Source: Candidatus Caenarcanales bacterium (GTDB lineage: Bacteria; Cyanobacteriota; Vampirovibrionia; 2-02-FULL-35-15). From it: a stretch of 64,000 bases of DNA. The DNA lies in assembly GCA_020050435.1 (NCBI GenBank), contig JAGVKQ010000005.1:1-64000 (forward strand), read 5' to 3'. The position numbers and the translations under genes are program-made. The notes under the pieces are model-generated. The model was not told where the DNA came from. It made no database searches and worked only from the letters and a program-made list of their open reading frames with translations. Position 1 is the first letter of the stretch. Each line of letters opens with the position of its first letter. This document shows, piece after piece, positions 1 through 64,000 of the stretch.

Positions 1-1653
1 AGTATCAGCATAAACACTGGAACCAGCTTCACAAGTAACAGTTGGTCTTCCAAATAAAGATCTACATTGTGGAAGACCTTTTCCATTAGGGCAAGATACT
101 GTACCTAAAGAACAAGATGGAGAAGAAGAACCGGTAGCGCAACTCGGAGCAAAGCCATTAGGATTTCCAGAGTTTCCTCCTGTGGAAGAAGATGTAGAAG
201 ATGAAGTAGAGCCAGAAGTCGTTCCGCCGCCGCAGTAAGCTGCATCAGGGTCTGTCCCATAGAGAGTGTCACAAGTAGGTCTTACGGTGCCAAATAAAAA
301 TTTGCAAGATAGAGTTCCTTTTCCTGAAGGGCAATAAGGACTGCCATTTGCACAGGTTGGAATGTTGTTATTGCAAGTAGGTAGTGTGCCATTTGGAGGT
401 GGGGGAGGCGAGCCTGTAGAAGAACTAGAAGAAGAGCTCGAAGTAGAAGAAGATCCAGATGTAGAGCTAGATGAAGAAGTACTAGATGATGAGCCACCTG
501 ATGTAGAGGAGGTGTTAGATAGAATATTAGCTCCAGTTATTGCTTGACCAGCAGTGACCATTATTATTAAGGCATTATTTTTATCAGTGGAAACAAGTTG
601 ATTTGGACCAGTGTAATATCCTTTTGTAACAGGATTTTGAAATGAAACATCAGAACTTGTATCAGAGTAGTGACCGACTGATGAGCCCCCGGTAAATTTT
701 GAATTAATAGGTTCGATTTCTAAAGTATAATCTCCAGGAGGAAGAGCACTAACCTTATATAAACTTGAAGTGGCAAAAACACCAGAAACAGATGAAACCG
801 CTTCTATAAGAGGGTTGGTTACATTTCTTGCAATTACATTAGCTCCATATACTTGGGTGGTGCCATTTGATCTAAATATTTTTCCTTCAATACTTCCAAA
901 CATTGCAAGTTCAGTAGTATTAGGATATAAAAAAGAAATTGCAGATCTGTCATCTCTCATTACTGTGAAAAGATCGTTTACTGCTATGGGAAACATAAGT
1001 GGGACAGAATCTCTTACACTTTGTGGTTGAGTTTTATCCAGTGATTCTACATTTATTTGAGAGTGATCCAGTCCAAGGGCATGACCAAATTCATGAATGA
1101 CAGTAGATTTAAAAGTATTTAAATTAAGCTCCGGATCATTTGAATTATTTATGCCATTTATAAACTTGCCATTAAAAAGAGCTTGTGACTCAGCTAATAT
1201 AAGCATATTAGTTCCTACTCTTGTGGTAAAAGTAGGACCAGCAAAACCTAAAACTCTATTGCTAGAACCAGTTCCTAAAAGTGCATCAATTATAGAACCG
1301 TCATCATCAAAAAGCACTGCTGTATAACCAAGCGGATTTTCATTTTCTAATATAGGAGAAAAGTTCGAACCGTTAATATCCTGACTTAAAGAGCCTGGAT
1401 TGTCCTGCTGGAAAGAAAACGCAGCAGTACTTACACTTTCCCAATCCATAAAAAGATCTTTAACTATGTTTGTAGCATCAGTGTTGGACAAAGTACCACA
1501 ATTTCCCCTATCAATTCTATAAAGAATCATGTTGTCTGAATATGAAACAGCGTCACCAGCCTCAGTAACAATTAATGGACCAGCAGCAAAAGAGTTTATA
1601 TTGCTGCTTAGAGCAAATGAGACTATTAATAATAAAGAAACAAATCTTCTCAT
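1..1653 (-). CDS. Exported matrixin-like zinc metalloprotease, C-terminus beyond window
   Basis: Reading the minus strand from ATG at 1653 stays open to the window edge (551 codons), so the C-terminus is missing. A signal peptide (MRRFVSLLLIVSFALSSN, cut near residue 23-24) leads into a catalytic domain with HEFGHALGLDH at residues 187-197, the HExxHxxGxxH zinc motif of metzincins, and a likely Met-turn (VPLMFP, M220). Residues ~250-340 look like a carboxypeptidase-regulatory-type beta-sandwich (ALPPGDYTLEI). A Ser/Thr tract (~380-417) and Cys-rich modules follow. The same module type occurs in the proteins at 10827-11702 and 44227-45588. The start shares one base with the stop of the upstream gene (TAATG), indicating translational coupling. 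The protease call is firm; the substrate is unknown. Confidence 0.85.
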   Translation of the reverse strand, partial: MRRFVSLLLIVSFALSSNINSFAAGPLIVTEAGDAVSYSDNMILYRIDRGNCGTLSNTDATNIVKDLFMDWESVSTAAFSFQQDNPGSLSQDINGSNFSPILENENPLGYTAVLFDDDGSIIDALLGTGSSNRVLGFAGPTFTTRVGTNMLILAESQALFNGKFINGINNSNDPELNLNTFKSTVIHEFGHALGLDHSQINVESLDKTQPQSVRDSVPLMFPIAVNDLFTVMRDDRSAISFLYPNTTELAMFGSIEGKIFRSNGTTQVYGANVIARNVTNPLIEAVSSVSGVFATSSLYKVSALPPGDYTLEIEPINSKFTGGSSVGHYSDTSSDVSFQNPVTKGYYTGPNQLVSTDKNNALIIMVTAGQAITGANILSNTSSTSGGSSSSTSSSSSTSGSSSTSSSSSSSSTGSPPPPPNGTLPTCNNNIPTCANGSPYCPSGKGTLSCKFLFGTVRPTCDTLYGTDPDAAYCGGGTTSGSTSSSTSSSTGGNSGNPNGFAPSCATGSSSPSCSLGTVSCPNGKGLPQCRSLFGRPTVTCEAGSSVYADT

Positions 1654-2249
1654 TAATTTTTTATAACCTCTTTCACGCTTTCTATAAAGTCATCGTAATT
1701 AATGTTAGGACCATTTGCATGTTCTCTATGAAATAAAACTTTTTCTTTTGTGGTTAAATTTTTATGTAAACCAATATTGGAAACTTTATTTGCAACGATC
1801 TCTTTATTGTGTTCATCTAGATTTACATCGAAATGACCTTGTAGAAAACCTACGGGTGAAGTTAAACCAATCCTACTGTCAGGATTTAAAAACAAAACAT
1901 ATTTTTTGTTAATTTCATAGCCTGCATTGTCAGTGGTTGGAGCCCATTGTTTGAATGAAATAAGTTTTTTTCCGCTTAAACCTTTGAAAGATTCATTTAT
2001 TTCAAAAGTATATTTAATTACATGAAGATTAGCTATTTTATCCTTTGGGATATCTTTTATATTTATGCAAGTACCTGTAAAAACCCTGTCAGCTGAATCA
2101 GCAAGTTCTTTTAAATTCATTGGTATAGTATCAAATACAAACCGGCCTACAAACTTAGTCTTTCCTTCAGAGTCAACAATACTAGCCTTGGAAGGAATGA
2201 AAAAAGTCATAAAAAATAAACAGATTGAAAATGAAATTAATGCTTTCAT
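1653..2249 (-). CDS. Exported protein of unknown function, coupled to the metalloprotease
   Basis: 198 residues with a signal peptide (MKALISFSICLFFMTFFIP, cleavage near the SKAS site) and no other membrane segment, so probably secreted or periplasmic. The mature part is soluble and mixed, with the stretch VIKYTFEINESFKG reminiscent of small beta-rich exported domains; I recognise no family. Its TAA stop overlaps the ATG of the metalloprotease by one base, so the two are probably translated together. A chaperone, inhibitor or partner of the protease is possible by context only. Confidence 0.7.
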   Translation of the reverse strand: MKALISFSICLFFMTFFIPSKASIVDSEGKTKFVGRFVFDTIPMNLKELADSADRVFTGTCINIKDIPKDKIANLHVIKYTFEINESFKGLSGKKLISFKQWAPTTDNAGYEINKKYVLFLNPDSRIGLTSPVGFLQGHFDVNLDEHNKEIVANKVSNIGLHKNLTTKEKVLFHREHANGPNINYDDFIESVKEVIKN

Positions 2250-2293
2250 GATGAGAATATATAAAGGGTTAGAGTTTAAGAGGGGGTTAAGAA

Positions 2294-3175
2294 TTAGAAA
2301 AAAATGAATTTCTTATCAATGGTTAACTCTTTTGAAGTAATACCCCTGGGAGTTGTAACTATTATAACAATATCAGTTGCTTCTTTTAATGCTTCAGGGA
2401 AAGTAAATTTTATTTTTAAGTTTTCAATATCTTCAAAATCAACCTCTAAAATTTCAGCATTTAATGTATTCGGTAAAATAGTAACTCTTGTATTCTCAGG
2501 ATCAGAAGATTCATTTTGTACTGAGTTATTAAAATAAATAATATTTTTTGGAGCAAAATTTTTCCCTCTAGCTGAAACTGTAAAAACATCTTTGTCTTTC
2601 TTTGCTGACAATCTATTAATGGAAGGCTTTCCTAAAAACTGCTTTGTTTTTTTTACCTTAATCTTTAAAAAACTAATCATTTCTATTTCACTATATAGCG
2701 AAGAACCGTCAGAGAGATTTAAAGTAAATAAACTTGATCCGGCAGATATAGAATCAGGAATACTTATAGTTATTAACAACTTATCATTTGTATCTTTTAC
2801 CTTAGAAGTTTTAAAGGGAATGCTCTTAAAAGCTTTTCCACTGGCATCAGCTAAATCTACAGTTTTAATATCAATATCGTTGGATTTAATATTTAATCTC
2901 ACTTCAAAAGTAGGATTTGAGCCGATAAAAGCATATCCAGGTCTTTTTGAAATTACATCGCCTATAGAAGGAAGCTCAACAATATTTGGAAATAGAGGAT
3001 TTGTCGTAATATCAAAATCAAGAGTACTGCCAATAGGATTAGTACCTGTTCCGCTAGGAATGTCAACTATTCCAAATTTTATAATTTTAGGGCTGTAATA
3101 AGAAAAACAAGAAGAAGAAGAAAAGAATAAATATAGAAAAATCAGAGAATAAAAAATTGGCTTGAATATACCCAT
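2294..3175 (-). CDS. Exported protein with IPT/Ig-like beta domains, unknown function
   Basis: 293 residues starting with a strongly hydrophobic signal sequence (residues ~5-26, ending SSSSCF, which could also act as a poor lipobox). The rest alternates short polar and hydrophobic beta-strand segments; the second half contains FTVSARGKNFAPKNIIYF and ends in VIIVTTPRGITSKELTI, a pattern typical of IPT/TIG immunoglobulin-like surface domains. It is the first gene of the minus-strand exported-protein operon, 44 bases ahead of the next. The start has a TAAAAT-like -10 close upstream and only a weak AAGG. Domain assignment is inference. Confidence 0.65.
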   Translation of the reverse strand: MGIFKPIFYSLIFLYLFFSSSSCFSYYSPKIIKFGIVDIPSGTGTNPIGSTLDFDITTNPLFPNIVELPSIGDVISKRPGYAFIGSNPTFEVRLNIKSNDIDIKTVDLADASGKAFKSIPFKTSKVKDTNDKLLITISIPDSISAGSSLFTLNLSDGSSLYSEIEMISFLKIKVKKTKQFLGKPSINRLSAKKDKDVFTVSARGKNFAPKNIIYFNNSVQNESSDPENTRVTILPNTLNAEILEVDFEDIENLKIKFTFPEALKEATDIVIIVTTPRGITSKELTIDKKFIFF

Positions 3176-3317
3176 AAAACAATTTTACCTTAATTAGTCT
3201 AATAAAAAAGTCCTATGTAGTTGATTAACCCTCGGGGCTTATACCTAATTTCTAAAATATCTTTAATAATTCCTGGTAAGAGGTTTTAAAAAACTCGTTT
3301 TTACCAACAATTTCATT

Positions 3318-4628
3318 ATGAATGATCAAATAATAAAAATTTTGTTAATTGAAGAAGATATTTCATATGATATTTTTATAAGAAGTATTATAAATGAAGG
3401 AATAAACATATCACTTTTTGATATAAGGTCAGCTAAGAGTATAGAAGGTGCAATACAGGCCCTAAGAGATGAACAGTTTGACATTATACTTTTAGATGCC
3501 TCTTTTATGGAAAATGGAAAAGAAGAGTCATTTAGTAATGTCAATGCTTTTGCAAGAAAGACACCTGTTGTTATTCTTTGTGAGTATGAACAAAAAAACA
3601 TAGCTACAGAAGCAGTTAAAAAAGGAGCAAAAGACTACTTTGTAAAAAAACAAATAGATGAAAATACTCTTCCGATATTGCTTGTTTATACAGTAAAACA
3701 TAAAAAAACAGAAGAAGCTCTGAGTATAAGTGAAAAAAGATTTAAAACCATTATAGAGCACTCTTCAGATATTATTGCTGTACTAGATGCAAATGGAAAT
3801 TTTAATTATACGAGCTCATCTCTGACAAGAGATTTTAATTATTCTCCAGAAGATTTTGTAAATAAAAGCATTTTTGACTTTATACATCCTGAAGATAAAG
3901 AAAAAACAGCTCAGAGTTATACAAAAACAATTTCATTTAGAGACACAAGTCACTCAATGGAATTTAGATTTTATAAAAACAATGAAGGATGGAGAAATTT
4001 TGAAGCTATTGGAAGAAGCATTTTAGATGACACTGGAAAACCCACGTGTATACTAAACTGTAGAGATATTACAGAGAGAATTAAGCAGGAGGAAGAACTT
4101 AAAAAACTATCTCTTATGGATGAACTCACTAGCCTTCATAATAGAAGAGGATTTTTAACTCTTGTTCATCAACAAATGAAATTAGCAAATAGAAATAAAG
4201 AACACCTTTATGTTCTTTTTGCTGATGTAGATAAATTGAAATGGATAAATGATTTATATGGTCATGCTCATGGAGACATATTGATTAAAGAAGCTGCAAA
4301 GGTTTTAAAATCAACATTTAGAGATGTTGATATCGTGGCACGGTTAGGTGGGGATGAGTTTGCTGTGGTATTAATCCAGACAAAAGAAGAAGGAATAGAT
4401 GTAATTAGGAAACGCTTACAAGAAAGAATAAATGTCTGCAATGTAACTGCAAATAGACCTTATAGACTTTCAATGAGTATAGGAGTTGTTCGCTATGAAC
4501 CAGATCGCCCTACTTCTATAGAAGAATTAATAACACAAGCAGATAAACTCATGTATGAGCAAAAAAAAGGAAAGAAAAACTACAAGGTCCTTTTAGGACA
4601 TGAGGTTAAGGAAATTAACGTAGCGTAA
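3318..4628 (+). CDS. REC-PAS-GGDEF diguanylate cyclase
   Basis: 436 residues in three domains. REC is at ~5-125 (acidic pocket E12/E13/D14, phospho-acceptor D60 in ILLDAS, conserved Lys in FVKKQ). PAS is at ~140-255 (TIIEHSSDIIAVLDANGNF ... IHPEDKE, then a DITER-like PAC end). The GGDEF domain is at ~265-425, with intact GGDEF at 344-348. RDVD sits five residues before GGDEF and matches the RxxD product-inhibition I-site. It therefore probably makes cyclic di-GMP from two GTP under control of a histidine kinase. No kinase is adjacent. It diverges from the exported-protein operon and ends 3 bases before the convergent globin gene. Confidence 0.92.
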   Translation: MNDQIIKILLIEEDISYDIFIRSIINEGINISLFDIRSAKSIEGAIQALRDEQFDIILLDASFMENGKEESFSNVNAFARKTPVVILCEYEQKNIATEAVKKGAKDYFVKKQIDENTLPILLVYTVKHKKTEEALSISEKRFKTIIEHSSDIIAVLDANGNFNYTSSSLTRDFNYSPEDFVNKSIFDFIHPEDKEKTAQSYTKTISFRDTSHSMEFRFYKNNEGWRNFEAIGRSILDDTGKPTCILNCRDITERIKQEEELKKLSLMDELTSLHNRRGFLTLVHQQMKLANRNKEHLYVLFADVDKLKWINDLYGHAHGDILIKEAAKVLKSTFRDVDIVARLGGDEFAVVLIQTKEEGIDVIRKRLQERINVCNVTANRPYRLSMSIGVVRYEPDRPTSIEELITQADKLMYEQKKGKKNYKVLLGHEVKEINVA

Positions 4629-4631
4629 ATT

Positions 4632-5150
4632 TTAAACAGCAGGCTTTGTAAGAATCCAAGGTGTAGAGTCTTTAAGCTTGAATCCATCTGCTTCATAACC
4701 AGCCTTTGCTAATTCATCCTTATACTTTTCGGGATTATTAGCGCCTTCTATCATTACATCAGATACTACTTTTAGAGCGTCTTCCCAGGCTTTTTTCATT
4801 TCATCAGTCCATTGACCGTCTTTTGATAGATGATCACCTAAAACAGCCACTAAGTTTTCTCCTACAGCAGCATAATGTGCGTTTTCTGTTTTGTATTTTA
4901 AATGTCTAATTCCCATTGCTCTTAGGTAAGGGACTAAAATATCTAAATTATTAACTCCAGAAACGATAGCACCTATAGATGCTACAAGTTTTTTATGTTG
5001 TTCTTCAGGAGGAGTTTTAAAAAGTGGTTTTACCTGAGGATACTTTTCAAATAATCTTTTATAAAAACCCATTCCAAGACTAGTTAATCCACCATTTTCT
5101 TTACTTGCTCTATCTAAAGTTTCTTGTAAAATTTTTCCATTAATACTCAT
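4632..5150 (-). CDS. Single-domain globin
   Basis: 172 residues, with a globin fold over ~10-140. Visible landmarks are GFYKRLFEKYPQVKPLF (helices B-C with CD1 Phe44), the proximal haem ligand His83 in GIRHLKY, and HYAAVGENLVAVLGDHL in helix G. This resembles the globin part of flavohaemoglobins and Vitreoscilla-type single-domain globins; there is no reductase domain. About 30 residues extend past helix H. Expected roles are O2 binding or NO detoxification. The start follows AGAAGG at good spacing. The gene is convergent with the diguanylate cyclase. Confidence 0.88.
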   Translation of the reverse strand: MSINGKILQETLDRASKENGGLTSLGMGFYKRLFEKYPQVKPLFKTPPEEQHKKLVASIGAIVSGVNNLDILVPYLRAMGIRHLKYKTENAHYAAVGENLVAVLGDHLSKDGQWTDEMKKAWEDALKVVSDVMIEGANNPEKYKDELAKAGYEADGFKLKDSTPWILTKPAV

Positions 5151-5319
5151 ATAAACCTTCTTTCTTTCTGTGACTAATCATACCTTGAGAAATAAAATTT
5201 AGAAGAGTAACACGTTATGTAATTAGCTTTTAATTTGTATATGTCAAAAAAATTAATTAAATATTAATTATAGCTAAAGCAAAGTCATCCACTATTTTTA
5301 AAATTTCATTTTGAGTGTA

Positions 5320-5859
5320 TTACTTACACCCAACTTCCTGAACAATCATATCTATAGCTTCACGATCCAGATTCCACTTTCCGAGAGAATCTTTAAGTGG
5401 AATAGAATAAAATAACTCATTAACGATTTCTAAATCATTGTTTAAATCGGGTGGAATTAGAGATTGATATTTTAATTTTAAATCATTAAATTTCCCTGAA
5501 CACAGTTCATTTCGTAAGGCATCACCATTTTCTATTTTCATATAATTATTATGTGCAATAATTTTATGCCTGTAAGCAACAAGACAATAAGCTTTTAATA
5601 CAAAGCTCTCATCCCTATTTAATGGGCAATCATCATTTTTAACAAAGCTAGTGATACTTTTATAATAATTCCATTTTTTACAAAGTATTTTAGTTAAAAA
5701 AATTGTAGCAAATTCATAAAGTGCTTTATGCAATGTTCTTTGCTTAAGTGTTTCTTCTTCTTTCTGTTCTTTTAATATTTCTAATATATTTAAAAGATCT
5801 TGATATGTAGAACTTAGGTCAGGAGAAGCAATTTTTTCTTCAAAGTCGATTAAATCCAT
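5320..5859 (-). CDS. HEPN-like protein of unknown function
   Basis: 179 residues, mostly helical, without signal peptide. The stretch AYRHKIIAHNN (R...H, five residues between) resembles the Rx4-6H active site of HEPN ribonuclease-type domains, where a helix carrying (Y)R.K.IAH.. is typical. Many HEPN proteins are toxins or abortive-infection effectors. No nucleotidyltransferase (MNT) partner is adjacent. The gene lies about 230 bp outside the left att repeat of the tRNA-Arg element. A TAAAAT sits about 9 bases before ATG and no Shine-Dalgarno is seen. The family call rests on one motif and is tentative. Confidence 0.5.
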   Translation of the reverse strand: MDLIDFEEKIASPDLSSTYQDLLNILEILKEQKEEETLKQRTLHKALYEFATIFLTKILCKKWNYYKSITSFVKNDDCPLNRDESFVLKAYCLVAYRHKIIAHNNYMKIENGDALRNELCSGKFNDLKLKYQSLIPPDLNNDLEIVNELFYSIPLKDSLGKWNLDREAIDMIVQEVGCK

Positions 5860-6002
5860 ATAATTATTTTAGACCGTTTCACTCAGAGGACTTTAAAGAA
5901 TACATATAAATAAAAGAGTAAATCTGGGTATAAATTATTCTTAGTGGTATCGATAAGCTATAATTAGCGTTGTTCTTTTGAGTTGTCTTATTTACAAATA
6001 AA

Positions 6003-6081
6003 GGTTTTGTCTGGTTTATCCAGCAAAACCGATAGAATGTAAAAGGTGAACAATAGGAGGTTTCAGCTTGTCTGAAACTCC
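6003..6081 (-). repeat. Two-hairpin dispersed repeat, copy 1
   Basis: On the minus strand this reads hairpin A (stem GGAGTTTCAG/CTGAAACCTCC, one base bulged, loop ACAAG), about 25 nt of linker, then hairpin B: GGTTTTG-CTGG-ATAAA-CCAG-A-CAAAACC. It aligns with copies at 15341-15417 and 27296-27370, sharing linker blocks such as CTATTG, TTTTA and ATCGG, the ATAAA loop and the single bulged A, while the stem bases differ in compensating pairs. It ends 8 bases before the left att repeat, next to the original 5' side of tRNA-Arg. Confidence 0.75.
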
Positions 6082-6088
6082 ATAAATA

Positions 6089-6140
6089 GTCATGGGCCCT
6101 TACCTCAGCTGGATAGAGGACTCGGCTACGAACCGAGGTG
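6089..6140 (+). repeat. attL: left 52-bp att repeat (tRNA-Arg 5' fragment)
   Basis: Identical over 52 bases to 15246-15297. It contains the acceptor 5' strand, D-arm and complete anticodon arm of tRNA-Arg but is followed by element DNA instead of the variable loop/T-arm, so it is not a functional tRNA. This copy keeps the original chromosomal DNA upstream. Confidence 0.93.
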
Positions 6141-6156
6141 GGATTTAATTAAATCC
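6141..6156. other. Perfect 16-bp palindrome abutting attL
   Basis: GGATTTAATTAAATCC begins at the first base after the 52-bp repeat. A perfect 8+8 palindrome directly at the junction could be a binding site for the recombinase or a directionality factor; there is no direct evidence. Confidence 0.5.
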
Positions 6157-6198
6157 TCTTCCTGCAACGGTTACAACGATACTTTTACTCTTCTCTAG

Positions 6199-6215
6199 TG
6201 TCCAGCATGTCCAGC
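6199..6215 (-). promoter_or_regulatory. Left arm-type integrase site (predicted)
   Basis: On the minus strand, GCTGGACATGCTGGACA is a tandem pair of TGGACA spaced 9 bp. It matches the right-end site at 15199-15215 at 15 of 17 positions, and both read outwards to the nearest att repeat. This is the geometry expected of arm sites bound by an integrase N-terminal domain. Confidence 0.6.
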
Positions 6216-6314
6216 ATTTTTGTTTGCCTACACTATAATTATACCCAATTGTAATTGCATTGTATAGGCTTAACATAGCCATATACAGCCAACTTGTTTT
6301 AAGTAAGATAGTTT

Positions 6315-7049
6315 TTATTGAAATGATGAACAAGGGTTTTTGTCTACTTTTAAAAATTTAATATCTCTTAAGTCAGTATATTTTGGATTTGCTTTTATAG
6401 TCAAATATTCATTCGCAAATTCAAGAGAAATTCTTTTAACAGTTCCCTTTGGGTAATGAATCTGTGGATTTGTTACAAACAGCCCATCTTCTTGGACTTG
6501 ACCAATTATTCCAGCTAAAGAAATGTAACTGCCATTGTGCTTTCCATAAATAGAATATAAAGCACCTAAATAAGCGGATCCATCTTCTGCAATTATTACT
6601 ACTTCACCATTGCAAGAATTTGAACAACTATTTGTAAATCTATCACAACCAACATACAAGCCTTTATGTGATGATTTTAAATCTGATTTAACTCTTTTTG
6701 CTTTACCAAAAGCAACAGGATTACCATTTTCATCATTTAATTCATATTTTAGATAGTCCCCAGCATTAGTAAAAATGAAATTTGAATCATCAACAGCTAA
6801 ATCCTTTAGGTATCCAGTAAGACCATCCCATAGGGATCCAGCAAGAGCAGTCCAAGGATATTTGAGATTTGTAAATCCATAAATTACATTATTAGCAACA
6901 ACAAAATTAAATCTTGCATTTTTGACTCCTGATATTTCTATATCACCAATATATAATCCTTCAGTTATCTTCTCAGCTGAAGCCATGTTTTGTTGAAAGA
7001 AAACAAACATAAACAAAATCAGTAATTTTATACTATGTCTATAACTCAT
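6315..7049 (-). CDS. Exported protein of unknown function (element cargo)
   Basis: 244 residues with a clear signal peptide (residues 1-26, SIKLLILFMFVFFQQ, likely cleavage after ASA). The mature part has repeated glycine-bounded beta stretches (GLYIGDIEISG, GLYVGCDRFTNSCSNSCNG), suggesting two related halves each starting with GLY(I/V)G. One half carries three closely spaced Cys. No enzyme motif is seen. It is the leftmost gene of the element, transcribed towards attL. No Shine-Dalgarno is visible before ATG. Confidence 0.65.
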   Translation of the reverse strand: MSYRHSIKLLILFMFVFFQQNMASAEKITEGLYIGDIEISGVKNARFNFVVANNVIYGFTNLKYPWTALAGSLWDGLTGYLKDLAVDDSNFIFTNAGDYLKYELNDENGNPVAFGKAKRVKSDLKSSHKGLYVGCDRFTNSCSNSCNGEVVIIAEDGSAYLGALYSIYGKHNGSYISLAGIIGQVQEDGLFVTNPQIHYPKGTVKRISLEFANEYLTIKANPKYTDLRDIKFLKVDKNPCSSFQ

Positions 7050-7392
7050 ATCAATTAATATAACAAATATTCAAGGTATGGTAAGTGATTAAGAAATCTT
7101 CCACAAGAAGCTTAACCCACCCCCTTTTAGGGTCCCATCTAAATCACATTGTGGTACATATACCGTTACCTTGATAACTACAAGTTGATTTGTAAATGCG
7201 TCAATGCAAAGATTAGAATAAAAACGTGGTAAACAAATTGTTATATTTAAATTCTTCAAAAACATCAATTGCTTTTTCAGATTTCTACCAATGCTCAAAT
7301 GCTTTCACCAACTGGATTACAGTCAATGCACTTAAAAGTTCTTAATAGTACCCTGGTGCACTATCCCAATAGCCATGCGGGTTTCAGAAGAT

Positions 7393-7409
7393 TTGCATTG
7401 CATTGCATG
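7393..7409 (+). promoter_or_regulatory. TTGCA triplet repeat upstream of the small DNA-binding gene
   Basis: Three head-to-tail TTGCA units lie in a 17-base stretch, followed by TATTCTAATAAT, a possible -10 region. The position, 40-60 bases before the start of a putative DNA-binding protein, suits an autoregulatory operator or iteron. Prediction only. The surrounding 7050-7445 stretch otherwise shows nothing I can support. Confidence 0.35.
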
Positions 7410-7451
7410 TGATATTCTAATAATACATAAAATAAAAAAGGAGTAGTGTTT

Positions 7452-7667
7452 ATGGAATCAAATATCCCCACTATAAAACGAAGGAGTGACATCCACTGTG
7501 TTACTGTTCCCCCAGAGGAATGGGTTGATTTTGTGAAGCTAGCTAGAAGTAATTTTAGAAGTGTCTCTAGCTATTTGAGGCTATTAGTTAAAAATGATTT
7601 AAGCAAGGAAAGGAGAAAGAAGGAATACATGAAGTTTAAAGAATATGATGCGACTCTAGTAGGATAA
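7452..7667 (+). CDS. Small putative DNA-binding protein
   Basis: 71 residues from ATG 7452, which follows GGAG by 8 bases; an upstream GTG at 7446 is too close to it. Basic and helical, with VTVPPEEWVDFVKLARSNFR then SVSSYLRLLVKNDL. A short beta strand followed by two helices with an S-SYLR turn resembles ribbon-helix-helix copy-control or mobilisation accessory proteins. It precedes the primase gene by about 160 bases, so copy or replication control is a sensible guess. The fold is inferred by eye. Confidence 0.6.
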   Translation: MESNIPTIKRRSDIHCVTVPPEEWVDFVKLARSNFRSVSSYLRLLVKNDLSKERRKKEYMKFKEYDATLVG

Positions 7668-7673
7668 ACAAAA

Positions 7674-7700
7674 ACTCCACCAGGGTTAGTAGTGGAGTTA
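7674..7700 (+). terminator. Hairpin after the small DNA-binding gene
   Basis: A perfect 8-bp stem (AACTCCAC/GTGGAGTT, loop of 11) begins 7 bases after the stop codon. No U-run follows, so it may be a weak or factor-dependent terminator, an mRNA-stabilising hairpin, or part of a replication origin before the primase. The remaining bases to 7829 show no further feature. Confidence 0.35.
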
Positions 7701-7829
7701 GAAGATTAGAAACAATTCAAAATCAACAATTAAATTGTACACGGTTTTTCTAACTCCTTCAATAGATAAGTAATAAGAAAAGAGCACAGGGTTGTTCATA
7801 GGATTCTTATTACCAAAAAAGGAGAAAGA

Positions 7830-8306
7830 ATGTACAAAGAAAATACGTTATTAGATGTTGCACTTAGATATTTTGATATGGGATTTCAACCAATTCCACT
7901 AAGCGAAATAACTATAGGTGAAGATGGGAAAAAGAAATTTCGACCCCTAATTAACTGGAAAGATAAAGGAGATCTATTCTTCACTAGAGAAGAAGTTATA
8001 GAAAATTTTAGTACACCAATTGCTAAGAATATTGCTTTAAGAACTGGAAAATCTTTTGGACTAATTGTAATAGATGTAGATAAAGGTGCAGATGAAGAAT
8101 TTGTTAGTAAGCACCTATCAGAATTAAAGACAGTAATTGTATATAGCCAAGGTGGCGGGAAACACTACTGGCTTAAACATCCTGGATTTAATGTTAAAAC
8201 CTGTGCAGGAGAACTAGCTAAAGGAATAGATGTAAGAGGAGAAGGTGGAATTATTATTGTCCCACCATCCAAAACAGAGAATGGAGGTTTCTATGTTTTT
8301 CAATAA
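7830..8306 (+). CDS. Prim-pol-type primase domain protein
   Basis: 158 residues, start after GGAG (6 bases). It matches the N-terminal bifunctional primase/polymerase domain of plasmid and phage replication proteins: GFQPIPL near the start, an acidic metal-binding motif GLIVIDVDKG, YSQGGGKHYWLKHP carrying the sxH motif, and GIDVRGEGGIIIVPPS at the end. Normally this domain continues into a helicase in one polypeptide. Here the frame closes with TAA at 8304-8306 while the helicase continues in the +1 frame. Removing one T from the T5 run at 8296-8300 would fuse the two exactly. It could be a real split, a frameshift mutation or an assembly error. Confidence 0.85.
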   Translation: MYKENTLLDVALRYFDMGFQPIPLSEITIGEDGKKKFRPLINWKDKGDLFFTREEVIENFSTPIAKNIALRTGKSFGLIVIDVDKGADEEFVSKHLSELKTVIVYSQGGGKHYWLKHPGFNVKTCAGELAKGIDVRGEGGIIIVPPSKTENGGFYVFQ

Positions 8307-10176
8307 AGAAGATATCACTGATGTGCCTATTGAGTTAGCAAACAAGTTAAAAGAGCTTTCTAATGAGAAAAATTGGAAATTAAATATTCACAAAGATAAT
8401 CCAATAGGGATAAGGCATGATAAATCTCTGAAAGTTATTGGCAAGATTTTGAGTGGTATGCCAGAAAAAGATTGGAATACCGTTGGATATGAACTAGCTA
8501 AGTCCTATGACTTAACTCATAACAAGCCATCATTAATAGGCACGTATGGAGAGAATGACTTTAGAAAGAAGTGGGAAGGGATAAAAATGAAAGAAAGGAT
8601 AAAACGTGAAGAGAAGGAAGGTAAGGGAAGTAATTTAGCTACAGATTTAGTCGACCTGGTTTATCAAAGTGATCTTATAGAAGAGTTGTTTACGGATAGC
8701 TATGAAAATAGCTATGCAAAAATAAAAGTAAAAGACCATTTCGAAAATGTGAAAATACAAAGTAGTAAGTTTAAATCTTTAATGAATAAGATTTTCTATG
8801 ATAGCTTTGGAAAAACCATAAACCAAGAAGCTATAAATAATGCCTTAACCGTATTTGATGCAAAAGCTAAATTTGAAGGGAAAAAATATAATCTAGAAGT
8901 TAGATCAGCAAATCTTAACAATGAATATTGGTATGATCTCACAGATGAAATGTGGCGAGCTGTCAAATTCTCAAGTAATGGCTGGGAGGTTGTTGATAAT
9001 CCACCAATACTTTTCTCTAGGCTAAGACATCAAAAACCTCAGGTAGAGCCATCAAACAATGGAGATGTACTTAAACTTTTTAAGTTTATTAATATTAAAA
9101 ATTCTGAAGATTTTTTACTCATACTTACCTGGATAGTTGCCGCATATTTGCCAGGATTTCCTCATCCCGTACTAAATTTACATGGGTCTCAAGGTTCAGC
9201 TAAATCTACACTATTAAGATTGATAAAAAAGCTTATTGATCCTTCTATGGTAGAGTTAACCCCATTAAAAAAAGATGGAACTGAACTTGCACAACTACTT
9301 TCACATCATAGTGTAATTATGTTTGATAATCTTTCTGAGTTATCAGAGAGCTGTTCAGATACTCTTTGTAGAGCAGTATCTGGCTATGGGTTTTCCAAGA
9401 GAGAGTTATATACAAATGATGATGACATTATTTATAATATCCAAAGAATTATAGGAATTAATGGAATTAATTTAACAGCTACTAAGCCTGACCTTCTAGA
9501 AAGAAGCCTTGTAATAGAACTTGAAAGAATCTCAACTAAAGATAGAAGGCAAGAATCAGAAATTGATAAAGAATTTGAGGAAAATCTACCATCTATATTA
9601 GGTGGGATATTTGATACTTTAGTTAAAGCAATTAAATTAAAATCAACAATATCTATTAAAGAAACTCATAGAATGGCTGATTTTACAGTATGGGGTTGTG
9701 CTATTGCTGAAGCTTTAGGATCAACAAAAGAGAAGTTCTTAAAAGCCTATGGCATCAATATTGAAGGACAGACTAATCTAGTTCTTGAACAGTCATTGGT
9801 TGGTCAAGCACTCAAGAAACTCGTTGAAGATAAGGATAAGTGGGATGGCACAGCATCGGATCTAAAGAATGAGCTTGAGAAAGTCTGTAATGAGTTAAAC
9901 ATAGATACAAAAGATCAAGGGTGGCCTAAAGGTGCAAACAAGCTAAGTGAAGAACTTAAAAGGCTTAAAAATAGCTTTGCTGAGACTGGAATTAAAATAA
10001 CTTGGTTTCAAGGCAGGAAAAGATTTATCTCCATTTGGAAAGATGAGAAATCTATCGTAGAGATCGTTGCAAATGAAAGTAATAATATTATTGATGACGA
10101 TTACAACGATAGCAACGATACTTCTAGGATTCCAACAAGTTTTATCATAGATGTAAATTTAGATGATGATGAATAA
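8293..10176 (+). CDS. Replicative helicase partner of the primase (AAA+ type)
   Basis: 627 residues from ATG 8293, which overlaps the primase gene by 14 bases and has GGAGG five bases upstream inside the primase coding sequence. I prefer this start to the ATG at 8245, which only adds an out-of-frame translation of primase codons. The N-terminal ~90 residues resemble the primase C-terminal linker region. A P-loop lies in the middle (LHGSQGSAKSTLL) with a Walker B candidate VIMFDNLSELS, then ATKPDLLERSLVIEL resembling the sensor/arginine region. This suits a D5- or SF3-like ATPase that loads at the element's origin. The acidic tail (DDDYNDSND) is unusual. Confidence 0.82.
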   Translation: MFFNKEDITDVPIELANKLKELSNEKNWKLNIHKDNPIGIRHDKSLKVIGKILSGMPEKDWNTVGYELAKSYDLTHNKPSLIGTYGENDFRKKWEGIKMKERIKREEKEGKGSNLATDLVDLVYQSDLIEELFTDSYENSYAKIKVKDHFENVKIQSSKFKSLMNKIFYDSFGKTINQEAINNALTVFDAKAKFEGKKYNLEVRSANLNNEYWYDLTDEMWRAVKFSSNGWEVVDNPPILFSRLRHQKPQVEPSNNGDVLKLFKFINIKNSEDFLLILTWIVAAYLPGFPHPVLNLHGSQGSAKSTLLRLIKKLIDPSMVELTPLKKDGTELAQLLSHHSVIMFDNLSELSESCSDTLCRAVSGYGFSKRELYTNDDDIIYNIQRIIGINGINLTATKPDLLERSLVIELERISTKDRRQESEIDKEFEENLPSILGGIFDTLVKAIKLKSTISIKETHRMADFTVWGCAIAEALGSTKEKFLKAYGINIEGQTNLVLEQSLVGQALKKLVEDKDKWDGTASDLKNELEKVCNELNIDTKDQGWPKGANKLSEELKRLKNSFAETGIKITWFQGRKRFISIWKDEKSIVEIVANESNNIIDDDYNDSNDTSRIPTSFIIDVNLDDDE

Positions 10177-10318
10177 ATATTAAGTGGTATTTAATTAGCT
10201 TTTCTTATTGAGAGACTGAAAATACTTTTTAAATACTACTAGTGTCTTCTTGAAAGTTTAGACTTGTATTCTTACTCAAAAAAATTTAAACTAGGGGACT
10301 GGGTGGCAGGGGAGTTCT

Positions 10319-10642
10319 CTACTTGGGTTTCTTCATCTTATCAAAATAATCTATAACCACTTCACTACTTAGAAACAAAGACAAATAAAAAGAGGTTATA
10401 GAAATTAGCATGATGAATAGAATTGATAAATTTACTCCAGAAGCCATGACACTTGAATAATCATGCCATTCTCCAGGAATTTTCCAAAGAGGCGAAAACT
10501 GACCAAAGAAGGATTTTGTTGCGAGTGATTTATCACCATCATTACAAACCACACAACAGTCCCAAGGGGTAAAGAACACCAAGATAAAAGATACTGTTAA
10601 ACCATATAGAATTAAAACTAATTTCTTAAGCTTTATCTTCAT
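10319..10642 (-). CDS. Small membrane protein, two transmembrane segments
   Basis: 107 residues with hydrophobic helices at ~8-26 and ~70-93, and a loop between them containing DCCVVC (three Cys in four of six positions), which would lie on the periplasmic side. ATG follows GAGAGAG. Element cargo; no family recognised. The cysteine cluster suggests a redox or metal role, but that is a guess. Confidence 0.55.
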   Translation of the reverse strand: MKIKLKKLVLILYGLTVSFILVFFTPWDCCVVCNDGDKSLATKSFFGQFSPLWKIPGEWHDYSSVMASGVNLSILFIMLISITSFYLSLFLSSEVVIDYFDKMKKPK

Positions 10643-10826
10643 TAATCTCTCTCAAATAACTTTTTTTGATTATATAAGAATACTCTAGTATCCTCCTTTT
10701 AAGGAATCCCTTATTTACAATTATGTACCTTATACCGATACTTTTATAGGCACAAGGGATAATTTAGTTAAAAATAGCGGTAACCCCCTGTAGCACAAGA
10801 GGCTTTAATCCAAGACTTATAAATTT

Positions 10827-11702
10827 CTATTCATATGTTTGAACATCTACAGCACTGATCATGATGGATGGACAGGTTATTTTGGTCTGGATATTTTTAA
10901 GATTGGAGTTCTTTATTTTTTTATAAATGTTATTAGGAATATTTATTCTTATGATGTTTGAATAGTTGAAAGAGGTTTGTATACTTCTAGAGGAGTTTAA
11001 AGTAACTTGAAATGATGATGGGACAGCAATCAAATTTCTACCATTCCACTTTGAGCTTACCTTGCAAGAAGTAGGTACTGAAAGGTTAAACAATTCAACC
11101 TCTAAAATAAAGCCATTTCGTTTAATTTCACCAACTCTTGAGATAGTAATCGTTTCATTTCCAGTAGATTGTATGGGTGTTGGACTTGGATTATTAGATG
11201 AAGAATTAATTGTAGGTGTTGGAGTAGGAGTTGCTAAGTTACAGTTTGGAAAACATTGATTATTTCCTAAACATTTACAGAGGAAAGGATTAGATGGGCA
11301 GCACCCAAACAGGCAACAGACTCCTTCAGTCATGTTGTCAGGACACGAAGTGTAGCCAGAATCACAGCTATATGTAATTGTAGGGGGTGGCGTAGGTGTT
11401 GATACTGGTGTTGGAATAAAACATATTGGAGATGAAGGTGGATTAAAAACAGGATTACACACTTGTGATCCAAATCCAGAATTAATAAGATCAGAGTAAG
11501 TCTGGCGATTAAAACACTGAGGAATCCCACAGCCACAATCTAAACCAGATCCAGAGGGGCAATCGGCTGTTGCACCATTAGTACAAACTACAGAACTTCC
11601 AGAACAAATAGCCTGTGCAAAAGAAGGCAACTGAAAGTTCATAACTAAGCAAAATAACAAAAGAGGTAAAAGTAATATATTCTTTTTAAATTGATTAAGC
11701 AT
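10827..11702 (-). CDS. Exported Cys-rich protein with Pro/Thr linkers
   Basis: 291 residues: signal peptide (residues 1-29, ending SFAQA); a Cys-rich region (~30-155) with CTNGATADCPSGSGLDCGC then GIPQCF; a threonine/proline linker (TPVSTPTPPPT); a second Cys cluster (DNMTEGVCCLFGCCPSN); a TPTPTPT linker; and a C-terminal beta-rich domain (~185-291). The C-x-N-G ... C-x-S ... G-x-P-x-C-F spacing is shared with the proteins at 1-1653 and 44227-45588, which are outside the element. Disulfide-bonded surface or secreted modules are likely. It is divergent from the XRE gene across a 101-bp region with repeated ACTTATT. Confidence 0.7.
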   Translation of the reverse strand: MLNQFKKNILLLPLLLFCLVMNFQLPSFAQAICSGSSVVCTNGATADCPSGSGLDCGCGIPQCFNRQTYSDLINSGFGSQVCNPVFNPPSSPICFIPTPVSTPTPPPTITYSCDSGYTSCPDNMTEGVCCLFGCCPSNPFLCKCLGNNQCFPNCNLATPTPTPTINSSSNNPSPTPIQSTGNETITISRVGEIKRNGFILEVELFNLSVPTSCKVSSKWNGRNLIAVPSSFQVTLNSSRSIQTSFNYSNIIRINIPNNIYKKIKNSNLKNIQTKITCPSIMISAVDVQTYE

Positions 11703-11803
11703 ACTTATTTTCTTATTTTAACAAAGAGGATCTACGTTACAAGAGTATTGCATGGGACTTATTGTGTGTGGACTTATTAGGTTCTTAACATTAATCTGCC
11801 TAT
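11703..11803. promoter_or_regulatory. Divergent control region with ACTTATT repeats
   Basis: The 101 bp between the Cys-rich gene (left) and the XRE regulator (right) carry ACTTATT at 11703, 11757 and 11772. The last two lie within identical 9-mers GGACTTATT set 15 bp apart. Equally spaced direct repeats beside a regulator gene suggest operators for that regulator, controlling itself and the exported cargo gene. Confidence 0.4.
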
Positions 11804-12019
11804 ATGGCAAAAGAGTCACTAATAACCCTAGGCAACACTATTAAGAAGTTAAGAGAGAAAAAAGGGATTTCTCAAGAAGCACTTGCAGAAGAAGCAGGGA
11901 TCCATAGAACCTATATGGGAAGGGTTGAAAGAGGGAAGCAAAACATTTCAGCCTTAAATATTCTTAAGGTTGCTAAAGCTCTCAAAGTACCAGCATCTAA
12001 ACTGCTTGAAGGCTTATAA
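11804..12019 (+). CDS. XRE-family HTH transcriptional regulator
   Basis: 71 residues, almost entirely one Cro/CI-type HTH domain: IKKLREKKGISQEALAEEAG (helices 1-2), then IHRTYMGRVERGKQNIS (recognition helix and turn) and ILKVAKALKVPASKLLEGL. Such single-domain repressors commonly govern maintenance or cargo genes of mobile elements, and similar ones control restriction-modification. No Shine-Dalgarno is seen before ATG; the mRNA may be leaderless. The next gene starts 35 bases downstream on the same strand. Confidence 0.85.
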   Translation: MAKESLITLGNTIKKLREKKGISQEALAEEAGIHRTYMGRVERGKQNISALNILKVAKALKVPASKLLEGL

Positions 12020-12053
12020 TATTAATCGATTCTTGATTGATGTAGAGGTAATA

Positions 12054-12491
12054 ATGAATATGAAAAAAATGATTCTGCTTTTAGTATGCCTGGTATTTTG
12101 TATAACAAAAAGTGACGCATTTGGAAGACAATTTTCTCCAGATTTAAACAAAGTAAAAAGTATTTATATCGGCAAAATGGGTGAAGGAAATGAAGCTGAA
12201 AGATTCAGGTTATTGCTATCTGATGAGCTTTCAAAAAAAGGATTTGATGTTATCGATAATCAAAGTTCTGCTGATGCTGTTTTAACTGGTATTCTTTCTC
12301 TAAGAGTATATGCAGACACCTCTATTGCTAGAGCTACTGTAGCTCTAAAAGATAGATATGGTAAAAGGATTTGGGGTGATGATTTTCAACCCAAGTATTC
12401 GTTAAAAAATCCAAAAGACACCGTGAAATTTAGGGCTCAAAATATAGCAAGTGCTTTACGCAAAGATTGTAATAAGTCCAGCAAAGAGTAA
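12054..12491 (+). CDS. Exported protein of unknown function, downstream of the XRE gene
   Basis: 145 residues from ATG 12054 (GAGG upstream). The longer frame from 11970 overlaps the XRE gene and lacks a start signal. A signal peptide (MKKMILLLVCLVFCITKSDA) precedes a soluble domain. SIYIGKMGEGNEAERFRLLLSDELSKKG followed by SADAVLTG is the pattern of small periplasmic alpha/beta domains related to LptE/CsgG-like lipoproteins: an amphipathic strand, a long helix, then ADAVLxG. No lipobox. Function unknown. Confidence 0.65.
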   Translation: MNMKKMILLLVCLVFCITKSDAFGRQFSPDLNKVKSIYIGKMGEGNEAERFRLLLSDELSKKGFDVIDNQSSADAVLTGILSLRVYADTSIARATVALKDRYGKRIWGDDFQPKYSLKNPKDTVKFRAQNIASALRKDCNKSSKE

Positions 12492-12532
12492 TAGCTCTGA
12501 TTGGGTTTTGGAGTTGAAAGATATTTAAAGAT

Positions 12533-12805
12533 TTATTCTTTCTTTTGTTTTAATAATGAGTTCTCAATTTCAGGATTGTCAACTAGAGACCAGGCTTCAT
12601 ATACAACCCCTCTAGTTGCGTCTTCTCTGCTTGATCTGGTATACCGCCAAGTTCTACCAGTTTTTTTATCTAAAAGAAACATCCCAGAATTATGTTCAGA
12701 ATTAGAAATGATTTGATATCTATTGCTGGGGGAGCTTTTATACAGTAATACTACTATTAGCAAGGAAGCTATTATTAAAACAGCAAAATTCTCTTTGATG
12801 TTCAT
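12533..12805 (-). CDS. Small membrane-anchored protein
   Basis: 90 residues from the internal ATG at 12805; the longer frame to 12889 lacks a plausible signal. One hydrophobic segment (FAVLIIASLLIVVLLY) precedes a soluble tail containing SGMFLLDKKTGRTWRYTRS, a pattern seen in many short inner-membrane-anchored proteins of unknown role. Convergent with the exported protein gene to its left. Element cargo. Confidence 0.5.
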   Translation of the reverse strand: MNIKENFAVLIIASLLIVVLLYKSSPSNRYQIISNSEHNSGMFLLDKKTGRTWRYTRSSREDATRGVVYEAWSLVDNPEIENSLLKQKKE

Positions 12806-12987
12806 TCTTATAATTATAACTGAGAGACTTTTAATAGAGTTTTGGATTTGAAGGAGTAAAGTTTTTAGTACAAGATTGTTAACAACCATACATATTTGTT
12901 CCAGATTAAATATGAAAAAAAGTAAACAAGAATTAGATAAAATATAGACTTTTTAATAGATTTAGGCCGAAATGAAGTATTTATAAC

Positions 12988-13015
12988 TTGCTCTTAATTT
13001 CTATTTGGGTATAAT
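12988..13015 (+). promoter_or_regulatory. Predicted sigma70 promoter of the small RNA
   Basis: TTGCTC (12988-12993), a 16-base spacer and a perfect TATAAT (13010-13015). No protein-coding frame starts downstream before the terminator at 13067-13089, so the promoter would drive a short non-coding transcript from about 13022. Confidence 0.5.
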
Positions 13016-13021
13016 TAAGTT

Positions 13022-13089
13022 AATCCGTTAATCGGAGGGGGATTTCAGAATTTGGAATCGTAAAGGAGTCAGCGAAAGCTGACTTTTTT
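13022..13089 (+). ncRNA. Predicted ~68-nt small RNA of the element
   Basis: Lies between a good sigma70-like promoter and a strong intrinsic terminator. By eye it folds as a small 5' hairpin (TCCG/CGGA, 13024-13036), a middle stem GATTTC/GGAATC and the terminator hairpin, with the G-rich unpaired stretch GAGGGGG between them. There is no ORF. It ends tail-to-tail with the DUF3800 gene and overlaps its stop by two bases. Possible roles are copy control, an RNA antitoxin or a regulator of cargo mRNAs. No known RNA family recognised. Confidence 0.45.
13067..13089 (+). terminator. Intrinsic terminator
   Basis: Perfect 7-bp stem AGTCAGC/GCTGACT with a GAAA tetraloop followed by six T. The reverse strand lacks a U-run, so it works for the plus strand only. 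Confidence 0.85.
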
Positions 13090-13885
13090 ATTTTTGAGTA
13101 GGGATTAATTTTTTTCCGAAACCTTTTACTACTTTAGTTGAACCATACCAACTATCCCTAAAGTATTTTGATTGTATATAACCAATTACTTTTTTCCCAT
13201 AGTCATCATTCTTTTTTATTATTCCGTTTTCATCTAATATTTCCATTTTTGATGGGTGAGCTATTAAATCTGCAAAAACTAATCCGTCTATTCTTGCATG
13301 TTTATTTTCAAGTTTAATTTGTTTTGAGGTGAAAACTTTTTGAATAAGTTCTGGCTTGCATAAAGAAGTTCCTGTATAGTAAAAACTACTGTATGCCATT
13401 TTGAGATTAAAATCTTCTTTTTTACCTCTTGATTCTGCCATTACATCTCCAATGCCTCTAGTTCTCAAAAACTTTTCGTATCTTTCTAGCAATAATTCTA
13501 AACAATAATGATATGGGTGCTTAGCAAAGCCTTGATAATTAGATATATGTTTTTGTTTGTCTAAAACAACAGTACAAATAGTGTAGTCAATTTTTGTAAA
13601 CAACTCTTCCAAAGTTTTTTCAAATTGAACTTTTATTAAGGGATCTCGAAGCTTTATAAAATGCTTTTCACCTCTGACAATATCGCTCCTATGAAGTAAA
13701 GGTAAGTTATCTGGATCATTAGAAATTAGAGTTCTTAAATCCTTCATTAATGGTTGTAAGTGATTTCTGTTAACCTCATCTTCAATAATTAAACCAGTTA
13801 ATGCTAAAAATCTTTCTCCTGGCTCATCTAGCTTGCTGTAACTATGTGTTCCAGACTCATCTATATAAAATCTATATTTTTTCAC
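13088..13885 (-). CDS. DUF3800 domain protein
   Basis: 265 residues from GTG 13885 (AGGA nine bases upstream). The N-terminal FYIDESGTHS and C-terminal IDGLVFADLIAHP are the acidic motifs of DUF3800, a family predicted to have an RNase H-like fold and found widely in mobile elements and defence neighbourhoods; catalytic activity is not established. It spans nearly the whole protein, as is usual for the family (about 230-280 residues). It lies between the integrase and the predicted sRNA, a typical accessory-gene position near the integrase end. Confidence 0.8.
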   Translation of the reverse strand: MKKYRFYIDESGTHSYSKLDEPGERFLALTGLIIEDEVNRNHLQPLMKDLRTLISNDPDNLPLLHRSDIVRGEKHFIKLRDPLIKVQFEKTLEELFTKIDYTICTVVLDKQKHISNYQGFAKHPYHYCLELLLERYEKFLRTRGIGDVMAESRGKKEDFNLKMAYSSFYYTGTSLCKPELIQKVFTSKQIKLENKHARIDGLVFADLIAHPSKMEILDENGIIKKNDDYGKKVIGYIQSKYFRDSWYGSTKVVKGFGKKLIPTQK

Positions 13886-14065
13886 TCTTTATAATCCTGC
13901 AATTGTTCTTTTAAAAACCTAAAGGCCATAATATATCAATAAAAAAGAAAGTCAAGTTTTTATTACTGTTCTTTTATGTTACGTTTGTTTGTTTACAAAA
14001 TACTTGCAATATACTTTTGATGCACCTTTCAGGCATATATATTCTTTCATTTCATGGAGAAATTA

Positions 14066-15181
14066 TTACCACCCCTGCATCTCCTTAATAACCTCATCCT
14101 GACTAGTCATCAAATACCCCTGTGTAGTCTTTAAATCAGCGTGTCCTAAGGCTAATGAAATAATATTTATCGGCTTTCCTGAGTTAGCCGCTATTGTAGC
14201 CATTGTCCTTCTTAAAGCATGAGGACTAACAGGAATACTAGTACGTTTTGAAAGCCTCTCTATTTTTTGAGCTAATGTTTTTCTTGTTAATGTAACTGGT
14301 GTATTTGAAAACTGATTAGTAGTAACAAAGAAGTTTTCTAAATCTGTTTTAAGCTTTACATTTAAATACTGTGTAAGGTACTCATATAATTTATTGCAGA
14401 TGCCTACAGATCTATTCTTCTTACCCTTACCCAGATAAACAAATAGCTTTCTATTTACCAGGTCAACATCTTGAAGCCTAAGATTACATAACTCACTTGC
14501 CCTTAAACCTGCAAAACCTATCGTTGCAATCGTTGCACTGTTTAGGATTACATCATAATCTGACTGTCCAGAATATCTTTTCCCGGCTTCACTTAGTAAA
14601 ACCTCAAATTGTTCTTGTGTGCAATGAACTTTTTTAGGTGGATAAAACCTTTTTGGTCTAAGTTTCTGAATATCATCTAATAACCCTTGATTTGCATAAC
14701 CTTTGCTAGTTAAAAACTTAATGAAAGACCTTAAAGCATCATAGATATTTTTCTTTGTGCTGTAGCTTTTTATATCTATGCTACTGAATACTTCTCTTAG
14801 TGAATCAAGGGATATTAATGTGCTTTTTGTATATCTTCTTGGTAATAACTTCCAGTATTGATTCAAATAGTACTCATATATTTCAATTGTCCTTTCACTA
14901 AGTGGCTTACCAGTTAATAACCCTTTTTTACACCAGTCTAACCACTCTTCTTGAAGCATATTTAAAGAGCTAGAATCAGAGAGAAGATTGTCTTCTTTTT
15001 TCTCATTTGCATGTTTGCTTTTCCATTCTAAATAAGAACTAACAGGTACGGTATAATAAAAGCCGCCCTTAAACGGTTTAGTAATTACGGGTAAATCCCC
15101 AGATTTAGCAAGTCTGCGGACTGTTCTAGAAGAAACTCTAAGGTCTTTAGCAACCTCTTCTAGTGTTAATGTTTCAATCAT
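14066..15181 (-). CDS. Tyrosine integrase with N-terminal HTH domain
   Basis: 371 residues. An excisionase/MerR-like winged HTH at 1-56 (TLEEVAKDLRVSSRTVRRLAKSGDLP) is followed by a SAM-like core-binding domain (~75-175) and the catalytic domain: Arg in GFAGLRASELCNL, Lys in GKGKKNRSV, HALRR with the second Arg, His in LGHADLKTT and Tyr in GYLMT. All core residues are present. The N-terminal HTH is in the place where lambda-type integrases have their arm-binding domain. The gene lies 64 bases from attR and is transcribed inwards. Its Shine-Dalgarno AAAGGA lies in the loop of a perfect hairpin (15183-15203). Confidence 0.95.
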   Translation of the reverse strand: MIETLTLEEVAKDLRVSSRTVRRLAKSGDLPVITKPFKGGFYYTVPVSSYLEWKSKHANEKKEDNLLSDSSSLNMLQEEWLDWCKKGLLTGKPLSERTIEIYEYYLNQYWKLLPRRYTKSTLISLDSLREVFSSIDIKSYSTKKNIYDALRSFIKFLTSKGYANQGLLDDIQKLRPKRFYPPKKVHCTQEQFEVLLSEAGKRYSGQSDYDVILNSATIATIGFAGLRASELCNLRLQDVDLVNRKLFVYLGKGKKNRSVGICNKLYEYLTQYLNVKLKTDLENFFVTTNQFSNTPVTLTRKTLAQKIERLSKRTSIPVSPHALRRTMATIAANSGKPINIISLALGHADLKTTQGYLMTSQDEVIKEMQGW

Positions 15182-15182
15182 G

Positions 15183-15203
15183 CCAGCTATCCTTTCTAGC
15201 TGG
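15183..15203 (-). promoter_or_regulatory. Hairpin holding the integrase ribosome binding site
   Basis: CCAGCTA and TAGCTGG form a perfect 7-bp inverted repeat whose 7-base loop (GAAAGGA on the mRNA strand) is the Shine-Dalgarno; the ATG starts one base after the repeat. It could be an RNA element limiting integrase translation or an operator palindrome. It partly overlaps the right arm site. Confidence 0.55.
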
Positions 15204-15215
15204 ACAAGTTGGACA
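15199..15215 (+). promoter_or_regulatory. Right arm-type integrase site (predicted)
   Basis: GCTGGACAAGTTGGACA, a tandem TGGACA pair with 9-bp period, 31 bases from attR and reading towards it. The mirror site is at 6199-6215 (15/17 identity). Confidence 0.6.
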
Positions 15216-15245
15216 GAAGTGAAGAACCGTTAAAAGGTGCAATCC

Positions 15246-15297
15246 GTCATGGGCCCTTACCTCAGCTGGATAGAGGACTCGGCTACGAACCGAGGTG
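15246..15297 (+). repeat. attR: right 52-bp att repeat
   Basis: Identical to 6089-6140. Here it is followed by the remaining 26 nt of tRNA-Arg, so the intact tRNA at this end is a chimera of an element-derived 5' part and a chromosomal 3' part. Confidence 0.93.
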
Positions 15298-15323
15298 CCG
15301 TGGGTTCGAATCCCTCAGGGCCC
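15251..15323 (+). tRNA. tRNA-Arg (anticodon ACG)
   Basis: 73 nt without encoded CCA. Acceptor stem GGGCCCT/AGGGCCC is perfect, D-stem CCTC/GAGG, anticodon stem CTCGG/CCGAG with loop CTACGAA giving ACG (needs A34-to-inosine editing), T-loop TTCGAAT. The T-stem GTGGG/CCCTC has a T-T mismatch at its second pair, and the base after the acceptor stem is T, an uncommon discriminator for arginine. A T-rich run follows. It is the integration target of the 9.16-kb element. Confidence 0.92.
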
Positions 15324-15340
15324 TTTTTATTTTTTTATTT

Positions 15341-15417
15341 AGCTCAAGACAAGCTTGAGCTTCTATTGAACAAGTTTTAACGCTTGATCGGATTTGCCAA
15401 ATAAATTGGACAAATCC
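15341..15417 (+). repeat. Two-hairpin dispersed repeat, copy 2
   Basis: Hairpin A: AGCTCAAG-ACAAG-CTTGAGCT (8-bp stem). After 28 nt comes hairpin B: GGATTTG-CCAA-ATAAA-TTGG-A-CAAATCC. Same layout, loop sequences and bulged A as copies 1 and 3. It lies just after the T-run of tRNA-Arg and could help terminate the tRNA transcript. Confidence 0.8.
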
Positions 15418-15449
15418 TACAGTTGCCAGAACCATTGTACAAAAATAAT

Positions 15450-15656
15450 ATGCGCCATCAAAGTCACACCACTAATAAAGCCCTTCTTCGATTATTTGGC
15501 AAAGATAAACTGTTAAATATGAGATTGGTGCATGTTGAACCTTCTGCAGGAAAAACTAAAAATAATAAAATTGTTCGTAAGGGGAAAATCTTAAAGGTTT
15601 TTACTAATGATGGTTTGTGGACTTTATTAGATAAAGGGCAAACAGGTGAAGATTAG
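15450..15656 (+). CDS. Small basic protein of unknown function
   Basis: 68 residues from ATG 15450; a TTG at 15423 would add nine residues. Basic (pI high by eye) with a beta-like second half: GKILKVFTNDGLWTLLDKG. No Shine-Dalgarno is visible and no family is recognised. It starts 33 bases after the two-hairpin repeat and overlaps the convergent 620-residue gene by four bases. Could be spurious. Confidence 0.35.
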   Translation: MRHQSHTTNKALLRLFGKDKLLNMRLVHVEPSAGKTKNNKIVRKGKILKVFTNDGLWTLLDKGQTGED

Positions 15657-17515
15657 GAATAGCCACCTCGCCCAATATTTCTAAAAAAAGACCTTCCAGT
15701 CATTGCGTCAAAATGAGGAAGTGCTGTTATATGGACACTCTTTTTATTTAATCTTGAATCTTCAGCAATTTCAATTTCAAAAGAATCTTTACTGCCTAAA
15801 AGCAATTTTTGAAAGTGTTTACTAGCTTCACTTGTAGGAGGATCAGCCATTTCACACTGTAATCTAAATCTCTTATTTTCTGAGTAAAAACTATTAACTA
15901 AATAACCAGTCTCTTTACCAAGACCAATAAGTTTTAACTTTAAGCGACCTAAATTTTCTGAGGTAACTCCTTTCCAGGGCTCAGGAGCATTTTCATTTAA
16001 CTCAAAAGCAAATCTTGCTGTTGGTGAAGTCATTTCATCAATAGAGCCTTCTCTAAGTAATTTTCTTTCAATTTCTGCTCGAGCACTTCTATAATCATCA
16101 TCAAACTCATCAGGGTTTAATCTTCTAAAAAGCTCTAAAACTTCTTTATCAGAAAATTCTTTATTACTCATTTCAATATCTACAGGTCTCATAGTGCCAA
16201 TAGGTTTACCATTTAGAATGATTGAATATTTATAGCCACTCATTCTATCTTCTGACATAAGAGCACCACAGGCAATATCGAATCTATGTTCTTGTAATCT
16301 TTCTAAAGCAAAATTTATATGATTTGATGATACTAGCTTTACCCCAGATCCTATTAAGTTTTTAGGTAAACTATTTCCAGAAAATAAAGAGCAATCAGTA
16401 GCTATATGATAGCCAACATTTAAAGTGTCTAAATTTCCATACATTAAAACAACAAGCTCTTCATTTTTACCTCTAACTTCTGGAGGAGCATTAGGACCAT
16501 ACTTAACATCACATATAAGGTGTGTGTTTATATGTTCTCTTGGTATCGTAGTTTTTAAAGCTTTGCGTATAGCCCAGTCATCTTCAAGATTTTGGCTACC
16601 ATAAGTTAAGGATACAGGATTTAAAGATAATTTAAACAGGTCAGCATCAGTCAAACGATAATTTGGTTGAAGAAGAGATTTAACTGAGATTTCTCCTAAA
16701 TCAGCTCTCCCGGAAAAAATTCTAAAAGCTAAAGGTTTATGTTTTCTAACGTCACCACGAAGCCCAGAATCTTCTTGTAAAAAACTCCATGAAGCATACT
16801 TGTATGATGTAATTTGTAGACCTTTAAGTCTTTCCTCTAAATCCCCTGTATCAATTTGAGCCAATTTAAATCTTAATGGCTGTTCTGGTTGTTCTGGTTT
16901 TTTTGGTTTTTTCAACTTAGCAAGGGTAATAATCTCACTATCTGCTGTTATTATTTGATCAGGAAATTCTCCACTTTTAAGCACACAATCTAAATGTGTT
17001 GTTTTATCTTGTGTAAGTTCGGGGGGAGTAGCAATAAATAAAACTTCTACAGGCACTTGTACTGGTCTTTTATTAAGATCAAAACTTTTATCTAAGGAAA
17101 CGTACCCACTCAATCTGCAAGCACAAGCTTCTGATAATTCACCTGAGATAAGCCTAGCTTTAGTATCACTGCTACTTCTCAGACCCAGTAAACTAGTTAT
17201 AAAACTTGAATTTTTAAGAGAATGTTTATCTGGTAAATTATCAAAAGAGCCAGTATTGGGCTCAAAATCAGTGACAGTAAGTAATCCAATTCTTTTTGAA
17301 TCACCATCTGCAGTAATAATTTTTATAGCTATAAATTGCTTACCAGAAACAAATCCTTTTGCAAGTTTATTTGTGCAATCTTGTAATTGAAGAAAAACTG
17401 GTTTAGCAATGGCCAAAAATCTTTGCTGATCTCTTGGGATAGAGGTAGCTGTTAAAGCATTACTAGTAGTAGGTAATGGATTCATGGTTGTATAAGTACT
17501 CTCTATTACTACCAT
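15653..17515 (-). CDS. Large protein of unknown function
   Basis: 620 residues without signal peptide or membrane segment. Mixed alpha/beta with a Lys/Pro run (KLKKPKKPEQPEQP) near residue 210 that may link two halves. I see no catalytic motif. The long intact frame, normal codon use and absence of strong opposing frames support it as real. It may start at the second Met (residue 11). It belongs with other large unknown proteins in this window (20788-22575, 37688-39586, 45771-47129, 57717-59063) that appear lineage-specific. Confidence 0.7.
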   Translation of the reverse strand: MVVIESTYTTMNPLPTTSNALTATSIPRDQQRFLAIAKPVFLQLQDCTNKLAKGFVSGKQFIAIKIITADGDSKRIGLLTVTDFEPNTGSFDNLPDKHSLKNSSFITSLLGLRSSSDTKARLISGELSEACACRLSGYVSLDKSFDLNKRPVQVPVEVLFIATPPELTQDKTTHLDCVLKSGEFPDQIITADSEIITLAKLKKPKKPEQPEQPLRFKLAQIDTGDLEERLKGLQITSYKYASWSFLQEDSGLRGDVRKHKPLAFRIFSGRADLGEISVKSLLQPNYRLTDADLFKLSLNPVSLTYGSQNLEDDWAIRKALKTTIPREHINTHLICDVKYGPNAPPEVRGKNEELVVLMYGNLDTLNVGYHIATDCSLFSGNSLPKNLIGSGVKLVSSNHINFALERLQEHRFDIACGALMSEDRMSGYKYSIILNGKPIGTMRPVDIEMSNKEFSDKEVLELFRRLNPDEFDDDYRSARAEIERKLLREGSIDEMTSPTARFAFELNENAPEPWKGVTSENLGRLKLKLIGLGKETGYLVNSFYSENKRFRLQCEMADPPTSEASKHFQKLLLGSKDSFEIEIAEDSRLNKKSVHITALPHFDAMTGRSFFRNIGRGGYS

Positions 17516-17727
17516 GCAAAATGCTGACTTGATAAATCAATGATTTTAGATTAAATTACTCTCATAAATTTTCTTAACCAAATTTCTTAACCAAATTTGA
17601 TTTAAATTTATTCGTAATAGGGCGGAATCCAGATTTTTGAGACACCCTCTGGAAAAGATTGATCATTATAGTAATTTCATTTAAATATATATTTAGAGTA
17701 AATCTATTTATGTAATAATATAAAAAA

Positions 17728-18513
17728 ATGGAATTTTACCAAGTAGACGCTTTTGCTGAAAATATTTTTGAAGGAAATCCTGCTGCAGTTTTTATATTGG
17801 ATAAACCTAAAGAAGAATCGTGGATGCAAAAAATTGCTGCTGAAATGAATCTATCGGAGACAGCCTTTCTTTATAAAGTAGAAGATGGCTGGAATTTGAG
17901 GTGGTTTACGCCACTAAATGAAGTCCCTCTTTGTGGGCATGCTACTTTAGCCAGTGCAAAGATTTTATGGGAAACAAAAGTATTAAATACAAATGAAGAA
18001 GTTATTTTCCATACGAAAAGTGGAGAGCTAAATGCTAAAAATAAAGGTGAGTATATAGAATTAAATTTCCCTGCTACAAGTTATGAAAAAATTGAAATTA
18101 CAAAAGAAATAAAAACCCTTATAAAAGAAAATATAATCCAAGTTTCCAATACCAGAGAAGATGTATTGGTAGAACTAAATTCTGAAGATGAGGTTAGAAA
18201 CTTTATTCCTGATTTGAATGGAATAATGAATCTTTCTTATAGAGGAATGATTATTACAGCTGTTGGAAATGACAAATTTGATTTTGTATCTAGATTTTTT
18301 GTCCCCAAAATTGGAATAAATGAAGATCCTGTAACAGGATCAGCCCACTGTGTTTTGACTAAATATTGGTCAGATAAAACAGGAAAGAAAAAATTTACTG
18401 CTTACCAGGCTTCTAAGCGAGGTGGCATAGTTCTTACAGAACTCATGGGTGATAGAGTAAAACTTTCAGGAAAAGCAAAAATTGTGTTTAAGGGAGTAAT
18501 GGATAAAACTTAA
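17728..18513 (+). CDS. PhzF-family isomerase/epimerase
   Basis: 261 residues covering the whole PhzF fold (two diaminopimelate-epimerase-like halves). Visible signatures are YQVDAFAENIFEGNPAAV at the start, MNLSETAFL with the catalytic Glu, TPLNEVPLCGHATLA, and EDPVTGSAHCVLTKYW in the second half. Family members isomerise trans-2,3-dihydro-3-hydroxyanthranilate in phenazine producers, but most lack a known substrate, and no phenazine genes are nearby. The family assignment is firm, the substrate is not. Confidence 0.92.
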   Translation: MEFYQVDAFAENIFEGNPAAVFILDKPKEESWMQKIAAEMNLSETAFLYKVEDGWNLRWFTPLNEVPLCGHATLASAKILWETKVLNTNEEVIFHTKSGELNAKNKGEYIELNFPATSYEKIEITKEIKTLIKENIIQVSNTREDVLVELNSEDEVRNFIPDLNGIMNLSYRGMIITAVGNDKFDFVSRFFVPKIGINEDPVTGSAHCVLTKYWSDKTGKKKFTAYQASKRGGIVLTELMGDRVKLSGKAKIVFKGVMDKT

Positions 18514-18653
18514 GCTAAATAACTACTCAATCCAAGATTACTAAGTGTTCTTGTAAGCCTTTCATCTAAGCCTTTATTTCCAGAGCTATGTGCGTTGTCT
18601 AGTGCTGATAACATTGCATCAATGAGTGCAATATTGTCGCTAGTTATAGTCCT
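18510..18653 (-). pseudogene. Possible 3' fragment of a decayed gene
   Basis: An open stretch of 47 codons, preceded by TGA at 18656-18654, has coding-like composition (ALIDAMLSALDNAHSSGNKG, LTRTLSNLGLSSYL) but no start signal. It overlaps the PhzF stop codon. It may be the end of a truncated gene; alternatively a chance frame. Confidence 0.25.
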
Positions 18654-18744
18654 TCATAAAGGACACTAGAGTAGAAAAGATAAAAACTGGTAAAGTTTAG
18701 GGTAGATTAAAAATAATTAATCATAAAGTAAGCATGGGGGGAAA

Positions 18745-19377
18745 ATGATAAGAAAGAATTTAGTATTATTGATAGGAATGTTTTTATTTAGCTTTAACAG
18801 TGCATTTGCTCAAACAGACACCGTAGATGTAGAAATTCCAACTGGGGGAGTAGCTCAGTGTGTGTTTAATAGTAAGGTTCCTTTTCATAGAATAACAGCT
18901 TCAAACAATAATATTGTTACTGATCCCCTTACTGGAAGCACAAAAGTCGGCATAAATTCAGAACTAGATACAGATAAAAATACGATTACTGTAGATATCC
19001 TTGCATCCATTAGTGCATTATCAGATCCATCAGCATTATTAAGTGGAAGTGAAGTTACTTTTGAAAGTAATGAATTTGACCTTTCAATTTCTAAAACAGA
19101 TAAAAAATCAGGAAAAACAACAAATATTACCAATGAAACAGCAGAAGGTGAAAAAACAAGTGCAAATGCAACGGTTATTGTAAAAAGTTTTGAAAGCAAT
19201 CAAGCCGCTGGCTCAGTAAAGTTTGTATTTTCAAATACTACGAAAACAATTCAAAAACTCGAAGAAGATATTAAAACAGTAAATAATGGACAGGTTGTGG
19301 TAAGGTGTAATTTTGCAGGAATACCAGTTACTGTGCCTTTAGGCGGAAGTACAATATCTTTCCCAGTTTCTTTTTAA
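18745..19377 (+). CDS. Exported protein of unknown function
   Basis: 210 residues with a classic signal peptide (residues 1-22, FLFSFNSAFA cleavage before QTD). GGGGG precedes the ATG by four bases. The mature part is beta-rich and acidic/polar with many Ser, Thr and Asn, one disulfide-capable Cys pair (AQCVF near the N-terminus and VRCNF near the C-terminus) and a central charged stretch KTDKKSGKTTNITNETAEG. Likely periplasmic or outer surface. No family recognised. Confidence 0.7.
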   Translation: MIRKNLVLLIGMFLFSFNSAFAQTDTVDVEIPTGGVAQCVFNSKVPFHRITASNNNIVTDPLTGSTKVGINSELDTDKNTITVDILASISALSDPSALLSGSEVTFESNEFDLSISKTDKKSGKTTNITNETAEGEKTSANATVIVKSFESNQAAGSVKFVFSNTTKTIQKLEEDIKTVNNGQVVVRCNFAGIPVTVPLGGSTISFPVSF

Positions 19378-19568
19378 CTAACTAAAAGTCTTTAGACCTA
19401 ACCTAAATATCTGCAAGGATCTTTCCTAGAAAAAGACCCTTAACCAGATCTTTATTAAGCAAACTTCATATAACATTTAAAGTTTTTGTTACTTTGGGTA
19501 AACCTTAACCAAGAGATGCATAAATTATTGACAGGGGATATTTAGGGGAATGAAAGAGGGTAACAAAA

Positions 19569-19739
19569 ATGCAAAGCAGTTTAGATAATAAATTAAATTT
19601 AGTTTTTGCCAGAACACCTGGTGAACTTTTGGATAATGTGAAGAATTATCTGGAGAGAGAAAATGTGAAAGCAGTTTCAATGAATGTTGTAAAAGAATGC
19701 AATAATTTTTGTGCTGTAGTAACAAGTGAACCAAAATAA
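19569..19739 (+). CDS. Small protein of 56 residues
   Basis: ATG 19569 has GAGGG eight bases upstream. The frame codes MQSSLDNKLNLVFARTPGEL ... ending VVKECNNFCAVVTSEPK. The composition is protein-like and the FCAVVT end resembles the C-termini of short conserved bacterial proteins of unknown role. The next gene begins 18 bases after the stop. Below the size at which automatic callers are reliable; the ribosome binding site is the main support. Confidence 0.55.
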   Translation: MQSSLDNKLNLVFARTPGELLDNVKNYLERENVKAVSMNVVKECNNFCAVVTSEPK

Positions 19740-19757
19740 AACTGTACAATATTCTTT

Positions 19758-20807
19758 GTGCAGACAAATGTTTCAAAAAAATTAATTAGCTTTGCTAGTG
19801 ATAATTATTCTCCAGTTCATCCAGATGTTATGGATGCAATTGTTGAGGCAAACTCTGGTCAAGCAAAAGCCTATGGTGAAGATGAGTATACTAAGCTCTC
19901 AGATGACATTTTTAAAAAGCATTTTGGTGAAAGTATAGATGTTTATTATGTTTTTAATGGTACTGCAGCAAATGTTCTTGGGTTGAAAGCATTGACTGAA
20001 CCTTTTCACTCTATTATATGTGCTGAGACTGCACATATAAATGGTGATGAATGTGGAGCTCCTGAAAGATTTACTGGATGTAAGATATTAGCTATTCCTT
20101 CAACTGATGGAAAAATTGCAATAGAGCAAATTAAAAAATATCTTTATCATATAGGGAATCATCATAGAAATCAGCCTAAAGTAATTTCTATTACTGAACC
20201 TACTGAATATGGCACCGTGTATACTCCACAAGAAATAAAAAAAATAGCAGATTATGCTCATGAAAATGGACTTTATCTCCATATGGATGGAGCAAGACTT
20301 TCAAATGCAGCAGCATCATTAAATGTATCCCTTAGAGAAATAACGATCGATGCAGGAGTGGATGTTTTATCTTTTGGTGGGACAAAAAACGGGATAATGA
20401 GTGGGGAAACAGTAATATTTTTTAATAAGCCTGATATTGGTTATAATTTTAAATTTATTAGGAAACAAGGAATGCAATTGGTTTCTAAAATGCGATATAT
20501 TTCTGCTCAATTTATAGCATTTTTATCTAATGATCTTTGGCTAAAAAATGCAAAACATGCAAATGAAATGGCAACAATTTTAGAAAATGAATTAAAAAGT
20601 ATTCCTAAAATTAAAATTACTCAAAAAGTAGAAACGAATGTAGTTTTTGCAATAATGCCTAAAGAATGTATTTCTCAAGCTCAAGAAAAATACCCTTTTT
20701 ATATATGGGATGCAGAAATATCTGAAGTTCGATTAATGACATCTTTTGATACAAAAAAAGAAAATATTCTAGAGTTTGTAGAGTATATTAAGCAACTCTC
20801 TCACTAG
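19758..20807 (+). CDS. ltaE: Low-specificity L-threonine aldolase-like PLP enzyme
   Basis: 349 residues of the beta-eliminating lyase/threonine aldolase family (fold type I). The N-terminal ISFASDNYSPVHPDVMDAI and AYGEDEYTKL are family hallmarks. The PLP lysine is in SFGGTKNG, and the Asp binding the pyridine nitrogen is in LYLHMDGARLSNA. It would cleave threonine or allo-threonine to glycine and acetaldehyde. GTG 19758 is the only start that keeps the whole domain; no Shine-Dalgarno is seen. Its end overlaps the convergent gene by 20 bases. Substrate specificity within the family is unproven. Confidence 0.85.
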   Translation: MQTNVSKKLISFASDNYSPVHPDVMDAIVEANSGQAKAYGEDEYTKLSDDIFKKHFGESIDVYYVFNGTAANVLGLKALTEPFHSIICAETAHINGDECGAPERFTGCKILAIPSTDGKIAIEQIKKYLYHIGNHHRNQPKVISITEPTEYGTVYTPQEIKKIADYAHENGLYLHMDGARLSNAAASLNVSLREITIDAGVDVLSFGGTKNGIMSGETVIFFNKPDIGYNFKFIRKQGMQLVSKMRYISAQFIAFLSNDLWLKNAKHANEMATILENELKSIPKIKITQKVETNVVFAIMPKECISQAQEKYPFYIWDAEISEVRLMTSFDTKKENILEFVEYIKQLSH

Positions 20808-22575
20808 GAGTAACCGAGCCACCATCTTTCGTTTTTAACAGTTCTACAGCTTTGTCAAACACAATGGTAACTTCAGTAGGGTCCGTAATACCTCTAGTGG
20901 AATTCATGTAGTGAATAATCTCAGCTCTATTTGCTCTAGCATTTAATAAAAGAGCAAATTCACGAAGCAAGGATTCTCTAATGGGGGAAGGGTAAGTAGC
21001 AGTTGCAGCCATGTAAGTCTGAAAATGATCTTCATTTCCTTGGGCCTTTAATAACCCTTCGTATTCTGCAGGTAATGTGTCCCTGACCTGAGAATACTTA
21101 CTCGTAACTCTTAAATATGCCCCAAGGTCTAATCCTTTAATAATAAGCGCTCCCATTTCTGCAGGAAGTGATGCACGTGAGATTTTATCTAATGAAACCG
21201 TTGCATCTATGTAAGCAAAAAAAGCGTCTCTAATCTTCTCTGGAGAAACTCCTTCATGTGTAAGCTTTCGAATAGTAGTACAAAGCTCATAGGCTAATTC
21301 AGGTCTTATTTCATCACCAGAATGTCTGTCAAGGCTCTTTTTATAATCTGCTAACTTTTCTCTACTTTTAAAAAGAGTATTAAGAAAGAAGGCTGTGGGC
21401 TCGGAGTCACCTTCTATCTTTCCCATTTCCACTATAAATTTAATCATTGAGCTTATGTCATGTTCTACTATATAATTCTCCTGACAGTGAGACTTCACAT
21501 TAGTTAAAAAAGCAAGAGCTAATTCTTCTGTAGCTTTTTTTGTTTCAATTAATCTAAAAAACCCATCGATTGAAGGGGAGATATTATAGGGCAGAGGTCT
21601 AGTGTCACCAGTCTGAAGTGTATATTTAAAGGTTCCTTCTGTTTGCATCTCAGTTAACTTTTCATCTAATTGTTCAAGAAGAGCCTCATAGTTACTGATT
21701 TTACCTGTACGTCCTAACTCAAATATGTTAATAAGACCGTTTATTGTTGTATTGCTTCTAGCATCTTTTTTTTGTCTATTTAGAACTATTGAAATCATAG
21801 TCTCTCGTTTTATCTGATACTCTATACAACCTTCAGCAATTTTCCATTCTTTGGGGGTTAAATCAAGAGAAATTAATTTTTCAAAACCACGAAGTAATTC
21901 TGGTAAATTATAAGGACTATGAGTGCGATGACGATGGGTTAGCTCATCATTAGCAATAGCAAAAGTAAAACATTGAAGCTGTTCATCATTAATAAAACAA
22001 GGTGGTTGAGTCGTGGAAACTCCTTTTTCACCTGTTTGTGGACAAGCTCTCATAGATGCACAATAAGCATTAAAACTTACAACTGGGGAAACGTAAGTAG
22101 TCGTAGTGGCACTTTTCTCTACAGGACTAGCAACGCTAGAAACAGGAGTTGTAGCAGGAAGCATAGTGCTAGCACGAACAACTCTTGCTCTACCTTTTAC
22201 AAGTTCAATTAGAGCGGGTTGAAGAGTTTCAAGTGGAAGTGATGGCAATAAACCACAATCAGGTATTTTCTTTTTACTAACAAATCTGCTAAGAGAATTG
22301 AGTACTAATTTACACTGATCTTTTGTTACCCCACCTTTAGTTAGTTCTTCGATAAACTTATCTAAGTTATAACTAGATAATTCTGGATCAGTCCTTAATG
22401 AAGCAATTAACTCCCTTTGAACAAGTAATAATTCTCTTGCCGCAGAGTCAGAAGGTAAAGGCAATGTACTATCTTCTGTTGAGGACGCACCTGTTGCTAC
22501 TGCAGTCGTTGTTGCTACAGCAGCTAGTGCTGCTCCAAGAGGATTAGGCTGTAAATGGAATACGTTAAGAAGCAT
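20788..22575 (-). CDS. Large, mainly helical protein of unknown function
   Basis: 595 residues. The first ~45 are Ala/Thr-rich and may be disordered. A Ser/Thr/Pro/Val-rich stretch (~135-170) separates a small helical domain from a long helical C-terminal region of repeated ~40-residue helical hairpins, which could form a solenoid. Four Cys lie in one cluster (YCASMRACPQTGEKG ... CFINDEQLQCF). No known domain recognised and no signal peptide. Single-gene unit, convergent and overlapping with the aldolase gene. Confidence 0.7.
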   Translation of the reverse strand: MLLNVFHLQPNPLGAALAAVATTTAVATGASSTEDSTLPLPSDSAARELLLVQRELIASLRTDPELSSYNLDKFIEELTKGGVTKDQCKLVLNSLSRFVSKKKIPDCGLLPSLPLETLQPALIELVKGRARVVRASTMLPATTPVSSVASPVEKSATTTTYVSPVVSFNAYCASMRACPQTGEKGVSTTQPPCFINDEQLQCFTFAIANDELTHRHRTHSPYNLPELLRGFEKLISLDLTPKEWKIAEGCIEYQIKRETMISIVLNRQKKDARSNTTINGLINIFELGRTGKISNYEALLEQLDEKLTEMQTEGTFKYTLQTGDTRPLPYNISPSIDGFFRLIETKKATEELALAFLTNVKSHCQENYIVEHDISSMIKFIVEMGKIEGDSEPTAFFLNTLFKSREKLADYKKSLDRHSGDEIRPELAYELCTTIRKLTHEGVSPEKIRDAFFAYIDATVSLDKISRASLPAEMGALIIKGLDLGAYLRVTSKYSQVRDTLPAEYEGLLKAQGNEDHFQTYMAATATYPSPIRESLLREFALLLNARANRAEIIHYMNSTRGITDPTEVTIVFDKAVELLKTKDGGSVTPSERVA

Positions 22576-22812
22576 AGTGTACTCTACTAAAATAGAGTAT
22601 AAATATTATAAGTTCTCTAATGCCTATAAAGCTGAAAAAACTATTAAACTTTTTGAATAAAGAGGGATAAAAGATTAAATCTTTTTAATAAAAAACACTA
22701 CTAGTAAATATATAGCCTAAATCTGCCATAAAACAAGGAAATACGGGATATAAAGGAACTTCTAAACGTCTCTAAAATAAGCAAATTTAAGAATTTATCT
22801 AATATTTATAAA

Positions 22813-25800
22813 ATGGAAATTGAATCTTTATTAACGGAAATAAAAAATCCTAAACTTTCAAGCCCTGTAATTGAAGCGAAACTTAAGCGTTGGTGTGACA
22901 CTTTACTGGATTTAACTAAGAGAAATCCATCTCTTCATTTTTTAACACATGTAAAAAAAGGGAAAAATAAAGGACATAAAAAAAATAACATATTCAAGTT
23001 AAAACTTACTGCACAAGAAGTTTTTGAAAAGCTTGTAAATAAAGGAGAAGTTCTTAGTCTTTCAGAAGCAGGTATTGTAGATCTTTCTAAAGGATTTAGA
23101 TTAGGGTTTGGTAGAAGAAAAAGTTACTATATTTCAGTTTCAGACGATGTGCCAGAACCTGTGGAAAATGAGGACGAAGAGACTGAAGATGAATCTGAAG
23201 AGATAGAAATACTTCAGGACTTAGAAAATGAAACGTTTGATAGCACGATTCAGGAAGATGAAGAAGACATTGATAATAACTCAGTAATAACTCAATGTAC
23301 AAGAATAAAAAGGGATACAGAAAGTATTTTAGAAGAGCGCGGTACACATGTTTTATATATTATATGTGGACTTTTTGAATGGAGAGATCAGCTTATTTCA
23401 GATGAAATTTTAAATACTCCAATATTATTCATTCCTGTTACTATTCAAAAAACAAGGACAAAAGATAGATACAGCATACAAATAGCAGAAGCAGCAGAAG
23501 TAGAGTTTAATCCTACTTTTTCATACTTACTAAAGAAAAATTATCAAATAGATTTAGATAAAGAAATTAATGACATATTGAATAATGCTGAACCTAAAGA
23601 AGAAAATATTGGAATAAAAGAAATCTTTGAATTGGTTGAAGGAAAATTGACTAAGCTTCTCCAAGGAAAAGTAAAGGATGAAGTTTGGCTGGGGAAGTTC
23701 TGGTTTGAAAAACTTGTTTTACTTACTGATATTCAAAAAAACATAGATGCTTTTGTAAATGATCCAATTATTCAAAATATTTGTGGTGAAAAACCTCAAA
23801 TTGAAATAGAACATAAAACAGATTTAGATGAACTTTCAAGACAGGCTGAAAATAAAAAACCATTGGAGATCTATGAAGTCCTTGATGCTGATTCCAGCCA
23901 AAGAAGAGCTATTGAGGCTGCTATAAATAAGAAAAATTTTGTTCTTATTGGACCACCTGGAACAGGAAAATCTCAAACCATTGCAAATATAATAGCTGAG
24001 TGTTTAGTTAGAGGTAAAAAAGTTTTATTCGTTAGTGAAAAACTTGCTGCACTTAAAGTTGTTAAGAAAAAACTTGAACAGTGTAATTTAGGAAAACTTT
24101 GTATTTCTATTCATGGTAAAGAAACAAAGAAAAAAGACTTTTATTCCAGCTTGTATGATTGGTATGAAGAGGTTTTTGTATTTAACCCTAAGTCAAATCC
24201 AGATGAAATTATTTATGAAGAACTCTCAAATATAAAAAAGAGATTAAATGATTACGCTTTAGCTTTATCACTAAATCACAGTTCTCTTACTCATGTAGTA
24301 GAAAAAATAGGAAATGAAGTAAAAACGCTAGAGCTCACTAACCAATACGTTCAAGGTAAATTACTTGGCTTAGAAGGAATCCCAGAAGTTAAAACAAGAA
24401 TAAACATAGATGATTTAGATGTGAGAAAATTTAAATCGCAAAAAGAATCTCTAGAAAAAACAATACCCTATAAGGATATTGTCTTAAGGCAGACTGTAAG
24501 TGATTGGTTTTGTACTCAATTACCTGGTCCTTATACCATTGAATTAGAAGAGGATATTTTAAAAGCATTAGCTAAATTTGATTTAATAGATGACTTAAGT
24601 AAAATTATAGAGGAAATAAATAGTCTTTTACAATTAAATACGACTCCTTCTCTTTCAAAGCTAATAGATTTAACTATCTTCATAAAAGAGATTGTAGATG
24701 CCCCTGAACTTGAATCCAGTTTATTGAATCCAAATCAAGTTTCTGAAAGTGTTTCAAAGCTCCGTACTGATATTAACCTTCATAAAACTTATACAGAAGA
24801 AAGAAAAAATCTAGCAAATCACTTCAATGAAAGTTTTCTTGAGAAAGATCTTGAAGGATTAAAAGAAAACTTTTCAGATAAATATAAAGAAGACAGGCTC
24901 AGATGGTTAAAACCTGGTTACTGGAAGGTTAAAAAAGAAGTATCTCAGAATAAAGTTAATAAAAATGATAAGGATGTCACGGACGATATTTATTTTAATG
25001 AGATTGAAAGAGGAATAAAGATAAAAAAACTTGCATGTGATATTGAAAGTCATGCTAAAGAATTTTCAATCAGATATGGAAGTACTTATAATGGAGAAAA
25101 CACTGATTGGGAAAAGGTTTCATACCTATTAAACTATGCAGATTCTCTGTTTAAACATTTAAGTGAAACTTTAAACATGCAGCAGCTAGAAAATGTTGTT
25201 TCTCCTGCTTTAAATGAATGCTTACAATCAAAATATAGTCCCATAAAAGATAAATTGAAAATATTATTAACTAAATTAGAAAGCAAATTAAATGAGTTTG
25301 ATGTAGCTTATCTCTCTTTAATGCATTTTCTTCCTCTTACATATGAAAAGGAAAAGTATGATGAAAAGAATAAATTAAGTGCATACCCTAAATACACTTT
25401 TAATAATAATGATTTTGGATGTAAGACTTTAGAAGAAATAAAGACCTGGACTAAAAAGCTAGAAGAAGATATAAATCAAGAGCCACCACTTCTAGAAAGA
25501 TGGCTTGAGTTTAAAGAAATAAAAGAAGAAATAGATGAATTGAATCTAAGTGATTTTCTTGAGGACTTTAGTAAATTAAATCTCAATTACGATAACATTG
25601 TTCAAATATTTGAAAAAAGAACGTTAGAACTTATATTAATAAATGCTGAAAGAGAAAGCCCAGTACTTGCTAAGTTTACAGGGACTAAATACCAGAAACT
25701 TCAAGCTGATTTTAAAACCTTTGATAGGCAAGCATTGAAATTAAATCAAGTTAGAATACTTGAATTAGTTTCAAAACAAATAAAAGATAAGCTTATATTT

Positions 25801-27288
25801 CACCAGGAACCAAGACTATTAAAAAAACTTGGTCAGCAAAAAAGACCTAAAAAGCCTATTAGGCAAGCTATTCTTGAAACCCAAGATTTATTTTTTACTT
25901 TAAAACCTTGTTGGATGATGAGTCCATTGACTGTCAGCCAATACCTTCCACCTGATGCATCATTGTTTGATGTCGTGATTTTTGATGAAGCTTCACAGGT
26001 AAGACCAGCAGACTCCATTGGAGCTATTTTTAGAGGAGATCAGATTATTGTAGTAGGTGATCCTCGACAGTTGCCTCCTACGAACTTTTTCCAGACAATG
26101 GCTCAAGAAGATAGAAGTACGCTCGATGATGAAAATGAAGATAGTGCCGAAGAAAGCATTATTGATGAAGTTTTAAGTAAATCTTATGACATAGAAGAAA
26201 TCCCGCTAAAATGGCATTACAGAAGTAAGAGTGAGGATCTCTTTTCATTTGCCAGTCATAACATTTATCCAGATTTAGAGCTTATTACTTTTCCTAATCC
26301 AAAAGGATGTAGAGATGACGGTAGACCTCTTGGGGTAAAACATGTACTAGTAGATGGTGTTTATGACAGAGGAAAAACCAGAACAAATCAAAAAGAAGCA
26401 GAAAAAGTTGCTGATCTGGTGGTAGAGCATTACACACGTTATGGTACAGACAGAAATGATCCAAATTATTTAAGTCTTGGAGTTATAGCATTTAGTGCAG
26501 CTCAAGAAGATGCCATTTTAAATGCTATTCAAAGAAGAAAGAAAGAACTTCCAGATATAGAAACTATATTGGAAGAAAAAGATGGTGAGGGATTCTTTGT
26601 TAAAAATCTTGAAACAGTACAAGGAGATGAAAGAGATCACATAATTATTTCAGTGGGATATGGTCCAGATAAAACTGGAAAAATGGTAAGTAACTTTGGC
26701 CCATTAAATTCAGAAGGTGGTTACAGAAGATTAAATGTAGCTATTACCAGAGCCAGATATCATCTCATGATAGTTAGTTCGTTTAGCCCGAAAAGCTTTA
26801 GCTCTACCAGTACACAGCAGGGCGCGCAGCTTTTACTTAAATATCTTAGATTTGCTGAGAGTGGAAAAGAAGTTTTATTTGAGGACAAGCCGCAAGAATC
26901 AAATACAAGCATGTTTAATTCTCCATTTGAAGAAGAAGTCTTTAAAAAACTTAAAAAACTAGGACTTGATATTCATACACAGCTGGGTTGCAGTGGTTAT
27001 AGAATAGACATGGCTGTAGTAAATCCTAAAAAAACAGATGAATATTTATTTGGTATAGAATGTGATGGAAAGACTTATCACGGCACCTTTTCAGCAAAAG
27101 ATAGAGACAGACTTCGCCAAGAAATATTAGAAGATAGAAGCTGGAAAATTTATAGAATTTGGTCTCGTGATTGGATGAAAAACTCTAAAAAAGAAGTTAA
27201 TAAGTTAATGGAATTTTATGAAAGTCTTGTTAAGCAAGAAGAAGAAAAAGAACTTTTATCTGATTTAGAGATGAATTTTGATGAGTAA
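22813..27288 (+). CDS. DUF4011 / superfamily I helicase with C-terminal nuclease domain
   Basis: 1,491 residues. A DUF4011-type N-terminus (RWCDTLLDLTKRNPSLHFL, ~26-44) is followed by an acidic stretch (~115-155), P-loop GPPGTGKSQT at ~380, a long helical insertion (~450-1010), Walker B FDEASQV at ~1056 with VVGDPRQLPPT, HYRS motif IV-like, QGDERDHIIIS motif V and VAITRAR motif VI at ~1307. A restriction-endonuclease-like domain (~1370-1456, FEEEVF, YRIDMAVV, GIECDGKTYH) resembles the MTES_1575/Vsr-like nuclease fold. This is an Upf1/DNA2-like enzyme acting on DNA or RNA. Such single-protein helicase-nucleases are often linked to defence. It stands alone and ends in a strong terminator. Confidence 0.88.
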   Translation: MEIESLLTEIKNPKLSSPVIEAKLKRWCDTLLDLTKRNPSLHFLTHVKKGKNKGHKKNNIFKLKLTAQEVFEKLVNKGEVLSLSEAGIVDLSKGFRLGFGRRKSYYISVSDDVPEPVENEDEETEDESEEIEILQDLENETFDSTIQEDEEDIDNNSVITQCTRIKRDTESILEERGTHVLYIICGLFEWRDQLISDEILNTPILFIPVTIQKTRTKDRYSIQIAEAAEVEFNPTFSYLLKKNYQIDLDKEINDILNNAEPKEENIGIKEIFELVEGKLTKLLQGKVKDEVWLGKFWFEKLVLLTDIQKNIDAFVNDPIIQNICGEKPQIEIEHKTDLDELSRQAENKKPLEIYEVLDADSSQRRAIEAAINKKNFVLIGPPGTGKSQTIANIIAECLVRGKKVLFVSEKLAALKVVKKKLEQCNLGKLCISIHGKETKKKDFYSSLYDWYEEVFVFNPKSNPDEIIYEELSNIKKRLNDYALALSLNHSSLTHVVEKIGNEVKTLELTNQYVQGKLLGLEGIPEVKTRINIDDLDVRKFKSQKESLEKTIPYKDIVLRQTVSDWFCTQLPGPYTIELEEDILKALAKFDLIDDLSKIIEEINSLLQLNTTPSLSKLIDLTIFIKEIVDAPELESSLLNPNQVSESVSKLRTDINLHKTYTEERKNLANHFNESFLEKDLEGLKENFSDKYKEDRLRWLKPGYWKVKKEVSQNKVNKNDKDVTDDIYFNEIERGIKIKKLACDIESHAKEFSIRYGSTYNGENTDWEKVSYLLNYADSLFKHLSETLNMQQLENVVSPALNECLQSKYSPIKDKLKILLTKLESKLNEFDVAYLSLMHFLPLTYEKEKYDEKNKLSAYPKYTFNNNDFGCKTLEEIKTWTKKLEEDINQEPPLLERWLEFKEIKEEIDELNLSDFLEDFSKLNLNYDNIVQIFEKRTLELILINAERESPVLAKFTGTKYQKLQADFKTFDRQALKLNQVRILELVSKQIKDKLIFHQEPRLLKKLGQQKRPKKPIRQAILETQDLFFTLKPCWMMSPLTVSQYLPPDASLFDVVIFDEASQVRPADSIGAIFRGDQIIVVGDPRQLPPTNFFQTMAQEDRSTLDDENEDSAEESIIDEVLSKSYDIEEIPLKWHYRSKSEDLFSFASHNIYPDLELITFPNPKGCRDDGRPLGVKHVLVDGVYDRGKTRTNQKEAEKVADLVVEHYTRYGTDRNDPNYLSLGVIAFSAAQEDAILNAIQRRKKELPDIETILEEKDGEGFFVKNLETVQGDERDHIIISVGYGPDKTGKMVSNFGPLNSEGGYRRLNVAITRARYHLMIVSSFSPKSFSSTSTQQGAQLLLKYLRFAESGKEVLFEDKPQESNTSMFNSPFEEEVFKKLKKLGLDIHTQLGCSGYRIDMAVVNPKKTDEYLFGIECDGKTYHGTFSAKDRDRLRQEILEDRSWKIYRIWSRDWMKNSKKEVNKLMEFYESLVKQEEEKELLSDLEMNFDE

Positions 27289-27295
27289 TTTATTG

Positions 27296-27321
27296 GACTT
27301 CAGCTTGTCTGAAGTCTTTTT
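27296..27321 (+). terminator. Intrinsic terminator of the helicase gene
   Basis: Perfect 8-bp stem GACTTCAG/CTGAAGTC with loop CTTGT followed by five T. It is hairpin A of the dispersed repeat, so this copy appears to double as a terminator. Confidence 0.85.
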
Positions 27322-27370
27322 GGACTTAATGTAAAGCCTGGTCGCATTTGTCGAATAAATCGAACAAATA
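27296..27370 (+). repeat. Two-hairpin dispersed repeat, copy 3
   Basis: Hairpin A is GACTTCAG-CTTGT-CTGAAGTC; hairpin B is ATTTG-TCGA-ATAAA-TCGA-A-CAAAT, 28 nt later. Hairpin A's loop is the reverse complement of that in copies 1 and 2 when hairpin B is aligned. It starts 8 bases after the helicase stop codon. Confidence 0.78.
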
Positions 27371-27387
27371 CTCTCTGTGTAAGAAAG

Positions 27388-27867
27388 TTAGTAATTAACA
27401 CCACAACTAGGTGAAATCCCTTGTTTTTCATAATACTTCTGATGATACTCTTCAGCTTTATAAAAAGTAGATGCAGGAGCTATTTGAGTAACGATAGGCT
27501 TTTTATAAATCTTTGCTTCTTCAAATTCTTTTTTTACTGTTTCAGCAGTATTTTTTTGCTCTTCACTGTTATAAAAAATAGCAGATCTGTACTGAGATCC
27601 CACATCAGGTCCTTGTCTGTTTAAAGTAGTAGGATCATGCATTTTAAAGAAAATAGTTACTAATTTTTCATATGATATTTTAGATGGATCAAACTCTACT
27701 TCTGCAGCTTCAGCATGATAGGTGTTTCCATTACAAACTTCTTTATAAGTAGGATTTTCAGTGCGCCCACCTGTATAACCAGAGACTGCAGAAATTACTC
27801 CATCTAATTTTTGGAAAGTTGCCTCTACTCCCCAAAAACACCCACATGCAAATATTGCTTTTTCCAT
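27388..27867 (-). CDS. msrA: Peptide methionine sulfoxide reductase A
   Basis: 159 residues, full length for a single-domain MsrA. The catalytic motif GCFWG is at residues 9-13 with the nucleophilic Cys. GYTGG, YHAEAAEVEFDP, FFKMHDPTT and GSQYRSAIFY are all characteristic. The C-terminal CGV near the end could supply a resolving Cys. It reduces methionine-S-sulfoxide in oxidised proteins in the cytoplasm; no msrB is adjacent. AAGGAG precedes the ATG at good spacing. Confidence 0.97.
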   Translation of the reverse strand: MEKAIFACGCFWGVEATFQKLDGVISAVSGYTGGRTENPTYKEVCNGNTYHAEAAEVEFDPSKISYEKLVTIFFKMHDPTTLNRQGPDVGSQYRSAIFYNSEEQKNTAETVKKEFEEAKIYKKPIVTQIAPASTFYKAEEYHQKYYEKQGISPSCGVNY

Positions 27868-27994
27868 TTTTTTCTCCTTAAATTGATTATAGCTTTATTT
27901 TAATTATTAAAAAATAATGAAAAAGGAGATTTTAAAGATTAAATCTCTCTCATAATTAAAAAATCATACACTTAAATTTGCTATTTTTGAATAT

Positions 27995-29014
27995 ATGAAC
28001 CCAATTCTATTAACGAGTGGATTAGTCGGAGCAAAAGCTTTTAGAGCTTTACCTCTGCAAAAAAAGTTAGATAATAGAGGGGAATATCCACCATTAGATT
28101 TTGAAGAAGTTATAAGTACTGCAAATCAAAGCGATAAAACTAGGTATGGAAATAAGATTGTAGAAATCCAAGCCCTTTTAGAAGGAAATAAAGATCTAGA
28201 AAAGTTTTTTAAAATTTGGCCACCATATCAGGATAGATTAAGGAAGCTCAACGCATTTCTGCAATATGATGGTATTGAATCTATAAAAGAAAGTGAGTTT
28301 AAAGGTTTAAAAAAAGGATTACAGTTTGCTATAGATTTATTTCCAAAAGCTATTAATGTAGGAGGAATTTACTTATTAAATGATGAAGGAAGAGCTTCAG
28401 CCTTAGAATTTAAAGATAAAGTAGATAAAGCGATAAAAGCTATTCAAGTTGCAGGATTTACAGAGTATGCAAGATTTGTAGAGAGCACTAAAATTGTAAA
28501 TATTAATCCTGGTTTAGTTAGTGAAGGTAGAGCTTTTGTATTTGATAGATGGACGGATATAAGATCAGTAGAAAATTATGAATGGACTGCATCCACTTTA
28601 ATTCATGAAGGAGCCCACCATGAATCTAAGGTGTGGATAAGAGGTGGACTTGCAAAGGATGATTATGAATTTACTATTCATCCAGATGATGCAAAAAATC
28701 TTCATGGTTATTCAACAAGGATAAATACTTTTATAAATGAGGCATATTCATATTTAGCTCAAGAAGTATTTGAAGTGGATTATGTAAATAAATTTACTTC
28801 ATTTGGCTTGGATGAAGCAAGAAAACGATTCCAAAGATTAGATCCAGAAACATCTATAGAAATGACTGAATTCTTTTTAAAATATCTTAAATTGGAAGAA
28901 GCACAAGCTCATATAAAAGATGAAGGTAGGGAGATTATTTCTGCTATGCTTGCCTCATTTGAAGTTGCTAATAGTGAATATCTTGCTTTGAAGCAACAAT
29001 TAGGCATAGAATAA
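27995..29014 (+). CDS. Putative zinc metalloprotease-like protein (HEGAHH)
   Basis: 339 residues, no signal peptide. The motif TLIHEGAHHESKVW at residues ~204-217 fits HExxH, with NEAYSYLAQEVFE about 40 residues later offering the third Glu ligand, as in gluzincin peptidases. The helical N-terminal ~170 residues match no family I know. No Shine-Dalgarno; a TTGAATAT stretch lies just before the start. Whether it is proteolytically active is inference. Confidence 0.6.
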   Translation: MNPILLTSGLVGAKAFRALPLQKKLDNRGEYPPLDFEEVISTANQSDKTRYGNKIVEIQALLEGNKDLEKFFKIWPPYQDRLRKLNAFLQYDGIESIKESEFKGLKKGLQFAIDLFPKAINVGGIYLLNDEGRASALEFKDKVDKAIKAIQVAGFTEYARFVESTKIVNINPGLVSEGRAFVFDRWTDIRSVENYEWTASTLIHEGAHHESKVWIRGGLAKDDYEFTIHPDDAKNLHGYSTRINTFINEAYSYLAQEVFEVDYVNKFTSFGLDEARKRFQRLDPETSIEMTEFFLKYLKLEEAQAHIKDEGREIISAMLASFEVANSEYLALKQQLGIE

Positions 29015-29082
29015 ATTTCTATATTAACTAACTTATTGTATTAAAAAACGCTATAATTATTATGTATAAAAATAGAGGAAAA

Positions 29083-29706
29083 ATGAAATATAGCTTTTGG
29101 ATTTTAATAATTGTTTTTAGTTTTACATTTTATGGCTGTTCAAGGGGAGAAAGTGAAAAAGTAACTTTCCAATGCCCAGTTTCACTACTTCAGGAATCTA
29201 GTCTAACAAAGGGTAAAAAACCTTCAGATAAGGTTGAAATTAATGTAGATGGTACTTTATATAAAAGTCCTAAGACTTTGGTTTTAGTGGGGAAAGAAAA
29301 GGATAATCATGATACTCCTTTTAGTGCTGTCGTTTCCACAATTTCTGCAAATAAATCTAACGATGCAGAGTGGATATTAAATAATTTTATAGAAGAAGAA
29401 AGAGATCAAATTAATTCTTTGATAGAGAATAAAGAAGCGTTTGAAAAATATAAAGCATATCAAACAACTATTAAAGATACTCAGATAATTGGTGAGGTAA
29501 AGTTTGAAAATCACATTATTTATCTAATGAAATTTATTCAATTAGATGGGAATGAAAGAAAAGTGTTAGGGGTCTATGTGAAAACGAAGACTGGCTGGAA
29601 ACAAACAAATAGTCTTGTTAATGATGATAATTTTACATTAATGTATACAGCTTATGCGGGTGGAAAAGTTTTTGAAAAGTCATTTTTTGAGAAATTGTTC
29701 AAATAA
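29083..29706 (+). CDS. Lipoprotein of unknown function
   Basis: 207 residues from ATG 29083, with GAGG five bases upstream. The ATG at 29062 lies too close to TATAAT at 29052-29057 to be translated from that promoter. A signal sequence (MKYSFWILIIVFSFTFYGC) ends with lipobox FYGC, predicting lipid attachment at Cys19. The mature domain is alpha/beta with an extended charged helix (FIEEERDQINSLIENKEAFEKYKAYQ). Followed after 8 bases by the EamA gene, so probably co-transcribed. Confidence 0.7.
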   Translation: MKYSFWILIIVFSFTFYGCSRGESEKVTFQCPVSLLQESSLTKGKKPSDKVEINVDGTLYKSPKTLVLVGKEKDNHDTPFSAVVSTISANKSNDAEWILNNFIEEERDQINSLIENKEAFEKYKAYQTTIKDTQIIGEVKFENHIIYLMKFIQLDGNERKVLGVYVKTKTGWKQTNSLVNDDNFTLMYTAYAGGKVFEKSFFEKLFK

Positions 29707-29714
29707 TACAAAAA

Positions 29715-30605
29715 ATGACACAAAATAAAAAAAATCTAATTAAATTACACTTTGCTGTTTTTTTATTTGGATTTGCTGCGCTTTTTGGAAAACTACTTAC
29801 ATTTAGCCCTTTAATAATAGTTTTTGGGAGAACTTTTTTTGCAGTTCTTGCCATGGTTATATTTATGGTTATTACTAAAAAGAAATTTAAACTAGACTCT
29901 TTTAGAGACTACTTAAATATTGGATTTGTAGGATGTATGTTTGCTGTGCATTGGTATACTTTTTTTAAATCAATTCAAGTTTCTAGCGTAGCTATAGCTG
30001 TTCTTACTTTTTCTACATTTCCCATATTCGTCACATTTATGGAGCCTTATTTTTCTAAAGAAAAAATCAAACGTTTAGACATTATAACTGCTTTGATTAC
30101 TCTTTTAGGAGTTGCTTTAGTAATTCCTAAATTTGAACTATCAAATAATTTTACTCAAGGAGCTTTGTGGGGAGTAGCTTCTGGGTTTACTTGTTCAATT
30201 CTTGCTGTTTCAAATCGAATAAATGTACAAAAATATTCAAGCTACCAAATCTCACTTTATCAAAACATTGCTGCGAGTTTTATTCTTTTACCTTTTATTA
30301 TTAAAATTAATCCAGTTTTAAATATGAGAGAAATACTTCTATTGCTTTTATTAGGAGTAGTATTTACTGCTTTTACAAATATTTTATTTATTTCTAGTTT
30401 AAGCACTGTAAAGGCTCAGCTAGCCAGTATCATTACTTGTCTTGAGCCAGTTTATGCCATTGTTGTAGCAGGAGTCATATTGCATGAGGTGCCTTCTATT
30501 AGAACATTGTTAGGGGGTAGTGTAATACTAAGTGCAGTTATTATAGCTAGTATTTATCATGGAAAACAATTAAAAAAAGAAATTATTTTGCAAGAAAGTC
30601 TATAA
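29715..30605 (+). CDS. EamA/DMT-family inner-membrane transporter
   Basis: 296 residues with about ten hydrophobic segments in two five-helix halves, as in EamA (RhaT-like) permeases. Landmarks are FGFAALFGKLLTFSPLIIVFGRTFFA at the start and the second-half repeat SSLSTVKAQLASIITCLEPVYAI, matching the conserved EamA ending (LEPV.A...). Such transporters export metabolites or amino acids; the substrate cannot be told from sequence. It sits between a lipoprotein gene and the folate genes, probably in one operon. Confidence 0.88.
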   Translation: MTQNKKNLIKLHFAVFLFGFAALFGKLLTFSPLIIVFGRTFFAVLAMVIFMVITKKKFKLDSFRDYLNIGFVGCMFAVHWYTFFKSIQVSSVAIAVLTFSTFPIFVTFMEPYFSKEKIKRLDIITALITLLGVALVIPKFELSNNFTQGALWGVASGFTCSILAVSNRINVQKYSSYQISLYQNIAASFILLPFIIKINPVLNMREILLLLLLGVVFTAFTNILFISSLSTVKAQLASIITCLEPVYAIVVAGVILHEVPSIRTLLGGSVILSAVIIASIYHGKQLKKEIILQESL

Positions 30606-30623
30606 AACGATAGAATGACAGTT

Positions 30624-30995
30624 ATGAAAATCAACGTAGAACAAATCCCATGTTATGTATCTATCGGTATTCACGATGAAGAAAAAAAGATGGGTCAAAA
30701 ACTTTTAATTGATGTTACGGTAGAAATAGACTTTAGACGCCCCACTGGGGCGTCTGTACTGGAGTCAGATGATGTAACAAATACCATTAACTATGTAGAT
30801 ATTTATAATACTGTTCAAAAAGTAGGAAAAGCTAAGTCTTATTCTCTTATAGAAACCCTGGCTGAAGGCGTATTTGAAGCTATAATGGTGCACCCCTCAG
30901 TAAAAAGCGCTAAAATCAAGGTTCATAAGCCACATATTCCATTCCCCGAATTCCAAGGAAAAGTTTCAGTTGAAATTGAAAGAACAAAAGAATAA
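30624..30995 (+). CDS. folB: Dihydroneopterin aldolase
   Basis: 123 residues from ATG 30624 (MKINVEQIPCYVSIGIHDEE), which matches the usual FolB N-terminus better than the ATG nine bases earlier. INYVDIYNTVQK, the catalytic-region SYSLIETLAE and the C-terminal KVHKPHIPFPEFQGKVSVEI are family signatures. It cleaves dihydroneopterin to 6-hydroxymethyl-dihydropterin and glycolaldehyde in folate synthesis. It overlaps pabB by 26 bases. Confidence 0.93.
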   Translation: MKINVEQIPCYVSIGIHDEEKKMGQKLLIDVTVEIDFRRPTGASVLESDDVTNTINYVDIYNTVQKVGKAKSYSLIETLAEGVFEAIMVHPSVKSAKIKVHKPHIPFPEFQGKVSVEIERTKE

Positions 30996-32184
30996 TCTAT
31001 TCCTAGACTCCCTACAAGAATCAGAAATATCTTTTTGGGTAGATAGCTCTGGTGGTCCTGAAAAGTACTCTAAGAATTCTTTTTATGGAATAAATCCTGC
31101 ATATTATATTTATGGCAACTTAAATGAGGTGAATCTTGTAGATTGTGAATCTGGTGCCATAACGTTTGATACTGTTAACTGCTTCGATTTTCTTGAAGAG
31201 AAATTAAAAGAAGAAAAACAAAATAAAGATGGAATTTTTATAGGATATTTTTCTTATGATTTGTCTGATTTCTTTTTTGCGTATTTTGACCATTGTCATT
31301 CCTTCGAAAATGGAAATCCATTTGTAGAAACGTTGTGCGCAACGTCTTTACTGAGCAATGATTCATTGCAATCTAATATGACCGACATCGAATATTTGAA
31401 AAACGTTCAAAAGATAAAAGAAGAAATAAAAAAAGGAAATGTTTACCAGGTAAATTTAACGAGAAAATATATTGCTGAATTGAAAGAATTGGATGAATTG
31501 GATTTATACTTAAGACTACGCCAAGAGTCACCCAATCCTTATGGTGGCTATTTTAAAACACCATTCTTAAGTATTTTATCTAGTTCACCTGAAGAGTTTA
31601 TTCATGTAGATAAAAATAGACTTATAAGGACTCGCCCTATAAAAGGTACTCTTCAGGAAAATGAAAAAAATATTGATCCTAAAAATCAAGCTGAAAATAT
31701 TATGATAGTTGATCTAGAAAGGAATGACCTGGGTAAGATTTGTGAATATGGCAGTGTGAAAGCAAAGAATTTGCTTGAAATAGAAAAATATAAAAATTTA
31801 AATCACGTTGTTTCTACAGTAGAGGGAAAATTAAAAAATGATGTTAACCTCAGGCAAATCTTTGAAGCATTATTTCCTGGTGGATCTATAACAGGTGCGC
31901 CTAAGATTGCAGCAATGAAAATAATTAATGAAATAGAACCCACTAAACGTGGGGCATACACAGGATCATTTGGTTATATAAAAACCACAGGAGAAATGAA
32001 GTTTAATATCTTGATAAGGACTATATTTGCAGAACATCGAAATGGCGAAGAAAAAAATCGCCCCATCGTTTCTTTCAATGTAGGTGGCGGCATAGTAGCA
32101 GACTCAGATTCAGAAGCAGAGCTAGAAGAAACAAGATTAAAAGCTAGCGGTATAATGAAAGCACTAGGAATAGAAGCATGTTAG
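30970..32184 (+). CDS. pabB: Aminodeoxychorismate synthase component I
   Basis: 404 residues of the chorismate-utilising family. RTRPIKGT carries the Lys typical of aminodeoxychorismate synthase (anthranilate synthase has Ala there). DLERNDLG, HVVSTVEG, FPGGSITGAPK, RGAYTGSFGY and GGGIVADSDSEAELEE complete the active site. It aminates chorismate towards p-aminobenzoate; the glutaminase partner PabA is not in the window. TTG 30970 is the first start; translation may be coupled to the overlapping folB. pabC follows with a 7-base overlap. Confidence 0.93.
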   Translation: MKLKEQKNNLFLDSLQESEISFWVDSSGGPEKYSKNSFYGINPAYYIYGNLNEVNLVDCESGAITFDTVNCFDFLEEKLKEEKQNKDGIFIGYFSYDLSDFFFAYFDHCHSFENGNPFVETLCATSLLSNDSLQSNMTDIEYLKNVQKIKEEIKKGNVYQVNLTRKYIAELKELDELDLYLRLRQESPNPYGGYFKTPFLSILSSSPEEFIHVDKNRLIRTRPIKGTLQENEKNIDPKNQAENIMIVDLERNDLGKICEYGSVKAKNLLEIEKYKNLNHVVSTVEGKLKNDVNLRQIFEALFPGGSITGAPKIAAMKIINEIEPTKRGAYTGSFGYIKTTGEMKFNILIRTIFAEHRNGEEKNRPIVSFNVGGGIVADSDSEAELEETRLKASGIMKALGIEAC

Positions 32185-33026
32185 TTTTTCTAAATGGTCA
32201 AATTGTAAAAGAAGAAGATGCAAAGATATCGATAAACGATCTTTCTTATCAATTTGGATATGGGTTATTTGAAACCATTAAATGTGAAGAGGGTATACCA
32301 CTTTTCTTTGAAGCCCACTATAAAAGACTTACTAAAGGGGCTAAAGAAATAGGCATGCCATTTCCTGTAGAGTCAGAAGAAGTGAAATCTTGGATAAAAG
32401 ATGTTTTATCTGCAAACAAGTTGAAAAGCGCCAGAATTAAGATATTAATTTCAAAACGTGTAGAAGCTGGTATTGAAAAGTTTAATGTTTTAATTTTGCC
32501 TGGAGAGTTAGGACTGCTTCCTGAGTCTTATTCATTACTTGGCAAAAGCATTTATAGAGACCCGAGAGCAAATTCATTTGTTCATAAAACTACTAGCAGA
32601 GCAGATAGCTATATAGCTTATAAAGAAGCTAATGAAAGTGGTTTTAACGATGCGCTTTTTATAAATGAAAAAAATGAACTTATAGAATGTACAAGAGCAA
32701 ATATATTTTTAGTGCTAGAGGATAAAATTATTACTCCTGAATTAGGATCAGGTATCTTAAGTGGTGTTACAAGAACTAATGTTTTGGATATTTGTAAAAA
32801 AGAAAATATTATATTAGAAGAAAAAAAGGTTAATGTTCTGTATTTAAACAAAGCAAAAGAAGTCTTTATAACCAATGCAATCATAGGTGCAATGCCTATT
32901 TCACGAATTAAACTTGAGGATAAAGAATATACATTTTCTAATAACTCTATGACTTTAAAGGTTAAGAATGCATATGGGAATCTTATTCAAGCTTATCTTC
33001 AAGGAAAGACTTCAACAGTTGTTTAG
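32178..33026 (+). CDS. pabC: Class IV aminotransferase-fold 4-amino-4-deoxychorismate lyase
   Basis: 282 residues of PLP fold type IV: FLNGQIVKEEDAKISINDLS then YQFGYGLFETIK at the N-terminus, the PLP Lys in HKTTSRADSYIAYKEA, IECTRANIFLV and GILSGVTRTNVLDI. Branched-chain aminotransferases share the fold, but linkage and overlap with pabB support aminodeoxychorismate lyase, which yields p-aminobenzoate and pyruvate. Its stop abuts the convergent leuA stop with no gap. Confidence 0.85.
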   Translation: MLVFLNGQIVKEEDAKISINDLSYQFGYGLFETIKCEEGIPLFFEAHYKRLTKGAKEIGMPFPVESEEVKSWIKDVLSANKLKSARIKILISKRVEAGIEKFNVLILPGELGLLPESYSLLGKSIYRDPRANSFVHKTTSRADSYIAYKEANESGFNDALFINEKNELIECTRANIFLVLEDKIITPELGSGILSGVTRTNVLDICKKENIILEEKKVNVLYLNKAKEVFITNAIIGAMPISRIKLEDKEYTFSNNSMTLKVKNAYGNLIQAYLQGKTSTVV

Positions 33027-34607
33027 TTAAACACCCTTACTAGCTATAAAATCATCTTTTTGCACAAGAACTTTTTTACCAGCACTTTCAGCACTTACAT
33101 ACTTATTTAATGCATTTAAGTATGCTTTAGCTGAAGCTAGCATAATATCAGTATTTGCAGCATGACCACTATAAATAGCCCCACCTTCACTTCTAATACG
33201 AATAGTTACTTCACCGAGAGCATCAATTCCTTCAGTTACAGATTGAACTGAAAATTCTATTAGCTCATTCTGTACGCCCACGATTTTATTGATCGCTTTA
33301 TAAATGGCATCTACTGGACCGGTGCCAAGTGCTGAGTCTTTTATGAAAAGATTGTTATCAGTTTTCTTAAGACATATTGATGCAGTTGGAAGTCCTGTCC
33401 CACAAGCTATTTGTAAGGCTTCAATTTCATAATACGTTGTAGTTTCTGCAGTTCTTTGTTCATCACGAACAATGGATTCTAAATCTCTATCTTCTACTCT
33501 TTTTTTCTTATCTGCAATTTCTTTAAATCTTTCAAATGCTTTACTTAAATCTTCATCTGAAAGATGATATCCAAGTTCTTCTAATCTATCTTTTACAGCA
33601 TGACGTCCTGAGCGTGGACCTAAAGGTAACTTAGATGTAAGCAAACCTACATCTTCCGGATTCATAATTTCATAAGTTCTTTTATATTTTAAAAATCCAT
33701 CCTGATGGATGCCAGCCTCATGAGCAAATGCATTTGCTCCGACGATAGCTTTATTTGGCTGAACAAGCATATTTGTAAGTGTACTCACAAGACGACTTGT
33801 TCTATAAATCTGAGTGCTATCTACATTTGTAAAAAGATTTAAATGTGGTCTTGTTTTTAAAATCATTACGATTTCTTCAAGAGAACAGTTCCCTGCACGT
33901 TCTCCTATTCCATTTATAGTGCACTCTATCTGACGAGCTCCATTCATAGCTGCACTAAGAGAATTAGCTACAGCAAGACCAAGGTCATTATGGCAATGTA
34001 CAGAAATAATGGCTTTGTCTATGCTCTTTACATTTTCTTTAATCCCTTTAATTAATGCTCCAAATTCCAGTGGTACTGTGTACCCTACGGTATCGGGAAT
34101 ATTTAATGTAGTAGCACCAGCCTCTATAACCGCTTGTAATATTTCATATAAGAATTTTGGATCTGATCTGCCAGCATCTTCAGGTGAAAACTCTATATCA
34201 GGAGTAAATCCTTTAGCAAAAGCTACAGTTTCTACAGCGGTTTTGATAACTTTTTCACGAGACATTTTTAATTTATGCTCCATGTGAATATCACTGGTAG
34301 CTATAAATGTATGAATTCTTCTTTTTTTTGCTGGTTCAAGCGACTGAGCTGCTTTTTCAACATCTTCTTTTTTTGCTCTAGCAAGGGCACAGATAGTAGG
34401 TCCTTGTACTTCTTTACTGATAAGGTTTACTGCTTCAAAATCTCCAGGACTGGAAAATGGAAATCCTGCTTCTATAATATCTACACCGAGTTTTGCTAAC
34501 TGCTTAGCAATCTCTAATTTTTCTGGGACATTTAATGTAGCCCCAGGAGATTGTTCTCCATCTCTTAAGGTAGTGTCGAAAATATATATTCTATCTTTGT
34601 TTTCCAT
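33027..34607 (-). CDS. leuA: 2-isopropylmalate synthase
   Basis: 526 residues, full length: catalytic TIM barrel with [13 protein letters not shown] at residues ~10-22, [14 protein letters not shown] with the metal-binding HxH, and [12 protein letters not shown] linker and the C-terminal LeuA dimer/regulatory domain (~395-510, [35 protein letters not shown]) follow, implying leucine feedback inhibition. It condenses acetyl-CoA with 2-oxoisovalerate, the first step of leucine synthesis. AGAGGG precedes the ATG. A leader peptide and attenuator lie just upstream. No leuBCD in the window. Confidence 0.97.
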
Positions 34608-34624
34608 TGTGCCCTCTTTAAAAT

Positions 34625-34699
34625 AAAAAACCCCTTAAAACCATTAGCTTTAACCACATAAGATATTTTCTTACATGATTTTTAGCCGAGGTTAAGGAG
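34625..34699 (-). promoter_or_regulatory. leu attenuator: terminator with leader-codon arm
   Basis: On the minus strand the RNA segment CUCCUUAACC (34699-34690), inside the leader reading frame, can pair with GGUUUUAAGGGG (34642-34631; two U bulged) just before U6, forming a terminator. A 9-bp hairpin CAUGUAAGA/UCUUAUGUG lies between them. GGUUAAAG (34655-34648) can pair with the same leader arm (7 of 8) as a competitor. A ribosome stalled at the leucine codons would mask the leader arm and allow read-through into leuA. Confidence 0.65.
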
Positions 34700-34714
34700 T
34701 AAAAGTTTTTTCAT
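34682..34714 (-). CDS. leuA leader peptide (MKKLLLLNLG)
   Basis: Ten codons with five Leu (CTT TTA CTC CTT ... CTC), followed by TAA. It lies 75 bases before leuA. The Leu run and the following terminator are the hallmarks of ribosome-mediated attenuation. No clear Shine-Dalgarno; TACAAT lies about ten bases upstream, so the transcript may begin almost at the ATG. Confidence 0.7.
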   Translation of the reverse strand: MKKLLLLNLG

Positions 34715-34745
34715 ATTTTTCAATATTGTAACATGCTTTAGGTCT

Positions 34746-36275
34746 TTAACCTATCTGACAATGAGTCCTAAATAGCTCATGTAATTCCTTAGCCTTCTTA
34801 TCATAGGCATCTTTGTCTTTCCAGGTATTTCTGGGGATTAAGATTTCACTAGGTACACCAGGGCAAGAAACAGGAATGGAAAGACCAAAATTTGATTCTT
34901 TCTTAGTTTCAATACTTTTTAATGTGCCATCTAATGCTGCAGTTATTATGGCTCTAGTTATAGAAAGCTTCATTCTATTTCCTATACCATAAGGCCCACC
35001 ACTCCAGCCAGTGTTAACTAACCAAACATCTACATTATGTTTTTTGATTTTTTCACCGAGCAGTTTTGCATAAGTGCTAACAGATAATGGCATGAAAGGT
35101 GCACCAAAACAAGGACTAGATGTGGCTTGAGGTTCTTTTATTCCTTCTTCTGTGCCAGCAACTTTTGCTGTGTAACCGCAAATAAAATGATCCATAGCTT
35201 CTTCATATGAGAGTTTTGATACTGGAGGCAAAACACCGAAAGCATCACAAGTAAGCATAATTATGTTTTTAGGATGGTGACCGTACCCATCAGTAGTCAT
35301 ATTTGGAATATATGAAACAGGATATGATGCTCTTGTATTTTCAGTAATGGAAGCATCATCAAAATTTACTTCTCTCGTTTCTGGATCAATAACTACATTC
35401 TCAAGTAATGCCCCGAACTTATTAGATGCTACATAGATTTCAGGTTCAGTTTCAATTTTTAATTTAATAGCTTTAGCGTAGCAGCCACCTTCAAAATTAA
35501 ATACTCCATCATCACTCCACCCATGTTCATCATCACCAATAAGTGTTCTTTCTATATCAGCAGATAGAGTGGTTTTACCAGTGCCAGAAAGTCCGAAGAA
35601 TACTGCTACATCATCTTTTGTTTTTCCATAATTAGCAGATGAATGCATAGTCATAATTCCGCGCTGCGGAAGTAAAAAATTCATAATGCTAAACATGGAT
35701 TTTTTAACTTCGCCAGAATAATGTGTTCCACCTATTAAAACAGTTTTATCTTTAAAGCTAATAATTACAAATGAACCTGAATTAGTACCATCCGATGATG
35801 GATCTGCTTTAAAGTTTGGCGCATGGAGGATATTAAACTCAGGAGTAAATTCTTTATCTTTAGAAGGAATAAACATTGTATGAGCAAAAAGTGCACCTAC
35901 TGCTTTTTCAGAAGTAGTTCTTACTGAGATTCTATATCTTTTATCAGCACCTACATAACAATCTTTTATAAATAGATCTTTTCCTTCTAAATATTTGAGA
36001 ACTTTAGCTTTAAGTGCTAAAAACTTATTTTCATCAAAAGGCTTATTTATGTCTCCCCAGGCAATTGTATTTTCTGAAACACTATCTTTTACTATAAATC
36101 TATCTTTTGGTGATCTTCCAGTATGTGGAGCAGTGTTTATAACGATAGGACCATTTTTGCTAAGGACACCTTCATTTCTTTTTACAGCTTCTTCGACGAG
36201 TTTGGGGATTGAGAGGTTAATAAATTTCATTTGTTTTTTAATTGATTCTTGTATCATAAATGTCTCCTTTGACAA
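34746..36275 (-). CDS. pckA: Phosphoenolpyruvate carboxykinase (ATP)
   Basis: 509 residues, close to the usual ~525. HTGRSPKDRFIV near the N-terminus, the metal/substrate motif GGTHYSGEVKKSMF, HSSANYG, the P-loop FFGLSGTGKTTLS, DDEHGW and NTGWSGGPYG are all present and specific for the ATP-dependent enzyme. It converts oxaloacetate and ATP to PEP, ADP and CO2, or the reverse in fermenters. AGGAG lies 7 bases before the start, with TATAGT further upstream. It is transcribed in the same direction as leuA, 32 bases before the leader peptide. Confidence 0.97.
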   Translation of the reverse strand: MSKETFMIQESIKKQMKFINLSIPKLVEEAVKRNEGVLSKNGPIVINTAPHTGRSPKDRFIVKDSVSENTIAWGDINKPFDENKFLALKAKVLKYLEGKDLFIKDCYVGADKRYRISVRTTSEKAVGALFAHTMFIPSKDKEFTPEFNILHAPNFKADPSSDGTNSGSFVIISFKDKTVLIGGTHYSGEVKKSMFSIMNFLLPQRGIMTMHSSANYGKTKDDVAVFFGLSGTGKTTLSADIERTLIGDDEHGWSDDGVFNFEGGCYAKAIKLKIETEPEIYVASNKFGALLENVVIDPETREVNFDDASITENTRASYPVSYIPNMTTDGYGHHPKNIIMLTCDAFGVLPPVSKLSYEEAMDHFICGYTAKVAGTEEGIKEPQATSSPCFGAPFMPLSVSTYAKLLGEKIKKHNVDVWLVNTGWSGGPYGIGNRMKLSITRAIITAALDGTLKSIETKKESNFGLSIPVSCPGVPSEILIPRNTWKDKDAYDKKAKELHELFRTHCQIG

Positions 36276-36388
36276 TTTACACGTAAATAATACTATAGAT
36301 CAAAGCTATGAAATCTTTTTTCAAATATAAAATCTTCATTAAACTGCCTAATTAAATAAATTAGAAGATAAAAAACAATTTTTAAATT

Positions 36389-36601
36389 TTATTGATTAGT
36401 AGGAACATTTGGAAAACCACTTCGTGGGAAATCTTTACCAGTTGGACCTGGTATTACACCTGATGCTACTTGAGGGACACCATCTATTACAAAATTAGGA
36501 GGAAGATTAGGAGGATTTCCTTCTGTACCAATTGGTCCAGGCCTTCTTGCTCCAGTATTATTTATAGGAAATCCAAAACCAATCCCTGCAATTCTTGACA
36601 T
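36389..36601 (-). CDS. Small Pro/Gly/Asn-rich protein
   Basis: 70 residues, 25 of them Gly or Pro by rough count (GPIGTEGNPPNLPPNFV, GVIPGPTGKDFPRSG). Probably disordered. GAGG precedes the ATG by eight bases (AGAGGTTAAACATATG). It begins a run of low-complexity proteins on the minus strand. No family recognised. Confidence 0.5.
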   Translation of the reverse strand: MSRIAGIGFGFPINNTGARRPGPIGTEGNPPNLPPNFVIDGVPQVASGVIPGPTGKDFPRSGFPNVPTNQ

Positions 36602-36760
36602 ATGTTTAACCTCTTTATATTCTTTACTATCTTATCAAACTTTATTTTTAAGTATATTGAGTCCCTAAAGTTTTTATTTAAGCTCAGTAGTTTTAATTGG
36701 TATTTTGCCTATTTGAATAACTTCTAGGATCTCAGATAAATAAATTTACAGTTTTTATCA

Positions 36761-37195
36761 CTAAGTAGCTAGTCCTTGTGTTTCTCTTTCTCGTAATTCA
36801 AAATATGCTAGATAAGTCTCATGTAGCCTTTTAGCAAGTGATACTCTCACATCTGTTTCAGTAGTTTGTTCAAGTAACTTTTGAGCAGCTTCTATTTGTG
36901 CAAGTGCAGCAGCAGCAGTTCTAAATTTTGGTGAACTATTTGCTTGTTCTTCTACCCATGCTCTGGCAGCACTTGATTGTCCTGGCTCAACTCTGTGAGT
37001 TACAAACATGCCAGTTTGTTCTGGCTTTCCTTCAGATTCATCATCTAACATTCCAGTGGCGATTGCTCCGCCACTAGGTGGTTTTCTAATTCTTCCACTA
37101 TCAGAACGAGCTGATTGTGTTTCATGATGGTGATCTTCAACTCTTTCTACTACAACTACTGTAGGTTGAGGAGGAGGAGGAGGTCCAACAAGCAT
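36761..37195 (-). CDS. Protein with proline tract and helical C-terminus
   Basis: 144 residues from ATG 37195, preceded by AAAGGAG; the longer frame to 37228 lacks a ribosome site. It starts MLVGPPPPPQPTVVVVERVE, then a His/Ser-rich charged stretch (EDHHHETQ) and an Ala-rich helical region (AAALAQIEAAQKLLEQTTE ... LAKRLHETYLAYFELRE) that could form a helical hairpin. No signal peptide. Unknown function. Confidence 0.6.
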   Translation of the reverse strand: MLVGPPPPPQPTVVVVERVEDHHHETQSARSDSGRIRKPPSGGAIATGMLDDESEGKPEQTGMFVTHRVEPGQSSAARAWVEEQANSSPKFRTAAAALAQIEAAQKLLEQTTETDVRVSLAKRLHETYLAYFELRERETQGLAT

Positions 37196-37278
37196 ATAAA
37201 ACTCCTTTGTTTTATTAATTAAAAGCAATTATAATCTTACAAATTAAAAATAAGTGAGATTTATGAAGAAGGGTTAAT

Positions 37279-37695
37279 TTATATATATTTTCTACTTGCA
37301 ATTGAGAATCCGGAAAGACTATTCGGACCGTCATCATCTGGACCTTTATCTGGAGGAGCTATTGGACATTTAGTAGGATCTCCTGGACAATAACCAGGTT
37401 GTATAGGATCTGGATTTGGGACTTCAGTAGGTGGGGGAATTATAACAGGTGGTGGTGGATTTGCATCTGGTGGCTCTACATCTGGTGGTGGAGCTAAAGG
37501 GGGTCCGTCAGGTTCTATTGGTTCTGGAGTTTCTTCTGGTAGATCATCAGGTTCTATATCAGGAGTCCAATCAGGTTCAATATCAGGTTCTGTATCAGGA
37601 GTCCAATCAGGTTCGGTGTCAGGTTCAGTACCAGGTTCAGTATCAGGAGGTGCAGTAGGTACTGCTGGCATTAATATTGGAAAAATCTTAACCAT
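37279..37695 (-). CDS. Pro/Asp/Glu repeat protein
   Basis: 138 residues. Residues ~17-50 repeat TEPDxEPDWTPD, giving an acidic proline-rich rod; then PPPDVEPPDANPPPPVIIPPP and a cysteine pair (YCPGDPTKC). No signal peptide. The ATG follows GGGGG and overlaps the end of the upstream 632-residue gene by 8 bases, so the two are translationally coupled. The repeat type is common in linkers and surface or stator proteins. Function unknown. Confidence 0.6.
   Translation of the reverse strand: MVKIFPILMPAVPTAPPDTEPGTEPDTEPDWTPDTEPDIEPDWTPDIEPDDLPEETPEPIEPDGPPLAPPPDVEPPDANPPPPVIIPPPTEVPNPDPIQPGYCPGDPTKCPIAPPDKGPDDDGPNSLSGFSIASRKYI
37561..37632. repeat. 36-bp coding tandem repeat
   Basis: Two adjacent ~36-bp units each beginning AGGAGTCCAATCAGGTTC (37561 and 37597), encoding the TEPDxEPDWTPD dodecamer of the proline/acidic protein. 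Shorter, imperfect CAGGTTC units continue on both sides. Likely to vary in copy number between strains. Confidence 0.7.
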
Positions 37696-39586
37696 TATTT
37701 CCCCCTGATTTTTTTACAACTTCCATAAGTTGATGTTTAAGGGAATCTTGTCCAAAATAAAAAACAGGTTCAGCACCTAGATCATATAAACCAGCTTGTA
37801 AGTCTAACCAGTTTTTTGTTTCTCCAGCCCCTGCAAAATACTCCCAACTCTTTGCATTTTTTAAATCATATCTTGATTCAGGAATTTCACCTGGCACCAT
37901 TTTTGTATCTACTTTAGTATTGTCAGAAGATGCTTTATTCCATAGCATGTATTTTGTATCTAAAAAACTACCTTGTCTAATAAAATCTTCTCTGAATCTG
38001 GAATTTCCACTTTGCTCTACCCCTACTAAAACAGGTTTCTCATTTGCAGAATATCTTTCTGATTCTCTAAGACCTATTGCAGTTCTAAGCATTTTAAATT
38101 CATCTCTTGTCCATTTTTTAAATCTTGTATTATATTCATGTCCAAAAGTGTTTAATCTAAATGCTGACTTTAATAAATCATACTGACTCATAGCAAAAAA
38201 CAAACAATTTCTTACTTCATCATGAGCTAGTTTATCTATAGCATAATTTCTGTAATCATAATTTTCTGACCAGTAATGATCATGCTCTTCACCTCTATGC
38301 CAAAATCCTGGTTTTAGTAAGCCTGCAAAATCATGGGTTCTATGAATATAACCTTTAGTATCGTAGGTTTCAGTATTGCCTAATCTTTTTTCTGGATAAC
38401 ATAAATGCCATTTATGTTCATGTCCCCATTTGTCATATCTTGGTTCACCATTATAAAATAGTGGAGCGCCTGGATTGAAAGGAAATGTTTTATCAAATCC
38501 TCCTAGAGCAGACTCATAAACAGGCACTATAATTTCTGGTCCATATTTTTGCATTAAATTATTAGGATGAAAATTTGTTTGTGCATTAACAAATTCAAGT
38601 GGATTTTTTAAAAAAGCATTTACTATTCCATGTGGAACAAGAAAAGCAATCTCTTGATCTTCATTATGAAAGTGATCATTATAAATAATAAGAGCATAAC
38701 TTCTACCATCTATAACCATCTTTTTGGGATTGGTTATAATTTTTATTCCTCTAAAAACAGCAAACTGAGTATCTTTTAAATCTCTTTCGCTATTTACTAA
38801 TACTTTTCTAAATTTATTTTCTACAGCATCTTTTGGTGTTAATTCAGAGCTAGGTTTTGAAATTTGAGGATAAGAACTTTCTATAAATTCCTTTGGGAAA
38901 AGTTCCGCTGCTTTTCCTAATCCATCAATAATAAAACCAGGCCCAGGAAAATCATTAATAGTACCTCTTCTAGTAAGAGCACTATCTCTAACCTGAATCT
39001 GTGAAGGAGAATAAGCTTTTACAGAGCCATTTACATGTTGAAGAAAATTTTCAAACATAGAAGGAGTGTTTAAGTTTGGTCTTTGAGTGGAGATATGAAA
39101 ATGTGAAAAACCAGAATGAATATTATATAAGCGCTCTATTCCCCATAAAACTTCTTCATGAATTACTCTACTTTGAAAAGGAAATTGATTTCTATTTATT
39201 GGGACATCATCATGTTTTGTATAATTCATATAATTATGTCTAAAATTAGACCTAGTAGCTTTATCTACACTTCTTCCATAAATGGTTGCTAATAATCCAG
39301 CTCGTAAGAGTTTCCAGCTTTCAACACTGTTTTCTAATGCACTAAAATTGAAATTAGTAGAAACTCCAGCTATTCCTACAAGCTCATTACATGCACTCAC
39401 TAGAGATAACTGTTCTCTATCAAATTGAATTTCTGCTACAGAAGCTAGTGGTTGATTAAGAAAGGAGGATTGACTAGAGGATACTTGTTGTCCAGGAGAA
39501 GAAGTGGGTTTATAAGCTTTATGACTTGTTAAAAAATTAACAAGTTGCTTTACTCTTTGAGTTGTTGGGCCGTCTATGCTTGGCAT
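37688..39586 (-). CDS. Large His-rich protein of unknown function
   Basis: 632 residues, no signal peptide. Histidines cluster strikingly: HSGFSHFHIST (~160), YNDHFHNEDQE (~310), KWGHEHKWH (~400) and IHRTHDFAG ... FWHRGEEHDHYW (~420-450), suggesting metal binding. There is some superficial likeness to di-copper (tyrosinase/haemocyanin) His spacing, but I cannot match the canonical motifs and do not claim it. It overlaps the acidic proline repeat protein by 8 bases, so the pair probably work together. Confidence 0.65.
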   Translation of the reverse strand: MPSIDGPTTQRVKQLVNFLTSHKAYKPTSSPGQQVSSSQSSFLNQPLASVAEIQFDREQLSLVSACNELVGIAGVSTNFNFSALENSVESWKLLRAGLLATIYGRSVDKATRSNFRHNYMNYTKHDDVPINRNQFPFQSRVIHEEVLWGIERLYNIHSGFSHFHISTQRPNLNTPSMFENFLQHVNGSVKAYSPSQIQVRDSALTRRGTINDFPGPGFIIDGLGKAAELFPKEFIESSYPQISKPSSELTPKDAVENKFRKVLVNSERDLKDTQFAVFRGIKIITNPKKMVIDGRSYALIIYNDHFHNEDQEIAFLVPHGIVNAFLKNPLEFVNAQTNFHPNNLMQKYGPEIIVPVYESALGGFDKTFPFNPGAPLFYNGEPRYDKWGHEHKWHLCYPEKRLGNTETYDTKGYIHRTHDFAGLLKPGFWHRGEEHDHYWSENYDYRNYAIDKLAHDEVRNCLFFAMSQYDLLKSAFRLNTFGHEYNTRFKKWTRDEFKMLRTAIGLRESERYSANEKPVLVGVEQSGNSRFREDFIRQGSFLDTKYMLWNKASSDNTKVDTKMVPGEIPESRYDLKNAKSWEYFAGAGETKNWLDLQAGLYDLGAEPVFYFGQDSLKHQLMEVVKKSGGNNG

Positions 39587-39706
39587 ATAAAATATAATTT
39601 CTTAAATATAATTAAAACACTTTACTTGTAAAAGTCTATCTTTTCAAGGATAGAAATAAAACCACGCTTTATATAATATTTCCTAGATAAAGTCCTTAAA
39701 TTTGTA

Positions 39707-39712
39707 TATAAT
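39707..39712 (+). promoter_or_regulatory. -10 element of lysC
   Basis: TATAAT ends 11 bases before the lysC ATG, placing transcription start about 5 bases before the codon and implying a nearly leaderless mRNA. No good -35 is seen. Confidence 0.5.
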
Positions 39713-39723
39713 GTTAAGGTCTT

Positions 39724-40968
39724 ATGCCTATTTTAGTCCAAAAATTCGGTGGAAGTTCAGTAGCTGATGCAGCTTGTATAAAGCGTGTTGCTGGAATTGC
39801 TGTAAATGCTAAGAAAAAAGGCTATCAAGTAGTAGTCGTAGTTTCAGCTATGGGAGACACTACTGATAAGTTAATAAACTTAAGCAAAGAAATTACTAAT
39901 AAACCAAATGCAAGAGAATACGATCTTTTAGTTTCTACAGGTGAGCAAATATCTATTCCACTTGTTGCTATGGCTATTCAGTCACTTGGTGAAAAATCTA
40001 TTTCACAAACTGGTCTTCAGGTAGGAATTATGACTGAAGACCGTCATGGTAAAGCTAGAATTACAGAGATAAAAACAGATAAATTAAAAAAATATTTAAA
40101 AGAAGGAAATATAGTAATTGTCGCTGGATTTCAGGGCATTAGTGAAGTTACGGGAGAAATAACTACTCTAGGGCGTGGTGGTTCAGATACGACTGCTATG
40201 GCACTTGCAGTAGCATTAGGAGCTGAGCGCTGTGACATTTATACAGATGTAGATGGTGTTTTTACCACAAATCCTGATACAGTAAACGAAGCATCCAAAT
40301 TAAAAACCATTTCATATGAAGAAATGTTAGAGTTAGCTAGTCTTGGTGCAGCAGTGTTACACCCGCGTTCAGTGGAAATAGCAAAGAATTACGAAATGCC
40401 GATGCGTGTTCGAAGTAGCTTTAAACCCGAAGATGAGGGTACACTGGTACAAGGAGTAGAAAAAATGGAGTTAAATAATCCCGTGAGTGGAGTAGCATTA
40501 GATGAATCCCAAGCAAGAATAGCAATAGCAGGTGTCCCTGATAAACCAGGTATTGCAGCTACAGTGTTTGAAACATTGGCTAAAAAAAATATCAGCGTAG
40601 ATATGATTATTCAATCTACCAGTAAAGATGGCACAAATGAAATTGCATTTACTGTAGATAAAGAAAATATAGAAGATGCAAAAGTGGTTTCTGCTGAAAT
40701 AGCAAAAGAAATTAATGCTACTGATGTTACTGTAGACGTAAACATCGCTAAGGTCTCTATAGTTGGGGCAGGAATGATTGGTCGTCCTGGTATTGCAGCA
40801 GCTATGTTTAAAGCATTAGCTGACAATAAAATTAATATTCAGATGATTTCAACCAGTGAAATTAAAGTTAGCTGTGTAGTAGAGAGCAAAGATGGCGACA
40901 AAGCAGTTAAAGCGATTCACAAAGTTTTCGAATTAGATAAAGTCTCTAAGGAAAAGCAGAAAGTCTAG
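39724..40968 (+). CDS. lysC: Aspartate kinase
   Basis: 414 residues: amino-acid kinase domain (~1-235; KFGGSSVADA at residues 6-15, VVVSAMGDTTD, RGGSDTTAMALA, YTDVDGVFTTNP) and two C-terminal ACT domains (~265-405; GVPDKPGIAATVF, GAGMIGRPGIAAAMF), as in the monofunctional lysine/threonine-inhibited enzymes. It phosphorylates aspartate for lysine, threonine and methionine synthesis. No Shine-Dalgarno before the ATG. Standalone gene. Confidence 0.97.
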   Translation: MPILVQKFGGSSVADAACIKRVAGIAVNAKKKGYQVVVVVSAMGDTTDKLINLSKEITNKPNAREYDLLVSTGEQISIPLVAMAIQSLGEKSISQTGLQVGIMTEDRHGKARITEIKTDKLKKYLKEGNIVIVAGFQGISEVTGEITTLGRGGSDTTAMALAVALGAERCDIYTDVDGVFTTNPDTVNEASKLKTISYEEMLELASLGAAVLHPRSVEIAKNYEMPMRVRSSFKPEDEGTLVQGVEKMELNNPVSGVALDESQARIAIAGVPDKPGIAATVFETLAKKNISVDMIIQSTSKDGTNEIAFTVDKENIEDAKVVSAEIAKEINATDVTVDVNIAKVSIVGAGMIGRPGIAAAMFKALADNKINIQMISTSEIKVSCVVESKDGDKAVKAIHKVFELDKVSKEKQKV

Positions 40969-41138
40969 CTTATTGACGATTGAAGGATTTGTCCAAGTTT
41001 TTACAAGGCTAGCTTGCTAGTGGATAAAGGATATCCCTGTTGTTAAGGGGTAACCTCAGTAAAAACTTTGTTGTAACCCTATAACCCTAGTGAAATCCTT
41101 TTATAAAGTGGAATGCTTTCCTTGTATAGAGGAAAGAT

Positions 41139-41576
41139 ATGGAAACCTCCTTAGAAATTCAAAATGAAAAAATCAAGATTCTTATGATTGAGGACAATCC
41201 TGGAGATGTGCGTCTTGTCCAGGAATTATTGCAGGATGTTGAACCGAATAGATTTTCTATTTCATCAGTTGATAGGATTTCAAAAGGAGTAGAATATCTC
41301 CAAACAAATAAAACTGATTTAGTACTTTTAGATCTTTCTCTTCCTGATTCAATAGGCTTAAATACGCTCTTAAAATTAAAAGAAACAAGTTCAGTGGTTC
41401 CTATAATTATTCTTGCTGGATCAATTTTAACAAGGCCTTGTTTGAAAGAGTGTTTAAATGGTGTTGAAGATTATTTAATAAAAGGACATATGGATGGATT
41501 TACTCTTAAAGAGTCAATCTTAAGTGCTATTAAAAGACATGAAGCTAGAGGCAGATTAGAAGCTAATTTTCTTTAA
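41139..41576 (+). CDS. Rcp1-like single-domain response regulator
   Basis: 145 residues, one REC domain: ILMIEDNPGDVRLVQELLQD (acidic pair), phospho-acceptor Asp in VLLDLSLPDS and Lys in DYLIKGH. The EDNPGDVRL N-terminus is typical of the Rcp1 group that partners phytochrome-like kinases in cyanobacteria and others. No output domain. GAGGAAAG lies just before the ATG. No kinase gene nearby. Its end overlaps the convergent nuclease-like gene by 14 bases. Confidence 0.9.
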   Translation: METSLEIQNEKIKILMIEDNPGDVRLVQELLQDVEPNRFSISSVDRISKGVEYLQTNKTDLVLLDLSLPDSIGLNTLLKLKETSSVVPIIILAGSILTRPCLKECLNGVEDYLIKGHMDGFTLKESILSAIKRHEARGRLEANFL

Positions 41577-42246
41577 CTTTCTTTTTATTATGCTTTGACT
41601 TAACTTTTTTCTTATATGGGTGCTTTTTCCTGAACTCAGATGGAGTTTCTAGAATGTAATCTTTTTTCTCCCAAACCCCTAACATATTTGTGCGTGCATA
41701 AACCACCGCTTTTTTTAATCTCTCTTTATATCTTACATTTGGTTCTGAAGCATATAGAATGGCATAGCCGTTTTTTATAACCTCTTCATTTATTAAAGTA
41801 TATTTAGAGGTTTTAGTAGTTAGATTTTTAGAACTCATAAAATCACTAGTAGTTCTGAATTTTAAAGTTTTTTCTATAACGCCATCTCTCAAAAACACAT
41901 AACCAAGTGTTCTTCCATATTTATCATGTTCATCCACATCAGTTTCTATGCAAACATTTTTATTTAGAACTAGCATACTTAAATATTTATAAGCCGGATC
42001 TCCATATGGAGGTTGTGTGTGTTCGAATGCATCTATGCCGAGAAAGCGAATTTTTTCATATCGAATTTTTTTATTAGAATTGATTGGAATAATGGCTATA
42101 GTATCACCGTCAAAAACTTTAATCACCTTATACTCTTTATTTTCTTTGTAACAATTCTTTGAAAACTTATATTCTGGTTTATAATCGGTGTATGTGTTTC
42201 TCGTGGCAGCTCCCGAGGACTTTAATGATAAGAAAAAGATCAACAT
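41563..42246 (-). CDS. Exported thermonuclease (SNase)-like protein
   Basis: 227 residues from ATG 42246; the longer frame to 42519 would run deep into the divergent peroxidase gene. A short hydrophobic signal segment (MLIFFLSLKSSGAA) precedes an SNase domain: VIKVFDGDTIAI, RFLGIDAFEHTQPPYG, DEHDKYGRTLGYV and ARTNMLGVW. The catalytic set of staphylococcal nuclease (R35, E43, R87) is only partly recognisable: FLGIDAFE offers the Glu and YGRTL an Arg. The tail is very basic (KKKVKSKHNKKKVK). DNA/RNA cleavage is likely but not certain. Confidence 0.78.
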   Translation of the reverse strand: MLIFFLSLKSSGAATRNTYTDYKPEYKFSKNCYKENKEYKVIKVFDGDTIAIIPINSNKKIRYEKIRFLGIDAFEHTQPPYGDPAYKYLSMLVLNKNVCIETDVDEHDKYGRTLGYVFLRDGVIEKTLKFRTTSDFMSSKNLTTKTSKYTLINEEVIKNGYAILYASEPNVRYKERLKKAVVYARTNMLGVWEKKDYILETPSEFRKKHPYKKKVKSKHNKKKVKEN

Positions 42247-42256
42247 AATAAAAAAT

Positions 42257-43261
42257 ATGAAAAGAAGCCTTTTAATTTTATTTGCTATTTTAGGAATGTT
42301 TTTTATTGGTAATAGTGCCATATCTATTATTATGTCAGATACCAGTAAAGAAAGTTTTTCAAGGGAGCCTGTTAATACTTCAGTGGTTATGTTACAAGAT
42401 ATTAAAATTAAATTAAAAAAACCAGAGGAAGTAAGTATAAATAATAAAAAAGTGGATTTGGGGCAAAGACTGTTTTTTGATCCTAATTTATCTAAAGATG
42501 GGACAGTTAGCTGTGCCACTTGCCATAAGCCAGACCATGGCTTTGCTGATGATAAACCTGTTTCATTAGGTGTTAATGGACAAAAGGGAGACAGAAATAC
42601 TCCTACAGTATTTAATACTTCCAGGTTAAAGCTTTTCTTTTGGGATGGTAGAGCAATGAGTCTGGAAGAGCAGGCTCTTGGCCCTGTAGAAAATCCTGTT
42701 GAGATGGGAGAGACTATAAAAAATGTTTTGTCTAAGTTAAATAAAAATGAAAGTTATACAATTCAGTTTGAAGAAGTTTATGGAAAAGGAAAAATTACAA
42801 AAGAAACTTTAGCTAATGCAATAGCTGAGTTTGAAAAAACAGTAATATCAAAAGATTCAGATTACGATAGATTTATTGCAGGTGATGTTATGGCACTATC
42901 ACCTAATGCAAAAAGAGGACTTGATCTTTTTAATGGGAAAGCTATGTGCATAGCTTGTCATAGTGGACCTGATTTTACAGATGGGGAATTTCATAATCTA
43001 AGATTAGGGGATTCAGACATAGGGCGTGGAAAAATAACAGGAATGCTAGAAGACATAGGAAAATTTAAAACCCCTACACTTCGAGATATAGCAAATACAG
43101 CACCTTACTTTCATAACGGACAAATTAAAACATTAGAAGAAGCTGTTGCATTTGATGGTATTGGTGAAAAAAATAGAGATCCTCTTGATCTTCCTGTTAA
43201 TTTAACAAAAGCAGAAGAAAAAGATCTAGTAGAGTTTTTGAAATCACTTAGTGGGAGATAG
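42257..43261 (+). CDS. Di-haem cytochrome c peroxidase (MauG family)
   Basis: 334 residues from ATG 42257. An N-terminal signal anchor (SLLILFAILGMFFIGNSA) is followed by two c-type haem motifs, SCATCHKP (~85) and CIACHSGP (~231). FFDPNLSKDGTVSC, NTPTVFNT, FWDGRA, LGPVENPVEMG and FKTPTLRDIANTAPYFHNG are the family landmarks. A periplasmic enzyme reducing H2O2 with c-type electron donors, or a MauG-like oxidase. Its start lies only 10 bases from the divergent nuclease-like gene. A dispersed repeat follows. Confidence 0.93.
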   Translation: MKRSLLILFAILGMFFIGNSAISIIMSDTSKESFSREPVNTSVVMLQDIKIKLKKPEEVSINNKKVDLGQRLFFDPNLSKDGTVSCATCHKPDHGFADDKPVSLGVNGQKGDRNTPTVFNTSRLKLFFWDGRAMSLEEQALGPVENPVEMGETIKNVLSKLNKNESYTIQFEEVYGKGKITKETLANAIAEFEKTVISKDSDYDRFIAGDVMALSPNAKRGLDLFNGKAMCIACHSGPDFTDGEFHNLRLGDSDIGRGKITGMLEDIGKFKTPTLRDIANTAPYFHNGQIKTLEEAVAFDGIGEKNRDPLDLPVNLTKAEEKDLVEFLKSLSGR

Positions 43262-43283
43262 CTAGTAAAGACGCCCTGTAGAA

Positions 43284-43353
43284 TGTCATACCCGCGAAAG
43301 CGGGTATCCAGGACTAAACTAAGATCTGGATTCCCATTTTCATGGGAATGACA
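43284..43353. repeat. 70-bp double-hairpin repeat (TGTCAT...ATGACA)
   Basis: Outer inverted ends TGTCAT/ATGACA enclose two hairpins: ATACCCGC-GAAA-GCGGGTAT (43288-43307) and ATTCCCAT-TTTC-ATGGGAAT (43330-43349), joined by CCAGG/CTGG. This is a version of the widespread CATTCCCGCGAAAGCGGGAATCCAGG-type repeat found in many bacterial phyla. It lies between the peroxidase and lpxI. Confidence 0.85.
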
Positions 43354-43402
43354 GGACACTTACCCCACTTCTATGGCGTACATGACATGCCTCCACGGTA
43401 TA

Positions 43403-44224
43403 ATGAAGCTTATGCCAACTGAAAAAAAAATAGCCATAATATCTGGCAATGGAGAACTTCCTGTGGCCGTAGCCAGATCTGCTAAAGAGCAGGGCTACAG
43501 GACTTTTGGTGTGGCTGTAACTGAAGAAGCTTCTTATAAGCTAGATGGTGTTTGTGACAAGGTTGCAAAATTTTCTCCAGGTCAGGTTTCCAAAATACTT
43601 GAAGCAGTAAAAAAAGAAATGATTAACCAAGTCATATTTATTGGCAAGGTTTCTAAGCTTGATTTACTTAGAAATGCTTATAAGTTTGATTGGCTGGGAA
43701 TTCAGGTAATAAGTAAGTTTTCTAATTTAAATGATGACACCATTCATTTTGCACTTATAGATTTTTTAAAACAATATGATTTAGAAATACTTCCACAAAC
43801 AATGTTTTTGAAACATTTATTAATGGAAAAAGAGATTTTAAGTAAAAGAATACCTACATTAGAAGAAAGAGTTGATATAGAATTTGGTTTTGACATGGCA
43901 AAAAAAGCAGGCAGTCTAGATGTTGGACAAACTGTAGTGGTTAAAAATAAAATGATTTTAGCTATAGAAGCCATAGAAGGAACAGATGAAGCCATTAAGA
44001 GAGGTTGTGGATTTGCTAAAGGTGAAGTAGTAGTTGTAAAGGTTTCAAGACCAAATCAAGATGAAAGATTTGATTTACCTACGATTGGTGAAAGAACTGT
44101 TGAAACAATTGGAAGAAATGGTGGCGGGATTTTAGCTTTTGAATCTGGAAAAACAATCGTAACAAATAAAGAAAAAATGATTGAAACTGCAAATAAATAT
44201 AATATTTGTTTGATAGCTATTTGA
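43403..44224 (+). CDS. lpxI: UDP-2,3-diacylglucosamine pyrophosphatase LpxI
   Basis: 273 residues from ATG 43403 (or 43412). Matches LpxI (formerly DUF1009): IAIISGNGELPVAVARSAKEQGY, the VSKILEAVKKE ... VIFIGKVSKL region, NDDTIHFALIDFL, GFDMAKKAGSLDVGQTVVVKN, EAIEGTDEAIKRG and DLPTIGERTVE. It hydrolyses UDP-2,3-diacylglucosamine to lipid X in lipid A synthesis, supporting a diderm envelope. LpxI substitutes for LpxH in alphaproteobacteria, cyanobacteria-related and other groups. TATAAT at 43399-43404 overlaps the first ATG, so translation may start at the second. Confidence 0.92.
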   Translation: MKLMPTEKKIAIISGNGELPVAVARSAKEQGYRTFGVAVTEEASYKLDGVCDKVAKFSPGQVSKILEAVKKEMINQVIFIGKVSKLDLLRNAYKFDWLGIQVISKFSNLNDDTIHFALIDFLKQYDLEILPQTMFLKHLLMEKEILSKRIPTLEERVDIEFGFDMAKKAGSLDVGQTVVVKNKMILAIEAIEGTDEAIKRGCGFAKGEVVVVKVSRPNQDERFDLPTIGERTVETIGRNGGGILAFESGKTIVTNKEKMIETANKYNICLIAI

Positions 44225-44226
44225 TT

Positions 44227-45588
44227 CTACTGACTTATTACACACTTTGCAGTGTCTGCATCAAAGCCATCATTAAATAAACATCCTGGAACCGTAATAA
44301 AGTTTCCTTGAATCAATCTACATACAGGTTTACCTGCAGTACTCTCACAGAAAGGCTTTCCTGTGTCACACATGATTTCACCGTCGGTACAAAAAGGTTT
44401 TCCAGTCTCAGCAAGATCAGGCTTAATAGTATTTTTTTTGCATCTTAATAATTCTGGTTTACAGTAATAAGAGTTAGGATCACTTAATATATGAGTATCA
44501 AACTTTTTCTTACAGCAATCAGGTCTTTTTGTATTCCCGCCGACAATACACTTGGGAATAAACCCTTGCTTGCATCTAGCTTTTCTACCATCTATGCATC
44601 TAGGACCCCTGTCACAATAAAAATTTCCTGAGCTCGCTGTAGCGGATCTAAGTGAATTGTCCTCTGTTGAGGCTATACATGCTAACGGTGAATCCTTACA
44701 AGTTGTACCAAGGCAACATAAAGACCTTTCAAGAAAACAGCTTGGAATTCCTGAGGAAGAACAGCTAGCCTTAAATCCTTGATTGCATATTAAGGTACCA
44801 GAACAAAAGCAACAACTCCCGCTGGAACTGCCCGAGGATGAACTACTGCTTGAAGAAGAGCTAGAAGATGTGCTAGAAGATGAGCTAGAACTGCTACTTG
44901 AAGAAGAGCTTGAAGATGAACTAGAACTGGAGGTTTGCAAACCTCCACTACTAGAAGATCCGCTAGAAGATGAAGAAGAAATGCATGCAGGAATAGTTTG
45001 AACACAGTTATTTCCAGTACAACAAGAATAAGAATTTCCAAAACATTGTGGACTGCCTGAAGAAGAACAAGTGGCAACTTTACCGTCTAAACAGAAAAGT
45101 TCATTGTTTGAGCAAATACAGCATGGTTTACCACTGCTAGATATAGAACCTGAGCTTGATGAGCTTGAAATTCCTTTACAGCTATAAAATATCGGAGAAA
45201 AACATCTGGGAATATCTTTGCAGGGATCATTTTTAATGCACTGCTCATTTTCTTTACAACAAAGATTATTACAAGGATTTAAACAAATATTTCCTGAAGA
45301 AGAGCTACTGGAATTGTTTTGTATACAACTCCCAGAAATTATCATATTGAATCCAAAACATCTTGGATAATTTAGACCCATAGAAATTATGCATCTTGGA
45401 GCGTATCCATTTGTACAAGAAAAAGTAAATCCAGCACAGCACTTTGGTGTTCCTTGAAAACATGTTGCAGAGCATGTATTAGTGACTATAGCAGCATATG
45501 ATTTATTTGAATCAGGCAAAAAAATAATATTAAAAGACTGAATAAAAGCCAAACTCAAAATAAGTATAAAAACTACCATCTTTTTCAT
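44227..45588 (-). CDS. Exported Cys-rich protein with long serine tracts
   Basis: 453 residues. A signal sequence (residues 1-32) is followed by at least five cysteine-rich modules separated by Ser runs; the longest run (~215-255) is almost pure Ser. Modules read like CxN..LFCLDGKVATC then SSSGSPQCF, and CNQGFKASC then SSSGIPSCF. The C-terminal ~130 residues have CxDG/CxxGKP..C units without Ser linkers (RCIDGRKARCKQGFIPKC). About 50 Cys imply many disulfides. The same module appears in the proteins at 1-1653 and 10827-11702. Probably an extracellular or surface protein; role unknown. Confidence 0.75.
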   Translation of the reverse strand: MKKMVVFILILSLAFIQSFNIIFLPDSNKSYAAIVTNTCSATCFQGTPKCCAGFTFSCTNGYAPRCIISMGLNYPRCFGFNMIISGSCIQNNSSSSSSGNICLNPCNNLCCKENEQCIKNDPCKDIPRCFSPIFYSCKGISSSSSSGSISSSGKPCCICSNNELFCLDGKVATCSSSGSPQCFGNSYSCCTGNNCVQTIPACISSSSSSGSSSSGGLQTSSSSSSSSSSSSSSSSSSSSTSSSSSSSSSSSSGSSSGSCCFCSGTLICNQGFKASCSSSGIPSCFLERSLCCLGTTCKDSPLACIASTEDNSLRSATASSGNFYCDRGPRCIDGRKARCKQGFIPKCIVGGNTKRPDCCKKKFDTHILSDPNSYYCKPELLRCKKNTIKPDLAETGKPFCTDGEIMCDTGKPFCESTAGKPVCRLIQGNFITVPGCLFNDGFDADTAKCVISQ

Positions 45589-45770
45589 TCCTCAATTTGA
45601 ACATACAAAGTAAAGTAGATTTTTACTTTTTATCCTTTCTTTAGTATTGAGAGATTAATTTTTTTTAATGTATTAAAAACTCTTTTATCTTGTTAAATTT
45701 CTACTTAAATATGTAGATAATTCATACTAATTTAATCTTTTTCTTTTAGTGGATCGGTTATATTCAAATT

Positions 45771-47129
45771 ATGGATGTTAATGGATCACAACCTGTAGGT
45801 AGTTCTGTTGCAAAGGCTGGACCTGCCCTTAATCTATCAAACCAAGGAAAATCTTCACAAACGTTGACTGAAGTTGTTGATCGATTTCTAGTAGAAGTTC
45901 AAAAAAAAGATTCCCTTGCTAAAGAAAGAACCTTTCAATATATATTAAATGACTTAATGCCTGCTTTAAGAAGATATTCACAATCTGGATTTGAAAATAT
46001 AGATGAAGTTAAAAATTCAGTTCAACGTTCTGGGTTAGATAGAACTAATTTACAATATTCTTTTTCTGATATTCAATCTATTGAGCCCGCATCGAGGAGA
46101 TTAAAGAAATTACTAATACGTTTAAATAAAGAATTACTTACACCAAACAATTTTTTTATTTGGGATATGGCAAATTATGGCTCACCTTCATTAACCAATG
46201 TCAAAATATGTTTTATAGTATCTGAGCAAAATCAAATAATTTTAAATAAACCTATAATAGTTTATATGGGGCTTCCTGTTTACAAACCTGATAATGTTCA
46301 ACAACCCGTTGGAGTTGCTAAATTTGAAGAAGAGTCAATCTTCATTGATTTAGAAGAGGCAAATTTAAAAGCTCAAGATCCGTGGAAATCTAAAAATTTT
46401 CAAGGAGATCCAAGGGATAAAAGATTTTTTGATGCTGTATGGGGATTAAATGATGCTTTAAGAGTTAAATATGGCACCCCAGAAAGATTATTAGTAGAAC
46501 AGGTTAGATCTACTCTTACCGAGGAAATGCAGCACATTAGAGATAATAAAAAAGTAATGGATCTAATAGTAGAGGGAAGTGAAAGAAACGGCCAAGCAGT
46601 TAATCTAGCTCATGTTTTATTTGAGCCTACATTTGCTGAGACAACTCAAAAAGGAAGCTTTATAAATCATAAATTTTTACACTCAACACAAAATCGAAAT
46701 GCTTTTCAAGGATTGTTTCCAAGCCCTCCTGCTTCTTATAAAATTCAAGCCATGTCGTGGGCTACTTTTAATGTTGCTAGCAGTGTAGTTGAATCATCTG
46801 GAAATCTTGCACAATGTGCAATAGCTGATCCTAAATTAAGTATACTTAAGTGGCTAAATTATTTTGGACAATTTGAAACTAATATGGTTTATGGAATGAT
46901 GGGAGCATGGAATTTATATATGCTTAGAGCTAATTTAGATGGTTCTTTAGGACAGACGAATCTGTTGCCAGATCAGAATATAGGCTTAATGGAACCGCTT
47001 GCCTATGCTGACATAGGCTTAGAGTGTACTTCTCTAAATGATCAGATCTTAAGTGCTGCCGCAGAAAGAACTTTTAATTCTCAATTTGTAGATAGATTAG
47101 ATTCGGAAACGTTTAAACAAGTAATTTAA
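45771..47129 (+). CDS. Protein of unknown function
   Basis: 452 residues, no signal peptide, mixed alpha/beta. STLTEEMQHIRDNKKVMD (~245-262) followed by ETTQKGSFINHKF resembles an EExxH-like metal site; that is weak. No family recognised. The start has no Shine-Dalgarno, with a TTATATTC stretch about 15 bases upstream. A single gene before the 87-residue protein. Confidence 0.65.
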   Translation: MDVNGSQPVGSSVAKAGPALNLSNQGKSSQTLTEVVDRFLVEVQKKDSLAKERTFQYILNDLMPALRRYSQSGFENIDEVKNSVQRSGLDRTNLQYSFSDIQSIEPASRRLKKLLIRLNKELLTPNNFFIWDMANYGSPSLTNVKICFIVSEQNQIILNKPIIVYMGLPVYKPDNVQQPVGVAKFEEESIFIDLEEANLKAQDPWKSKNFQGDPRDKRFFDAVWGLNDALRVKYGTPERLLVEQVRSTLTEEMQHIRDNKKVMDLIVEGSERNGQAVNLAHVLFEPTFAETTQKGSFINHKFLHSTQNRNAFQGLFPSPPASYKIQAMSWATFNVASSVVESSGNLAQCAIADPKLSILKWLNYFGQFETNMVYGMMGAWNLYMLRANLDGSLGQTNLLPDQNIGLMEPLAYADIGLECTSLNDQILSAAAERTFNSQFVDRLDSETFKQVI

Positions 47130-47204
47130 ATTTTTAACCTCTCGTTAACTAACTAGACAAATGTCCTATCAACTTCTTTTAATCTTTATCCTTTTATAGT
47201 TACG

Positions 47205-47468
47205 ATGCACTTTATGGACATACAATTAGATCAAGAAGCGCTGGATAGAACATACAGCCAAATTAACTACTTTTCAAACATTCCAAAACACATAAAGAAC
47301 ATGGTAACCAACTTTGATAAGTTTGAACAAGAAGATTCTAAAGCTGTAAAACCAGCTCACATAGTAAATCAAAGAATGTCAGTTATTGGTGGAAAGTTGA
47401 ATATGCCAGTTTTTACTGAAGTTAATGAATTTACTCAACATAGTTATGAAGAATATTCTTTTAACTAG
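47205..47468 (+). CDS. Small protein of unknown function
   Basis: 87 residues (84 from the second ATG at 47214). Polar, helical N-terminal half (LDQEALDRTYSQINYFSNIPKHIKNMV) and an acidic, aromatic C-terminus. Ribosome site not evident; TTTTATAGT lies just before the start. It is 76 bases after the previous gene and may share its transcript. Confidence 0.5.
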   Translation: MHFMDIQLDQEALDRTYSQINYFSNIPKHIKNMVTNFDKFEQEDSKAVKPAHIVNQRMSVIGGKLNMPVFTEVNEFTQHSYEEYSFN

Positions 47469-47611
47469 ATCTTAAGACTTTTAAAAACAATTAGATAGCC
47501 CTTAATTTTTTAGATAACCCTAATAGATTTTTATTACTTAACTTTCTCATAACACTACTCCTATATAAACTCTTCATCCCTTTTCAAAGAAGGGCATGAA
47601 AGGTTTTTAAA

Positions 47612-48250
47612 ATGAACTATACACAAAAAGATCTCGGCCCAACAATCGGTGGAATGTTATATAAGCTCAAGATGATTGAAGCTATAACTAATAACATTGC
47701 TAACTCAGGAACATCTGGTTATAAAAGAGTGATTCCAGAGGCAATTAGCTTTAAATCAGTTCTTGGTGAAGCAGCCATTCATGATTACACTCAAGGACCA
47801 GTAAGTAAAACTGGAAATAAGTTTGATTTAGCAATTGAAGGAAATGCACACTTTTTAGTAGAAGGAAAAAATGGACCAGAAGCATCTAGATTAAGCAACT
47901 TTCAATTAAACTCAAAAGGAAATTTATCTAATGTACTTGGTCAAGAATTAGTTGTTATTGATAAAACAGAAAAAGATATTAGTCTTGCAAAGTCTGATGA
48001 TATTACTATAAATGCAAATGGAGAAATCTTTGTAGGAACAGAAAAGTATGGAAGAATTGCTCTACAAATCCTAGATAATAAACCAGTAAGAATTCATCAA
48101 GGATCAGTTGAGTCATCAAATGTAGACATGATGGGTGAAATGGCATCACTTTCATTAATGCTTCGTTCTTTTGAAGCAAGTGAAAAAGCTCTCGGTATGG
48201 AAGCATCAATTGATAAAGAATTAATAGAGAAATACGGAAGAAACGTCTAA
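47612..48250 (+). CDS. flgF: Flagellar rod/hook protein, FlgF-like
   Basis: 212 residues. An N-terminal rod motif (KMIEAITNNIANSGTSGYKR) with the NN(I/L)AN consensus, FDLAIEGNAHFLVEG in the middle (FlgE/F/G type) and the conserved C-terminal coiled end (SVESSNVDMMGEMASLSLMLRSFEASEKAL). Shorter than typical FlgF (~250), so FlgF is the better of the rod assignments but not certain. AAAGG precedes the ATG. First gene of the flagellar operon; flgG follows after 10 bases. Confidence 0.82.
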   Translation: MNYTQKDLGPTIGGMLYKLKMIEAITNNIANSGTSGYKRVIPEAISFKSVLGEAAIHDYTQGPVSKTGNKFDLAIEGNAHFLVEGKNGPEASRLSNFQLNSKGNLSNVLGQELVVIDKTEKDISLAKSDDITINANGEIFVGTEKYGRIALQILDNKPVRIHQGSVESSNVDMMGEMASLSLMLRSFEASEKALGMEASIDKELIEKYGRNV

Positions 48251-48260
48251 AGGAGAAATC

Positions 48261-49106
48261 ATGAGTTTATCACATCAAGCACTAGGCGCAGCAAATAATC
48301 AAATGAATGCATTGGGGAAACTTGTTGAAAACATTTCAAATGCAAATTCAATTGCTTATAAAAAAGAAGAAGTAAGCTTTGTTGAAACTTTAAATGGGCA
48401 AGTAGCCAGTGTAGAAAACAAAGACTTCTCTCAAGGTGCACTTAAAAGAACAGATGATCTTTTAGATCTAGCAATTGATGGACAAGGATTTTTTGAGGTA
48501 GAACTTCCTAGTGGACAAAGAGGATATACAAGAGTTGGAAGATTTAAACAAAATTCAGATGGTGAACTTATTACTCAAGAAGGATACAGAGTAATTCCAC
48601 AAATAGAACAAACACAAAACGCAACAAGATCAGTTATAGAACGTAAGCCTTTAATAATATCAAGCGGAGATGCTGCAAATCTTTCTGTCAATGAGCTTGG
48701 TCTAAATTTAAAAGTGGTAGAACCAAAACTTACAATCCCAGCAAACTTTAATCCAGATATTAAAGAAGATGGAAGTATCATTGGCGTGGATTCATCTACT
48801 GGAGATAAATCAACAATTGGAAAAATAAGTGTAGTTGTATTTAACAACCCAAATGGTTTAGAATCACTTGGCAAAGGATACTTTATTCCTAGTAAAGATT
48901 CAGGAGCTCCACAAGATACAGAAGTGGGATCAAACTCAATGACAAAAGTTAAACAAGGATATTTAGAGCTAAGTAACGTAAATATGGCAACACAGTTTAT
49001 GGAGCTTACAAAGATGAGAGATTTAATTACTGCACAGTTTAAAGTTTTAAAAGCAATAGATAAGATTTATGAAAATGTAAATTATACAATTGCAAGATCA
49101 GCGTAA
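48261..49106 (+). CDS. flgG: Flagellar distal rod protein FlgG-like
   Basis: 281 residues with ALGKLVENISNANSIAYKKE at the N-terminus, LDLAIDGQGFFEVELPSG and YTRVGRFKQNSDGELITQEGY (FlgG core) and the C-terminal GYLELSNVNMATQFMELTKMRD. Length and core match FlgG (about 260). It assembles into the distal rod through the flagellar export apparatus. AAAGGAG precedes the ATG. The central part (~135-175) deviates from proteobacterial FlgG. Confidence 0.88.
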   Translation: MSLSHQALGAANNQMNALGKLVENISNANSIAYKKEEVSFVETLNGQVASVENKDFSQGALKRTDDLLDLAIDGQGFFEVELPSGQRGYTRVGRFKQNSDGELITQEGYRVIPQIEQTQNATRSVIERKPLIISSGDAANLSVNELGLNLKVVEPKLTIPANFNPDIKEDGSIIGVDSSTGDKSTIGKISVVVFNNPNGLESLGKGYFIPSKDSGAPQDTEVGSNSMTKVKQGYLELSNVNMATQFMELTKMRDLITAQFKVLKAIDKIYENVNYTIARSA

Positions 49107-49126
49107 TAGATTGAAAGGAAAAAACA

Positions 49127-49873
49127 ATGTCAAACGCACTTTTAAATTCAATATTAGGTCAGGCAACAAGTACCATTAATTCACTACCTGTTGACTCAAA
49201 TGTGCACGTACCATCTAAAGCAGTGTTTGGAAAGTTTTTTAATAACATGCTTTCAGCATTTACAGGCAATCAAGGCGGCATCAATCTAGGAAATGGACAA
49301 ATGCAAGGTTTAGGTGGAATTACTAACCCAACAGCATTGCAAGCATTTAATAATGCACGTCCTAATGGACTACCTTTTAATGCTTCTGGACTACAAAATT
49401 ATAATACTCAATCTGCTGGACCAGCTTTACTTCAACCACCAGGGATACAATCAAATCTTGCTTATCAACAAGCTCAATTACAAGGTCTTGCTCCAGGAGT
49501 TTCAGGTTTACAAGGTTTTGCTGGTCAACAAAATCCATATGGAAATACGCAACAATCATCTCTTCCAGGTGGTCCAGTAGGATTTGGAGGATTTGGTCTT
49601 CCAAATGCAGGTGGTGGTAAATTTCAAATGCTTCTTTATCCTGTTTTAGGATTAGTTTCAGTGTTTAAATCAATTTTTGGAATAAGAAGTCTTATAGCAA
49701 ATGGAATGCATCCAATAAGAGTAAGTAAAGAAAATCTAGCATTCAATCAAACAAAAACTATTTACTCAGAATATGATCAGCAAGAAGGAAGTTTTGACGA
49801 GTTCTCTTATCCTAATGAGAAAGACCCAGAGCAAGGTGATCAATCTATTGCTCAACATTTAAATGAGATATAA
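49127..49873 (+). CDS. Unknown protein inside the flagellar operon
   Basis: 248 residues with AAAGGA before the ATG, 20 bases after flgG. The N-terminus (1-45) is helical; residues ~50-160 are Gln/Gly/Asn/Pro-rich and likely disordered; a hydrophobic segment (KFQMLLYPVLGLVSVFKSIFGIRSLIANG, split around residue 175) could insert in a membrane; the tail is acidic. It does not match known hook, rod, FliK or FlgD motifs I can recognise. Its position suggests a lineage-specific flagellar component. Confidence 0.65.
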   Translation: MSNALLNSILGQATSTINSLPVDSNVHVPSKAVFGKFFNNMLSAFTGNQGGINLGNGQMQGLGGITNPTALQAFNNARPNGLPFNASGLQNYNTQSAGPALLQPPGIQSNLAYQQAQLQGLAPGVSGLQGFAGQQNPYGNTQQSSLPGGPVGFGGFGLPNAGGGKFQMLLYPVLGLVSVFKSIFGIRSLIANGMHPIRVSKENLAFNQTKTIYSEYDQQEGSFDEFSYPNEKDPEQGDQSIAQHLNEI

Positions 49874-49992
49874 CCCTAAGCATTATTAATATTAAAGAAA
49901 AAGATAAGACTTTTTCAGGGTTACTTATACGATTTTCAAAATAAAAGTGTTTTCTAAACCGTACCTTAACTATTCCTATTAACAATACCTAT

Positions 49993-50064
49993 ATGAAGCC
50001 GATAGATATTCTAGACGGTTATTCAATACCTAAAGAAATGCTGCAAGGAGAAAAAAATGTTTGA
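49993..50064 (+). CDS. Micro-ORF overlapping the flgB start
   Basis: 24 codons including the stop (MKPIDILDGYSIPKEMLQG...), whose TGA overlaps the flgB ATG by a few bases (ATGTTTGA). It spans the flgB ribosome site, so if translated it could couple or restrain flgB. No ribosome site of its own is visible. The rest of 49874-49992 shows nothing else. Confidence 0.25.
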   Translation: MKPIDILDGYSIPKEMLQGEKNV

Positions 50065-50404
50065 GACACAAGGATTTAAAGTAATGAAGGGCCTGACTGA
50101 TGCATCAATGCAACGTCAAGAAGTACTTTCTAATAATCTTGCAAATATTCAAACAGAAGGATTTGTTAGACAAGACATAGACTTTGGCAGTGTATTAGGT
50201 GAATTGAAAAGTGGAATTGCACCAGCAGAAGAAGGAAACAATGGAACGATTGCAAGAGCAAGATATCAAGACAATACAAAAATGACTCTTGAATCTGAGA
50301 TGTCAAAACTTTATGACAACCATATGCGTTATTTACTTTTAGTAAAAGCTCTTGGACATCATTTTGAACACATGAAAAAAGCATTAGAGGTTCGCGCATC
50401 GTAG
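50057..50404 (+). CDS. flgB: Flagellar proximal rod protein FlgB
   Basis: 115 residues, a typical FlgB size. VLSNNLANIQTEGFVRQDIDF carries the rod N-terminal consensus and YDNHMRYLLLVKALGHHFEHMK the C-terminal helix. AAGGAG precedes the ATG by 6 bases. Followed by flgC after 37 bases. Confidence 0.9.
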   Translation: MFETQGFKVMKGLTDASMQRQEVLSNNLANIQTEGFVRQDIDFGSVLGELKSGIAPAEEGNNGTIARARYQDNTKMTLESEMSKLYDNHMRYLLLVKALGHHFEHMKKALEVRAS

Positions 50405-50441
50405 TAGAGGTATGCCGATGGCATGACTAAGGAGAAATAAA

Positions 50442-50906
50442 ATGACATTTTTTGATTTATTAAATACAGCATCAAATGGTTTAGAAGCCCAAAGAGCAAA
50501 AATGGAAATCATTTCCAATAACATTGCTAATTCTTCTACTCCTGGATATAAAAGACAAATTGCAATAGTAAAATCAAAACAGGAAGATCCATTTGCAACA
50601 GTTATGGCAAGAGAACTAGGTATTAAAGATAGTGAGATTCCTAACTTTATTGCTGGAAACCAAGTAGGAAGAGGAATTGAAATTTCTGAAGTTGTTGTAG
50701 ATAAAACACCAGGACAGAAGTTACATATGCCAAATCATCCAAATGCAGATGAGAATGGTGATATAGAAATGTCAAACGTAGACACACTTACAGAAATGCT
50801 TGAAATGATGTATGCAGTTAGAAATTATAAGGCTAACCTATCAATTGTTGAAATGGCAAAAGCTGCAGCAAAAGAAACAATGAATATGGGTAAAGCTGGT
50901 GGGTAA
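50442..50906 (+). CDS. flgC: Flagellar proximal rod protein FlgC
   Basis: 154 residues, full length. N-terminal SNGLEAQRAKMEIISNNIANS then TPGYKRQ, and the C-terminal HPNADENGDIEMSNVDTLTEM then YAVRNYKANLSIVEM, are diagnostic for FlgC. TAAGGAG lies 7 bases before the ATG. The usual partner order flgB-flgC-fliE is kept except for an intervening transglycosylase. Confidence 0.95.
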   Translation: MTFFDLLNTASNGLEAQRAKMEIISNNIANSSTPGYKRQIAIVKSKQEDPFATVMARELGIKDSEIPNFIAGNQVGRGIEISEVVVDKTPGQKLHMPNHPNADENGDIEMSNVDTLTEMLEMMYAVRNYKANLSIVEMAKAAAKETMNMGKAGG

Positions 50907-50941
50907 AGCTGTTTGTTGAATGGGTGGGGACCTTAATTTAC

Positions 50942-51472
50942 ATGCAAAATGATTTTCAAGGAATTAATTTAAATGCTGCTCTTGAAAGAATAAGGGAAAT
51001 AAATTCTCTTTCTTTTAGAGTAACTGGTTTTCCTATTTCATTTCAAACTGCTGTTAAAGGAACATTCTCAAATGTACTAAATGATATGCAAGCTAAAAAG
51101 CTTGCTTTTTCTCCTCTTGTAGAGCAAGCAGCAAAAGAAAATAATATTGATCCAGCCATCGTCCATGCAGTCATAGAGCAAGAATCAGCATATGATTCTA
51201 ATGCTGTGTCCAAATCAGGTGCTCTGGGTTTAATGCAGCTTATGCCAGGCACTGCAAAGCAAATGGGAGTTAAGGATTCATTAAATCCAGAACAAAACAT
51301 AAGGGGTGGTACTAAATATTTATCTTCTTTACTCAATCATTACCATGGTAATTTAACCTTAGCACTATCGGCTTACAATGCTGGACCGAATAATGTAAGT
51401 AAGTATGGAGGAGTCCCACCATTTCGAGAAACACAAAAATATGTGAAAAAAATAATCAGCAAACTTTCATAG
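50942..51472 (+). CDS. Lytic transglycosylase (SLT family) of the flagellar cluster
   Basis: 176 residues from ATG 50942; a GTG at 50924 adds six residues. SLT domain: ENNIDPAIVHAVIEQESAYD with the catalytic Glu, SKSGALGLMQLMPGTA, NIRGGTKYLSSLL and LALSAYNAGPNNV. No signal peptide, as for enzymes exported by the flagellar secretion system. Between flgC and fliE it presumably opens peptidoglycan for the rod, the job FlgJ or its substitutes do. Confidence 0.9.
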   Translation: MQNDFQGINLNAALERIREINSLSFRVTGFPISFQTAVKGTFSNVLNDMQAKKLAFSPLVEQAAKENNIDPAIVHAVIEQESAYDSNAVSKSGALGLMQLMPGTAKQMGVKDSLNPEQNIRGGTKYLSSLLNHYHGNLTLALSAYNAGPNNVSKYGGVPPFRETQKYVKKIISKLS

Positions 51473-51492
51473 GCCGAACAAGGAGATAGAAA

Positions 51493-51813
51493 ATGAATAA
51501 TCCGATGCCAAACTTTAAAAATATGATTCCGGGGATGCCACAAATTCCTCAGATTCAAATGCCATCTCTGCATGGACAAGTATCAAATGGAGGCGGAACA
51601 TTTGGAAATCTTCTTGGTGAAATGCTAACTAAAGTTAATGACACTATGGGGAAATCAGATAGATTATCTGAAGAAGCCGTGACTACAGGAAAAGTTAATC
51701 TTCATGAAGTAATGATTGCAATGGCTGAAGAAGAAGTTGCTTTAGGATTAACGACTCAGGTTGCAGGTAAGTTTATAAGTACAATTGAAAAACTTACACA
51801 AATGCAAGTGTAA
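51493..51813 (+). CDS. fliE: Flagellar MS-ring/rod adaptor FliE
   Basis: 106 residues. The C-terminal pattern VTTGKVNLHEVMIAMAEEEVA then LTTQVAGKFISTIEKLTQMQV matches FliE. A Met/Pro/Gln-rich N-terminal ~35 residues (PNFKNMIPGMPQIPQIQMP) is additional. AAGGAG precedes the ATG by 7 bases. Confidence 0.93.
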   Translation: MNNPMPNFKNMIPGMPQIPQIQMPSLHGQVSNGGGTFGNLLGEMLTKVNDTMGKSDRLSEEAVTTGKVNLHEVMIAMAEEEVALGLTTQVAGKFISTIEKLTQMQV

Positions 51814-51860
51814 AGATAATAGAGGGTAGGCAAGAAGATATAAGGGTAAATAAGTTTTAG

Positions 51861-51926
51861 ATGGCGACAGAACAAGCACAATTAAAAGCACCAAATGTTC
51901 AGGATACGTTAAATAATCTTGGGTAA
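51861..51926 (+). pseudogene. fliF: 5' fragment of fliF ending in an in-frame TAA
   Basis: ATG 51861 opens 21 codons (ATEQAQLKAPNVQDTLNNLG) ended by TAA 51924-51926, in the same frame as the FliF coding region from 51936. Read through, it would give the short cytoplasmic tail usually found before the first FliF transmembrane helix. Either a nonsense mutation, a sequence error or an upstream peptide. Confidence 0.55.
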
Positions 51927-51935
51927 AATAGAAAA

Positions 51936-53480
51936 ATGGTTCTAATTGGCGCTGGCGTTGTAATGGTAGTAATTACCCTAATCATTATTTTCTTTTCATA
52001 TTCAAACAGTACTAGTAAAGGGCTTTCTGTGGATCTTGTTAAAGGAATTGAACAGGATAGAGCGTTTGAAATAATATCAAAATTAAAAATAGCAGAAATA
52101 AATGCAGATATTCAAGAAAGTGAAAGACCAGGAAAAGTAAACGTTAAAGTTTTTGAAAAAGATTTTGATAAAGCAGCAATAGCATTGTCTAGAAGTGATC
52201 TTCTTCAAGAAGATGGTTTCAATCTTTTTGATAAAAGTGACTGGGCTGCTTCAGACTATGATAAAAGAATTAAAATGATGAGAGCCGTAAATGGTGACCT
52301 TTCCAGAATAGTAAGTAGAATGACAGGAATTAAATGGTCTACCGTCCGCGTAAACATTCCAGAGCCACAACTTTTTTCACAATATCAAGCTGCTACAACA
52401 GCGACCGTTCAAATTGAGCTTGTTGATGAAGGAGTAAAACTTTCAAGAGGACAAGTAAAGAGTGTTATTAATTTATTGATTGGATATGTACCAAACCTTC
52501 AAAAAAACAATATTTCTATTATTGATACAGCTGGTCAGACCTATTCAGCAGTAGAGTCTGATGAATCAAATGCTAGTGAACTACTTGAAGAATCAGAAAA
52601 AGTAAATAAGGTTATTCAAAAGAAAATTGAAGAGTATTTAGAACCACTTATTGGATATAACAATTACATAGTAAGAGTTAGTTCAGAAATCAGTAGGAAA
52701 AAAGTTGAAGAAAGTGCTACTACCTTTACAGATGGTGCAGTAGGACAAGAACAAATTGGTGATGAGCGTTTAGGAGCTCCACAAGGTCAGGCTTTCGTAG
52801 AAGGTCAGGAAGCTGCTCCAGCTGGAGACTCTAGCATGAGTTATACAAGAACAAATAGAGTTACGCAGAGATATCCAAGCTATAAACAAAAAACAACAAG
52901 TACGCCAGCAGGCAGAATTAGTAAAATTACAGTAGCTGTAGCAATTAATGATGGCATACCAGCAGGTATTTCTTTAAAACAAATTAGAGAAGGTGTTGCA
53001 GCTATCACCAGTCCTAATACATCAGTAGATGATGTAAAAATTACAATTGCAGAGTTTGCAACAGGAAAATCAAATATAGCTCATGGTTCAAAAACAACTA
53101 ATATAGTGCCTGGTATTGGTGCATCACTAGGTCAAGCAACATCATTCTTTAAAGGACTTCCAAAGTGGATGAGTTTTGTAATTGCAGGGTTTGGCTTACT
53201 TTTACTACTTGGTTCTTTTGGTAGAAGACCAGCCACAATTCCTCAAGAAAGTACAATTGCTCAGATTAACCAATCAATGCAAAGACAGCAACAATTCCAA
53301 AAACCAGGATTACAATTAGGTGCAGGAGAAGATTTCCCACAACAATATGAAAGCACCCAACAACTTTCAGCTAAAGAACCAGATTTTACTGGCATTATTT
53401 CAGGATTAAAAGAAGCAGCGGAAGAAAAGCCAGAGTTTTTAGCAAATAAACTTCAAATATGGCTTGAAGATGGAAGATAA
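51936..53480 (+). CDS. fliF: Flagellar MS-ring protein FliF
   Basis: 514 residues from ATG 51936. TM1 (MVLIGAGVVMVVITLIIIFFSY) comes right at the start, then ring-building motifs (DLVKGIEQDRAFEIISKL, RVNIPEPQLFSQYQAATTATV, VKSVINLLIGYVPNLQKNNI, VSSEISRKKVEES), TM2 (~403-425) and the C-terminal FliG-binding end (EKPEFLANKLQIWLEDG). The C-terminus appears intact. The start is odd: no Shine-Dalgarno, and the same frame upstream is interrupted only by TAA at 51924. Translation may re-initiate here. Confidence 0.88.
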   Translation: MVLIGAGVVMVVITLIIIFFSYSNSTSKGLSVDLVKGIEQDRAFEIISKLKIAEINADIQESERPGKVNVKVFEKDFDKAAIALSRSDLLQEDGFNLFDKSDWAASDYDKRIKMMRAVNGDLSRIVSRMTGIKWSTVRVNIPEPQLFSQYQAATTATVQIELVDEGVKLSRGQVKSVINLLIGYVPNLQKNNISIIDTAGQTYSAVESDESNASELLEESEKVNKVIQKKIEEYLEPLIGYNNYIVRVSSEISRKKVEESATTFTDGAVGQEQIGDERLGAPQGQAFVEGQEAAPAGDSSMSYTRTNRVTQRYPSYKQKTTSTPAGRISKITVAVAINDGIPAGISLKQIREGVAAITSPNTSVDDVKITIAEFATGKSNIAHGSKTTNIVPGIGASLGQATSFFKGLPKWMSFVIAGFGLLLLLGSFGRRPATIPQESTIAQINQSMQRQQQFQKPGLQLGAGEDFPQQYESTQQLSAKEPDFTGIISGLKEAAEEKPEFLANKLQIWLEDGR

Positions 53481-53486
53481 AACCGC

Positions 53487-53586
53487 TACACGTCATTGCG
53501 AGCCGAATGAAATGAGGCGTGGCAATCTATTAATGCATTGCAATGGTGAGATTGCTTCGTCGTTCCACTCCTCGCAATGACGTGTA
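53487..53586. repeat. 100-bp MITE-like inverted repeat
   Basis: Perfect 16-bp terminal inverted repeats (TACACGTCATTGCGAG / CTCGCAATGACGTGTA), outermost TA dinucleotides, and an inner pair GCAATCT/AGATTGC. The CGTCATTGCGAGG...GAAGCAATCT motif is a widespread bacterial dispersed repeat. It lies six bases after fliF, inside the flagellar operon. The remaining 53587-53711 shows no further feature. Confidence 0.85.
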
Positions 53587-53711
53587 CAAGGTCCACCATC
53601 AACCTTACAAGATAACACCCTTAATTTTCCCTATATCAACTTATTTCTCTAGTAAAATCATTCCAAGCTATCTATAATCGTGGAATATACAATGTATACA
53701 GGATAAACCCT

Positions 53712-54092
53712 ATGGTCATTTTATCAAATGAAAAACTATTAACTTTGTCACTTTTGTTGAGAACTTTGCCAAAAGAACAACAATCGTTACTCCTTGCTCA
53801 TTTTAACCCTGAAGTAGTTAGAAGGCTTTCAGAGATAGAGGAAGAAACAGGTGTGGATTTAGAAAAAGTAGACTGGACTCCATTTTATAGGTCATGGCCT
53901 GAGCTTGAAAAGATTTTAAATGATTGTAATGAAGAAATAAGATTACAAAAAATAATTTCTTTGGCTGATGAACAAAGACCTAGAATGAGAGAATACATGC
54001 TTCTGAAAACAGGTAAGCTAAAGAAAGGACCACCAATCTTGCTTTCTCAGGAAGTTATCAAAGTTATTGACAGGTATATAAGTAGTCTTTAA
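53712..54092 (+). CDS. Short FliG-like protein at the fliG position
   Basis: 126 residues. LLTLSLLLRTLPKEQQSLLLAHFNPEVVRRLSEI, seen as two segments of about 17, follows the FliG N-terminal pattern (hydrophobic helix, PxEVxRRLSxI). The later REYMLLKTGKLKKGPPILLSQEVIKVIDRYI resembles the end of a helical bundle. Full FliG has ~330 residues with middle and C-terminal torque domains, absent here. It lies between fliF and fliH, exactly where fliG is usual. Possibly a truncated FliG or a lineage-specific adaptor binding FliF. Family call is inference. Confidence 0.55.
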   Translation: MVILSNEKLLTLSLLLRTLPKEQQSLLLAHFNPEVVRRLSEIEEETGVDLEKVDWTPFYRSWPELEKILNDCNEEIRLQKIISLADEQRPRMREYMLLKTGKLKKGPPILLSQEVIKVIDRYISSL

Positions 54093-54103
54093 TATAGGTA
54101 AAA

Positions 54104-55444
54104 ATGTTAATTAAAAGAAAAAATATAGTAAGTAATAAAAAATCTCAAAATAGAGAGCGTGGGCAGGTATTGCCTTTAAGTGTTCCTGCACAAGCAATTC
54201 AGCAAGAAATTCAAAAAGCAAAACAACAAGCAAAATCTCTTAAAGAAGAAGCCGAAAAGATTCTTGAAGATTCAAAACAACAGCTAGAAGATGCAGAGAA
54301 AAAAGCAAACGAAATAATTCAACAAGCAGAGTTGGATGCAAGAGATATAAAAGAAAGAGTCTATGAAGAGTCAGTAACAGCATTTAATGAAGAAGCAGAA
54401 GCCGTAAGAGCAGAGGCAAAATCTTTATTTAAGGATCTTTTTGAGGTTAAAAGAGAAGCCTTAATGCAAGCCCATGAGGACATTATAAAAATTGCATTAG
54501 ATTTGGCAGAGAAAATAGTTAGATATCAAGCAAATATAGATCCTGAAATTCTTAAAACACAAGTAATAGAATCAATTAAAAAAGCTACATCTGAGTCAGA
54601 GAGAGTGCAAGTTTTTGTCAATCCACAGGACTTACAAAAATTAGAAGATAATGTTGTGGAAATTGAAAAACTTTTCCCTGCAGGAGTTAGCATTACACCC
54701 CTTTCTAATGAATCTGTTGATATTGGAAGTTGTGTTATAGAAACTAAATCAGGACAGTTGGATGCACGTTTTTCTACCCAGCTTATGACATTAGTTAAAC
54801 TTTGTGAGCATTTAGAAGTTGCCGAGCCCAATATAGAAATTTCTGAAGATGTTTCAATTCCCGAAACAACGGTTCAAGTTACGCCTTTTGAAGACTTGCC
54901 TGAAAATTCAAGAGCAGAAGAATTGAAAATAAATCTAAGAGAACATGAGAAAGAATTATTAGAAGAAGGACTATTAACTGAAGAAGAAAAACTTATTGTG
55001 CATTTAACCGATGAAGAAGAGCTTTTAAGAAGAGAACTTCTAGAAGATAATTTTGATGAATTAGAAAAGAAATTATTACATGAACAGCTATTAAATGAAG
55101 CTGTCTATGAAGCTGAACAAGTCCAAGTAGAAGAAATCCCTGTTTTAGAGGAGCCTATAAATGAAGATCAAGTTATGCAAGATTATCAGCCTCAAGTAGA
55201 AGAAGTAATTGAAGAAGTTGTTGAAGAGGAAGCTACCTTTGCTGAAGAAGTTAATCCTAGTCAAGGTCTCCTTTTTGAATATGAAGAAGATGGTGAAGAT
55301 GATGAAATCAATAAGCCTGAACAAGTAGATACTAAAAATATTCTCAAACCAAAGAAAAAACCTTATAAAATAGATTTCAACGATTTGGCAGATGAAGTAG
55401 AAAAGAATCCTGAGTGGAAAGAAATGCTAGATGATGAAGGTTAG
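54104..55444 (+). CDS. fliH: FliH-like export ATPase regulator with long acidic C-terminus
   Basis: 446 residues. The first ~245 are FliH-like: a long coiled coil (~25-120, many Glu/Gln/Lys), then ALDLAEKIVRYQANIDPEILK, VFVNPQDLQKLE, LFPAGVSITPLSNESVDIGSCVIETKSG and LDARFSTQLMTLVKL, matching FliH/V-ATPase E-type C-domains. Residues ~250-446 are a Glu-rich helical extension (EEEELLRREL, VEEVIEEVVEEEATFAEE) that ordinary FliH lacks. FliH holds the FliI ATPase at the export gate; fliI is not in the window. It starts 12 bases after the FliG-like gene. Confidence 0.82.
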   Translation: MLIKRKNIVSNKKSQNRERGQVLPLSVPAQAIQQEIQKAKQQAKSLKEEAEKILEDSKQQLEDAEKKANEIIQQAELDARDIKERVYEESVTAFNEEAEAVRAEAKSLFKDLFEVKREALMQAHEDIIKIALDLAEKIVRYQANIDPEILKTQVIESIKKATSESERVQVFVNPQDLQKLEDNVVEIEKLFPAGVSITPLSNESVDIGSCVIETKSGQLDARFSTQLMTLVKLCEHLEVAEPNIEISEDVSIPETTVQVTPFEDLPENSRAEELKINLREHEKELLEEGLLTEEEKLIVHLTDEEELLRRELLEDNFDELEKKLLHEQLLNEAVYEAEQVQVEEIPVLEEPINEDQVMQDYQPQVEEVIEEVVEEEATFAEEVNPSQGLLFEYEEDGEDDEINKPEQVDTKNILKPKKKPYKIDFNDLADEVEKNPEWKEMLDDEG

Positions 55445-57660
55445 TTGAAAGCTTCACTCATAGCATTTGCCCAACTATCTTTAAGCTCTTTTACATCAAT
55501 CTTCTGATTTAATATTTCTACACTTTCACCAGTCACTTCACCCATTATTTTATATGGGCATTTTTGTGACTTTAAGTAATCTTCAGCTTTGCTTAGATTT
55601 TCTTTTGAAGTGCTTATTATTATTCTGCTTTGAGTTTCCCCGAAATAAGTCGCATCTATTCTGTTTGTAGGTTTGGCTGTAAGTTTAAATCCTAAATCTT
55701 TCTCAAATGCACATTCAGAAAGCGTTACAAGAAGTCCACCCATTGAGCAGTCATTAGCTGATTTAATTAGCTTATTTTTTATAAGTTCTCTGACCGAAGA
55801 TTGGACGATTTTTTCTAAATTTAAATTAAGTTCAGGAACTTGTCCCTGGATTTTTTTAGTTTTTAAATATAAATATTCAGATGCGCCAATTTCATTTTTC
55901 TCTTCACCAAGAAGTATAATGATATCTCCAGCATCTTTAAAATAATTATTTACTGCTATCTCTACATTTTCTAAATAGCCCACCATGCCTATTACAGGGG
56001 TAGGCCATATGTCGACACCATTTGATTCGTTATATAAACTCACATTTCCACCAGTTACTGGAGTATCAAAAGCAAGACAAGCTTCTATAATTCCTTTAAC
56101 TGATTCTGCCATTTGCCAGTATATTTCTGGTTTTTCTGGATTTCCAAAATTTAAATTATCAGTAATAGCTACTGGTAATGCACCTGTACATGAAACGTTT
56201 CTAGCTGCTTCAGCTACGTTAATTTTAGAACCAAGATATGGATCTAAATAAACATAAGCTGAGTTCCCATCACAGGAAACTGCTAAACCTTTTTGTGTTT
56301 TAGTCTTTTCTGACCTAATTCTAATCAAGCCTGCACTGTAACCAGGCTTTATAACTGTATTTGTCTGCACCTGGTGATCATACTTAGAATAAACCCATTT
56401 TTTAGAACAAATATTAGGGGAAGCTAAAAGCTCTTTAAGTGTAGGTAAAATTTCTTTTTCACTAATATCAGGAATGGTACTTTGATCAAACTTTTGATTT
56501 TCTTTAATGTAAGCTGGTTCTTTTTTATCTCTCTTGTAAACAGGTGTATCATCAGTTAGAGATTTAGCAGGTAAATCTACTACTACATTTCCTTTATGTT
56601 TAACTACTACTCTTTCACCTTCTGTAATTTCTCCGATTTTTACTGAATCCAATCCCCATTTTTCAAAAACTTTATTTACTTTATCTTCATGTCCTTTTTC
56701 TACTACAAATAACATTCTCTCCTGTGACTCAGAGAGCATATATTCGATCGGAGTAAGTTCAGTTCTAGTAGGTACTTTAGTTAACTCTATTTCTACGCCT
56801 ATATTTCCTTTGGCTGCCATTTCAGATGTAGAGCATGTAAGTCCAGCAGCTCCCATATCTTGTGCTGCTACTACATAGCCTGTTTTAAATGCTTCAAGAC
56901 AAGCTTCAATTAAAATCTTCCCTACAAAGGGATCTCCTACCTGAACAGCAGGTCTGTCTTCATGACTTTTCTCTGTTAGTCCACTGCTGGCAAATGCTGC
57001 TCCACCCAGACCATCTTTTCCTGTTTTAGAGCCTACATATAAAACTGGATTTCCAATACCACTTGCATTTGATTTTACAATTTCTTTTGTTTCTATAATT
57101 CCAATTGCCATTGCATTTACAAGAGGATTTTCATTATATGTAGGATAGAAATATGATTCTCCGCCGATATTTGGCACACCAGTACAATTTCCATAATGAG
57201 CTATTCCTGAAACTGCACCTGAAAATAAAAACCGTGATCTAGGAATACTTAAGTCACCAAACCTTATGCTATCTAATACAGCAATGGGTCTTGCCCCCAT
57301 AGTAAAAATATCTCTTAAAATTCCACCTACTCCAGTAGTGGCTCCCTGAAAGGGTTCTACAGCAGTCGGACGATTATGAGACTCTATTTTAAAAGCAATT
57401 CTAAGCCCGTCACCAATATCTATAACACCAGCATTTTCTCCTGGTCCTACAGCTACATATTTATTTTTAGTAGGAAATTCTCTAAGTAAAGCTTTTGAGT
57501 TTTTATAACAGCAGTGTTCAGACCACATTACAGAAAACATGTTTAGCTCTACTAAATTTGGTTCTCTGCCTATTAAACTTACGATTTTAGAATATTCTTC
57601 TTCAGTGATTTTGAGCTTTTTTAAGATTGTTTTATCGATTTTTTCAAGTATTTGAGACAT
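55441..57660 (-). CDS. purL: Phosphoribosylformylglycinamidine synthase subunit PurL
   Basis: 739 residues from ATG 57660 (MSQILEKIDKTILKK), the size of the small PurL that works with separate PurQ and PurS. MWSEHCCYKNS, AFKIESHNRPTAVEPFQGA, GVGGILRDIFTMGARP, GGESYF and DMGAAGLTCSTSEMA are clear. It makes FGAM from FGAR, glutamine and ATP in purine synthesis. TATAAT lies at 57672-57667, so the mRNA may be leaderless. It overlaps fliH at the 3' end by 4 bases. Confidence 0.97.
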   Translation of the reverse strand: MSQILEKIDKTILKKLKITEEEYSKIVSLIGREPNLVELNMFSVMWSEHCCYKNSKALLREFPTKNKYVAVGPGENAGVIDIGDGLRIAFKIESHNRPTAVEPFQGATTGVGGILRDIFTMGARPIAVLDSIRFGDLSIPRSRFLFSGAVSGIAHYGNCTGVPNIGGESYFYPTYNENPLVNAMAIGIIETKEIVKSNASGIGNPVLYVGSKTGKDGLGGAAFASSGLTEKSHEDRPAVQVGDPFVGKILIEACLEAFKTGYVVAAQDMGAAGLTCSTSEMAAKGNIGVEIELTKVPTRTELTPIEYMLSESQERMLFVVEKGHEDKVNKVFEKWGLDSVKIGEITEGERVVVKHKGNVVVDLPAKSLTDDTPVYKRDKKEPAYIKENQKFDQSTIPDISEKEILPTLKELLASPNICSKKWVYSKYDHQVQTNTVIKPGYSAGLIRIRSEKTKTQKGLAVSCDGNSAYVYLDPYLGSKINVAEAARNVSCTGALPVAITDNLNFGNPEKPEIYWQMAESVKGIIEACLAFDTPVTGGNVSLYNESNGVDIWPTPVIGMVGYLENVEIAVNNYFKDAGDIIILLGEEKNEIGASEYLYLKTKKIQGQVPELNLNLEKIVQSSVRELIKNKLIKSANDCSMGGLLVTLSECAFEKDLGFKLTAKPTNRIDATYFGETQSRIIISTSKENLSKAEDYLKSQKCPYKIMGEVTGESVEILNQKIDVKELKDSWANAMSEAFN

Positions 57661-57716
57661 ATGAATATTATATATTATTGCTATCAAAGTCTTATATATT
57701 AATATGTCTATGTGAC

Positions 57717-59063
57717 TTAGCCCTTTAAGTGCTTATTTAAAACAAGCTCTTCAAATAAAAGAGCTTTTGCTGGGACAGAGAATCTGGCTCTTTTATATAA
57801 CTTCATAAGACTTTCTTCTAATTTTGCACAGGACTTATTTTGAGATTTAGCTAATTCTATATTTAACATTAAAGTATTTAAAAAATACTCTGATAAAAAA
57901 TCTAGCATCCTATCAAGCCCATTTAAAAATTCAATTCTATTTCTTCTATTTATTTTAGGTACACTATTAAAAAAAGTGATTCCTTCATTAGCTTTAAAAC
58001 TGAGATCTTCTAACCTTGCTTCAATTTCAGCAGGATTAACTGCATAGGATCTCGGATGCTTTTTTTTGAATGCTGGATTAGAATGAAAACTTGCTTTAAA
58101 TAAATTTTTCAATGTATTTTTAGCTCTTGTTAAAGAGCTTTCTGAAATTTCTTCTACTCTGATATCAGGGTATCTTGCAAAACATTCTGCTTGGTCATTT
58201 ATACGATCATCAATCGTTTTCCCTTCTAAAAGAATATCTTTTCCATTTCCATCTAATTCATTAAATGCTTGTCTAAATGACTCTATTGCTTCAGCTCGTG
58301 TTAACTGTTTACTTTTTATATCTTGTCTTCTATGTGCTAATTCATGGGTTGTAAGACCTTGTAAAAGCTCTTCCACGTGAGTAAATAAGTTATAAATGAC
58401 AGTGCTGATCGGTGGAATAAATGCTATTTTGGATAAAGAACTACTTACCATTGATAAGACTGCTTTAAGCAAAATTCTTCCATCATTAGCCATATATACA
58501 GTTTCATTTTGTGGTGAGTATGCTCCTGCTGCCCTTGCTGAAACATGTACACTTGCATCATTAATAACTAACTTAGGAAGTTCTGATTCTTTTAAATCTA
58601 AATGTAAGGCTGAATTTCTTATCAATTTAGGAATATTAACAGGATCTTCTCTGGTTAATGAATAATAACCTAAGCGACCAAGCATTCTAAATGGTCTTGT
58701 AGCTTTTCTTAGCAACCGGTTTGGGACTTTTAAATCTTTAAAGTCTGGAATGTCTATACTGAGATTTGGTTTTTCTAAATCACTATATCCAAGGACGGAA
58801 GCATTTGCAATTTCTTCAATATGATTAAAATCTTCAATAGTTTGTATTAACGCCCAATCAGGAATCCTTCCTCTATCTCTTTCTTCTGTAAGTGCGTAAA
58901 AAACTGCTCTGGAAGCGTATAAGGCTTCATGTATTTTTAAACTTCCTGAAATCCTAACTGAATCTTCACCTTCTCTATAAATATTTAACATTCCAGCACC
59001 ATCTAAAGGATTAGAAACTTTAGATCTGATTGATGCAGATCGATTGGGGAATTGAACGATCAT
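57717..59063 (-). CDS. Putative metallopeptidase-like protein (HELAH)
   Basis: 448 residues. THELAHRRQD (HExxH) lies near residue 245, with RINDQAECFARYPD about 45 residues later as a possible third ligand region, fitting a minigluzincin arrangement. A hydrophobic stretch before it (LLKAVLSMVSSSLSKIAFIPP) may be amphipathic or membrane-linked. N- and C-terminal helical regions match no known family. It lies 56 bases upstream of purL on the same strand. Confidence 0.6.
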   Translation of the reverse strand: MIVQFPNRSASIRSKVSNPLDGAGMLNIYREGEDSVRISGSLKIHEALYASRAVFYALTEERDRGRIPDWALIQTIEDFNHIEEIANASVLGYSDLEKPNLSIDIPDFKDLKVPNRLLRKATRPFRMLGRLGYYSLTREDPVNIPKLIRNSALHLDLKESELPKLVINDASVHVSARAAGAYSPQNETVYMANDGRILLKAVLSMVSSSLSKIAFIPPISTVIYNLFTHVEELLQGLTTHELAHRRQDIKSKQLTRAEAIESFRQAFNELDGNGKDILLEGKTIDDRINDQAECFARYPDIRVEEISESSLTRAKNTLKNLFKASFHSNPAFKKKHPRSYAVNPAEIEARLEDLSFKANEGITFFNSVPKINRRNRIEFLNGLDRMLDFLSEYFLNTLMLNIELAKSQNKSCAKLEESLMKLYKRARFSVPAKALLFEELVLNKHLKG

Positions 59064-59138
59064 TGAATAGATAAATTAATATATAAAACTACTAAAATCC
59101 TTAAACTTAAGGTTCTTTTTATTATTAGAGATTTAGGC

Positions 59139-59984
59139 TTAACTCTTCAGTACCTTCAAATACCCTTCTAGGCACTCTTTCAGCTCTATATCACCTTCAT
59201 TATGATAGATGTTTACAAGATTTTGAAGCATTCTGCATATTATTTGTTTATTGGTGGGACTAGATAAATATTCTTCTTGCCAGCTAAGTTTTAAGGTTTT
59301 AATTCTTTCCTGACAAATAGATCGTGTAATTATTTCACCCTGATTGAAAGGATCTATGTATATTGGTTCAAATGAATCCATATACTGAATAAGAAAATGT
59401 GCAGGCATGTTTACAGCACTAATAGGAAGCCCAATCCTTTTAGTTATGAGTAAACAAACCATGGATAAAGAAATAGGATTCCCTATTCTTTTTTCAAGAA
59501 CTTTATCTATAAAACTGTTGTCGGGAGCATAATAGTCTTCTTTGTTACCACTAAAGCCAAGCTCCATAAAAAGAAAATGATTTAATTCATTTATTACTGA
59601 GGTCGGGTCACCTTTTACTTTTATTTTTTTTAAATTGTTACTTAAACTTATTGCCCAACTGTTTAAAACTTTTACGTAATGATCTAAATCAAGAAGCGGA
59701 TTATCAAATTGAGCAAGTAGAAAAACTCCTTTTTCAAGATCATTTGAAAGGTCTTTTGACCAATCTAAGAAATCAACTTTTAATTTTACTCTTTTTACTC
59801 TTTTTGCTAAATCTAAAAACTGTCTTCTGGTTTCAATGTCATCTAAAGAAATTTCATTGTTAATTTCTCGAAGAAGAGAAACATCAAAAGTCATTATTTG
59901 CTCCTCGAGCAACTTATACATACCTTCATCCTGCGTTTTAAGCAGTTTAGCTATAGCTTTTATTTCAGAGTTTGGTAAAGCCAT
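59139..59984 (-). CDS. SirB1/transglutaminase-like domain protein
   Basis: 281 residues matching the Transglut_core2 (SirB1 N-terminal) family: LNHFLFMELGFSGNKEDYYAPDNS, VLEKRIGNPISLSMV, ITKRIGLPISAVNMPAHFLIQY and IDPFNQGE. The catalytic triad of classical transglutaminases is not obvious (SLSM in place of a Cys), so it may be non-enzymatic. Members are common in proteobacteria and cyanobacteria; function unknown. Confidence 0.8.
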   Translation of the reverse strand: MALPNSEIKAIAKLLKTQDEGMYKLLEEQIMTFDVSLLREINNEISLDDIETRRQFLDLAKRVKRVKLKVDFLDWSKDLSNDLEKGVFLLAQFDNPLLDLDHYVKVLNSWAISLSNNLKKIKVKGDPTSVINELNHFLFMELGFSGNKEDYYAPDNSFIDKVLEKRIGNPISLSMVCLLITKRIGLPISAVNMPAHFLIQYMDSFEPIYIDPFNQGEIITRSICQERIKTLKLSWQEEYLSSPTNKQIICRMLQNLVNIYHNEGDIELKECLEGYLKVLKS

Positions 59985-60052
59985 TGTTCAGTAATCTCAT
60001 TATTTTCTTCAATAAATTTTATATATTCTGTATTCAAGTATACAAGCTGAGA

Positions 60053-60084
60053 CAAAAAAAAGACCAGCAATTTTAATGCTGGCC
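60053..60084 (-). terminator. Intrinsic terminator of the Ala/Glu lipoprotein gene
   Basis: On the minus strand GGCCAGCA...TGCTGGTC forms an 8-bp stem (one G-T pair) with a 7-base loop, followed by a run of eight or nine U. Confidence 0.88.
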
Positions 60085-60111
60085 TTTTCTAATGATGATC
60101 TTATACGAGAA

Positions 60112-60447
60112 CTACTCAGCTGCTTTTTCTGCTGCTGGTACTGCTTCTTTAGCTGCATCAGCTGCTGTATCTGCTGCTTTTTTAGCTTCGCCTGCATCTT
60201 TAGCTGCATCTTTAGCTGAATCAACTGCTGTATCTGCTGCTTTTTTAGCTTCGCCTGCTGCATCAGCTGCTTCTTCAGTAGCTTCTTCAGCTTCTTCAGT
60301 AGCTTCTTCAGTAGCTGTATCAGCTTCAGTAGCCTCTTCAGCTGCTGGTTCTGCTGCTTCTTCTGGCTTTGGTGCTGCACATGCTGTCATGGTAATCATG
60401 AGCATAGCAGTGTAAAACAATAAAGTAAATTTCTTTAACATCTTCAA
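60112..60447 (-). CDS. Ala/Glu/Lys-rich lipoprotein
   Basis: 111 residues. A lipobox signal (LLFYTAMLMITMTACA) predicts lipidation at Cys23. The mature protein is almost only Ala, Glu, Lys, Asp and Thr in heptad-like runs (AAEEATEADTATEEATEEA, GEAKKAADTAVDSAKDAAK), predicted to be a long single helix or coiled coil, similar in style to Lpp or LEA-like helical spacers. GAGGAG lies before the ATG and a strong terminator follows, so it is probably well expressed alone. Possibly an envelope spacer. Confidence 0.78.
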   Translation of the reverse strand: MKMLKKFTLLFYTAMLMITMTACAAPKPEEAAEPAAEEATEADTATEEATEEAEEATEEAADAAGEAKKAADTAVDSAKDAAKDAGEAKKAADTAADAAKEAVPAAEKAAE

Positions 60448-60589
60448 TAATCTCCTCTTTTAATTATGTTAGCCTTTATCAAAAAATCTTTGCTAAGCAC
60501 AATTATTGTAACTTATACTATAGATAAAATAATTCAAAAGATACTCCGTGTAACAACCTGTATAACGCCACAAAATGTCTAAACAAATA

Positions 60590-61543
60590 TCACTCAATTA
60601 TCATGCTTGTCCAATTGATAGGATCTACAGTTTTCCCGGAAATATAAATTCCCCAGTGTAAATGGGGTCCACTAGCTATGCCAGTACTCCCAACCTTGCC
60701 AATCAGCTGACCTTTTTTAACAAATTCCCCTTCTTTTACTAGGATTTTGCTTAGATGTAAATATCCACTTATTACACTTTGTCCATGATCAATAAATACA
60801 CAGTTTCCATTGACTACAAACCCTTTTGAGTTTTGGCCTACTAAAACTATTACCCCATCCTCAGGTGATTTTATATCACTCCCTTCTTTTGCAGCAAAAT
60901 CTAATCCCTTGTGGAAATAGTCAGGATTTATAGTGCCATTTACTCTTCTCTTTACTCCATATACAGTAGATAAAGATGCATCTGAGGGGTTTAAAAATTT
61001 ACCTGTCCAGAGTTTTTTTTGACTGAAATTACTTAGGGCTCTATTTACTGAATCCTTCTCTATTTTACTTGCTTGAAGACCAGCAACCTCTTTAGTTAGA
61101 GTGAGTTCTTGCAAGGGATATTTTGTTTCATTGACTTGTAAATCAATTCTTTTTACTTTGCCTTTATAGAATATTTCTATTGTATATTTCCCAACTTTGT
61201 AATTAGCAGTAATTGGAAGCAATGATCTGTAGTATTTGTCTGACAACTCAAAAACAGAATATTTAGTCTTGTCAAAAAATACCTTTGGAGCACCACTACA
61301 TTTAGAGTCCTTTTCAATTTTTACGCAAACAACATCCCCTTGTTTAGCATTTGCTGGTGTGACTATTACATTGAGCTCATTGCTTGTTTTTTTAGTATCA
61401 TCTTTTGATTTAGGCATATCTTCTGAGTAGGAAGGGAGCATATAAGAAAAAAGTACTAGTAGAAATATTAAACAATTTAATATTTCCTTGTTTTTAATAT
61501 TAGATTTATTTAATGTTGGCTTGTTTTTTTTCTTTTTAGACAT
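60590..61543 (-). CDS. M23 (LytM-type) peptidase, membrane-anchored or exported
   Basis: 317 residues. One hydrophobic N-terminal segment (ILNCLIFLLVLFSYMLPS), a beta-sandwich (~50-140) and an M23 domain at ~195-317 with the zinc motif HKGLD (211-215), YLHLSKI and HLHWG (294-298), so the catalytic site is complete. It would cut peptidoglycan cross-bridges or, less likely, act as an amidase activator. Divergent from the MerR/coiled-coil gene. Confidence 0.9.
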   Translation of the reverse strand: MSKKKKNKPTLNKSNIKNKEILNCLIFLLVLFSYMLPSYSEDMPKSKDDTKKTSNELNVIVTPANAKQGDVVCVKIEKDSKCSGAPKVFFDKTKYSVFELSDKYYRSLLPITANYKVGKYTIEIFYKGKVKRIDLQVNETKYPLQELTLTKEVAGLQASKIEKDSVNRALSNFSQKKLWTGKFLNPSDASLSTVYGVKRRVNGTINPDYFHKGLDFAAKEGSDIKSPEDGVIVLVGQNSKGFVVNGNCVFIDHGQSVISGYLHLSKILVKEGEFVKKGQLIGKVGSTGIASGPHLHWGIYISGKTVDPINWTSMIIE

Positions 61544-61623
61544 TTCCTTTACCTTCTCTTTTAACTCTTAATGGTAATATAAGAGCTAAGAGTTTTTTCA
61601 TTTTGTAAAGTTGAAAGAAAAAT

Positions 61624-62643
61624 ATGACTGAAAAAGAAAAATTTAATCGCGAAGAAGTACTAAAACTTTTAGATATTCCTGGTGAGACCTTGTCTTCCTA
61701 TGAACAAGAATTAGAAATAGCTTCACCTTTAGTAGAAGAAAGCCCTGAATCGTTTTCAAGTGATGAAGTGGAATCAATCAGAGTCTTACACAGGCTTCTA
61801 GAGTCTGGAATGTCAAAAAATGAAATAAGGATATTGGCTTCTTTTTCTGAAGTTTTGAGAAATGTAGATATTGAAGGTTCAGAAGGAATTAAAAATTTAC
61901 TTTCTTTATCTCCTATTTATAGACTAAAGCAATCTTTAAATGTAGCAAAACAAGAGTTGGACTCAATTAAGTCAAAAACAAAAGATCTAGAGAGTAAACT
62001 TCTTAAGGAAATAGAATTCAGAGCTCAAATTGATATGCAAAACATTTCACTTTCAGCAGAAGTGGAAGCCAAACAAAAAACAATTGAAAATCTCGATAAA
62101 AGCTTGTCAGATACATTGTTACAAAAAGCACACTTAGAGTCTCAGCTTGCAGTGCCTCAGGTAGCACCTCAGGAAAATAAAAATACTCAAAACTCACTAG
62201 CAAACTTAAAAAACAAAAAAACAAAAGATCTATATGAACTTATAGTTCAAAAAGATACAGAAATTGCTGAAATTAAAAAGAAAATTGAAGAGCAAACCAT
62301 TGAAAACCAAAAACTTGAAAAAGAAAATATAGATCTTTCTGAGAGACTTGAGTTTATGGAAGATGATATCTCAGAAATAGAACAAGAAGTAGAAGAAAGA
62401 TATCAAGAGCAGATTAAATCTATAAGAGAACAAGTTGAAGGCTTGATTGATTCAAAACAAAAAGAATGGGATAGCTTCTTTAATAAATCAAGTGAACAAC
62501 AAAAGAAAGAGTTATTAACTTTACAGAGCAAACATGAAGTAGAAATCCAAAAATTAAAAGAAGTAATAGATGATCAAGTTGTTGAATTGGAACAACTAAA
62601 GCTAATGAAAAATCCTTTAGCTGGTATGTTCAAAAAGAGATAA
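61624..62643 (+). CDS. MerR-like HTH protein with long coiled coil
   Basis: 339 residues. The N-terminal ~75 (FNREEVLKLLDIPGETLSSYE, FSSDEVESIRVLHRLLESG, MSKNEIRIL) follow the MerR winged-HTH layout, though the recognition part is acidic. Residues ~100-325 are one long coiled coil. The end ANPLAGMFKKR-like motif is KNPLAGMFKKR. Coiled-coil MerR-like proteins of this kind can be structural rather than transcriptional. It is 80 bases from the divergent M23 peptidase. Confidence 0.7.
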   Translation: MTEKEKFNREEVLKLLDIPGETLSSYEQELEIASPLVEESPESFSSDEVESIRVLHRLLESGMSKNEIRILASFSEVLRNVDIEGSEGIKNLLSLSPIYRLKQSLNVAKQELDSIKSKTKDLESKLLKEIEFRAQIDMQNISLSAEVEAKQKTIENLDKSLSDTLLQKAHLESQLAVPQVAPQENKNTQNSLANLKNKKTKDLYELIVQKDTEIAEIKKKIEEQTIENQKLEKENIDLSERLEFMEDDISEIEQEVEERYQEQIKSIREQVEGLIDSKQKEWDSFFNKSSEQQKKELLTLQSKHEVEIQKLKEVIDDQVVELEQLKLMKNPLAGMFKKR

Positions 62644-62664
62644 TGTAAGGGTTTTAAAGCGATC

Positions 62665-63345
62665 CTAGTGAACTGTATTTGCTAAGCTAAGAACTTCTGA
62701 AAGATTGTTAACAATATAGTCTGGTTGTAATATTTGAAGCTGTTCTTTACTTCTCATTCCTCTTGAAATTCCGATTACTTTTCCACAGCGGGCAAGTCTC
62801 CCGGCATGAATATCTGTGTCAGAATCTCCAATAACCCATGTATCAAGTGAATTAAGAGCCAATTTATTCATTCCATTATAAATAAGAGAATATTTACCTT
62901 GAATATCATTTTGAACCTTTGTGTCTTCATCAAAAGGAAAAATATAATCTTCATCTAAGTATTTATTTAACTTAAATTGTTTAATAGCAAAATTTAATTC
63001 TTTTCTACTCCTAAGAGTAACCACGAAATAAGATATATAATTTGATTTTAAATAATCAAAAGTTTTAATTACATCATCAAAAAGCTTGTCAAAATATAAG
63101 TTCTCAAATTTAAAATTCAAGTCTTTTCTTGTATCGCCTGAACTCTTCGCTTCTTTTAAACTAAGTCCAACCATTAAACCAATTTCTAGTTCTGATATTC
63201 TGTTTTGTTTTAATATCCAAAAAGCTTCTTTTGATAAAACCTTGTCTTTATTTATGTCATACCCTTTTAAACTTTCCAAATAAGCACGATAATATCTATC
63301 AGACACATCTATGATTGGACCATCAATATCAAAACAAAAATTCAT
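62665..63345 (-). CDS. HAD-superfamily hydrolase
   Basis: 226 residues. Motif I FDIDGPIID (Asp5/Asp7) is at the very N-terminus, motif II Thr in VVTLRSRKE, motif III Lys region and motif IV VIGDSDTDIHAGRLA. A helical cap lies at ~15-85. Phosphatases of the phosphoglycolate/beta-phosphoglucomutase group look like this; substrate unknown. Motif I fixes the start at 63345, which places the divergent beta-lactamase-like gene's start inside this gene. Confidence 0.88.
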   Translation of the reverse strand: MNFCFDIDGPIIDVSDRYYRAYLESLKGYDINKDKVLSKEAFWILKQNRISELEIGLMVGLSLKEAKSSGDTRKDLNFKFENLYFDKLFDDVIKTFDYLKSNYISYFVVTLRSRKELNFAIKQFKLNKYLDEDYIFPFDEDTKVQNDIQGKYSLIYNGMNKLALNSLDTWVIGDSDTDIHAGRLARCGKVIGISRGMRSKEQLQILQPDYIVNNLSEVLSLANTVH

Positions 63346-64000
63346 ATTTTTAATTTTATTACTTTCTTTAAGTTTTAATCAATCGTTTGCTAAAACTACT
63401 TATTTGTCATCCACTAGTATAATTCCCAAAATTAATTTTAAAATAAAACAATATCCAAAACTTTCTTGTGGAATATATGTAAAACCATTATATCGAAGTG
63501 GAATCCCTGAAATAAACATCAACGGGGACTCAGAATTTCCTGCTGCTAGCCTAATTAAAATACCAATAGCAGTGATTTTACTCCACAAAATTGATAAAGG
63601 GGAAATATCCTGGAATAAAACTCTTATCTTGAATAGATCTCATTATGCTGCTGGTGCAGGCTTTTTAAGAACAAGAAAAGTTGGTAGCAAGGTAAGCGTA
63701 AAAGAAGCATTTAAACTCATGCTAACAATAAGTGACAATACTGCTACAAACATGATTATTGATTTGCTTGGTGGTGTTTGGAAAACTAATGATGAGATTC
63801 AAAAACTAAATAAAGAGTTAAATTTAACAAGAACAAAACTAGTAAGTAAACTAGGAGATTTTAAGGGGACTAATAAAACCTGTCCACATGACCTGGTGAT
63901 TTTCTTGGAAGAAGCACTTGAGGGAGAGTTCTTATCTAAGGAGTCAAAGAAAATTTTAAAATACACTCTTTTTAGAGTAATAAATAAATCACTAATATTA
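63311..64000 (+). CDS. Class A beta-lactamase-like serine hydrolase (partial)
   Basis: Open from ATG 63311 to the window edge (230 codons), C-terminus missing. A signal peptide (FIFLILLLSLSFNQSFA) is followed by ASLIKIPIAVILL with the SxxK catalytic Ser/Lys and TISDNTATNMIIDLLGG with SDN. The KTG motif would lie beyond the edge. No ATG, GTG or TTG is available between 63311 and the signal peptide, so the gene must begin within the divergent HAD gene (35-base overlap). Either a beta-lactamase or a related D-Ala peptidase-like enzyme. Confidence 0.82.
   Translation, partial: MIGPSISKQKFIFLILLLSLSFNQSFAKTTYLSSTSIIPKINFKIKQYPKLSCGIYVKPLYRSGIPEININGDSEFPAASLIKIPIAVILLHKIDKGEISWNKTLILNRSHYAAGAGFLRTRKVGSKVSVKEAFKLMLTISDNTATNMIIDLLGGVWKTNDEIQKLNKELNLTRTKLVSKLGDFKGTNKTCPHDLVIFLEEALEGEFLSKESKKILKYTLFRVINKSLIL

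Follow-up and report, generated by a model that had tools for sequence, protein, structure and literature searches.

A candidate leucine attenuator before leuA in a Melainabacteria lineage, with leader leucine codons in the terminator arm

Background

Enterobacterial leuABCD (leuL) has the classical attenuator layout, with mutually exclusive segments and an antiterminator placed between the leader and the terminator. Its leader peptide carries a run of leucines, a terminator precedes leuA, and rare leucine codons act as the control codons (PMC1183508). A Leu-rich leader and a terminator also control branched-chain synthesis in S. aureus, where the response of the ilv-leu attenuator peptide to leucine depletion and to leader mutations has been demonstrated; this system is conserved among staphylococci, has a predicted separate antiterminator and is under CodY control too (PMC5794164). 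In the ilvB leaders of actinobacteria (Corynebacterium, Mycobacterium, Streptomyces), runs of mixed Ile, Val and Leu codons in a short ORF overlap the terminator hairpin and its poly-U (Seliverstov et al. 2005, PMC1262725). A later model of Corynebacterium ilvBNC includes both a separate antiterminator and an anti-antiterminator (PMC11857589), and the ilvBNC leader peptide, in the account of Morbach et al. 2000 cited there, is without a ribosome binding site; in Streptomyces coelicolor, codon changes in the ilvB leader had no effect (PMC1262725), which is a warning from the ilvB case. The actinobacterial LEU element also places a run of Leu codons before leuA, in a base stem, where they pair with the leuA Shine-Dalgarno sequence in a conserved pseudoknot and without a U-tract terminator (PMC1262725). 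At pil1 of S. gallolyticus, the translating ribosome directly prevents the terminator hairpin and no antiterminator is invoked, the pilus genes being switched by repeat-number phase variation and not by amino-acid supply (PMC3894217). For cyanobacteria, a 2016 survey reported no reliable attenuation data (PMC4833913), and a device comparable to the one described here was not found for Cyanobacteriota or Melainabacteria in the open-licence literature searched.

The element considered here lies between pckA and leuA on the minus strand of a 64,000-nt window (the whole stretch of DNA analysed, from a Candidatus Caenarcanales bacterium). With leuL and the S. aureus system it shares a Leu-rich leader and a terminator, with actinobacterial ilvB a codon run that overlaps a U-tract hairpin before a branched-chain gene, with the LEU element a run of Leu codons in a stem before leuA, and with pil1 a predicted direct effect of the ribosome on the hairpin. 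It differs from leuL, whose layout was compared by description and not by alignment, in that the Leu codons themselves are the terminator arm; from ilvB in gene, in codon mixture and in phylum, so that the likeness is likely convergent; from the LEU element in having a U-tract terminator; and from the S. aureus system in having neither its conservation nor its separate antiterminator. The first-pass annotation of this DNA, made from the letters alone, had set the element apart from the classic four-segment design. That contrast stands, since the 5' arm corresponds to codons 6-9, within the region that a ribosome would cover, and the competitor pairing is weak; codons overlapping a terminator, however, were already known from actinobacterial ilvB (PMC1262725).

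Results and discussion

Organisation of the pckA-leuA spacer

The spacer is 138 nt long in this genome, and its parts and flanking genes are the following.

33027-34607, minus strand: leuA, 2-isopropylmalate synthase, 526 aa, above the curated cut-offs of NF002086 and TIGR00973
34612-34617, minus strand: Shine-Dalgarno-like AGAGGG of leuA, from the sequence
34620-34630, minus strand: U-tract UUUUUUAUUUU (DNA TTTTTTATTTT), from the sequence; predicted site of premature termination
34631-34642, minus strand: terminator 3' arm GGTTTTAAGGGG (RNA GGUUUUAAGGGG), from sequence and folding
34648-34655, minus strand: competitor segment GGTTAAAG (RNA GGUUAAAG), from duplex energies and masked folds
34652-34680, minus strand: central 12-bp hairpin within the terminator stem, from the predicted fold
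34690-34699, minus strand: terminator 5' arm CTCCTTAACC (RNA CUCCUUAACC), codons 6-8 and the first base of codon 9
34682-34714, minus strand: leader ORF MKKLLLLNLG, 10 codons and TAA, with Leu at codons 4-7 (34705-34694) and 9 (34690-34688)
34725-34733, minus strand: extended -10 element TGTTACAAT, TG at 34733-34732 and TACAAT at 34730-34725, a consensus match only
34746-36275, minus strand: pckA, ATP-dependent phosphoenolpyruvate carboxykinase, above the TIGR00224 cut-off, the same-strand upstream neighbour of leuA

The leader reads ATG AAA AAA CTT TTA CTC CTT AAC CTC GGC TAA (34714-34682). A short ORF rich in the product amino acid thus stands before the biosynthetic gene, as in amino-acid attenuators generally, and leucine is the amino acid cognate to that gene, which the curated models identify as a true leuA. 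The coordinates given in the first-pass annotation are right, and three of its points agree with the sequence: the 10-codon leader followed by a terminator ahead of leuA, the position of the terminator 5' arm inside the leader codons, and the closeness of the leader start to its -10 box, the TACAAT hexamer with its upstream TG being 10 nt ahead of the ATG. Neither a -35 element nor a Shine-Dalgarno sequence for the leader could be recognised. From the position of the putative -10 element, transcription would start at about 34719-34718, leaving a 5' leader of about 4 nt. The central hairpin is a possible pause or nucleation hairpin in the folding model. As the U-tract ends only 12 nt before leuA, there is scant space for a separate leuA promoter downstream of it.

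None of the Rfam leader families matched the leuA element at E-values up to 5, and at gathering thresholds only tRNA was detected in the window. The element, found in a single genome, most likely works like a leader-peptide attenuator, and we do not place it in any named RNA family.

Strength of the terminator and chance of a Leu-rich leader

Between the leader ORF and leuA lies a predicted intrinsic terminator, composed of the U-tract and a hairpin of -23.7 kcal/mol, compared with -10.2 +/- 2.7 for dinucleotide shuffles (z -5.07, none of 200 shuffles being as good); the entire 138-nt spacer has a modest excess of folding over its shuffles (z -2.0, 6 of 200). Hairpins followed by a T-run are rare in the window, where our scan returned six. 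One of these few sites, on the minus strand at 7660-7720, has a compact hairpin CTCCACTACTAACCCTGGTGGAG with TTTTTG after it and lies far upstream of the gene at 6315-7049. A second candidate in the window, MICKLKSLLFLLL, which overlaps a hairpin with a T-run at 51106, was discarded, being located within a transglycosylase gene (50924-51472).

The main rival explanation is an ordinary intrinsic, perhaps two-way, terminator of pckA, in which the A-tract and the pyrimidine arm AAAAAACUUUUACUCCUU would read as MKKLLLL by chance; leuA would then be transcribed by partial read-through or from an upstream promoter, with no sensing of leucine. The pckA stop codon is on the same strand, about 30 nt ahead of the leader, and an A-tract joined to a pyrimidine arm is biased toward Lys and Leu codons. 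The frequency of such an ORF was measured against several null models. An ATG ORF with four consecutive Leu codons occurred in 0.105% of 20,000 dinucleotide shuffles of the 138-nt spacer and in 0.01% of local mononucleotide shuffles. Because terminator arms beside a U-tract are pyrimidine-rich, we also applied a stricter null in which only the 21-nt arm region was shuffled and the frame was kept fixed; even with local composition so kept, LLLL or at least five Leu in seven codons appeared in only 0.44% of cases, which argues against the plain terminator. In favour of it, a Leu-rich ATG ORF enters the hairpin at about 2 of the 87 remaining terminator-like sites as well (3 of 88 over all sequences scanned, the leuA site included), and the chance rate given a terminator is therefore about 2%. 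The position before leuA comes in addition to this rate, and Leu codons that match leuA would be a coincidence if the terminator served pckA alone; such a terminator would also largely silence leuA, with little room for a promoter of its own past the U-tract. Taking these points with the comparison of relatives below, we consider the plain terminator unlikely.

The codons are fitted to the stem. CTC accounts for two of the five Leu codons of the leader and for 3.8% of the Leu codons in the genes of the window (chance 1.3%), and a fold of this stability is reached by just 1.2% of synonymous leaders sampled according to codon usage; these figures alone do not settle whether the leader or the terminator came first. 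The observed layout before leuA is thus real and more than chance, and it is found in one genome only.

Ribosome masking and the proposed mechanism

To represent translation, the transcript was folded with a 28-nt ribosome mask at successive A-site codons. The pairing probability of the basal stem is 0.96 without a ribosome and 0.81 with the A-site at codon 2, and it falls to 0.00-0.04 for any A-site codon from 3 to 11. With the stem so lost under the mask, ribosome occupancy alone should prevent termination, as the first-pass annotation had proposed and as these folds suggest (at most 0.04, compared with 0.96).

The reading that we prefer, with a probability of about 0.6, is that of a minimal two-state ribosome-mediated transcription attenuator, which would raise leuA expression when charged leucyl-tRNA falls. 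The transcript would begin a few bases upstream of the leader ATG, and on this nearly leaderless start a ribosome would load. When leucine is sufficient, the ribosome would read the ten codons and be released at UAA, and the freed arm CUCCUUAACC would pair with GGUUUUAAGGGG, so that RNA polymerase would halt at the U-tract, ahead of leuA. Under leucine shortage, the ribosome would wait on codons 4-9 and cover the 5' arm, no terminator would form and leuA would be transcribed. A separate antiterminator would not be required.

A classical attenuator was also considered, in which, on stalling, an antiterminator GGUUAAAGC would pair with the 3' arm GGUUUUAA and keep it from the terminator. The masked folds do allow the competitor to pair with the 3' arm once the 5' arm is covered, and UUAAAGC is predicted to pair with GGUUUUAA when the A-site is at codons 7-9; this pairing is AU-rich and weak, at codons 4-6 it gives way to another fold, and it would be unnecessary where the ribosome already covers the 5' arm. 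As the first-pass annotation had noticed, this segment is also able to pair with the 5' arm, at -6.2 to -6.8 kcal/mol, which is weak beside the -10.5 kcal/mol of the true 3' arm. No homologue in which covariation could be sought was found in the family. We regard the classical arrangement as improbable, and the competitor GGUUAAAG is probably not a main player in the two-state device, at most an aid.

Kinetic model

The behaviour of the leader was simulated by kinetic Monte Carlo, with published rates as starting values (PMC1183508). Read-through increased as the decoding of Leu codons slowed in every setting tried. The best setting (RNA polymerase 25 nt/s, initiation 5/s, release 5/s) took it from 0.01 to 1.0, while with RNA polymerase at 50 nt/s and release at 1/s its range was narrow, 0.54-0.66 or 0.71-0.99. 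At these published rates unstarved read-through was already 0.54-0.71, because the ribosome at the stop codon also covers the terminator 5' arm, as in the masked folds. The simulated device works well only with fast release or slow RNA polymerase, and in such a model switching would benefit from pausing at the central hairpin.

Since read-through in the simulation varies strongly with the rates of initiation and release, and since in the masked folds the stem is blocked wherever the ribosome stands between codon 3 and the stop, the leader could instead sense the general state of translation (supply of ribosomes, antibiotics, growth state) and not leucine. A precedent for this is the terminator of pil1, which is destabilised when a ribosome reads or ends close to its hairpin (PMC3894217). 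Half of the ten codons are Leu codons, however, four of them consecutive and two belonging to a rare type, and the regulated gene would be leuA; we therefore hold a general sensor of translation to be very improbable, more so than the classical arrangement.

Near-leaderless starts in the lineage

In the window, -10-like hexamers lie at gaps of 6-7 nt before the start in 9 of 54 starts, compared with about 1.7 expected from a background of about 0.84 per gap. Loci of the same family have 23 such hexamers at gaps of 6-8 nt (background 2.8 per gap), and a small control of Clostridium and Syntrophomonas showed no -10 peak 6-8 nt before starts. This suggests that many mRNAs are leaderless in this Melainabacteria family, and the putative near-leaderless start of the leuA leader would be in keeping with that habit. 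Examples of -10-proximal starts are found upstream of the genes at 1653-2249, 5320-5859, 45771-47129 and 51936-53480.

Relatives and conservation

The nearest named relatives are genomes of Candidatus Melainabacteria, a group beside Cyanobacteriota, with LeuA identities of 80-85%. A Leu leader with a terminator upstream of leuA was found at none of ten same-family loci, nor in the further Melainabacteria loci, and the 150-nt element searched in 11 family genomes matched only itself, the remaining matches being short and AT-rich. The first-pass annotation had held that the lack of a leader peptide or pairing in relatives would refute its proposal. Neither was seen in any relative examined, which goes part of the way against the proposal and is in favour of a plain pckA terminator. 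The relatives compared belong to other genera (about 80-85% LeuA identity), and the absence therefore points to a lineage-specific element and does not disprove a function. No similar leader or attenuator was seen at ilvB, leuC and ilvD of the same genome.

The pckA gene is kept directly upstream of leuA in several genera of the family (33027-36275 in the window; loci L006, L010 and L007), with a spacer of 0 to more than 500 bp. This spacer differs in each relative: it is absent in genome G006, where the TAA is directly followed by ATG, and in G007 and G002 it consists of unrelated sequence, 460-520 bp long. Most of the relatives' pckA genes are without a hairpin and T-run downstream, and this, with the rarity of such terminators in the window, argues against an ordinary pckA terminator. 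As the element has no homologue in the family and the spacer is variable, it appears on present evidence to be a recent, lineage-specific feature.

Leu-rich leaders before leuA in other phyla

Across phyla, Leu-rich leaders were present in 7 of 72 leuA intergenic regions, the leader of the window included, compared with 1 of 131 for other genes of the same loci (Fisher p 0.003). Planctomycetota, which share a peptide pattern, and Sulfurovum are among the groups represented. Such leaders before leuA thus look like a recurrent solution, with leuA as a habitual target. Similar Leu-rich leaders (e.g. MMHLLFLALLDLFLLVGDGS) lie about 85-155 nt before leuA at four Planctomycetota loci (L099, L101, L111 and L112). 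A CCTAGG comes after the leader and is found again further downstream, in a hairpin with a T-run, and these sequences make a conserved leuA attenuator likely for Planctomycetota. More Leu-run ORFs before leuA (e.g. MKKIITTQTIFTKDTSLLLLLARQ) were observed in Sulfurovum (L103 and L106), Verrucomicrobia (L105) and Phycisphaerae (L082), some of them with a Shine-Dalgarno sequence.

Conclusions

There is a precedent for each element of the design: overlap of codons and terminator, a terminator destabilised by the ribosome, and a leader peptide that lacks a ribosome binding site. What is new is the phylum and the combination of these elements. The full description, that of a minimal, near-leaderless Leu sensor whose codons are the terminator arm, with no antiterminator, of recent origin in one lineage of Melainabacteria, and the first amino-acid attenuator of Cyanobacteriota and Melainabacteria, is tentative and in our estimate falls a little short of an even chance. 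The design is economical, about 95 nt in which the same bases are sensing codons and terminator arm, so that an independent origin from an ordinary terminator is easy to imagine. If it is a working device, a case in the sister group of the cyanobacteria would add a major lineage to those with leader-peptide control.
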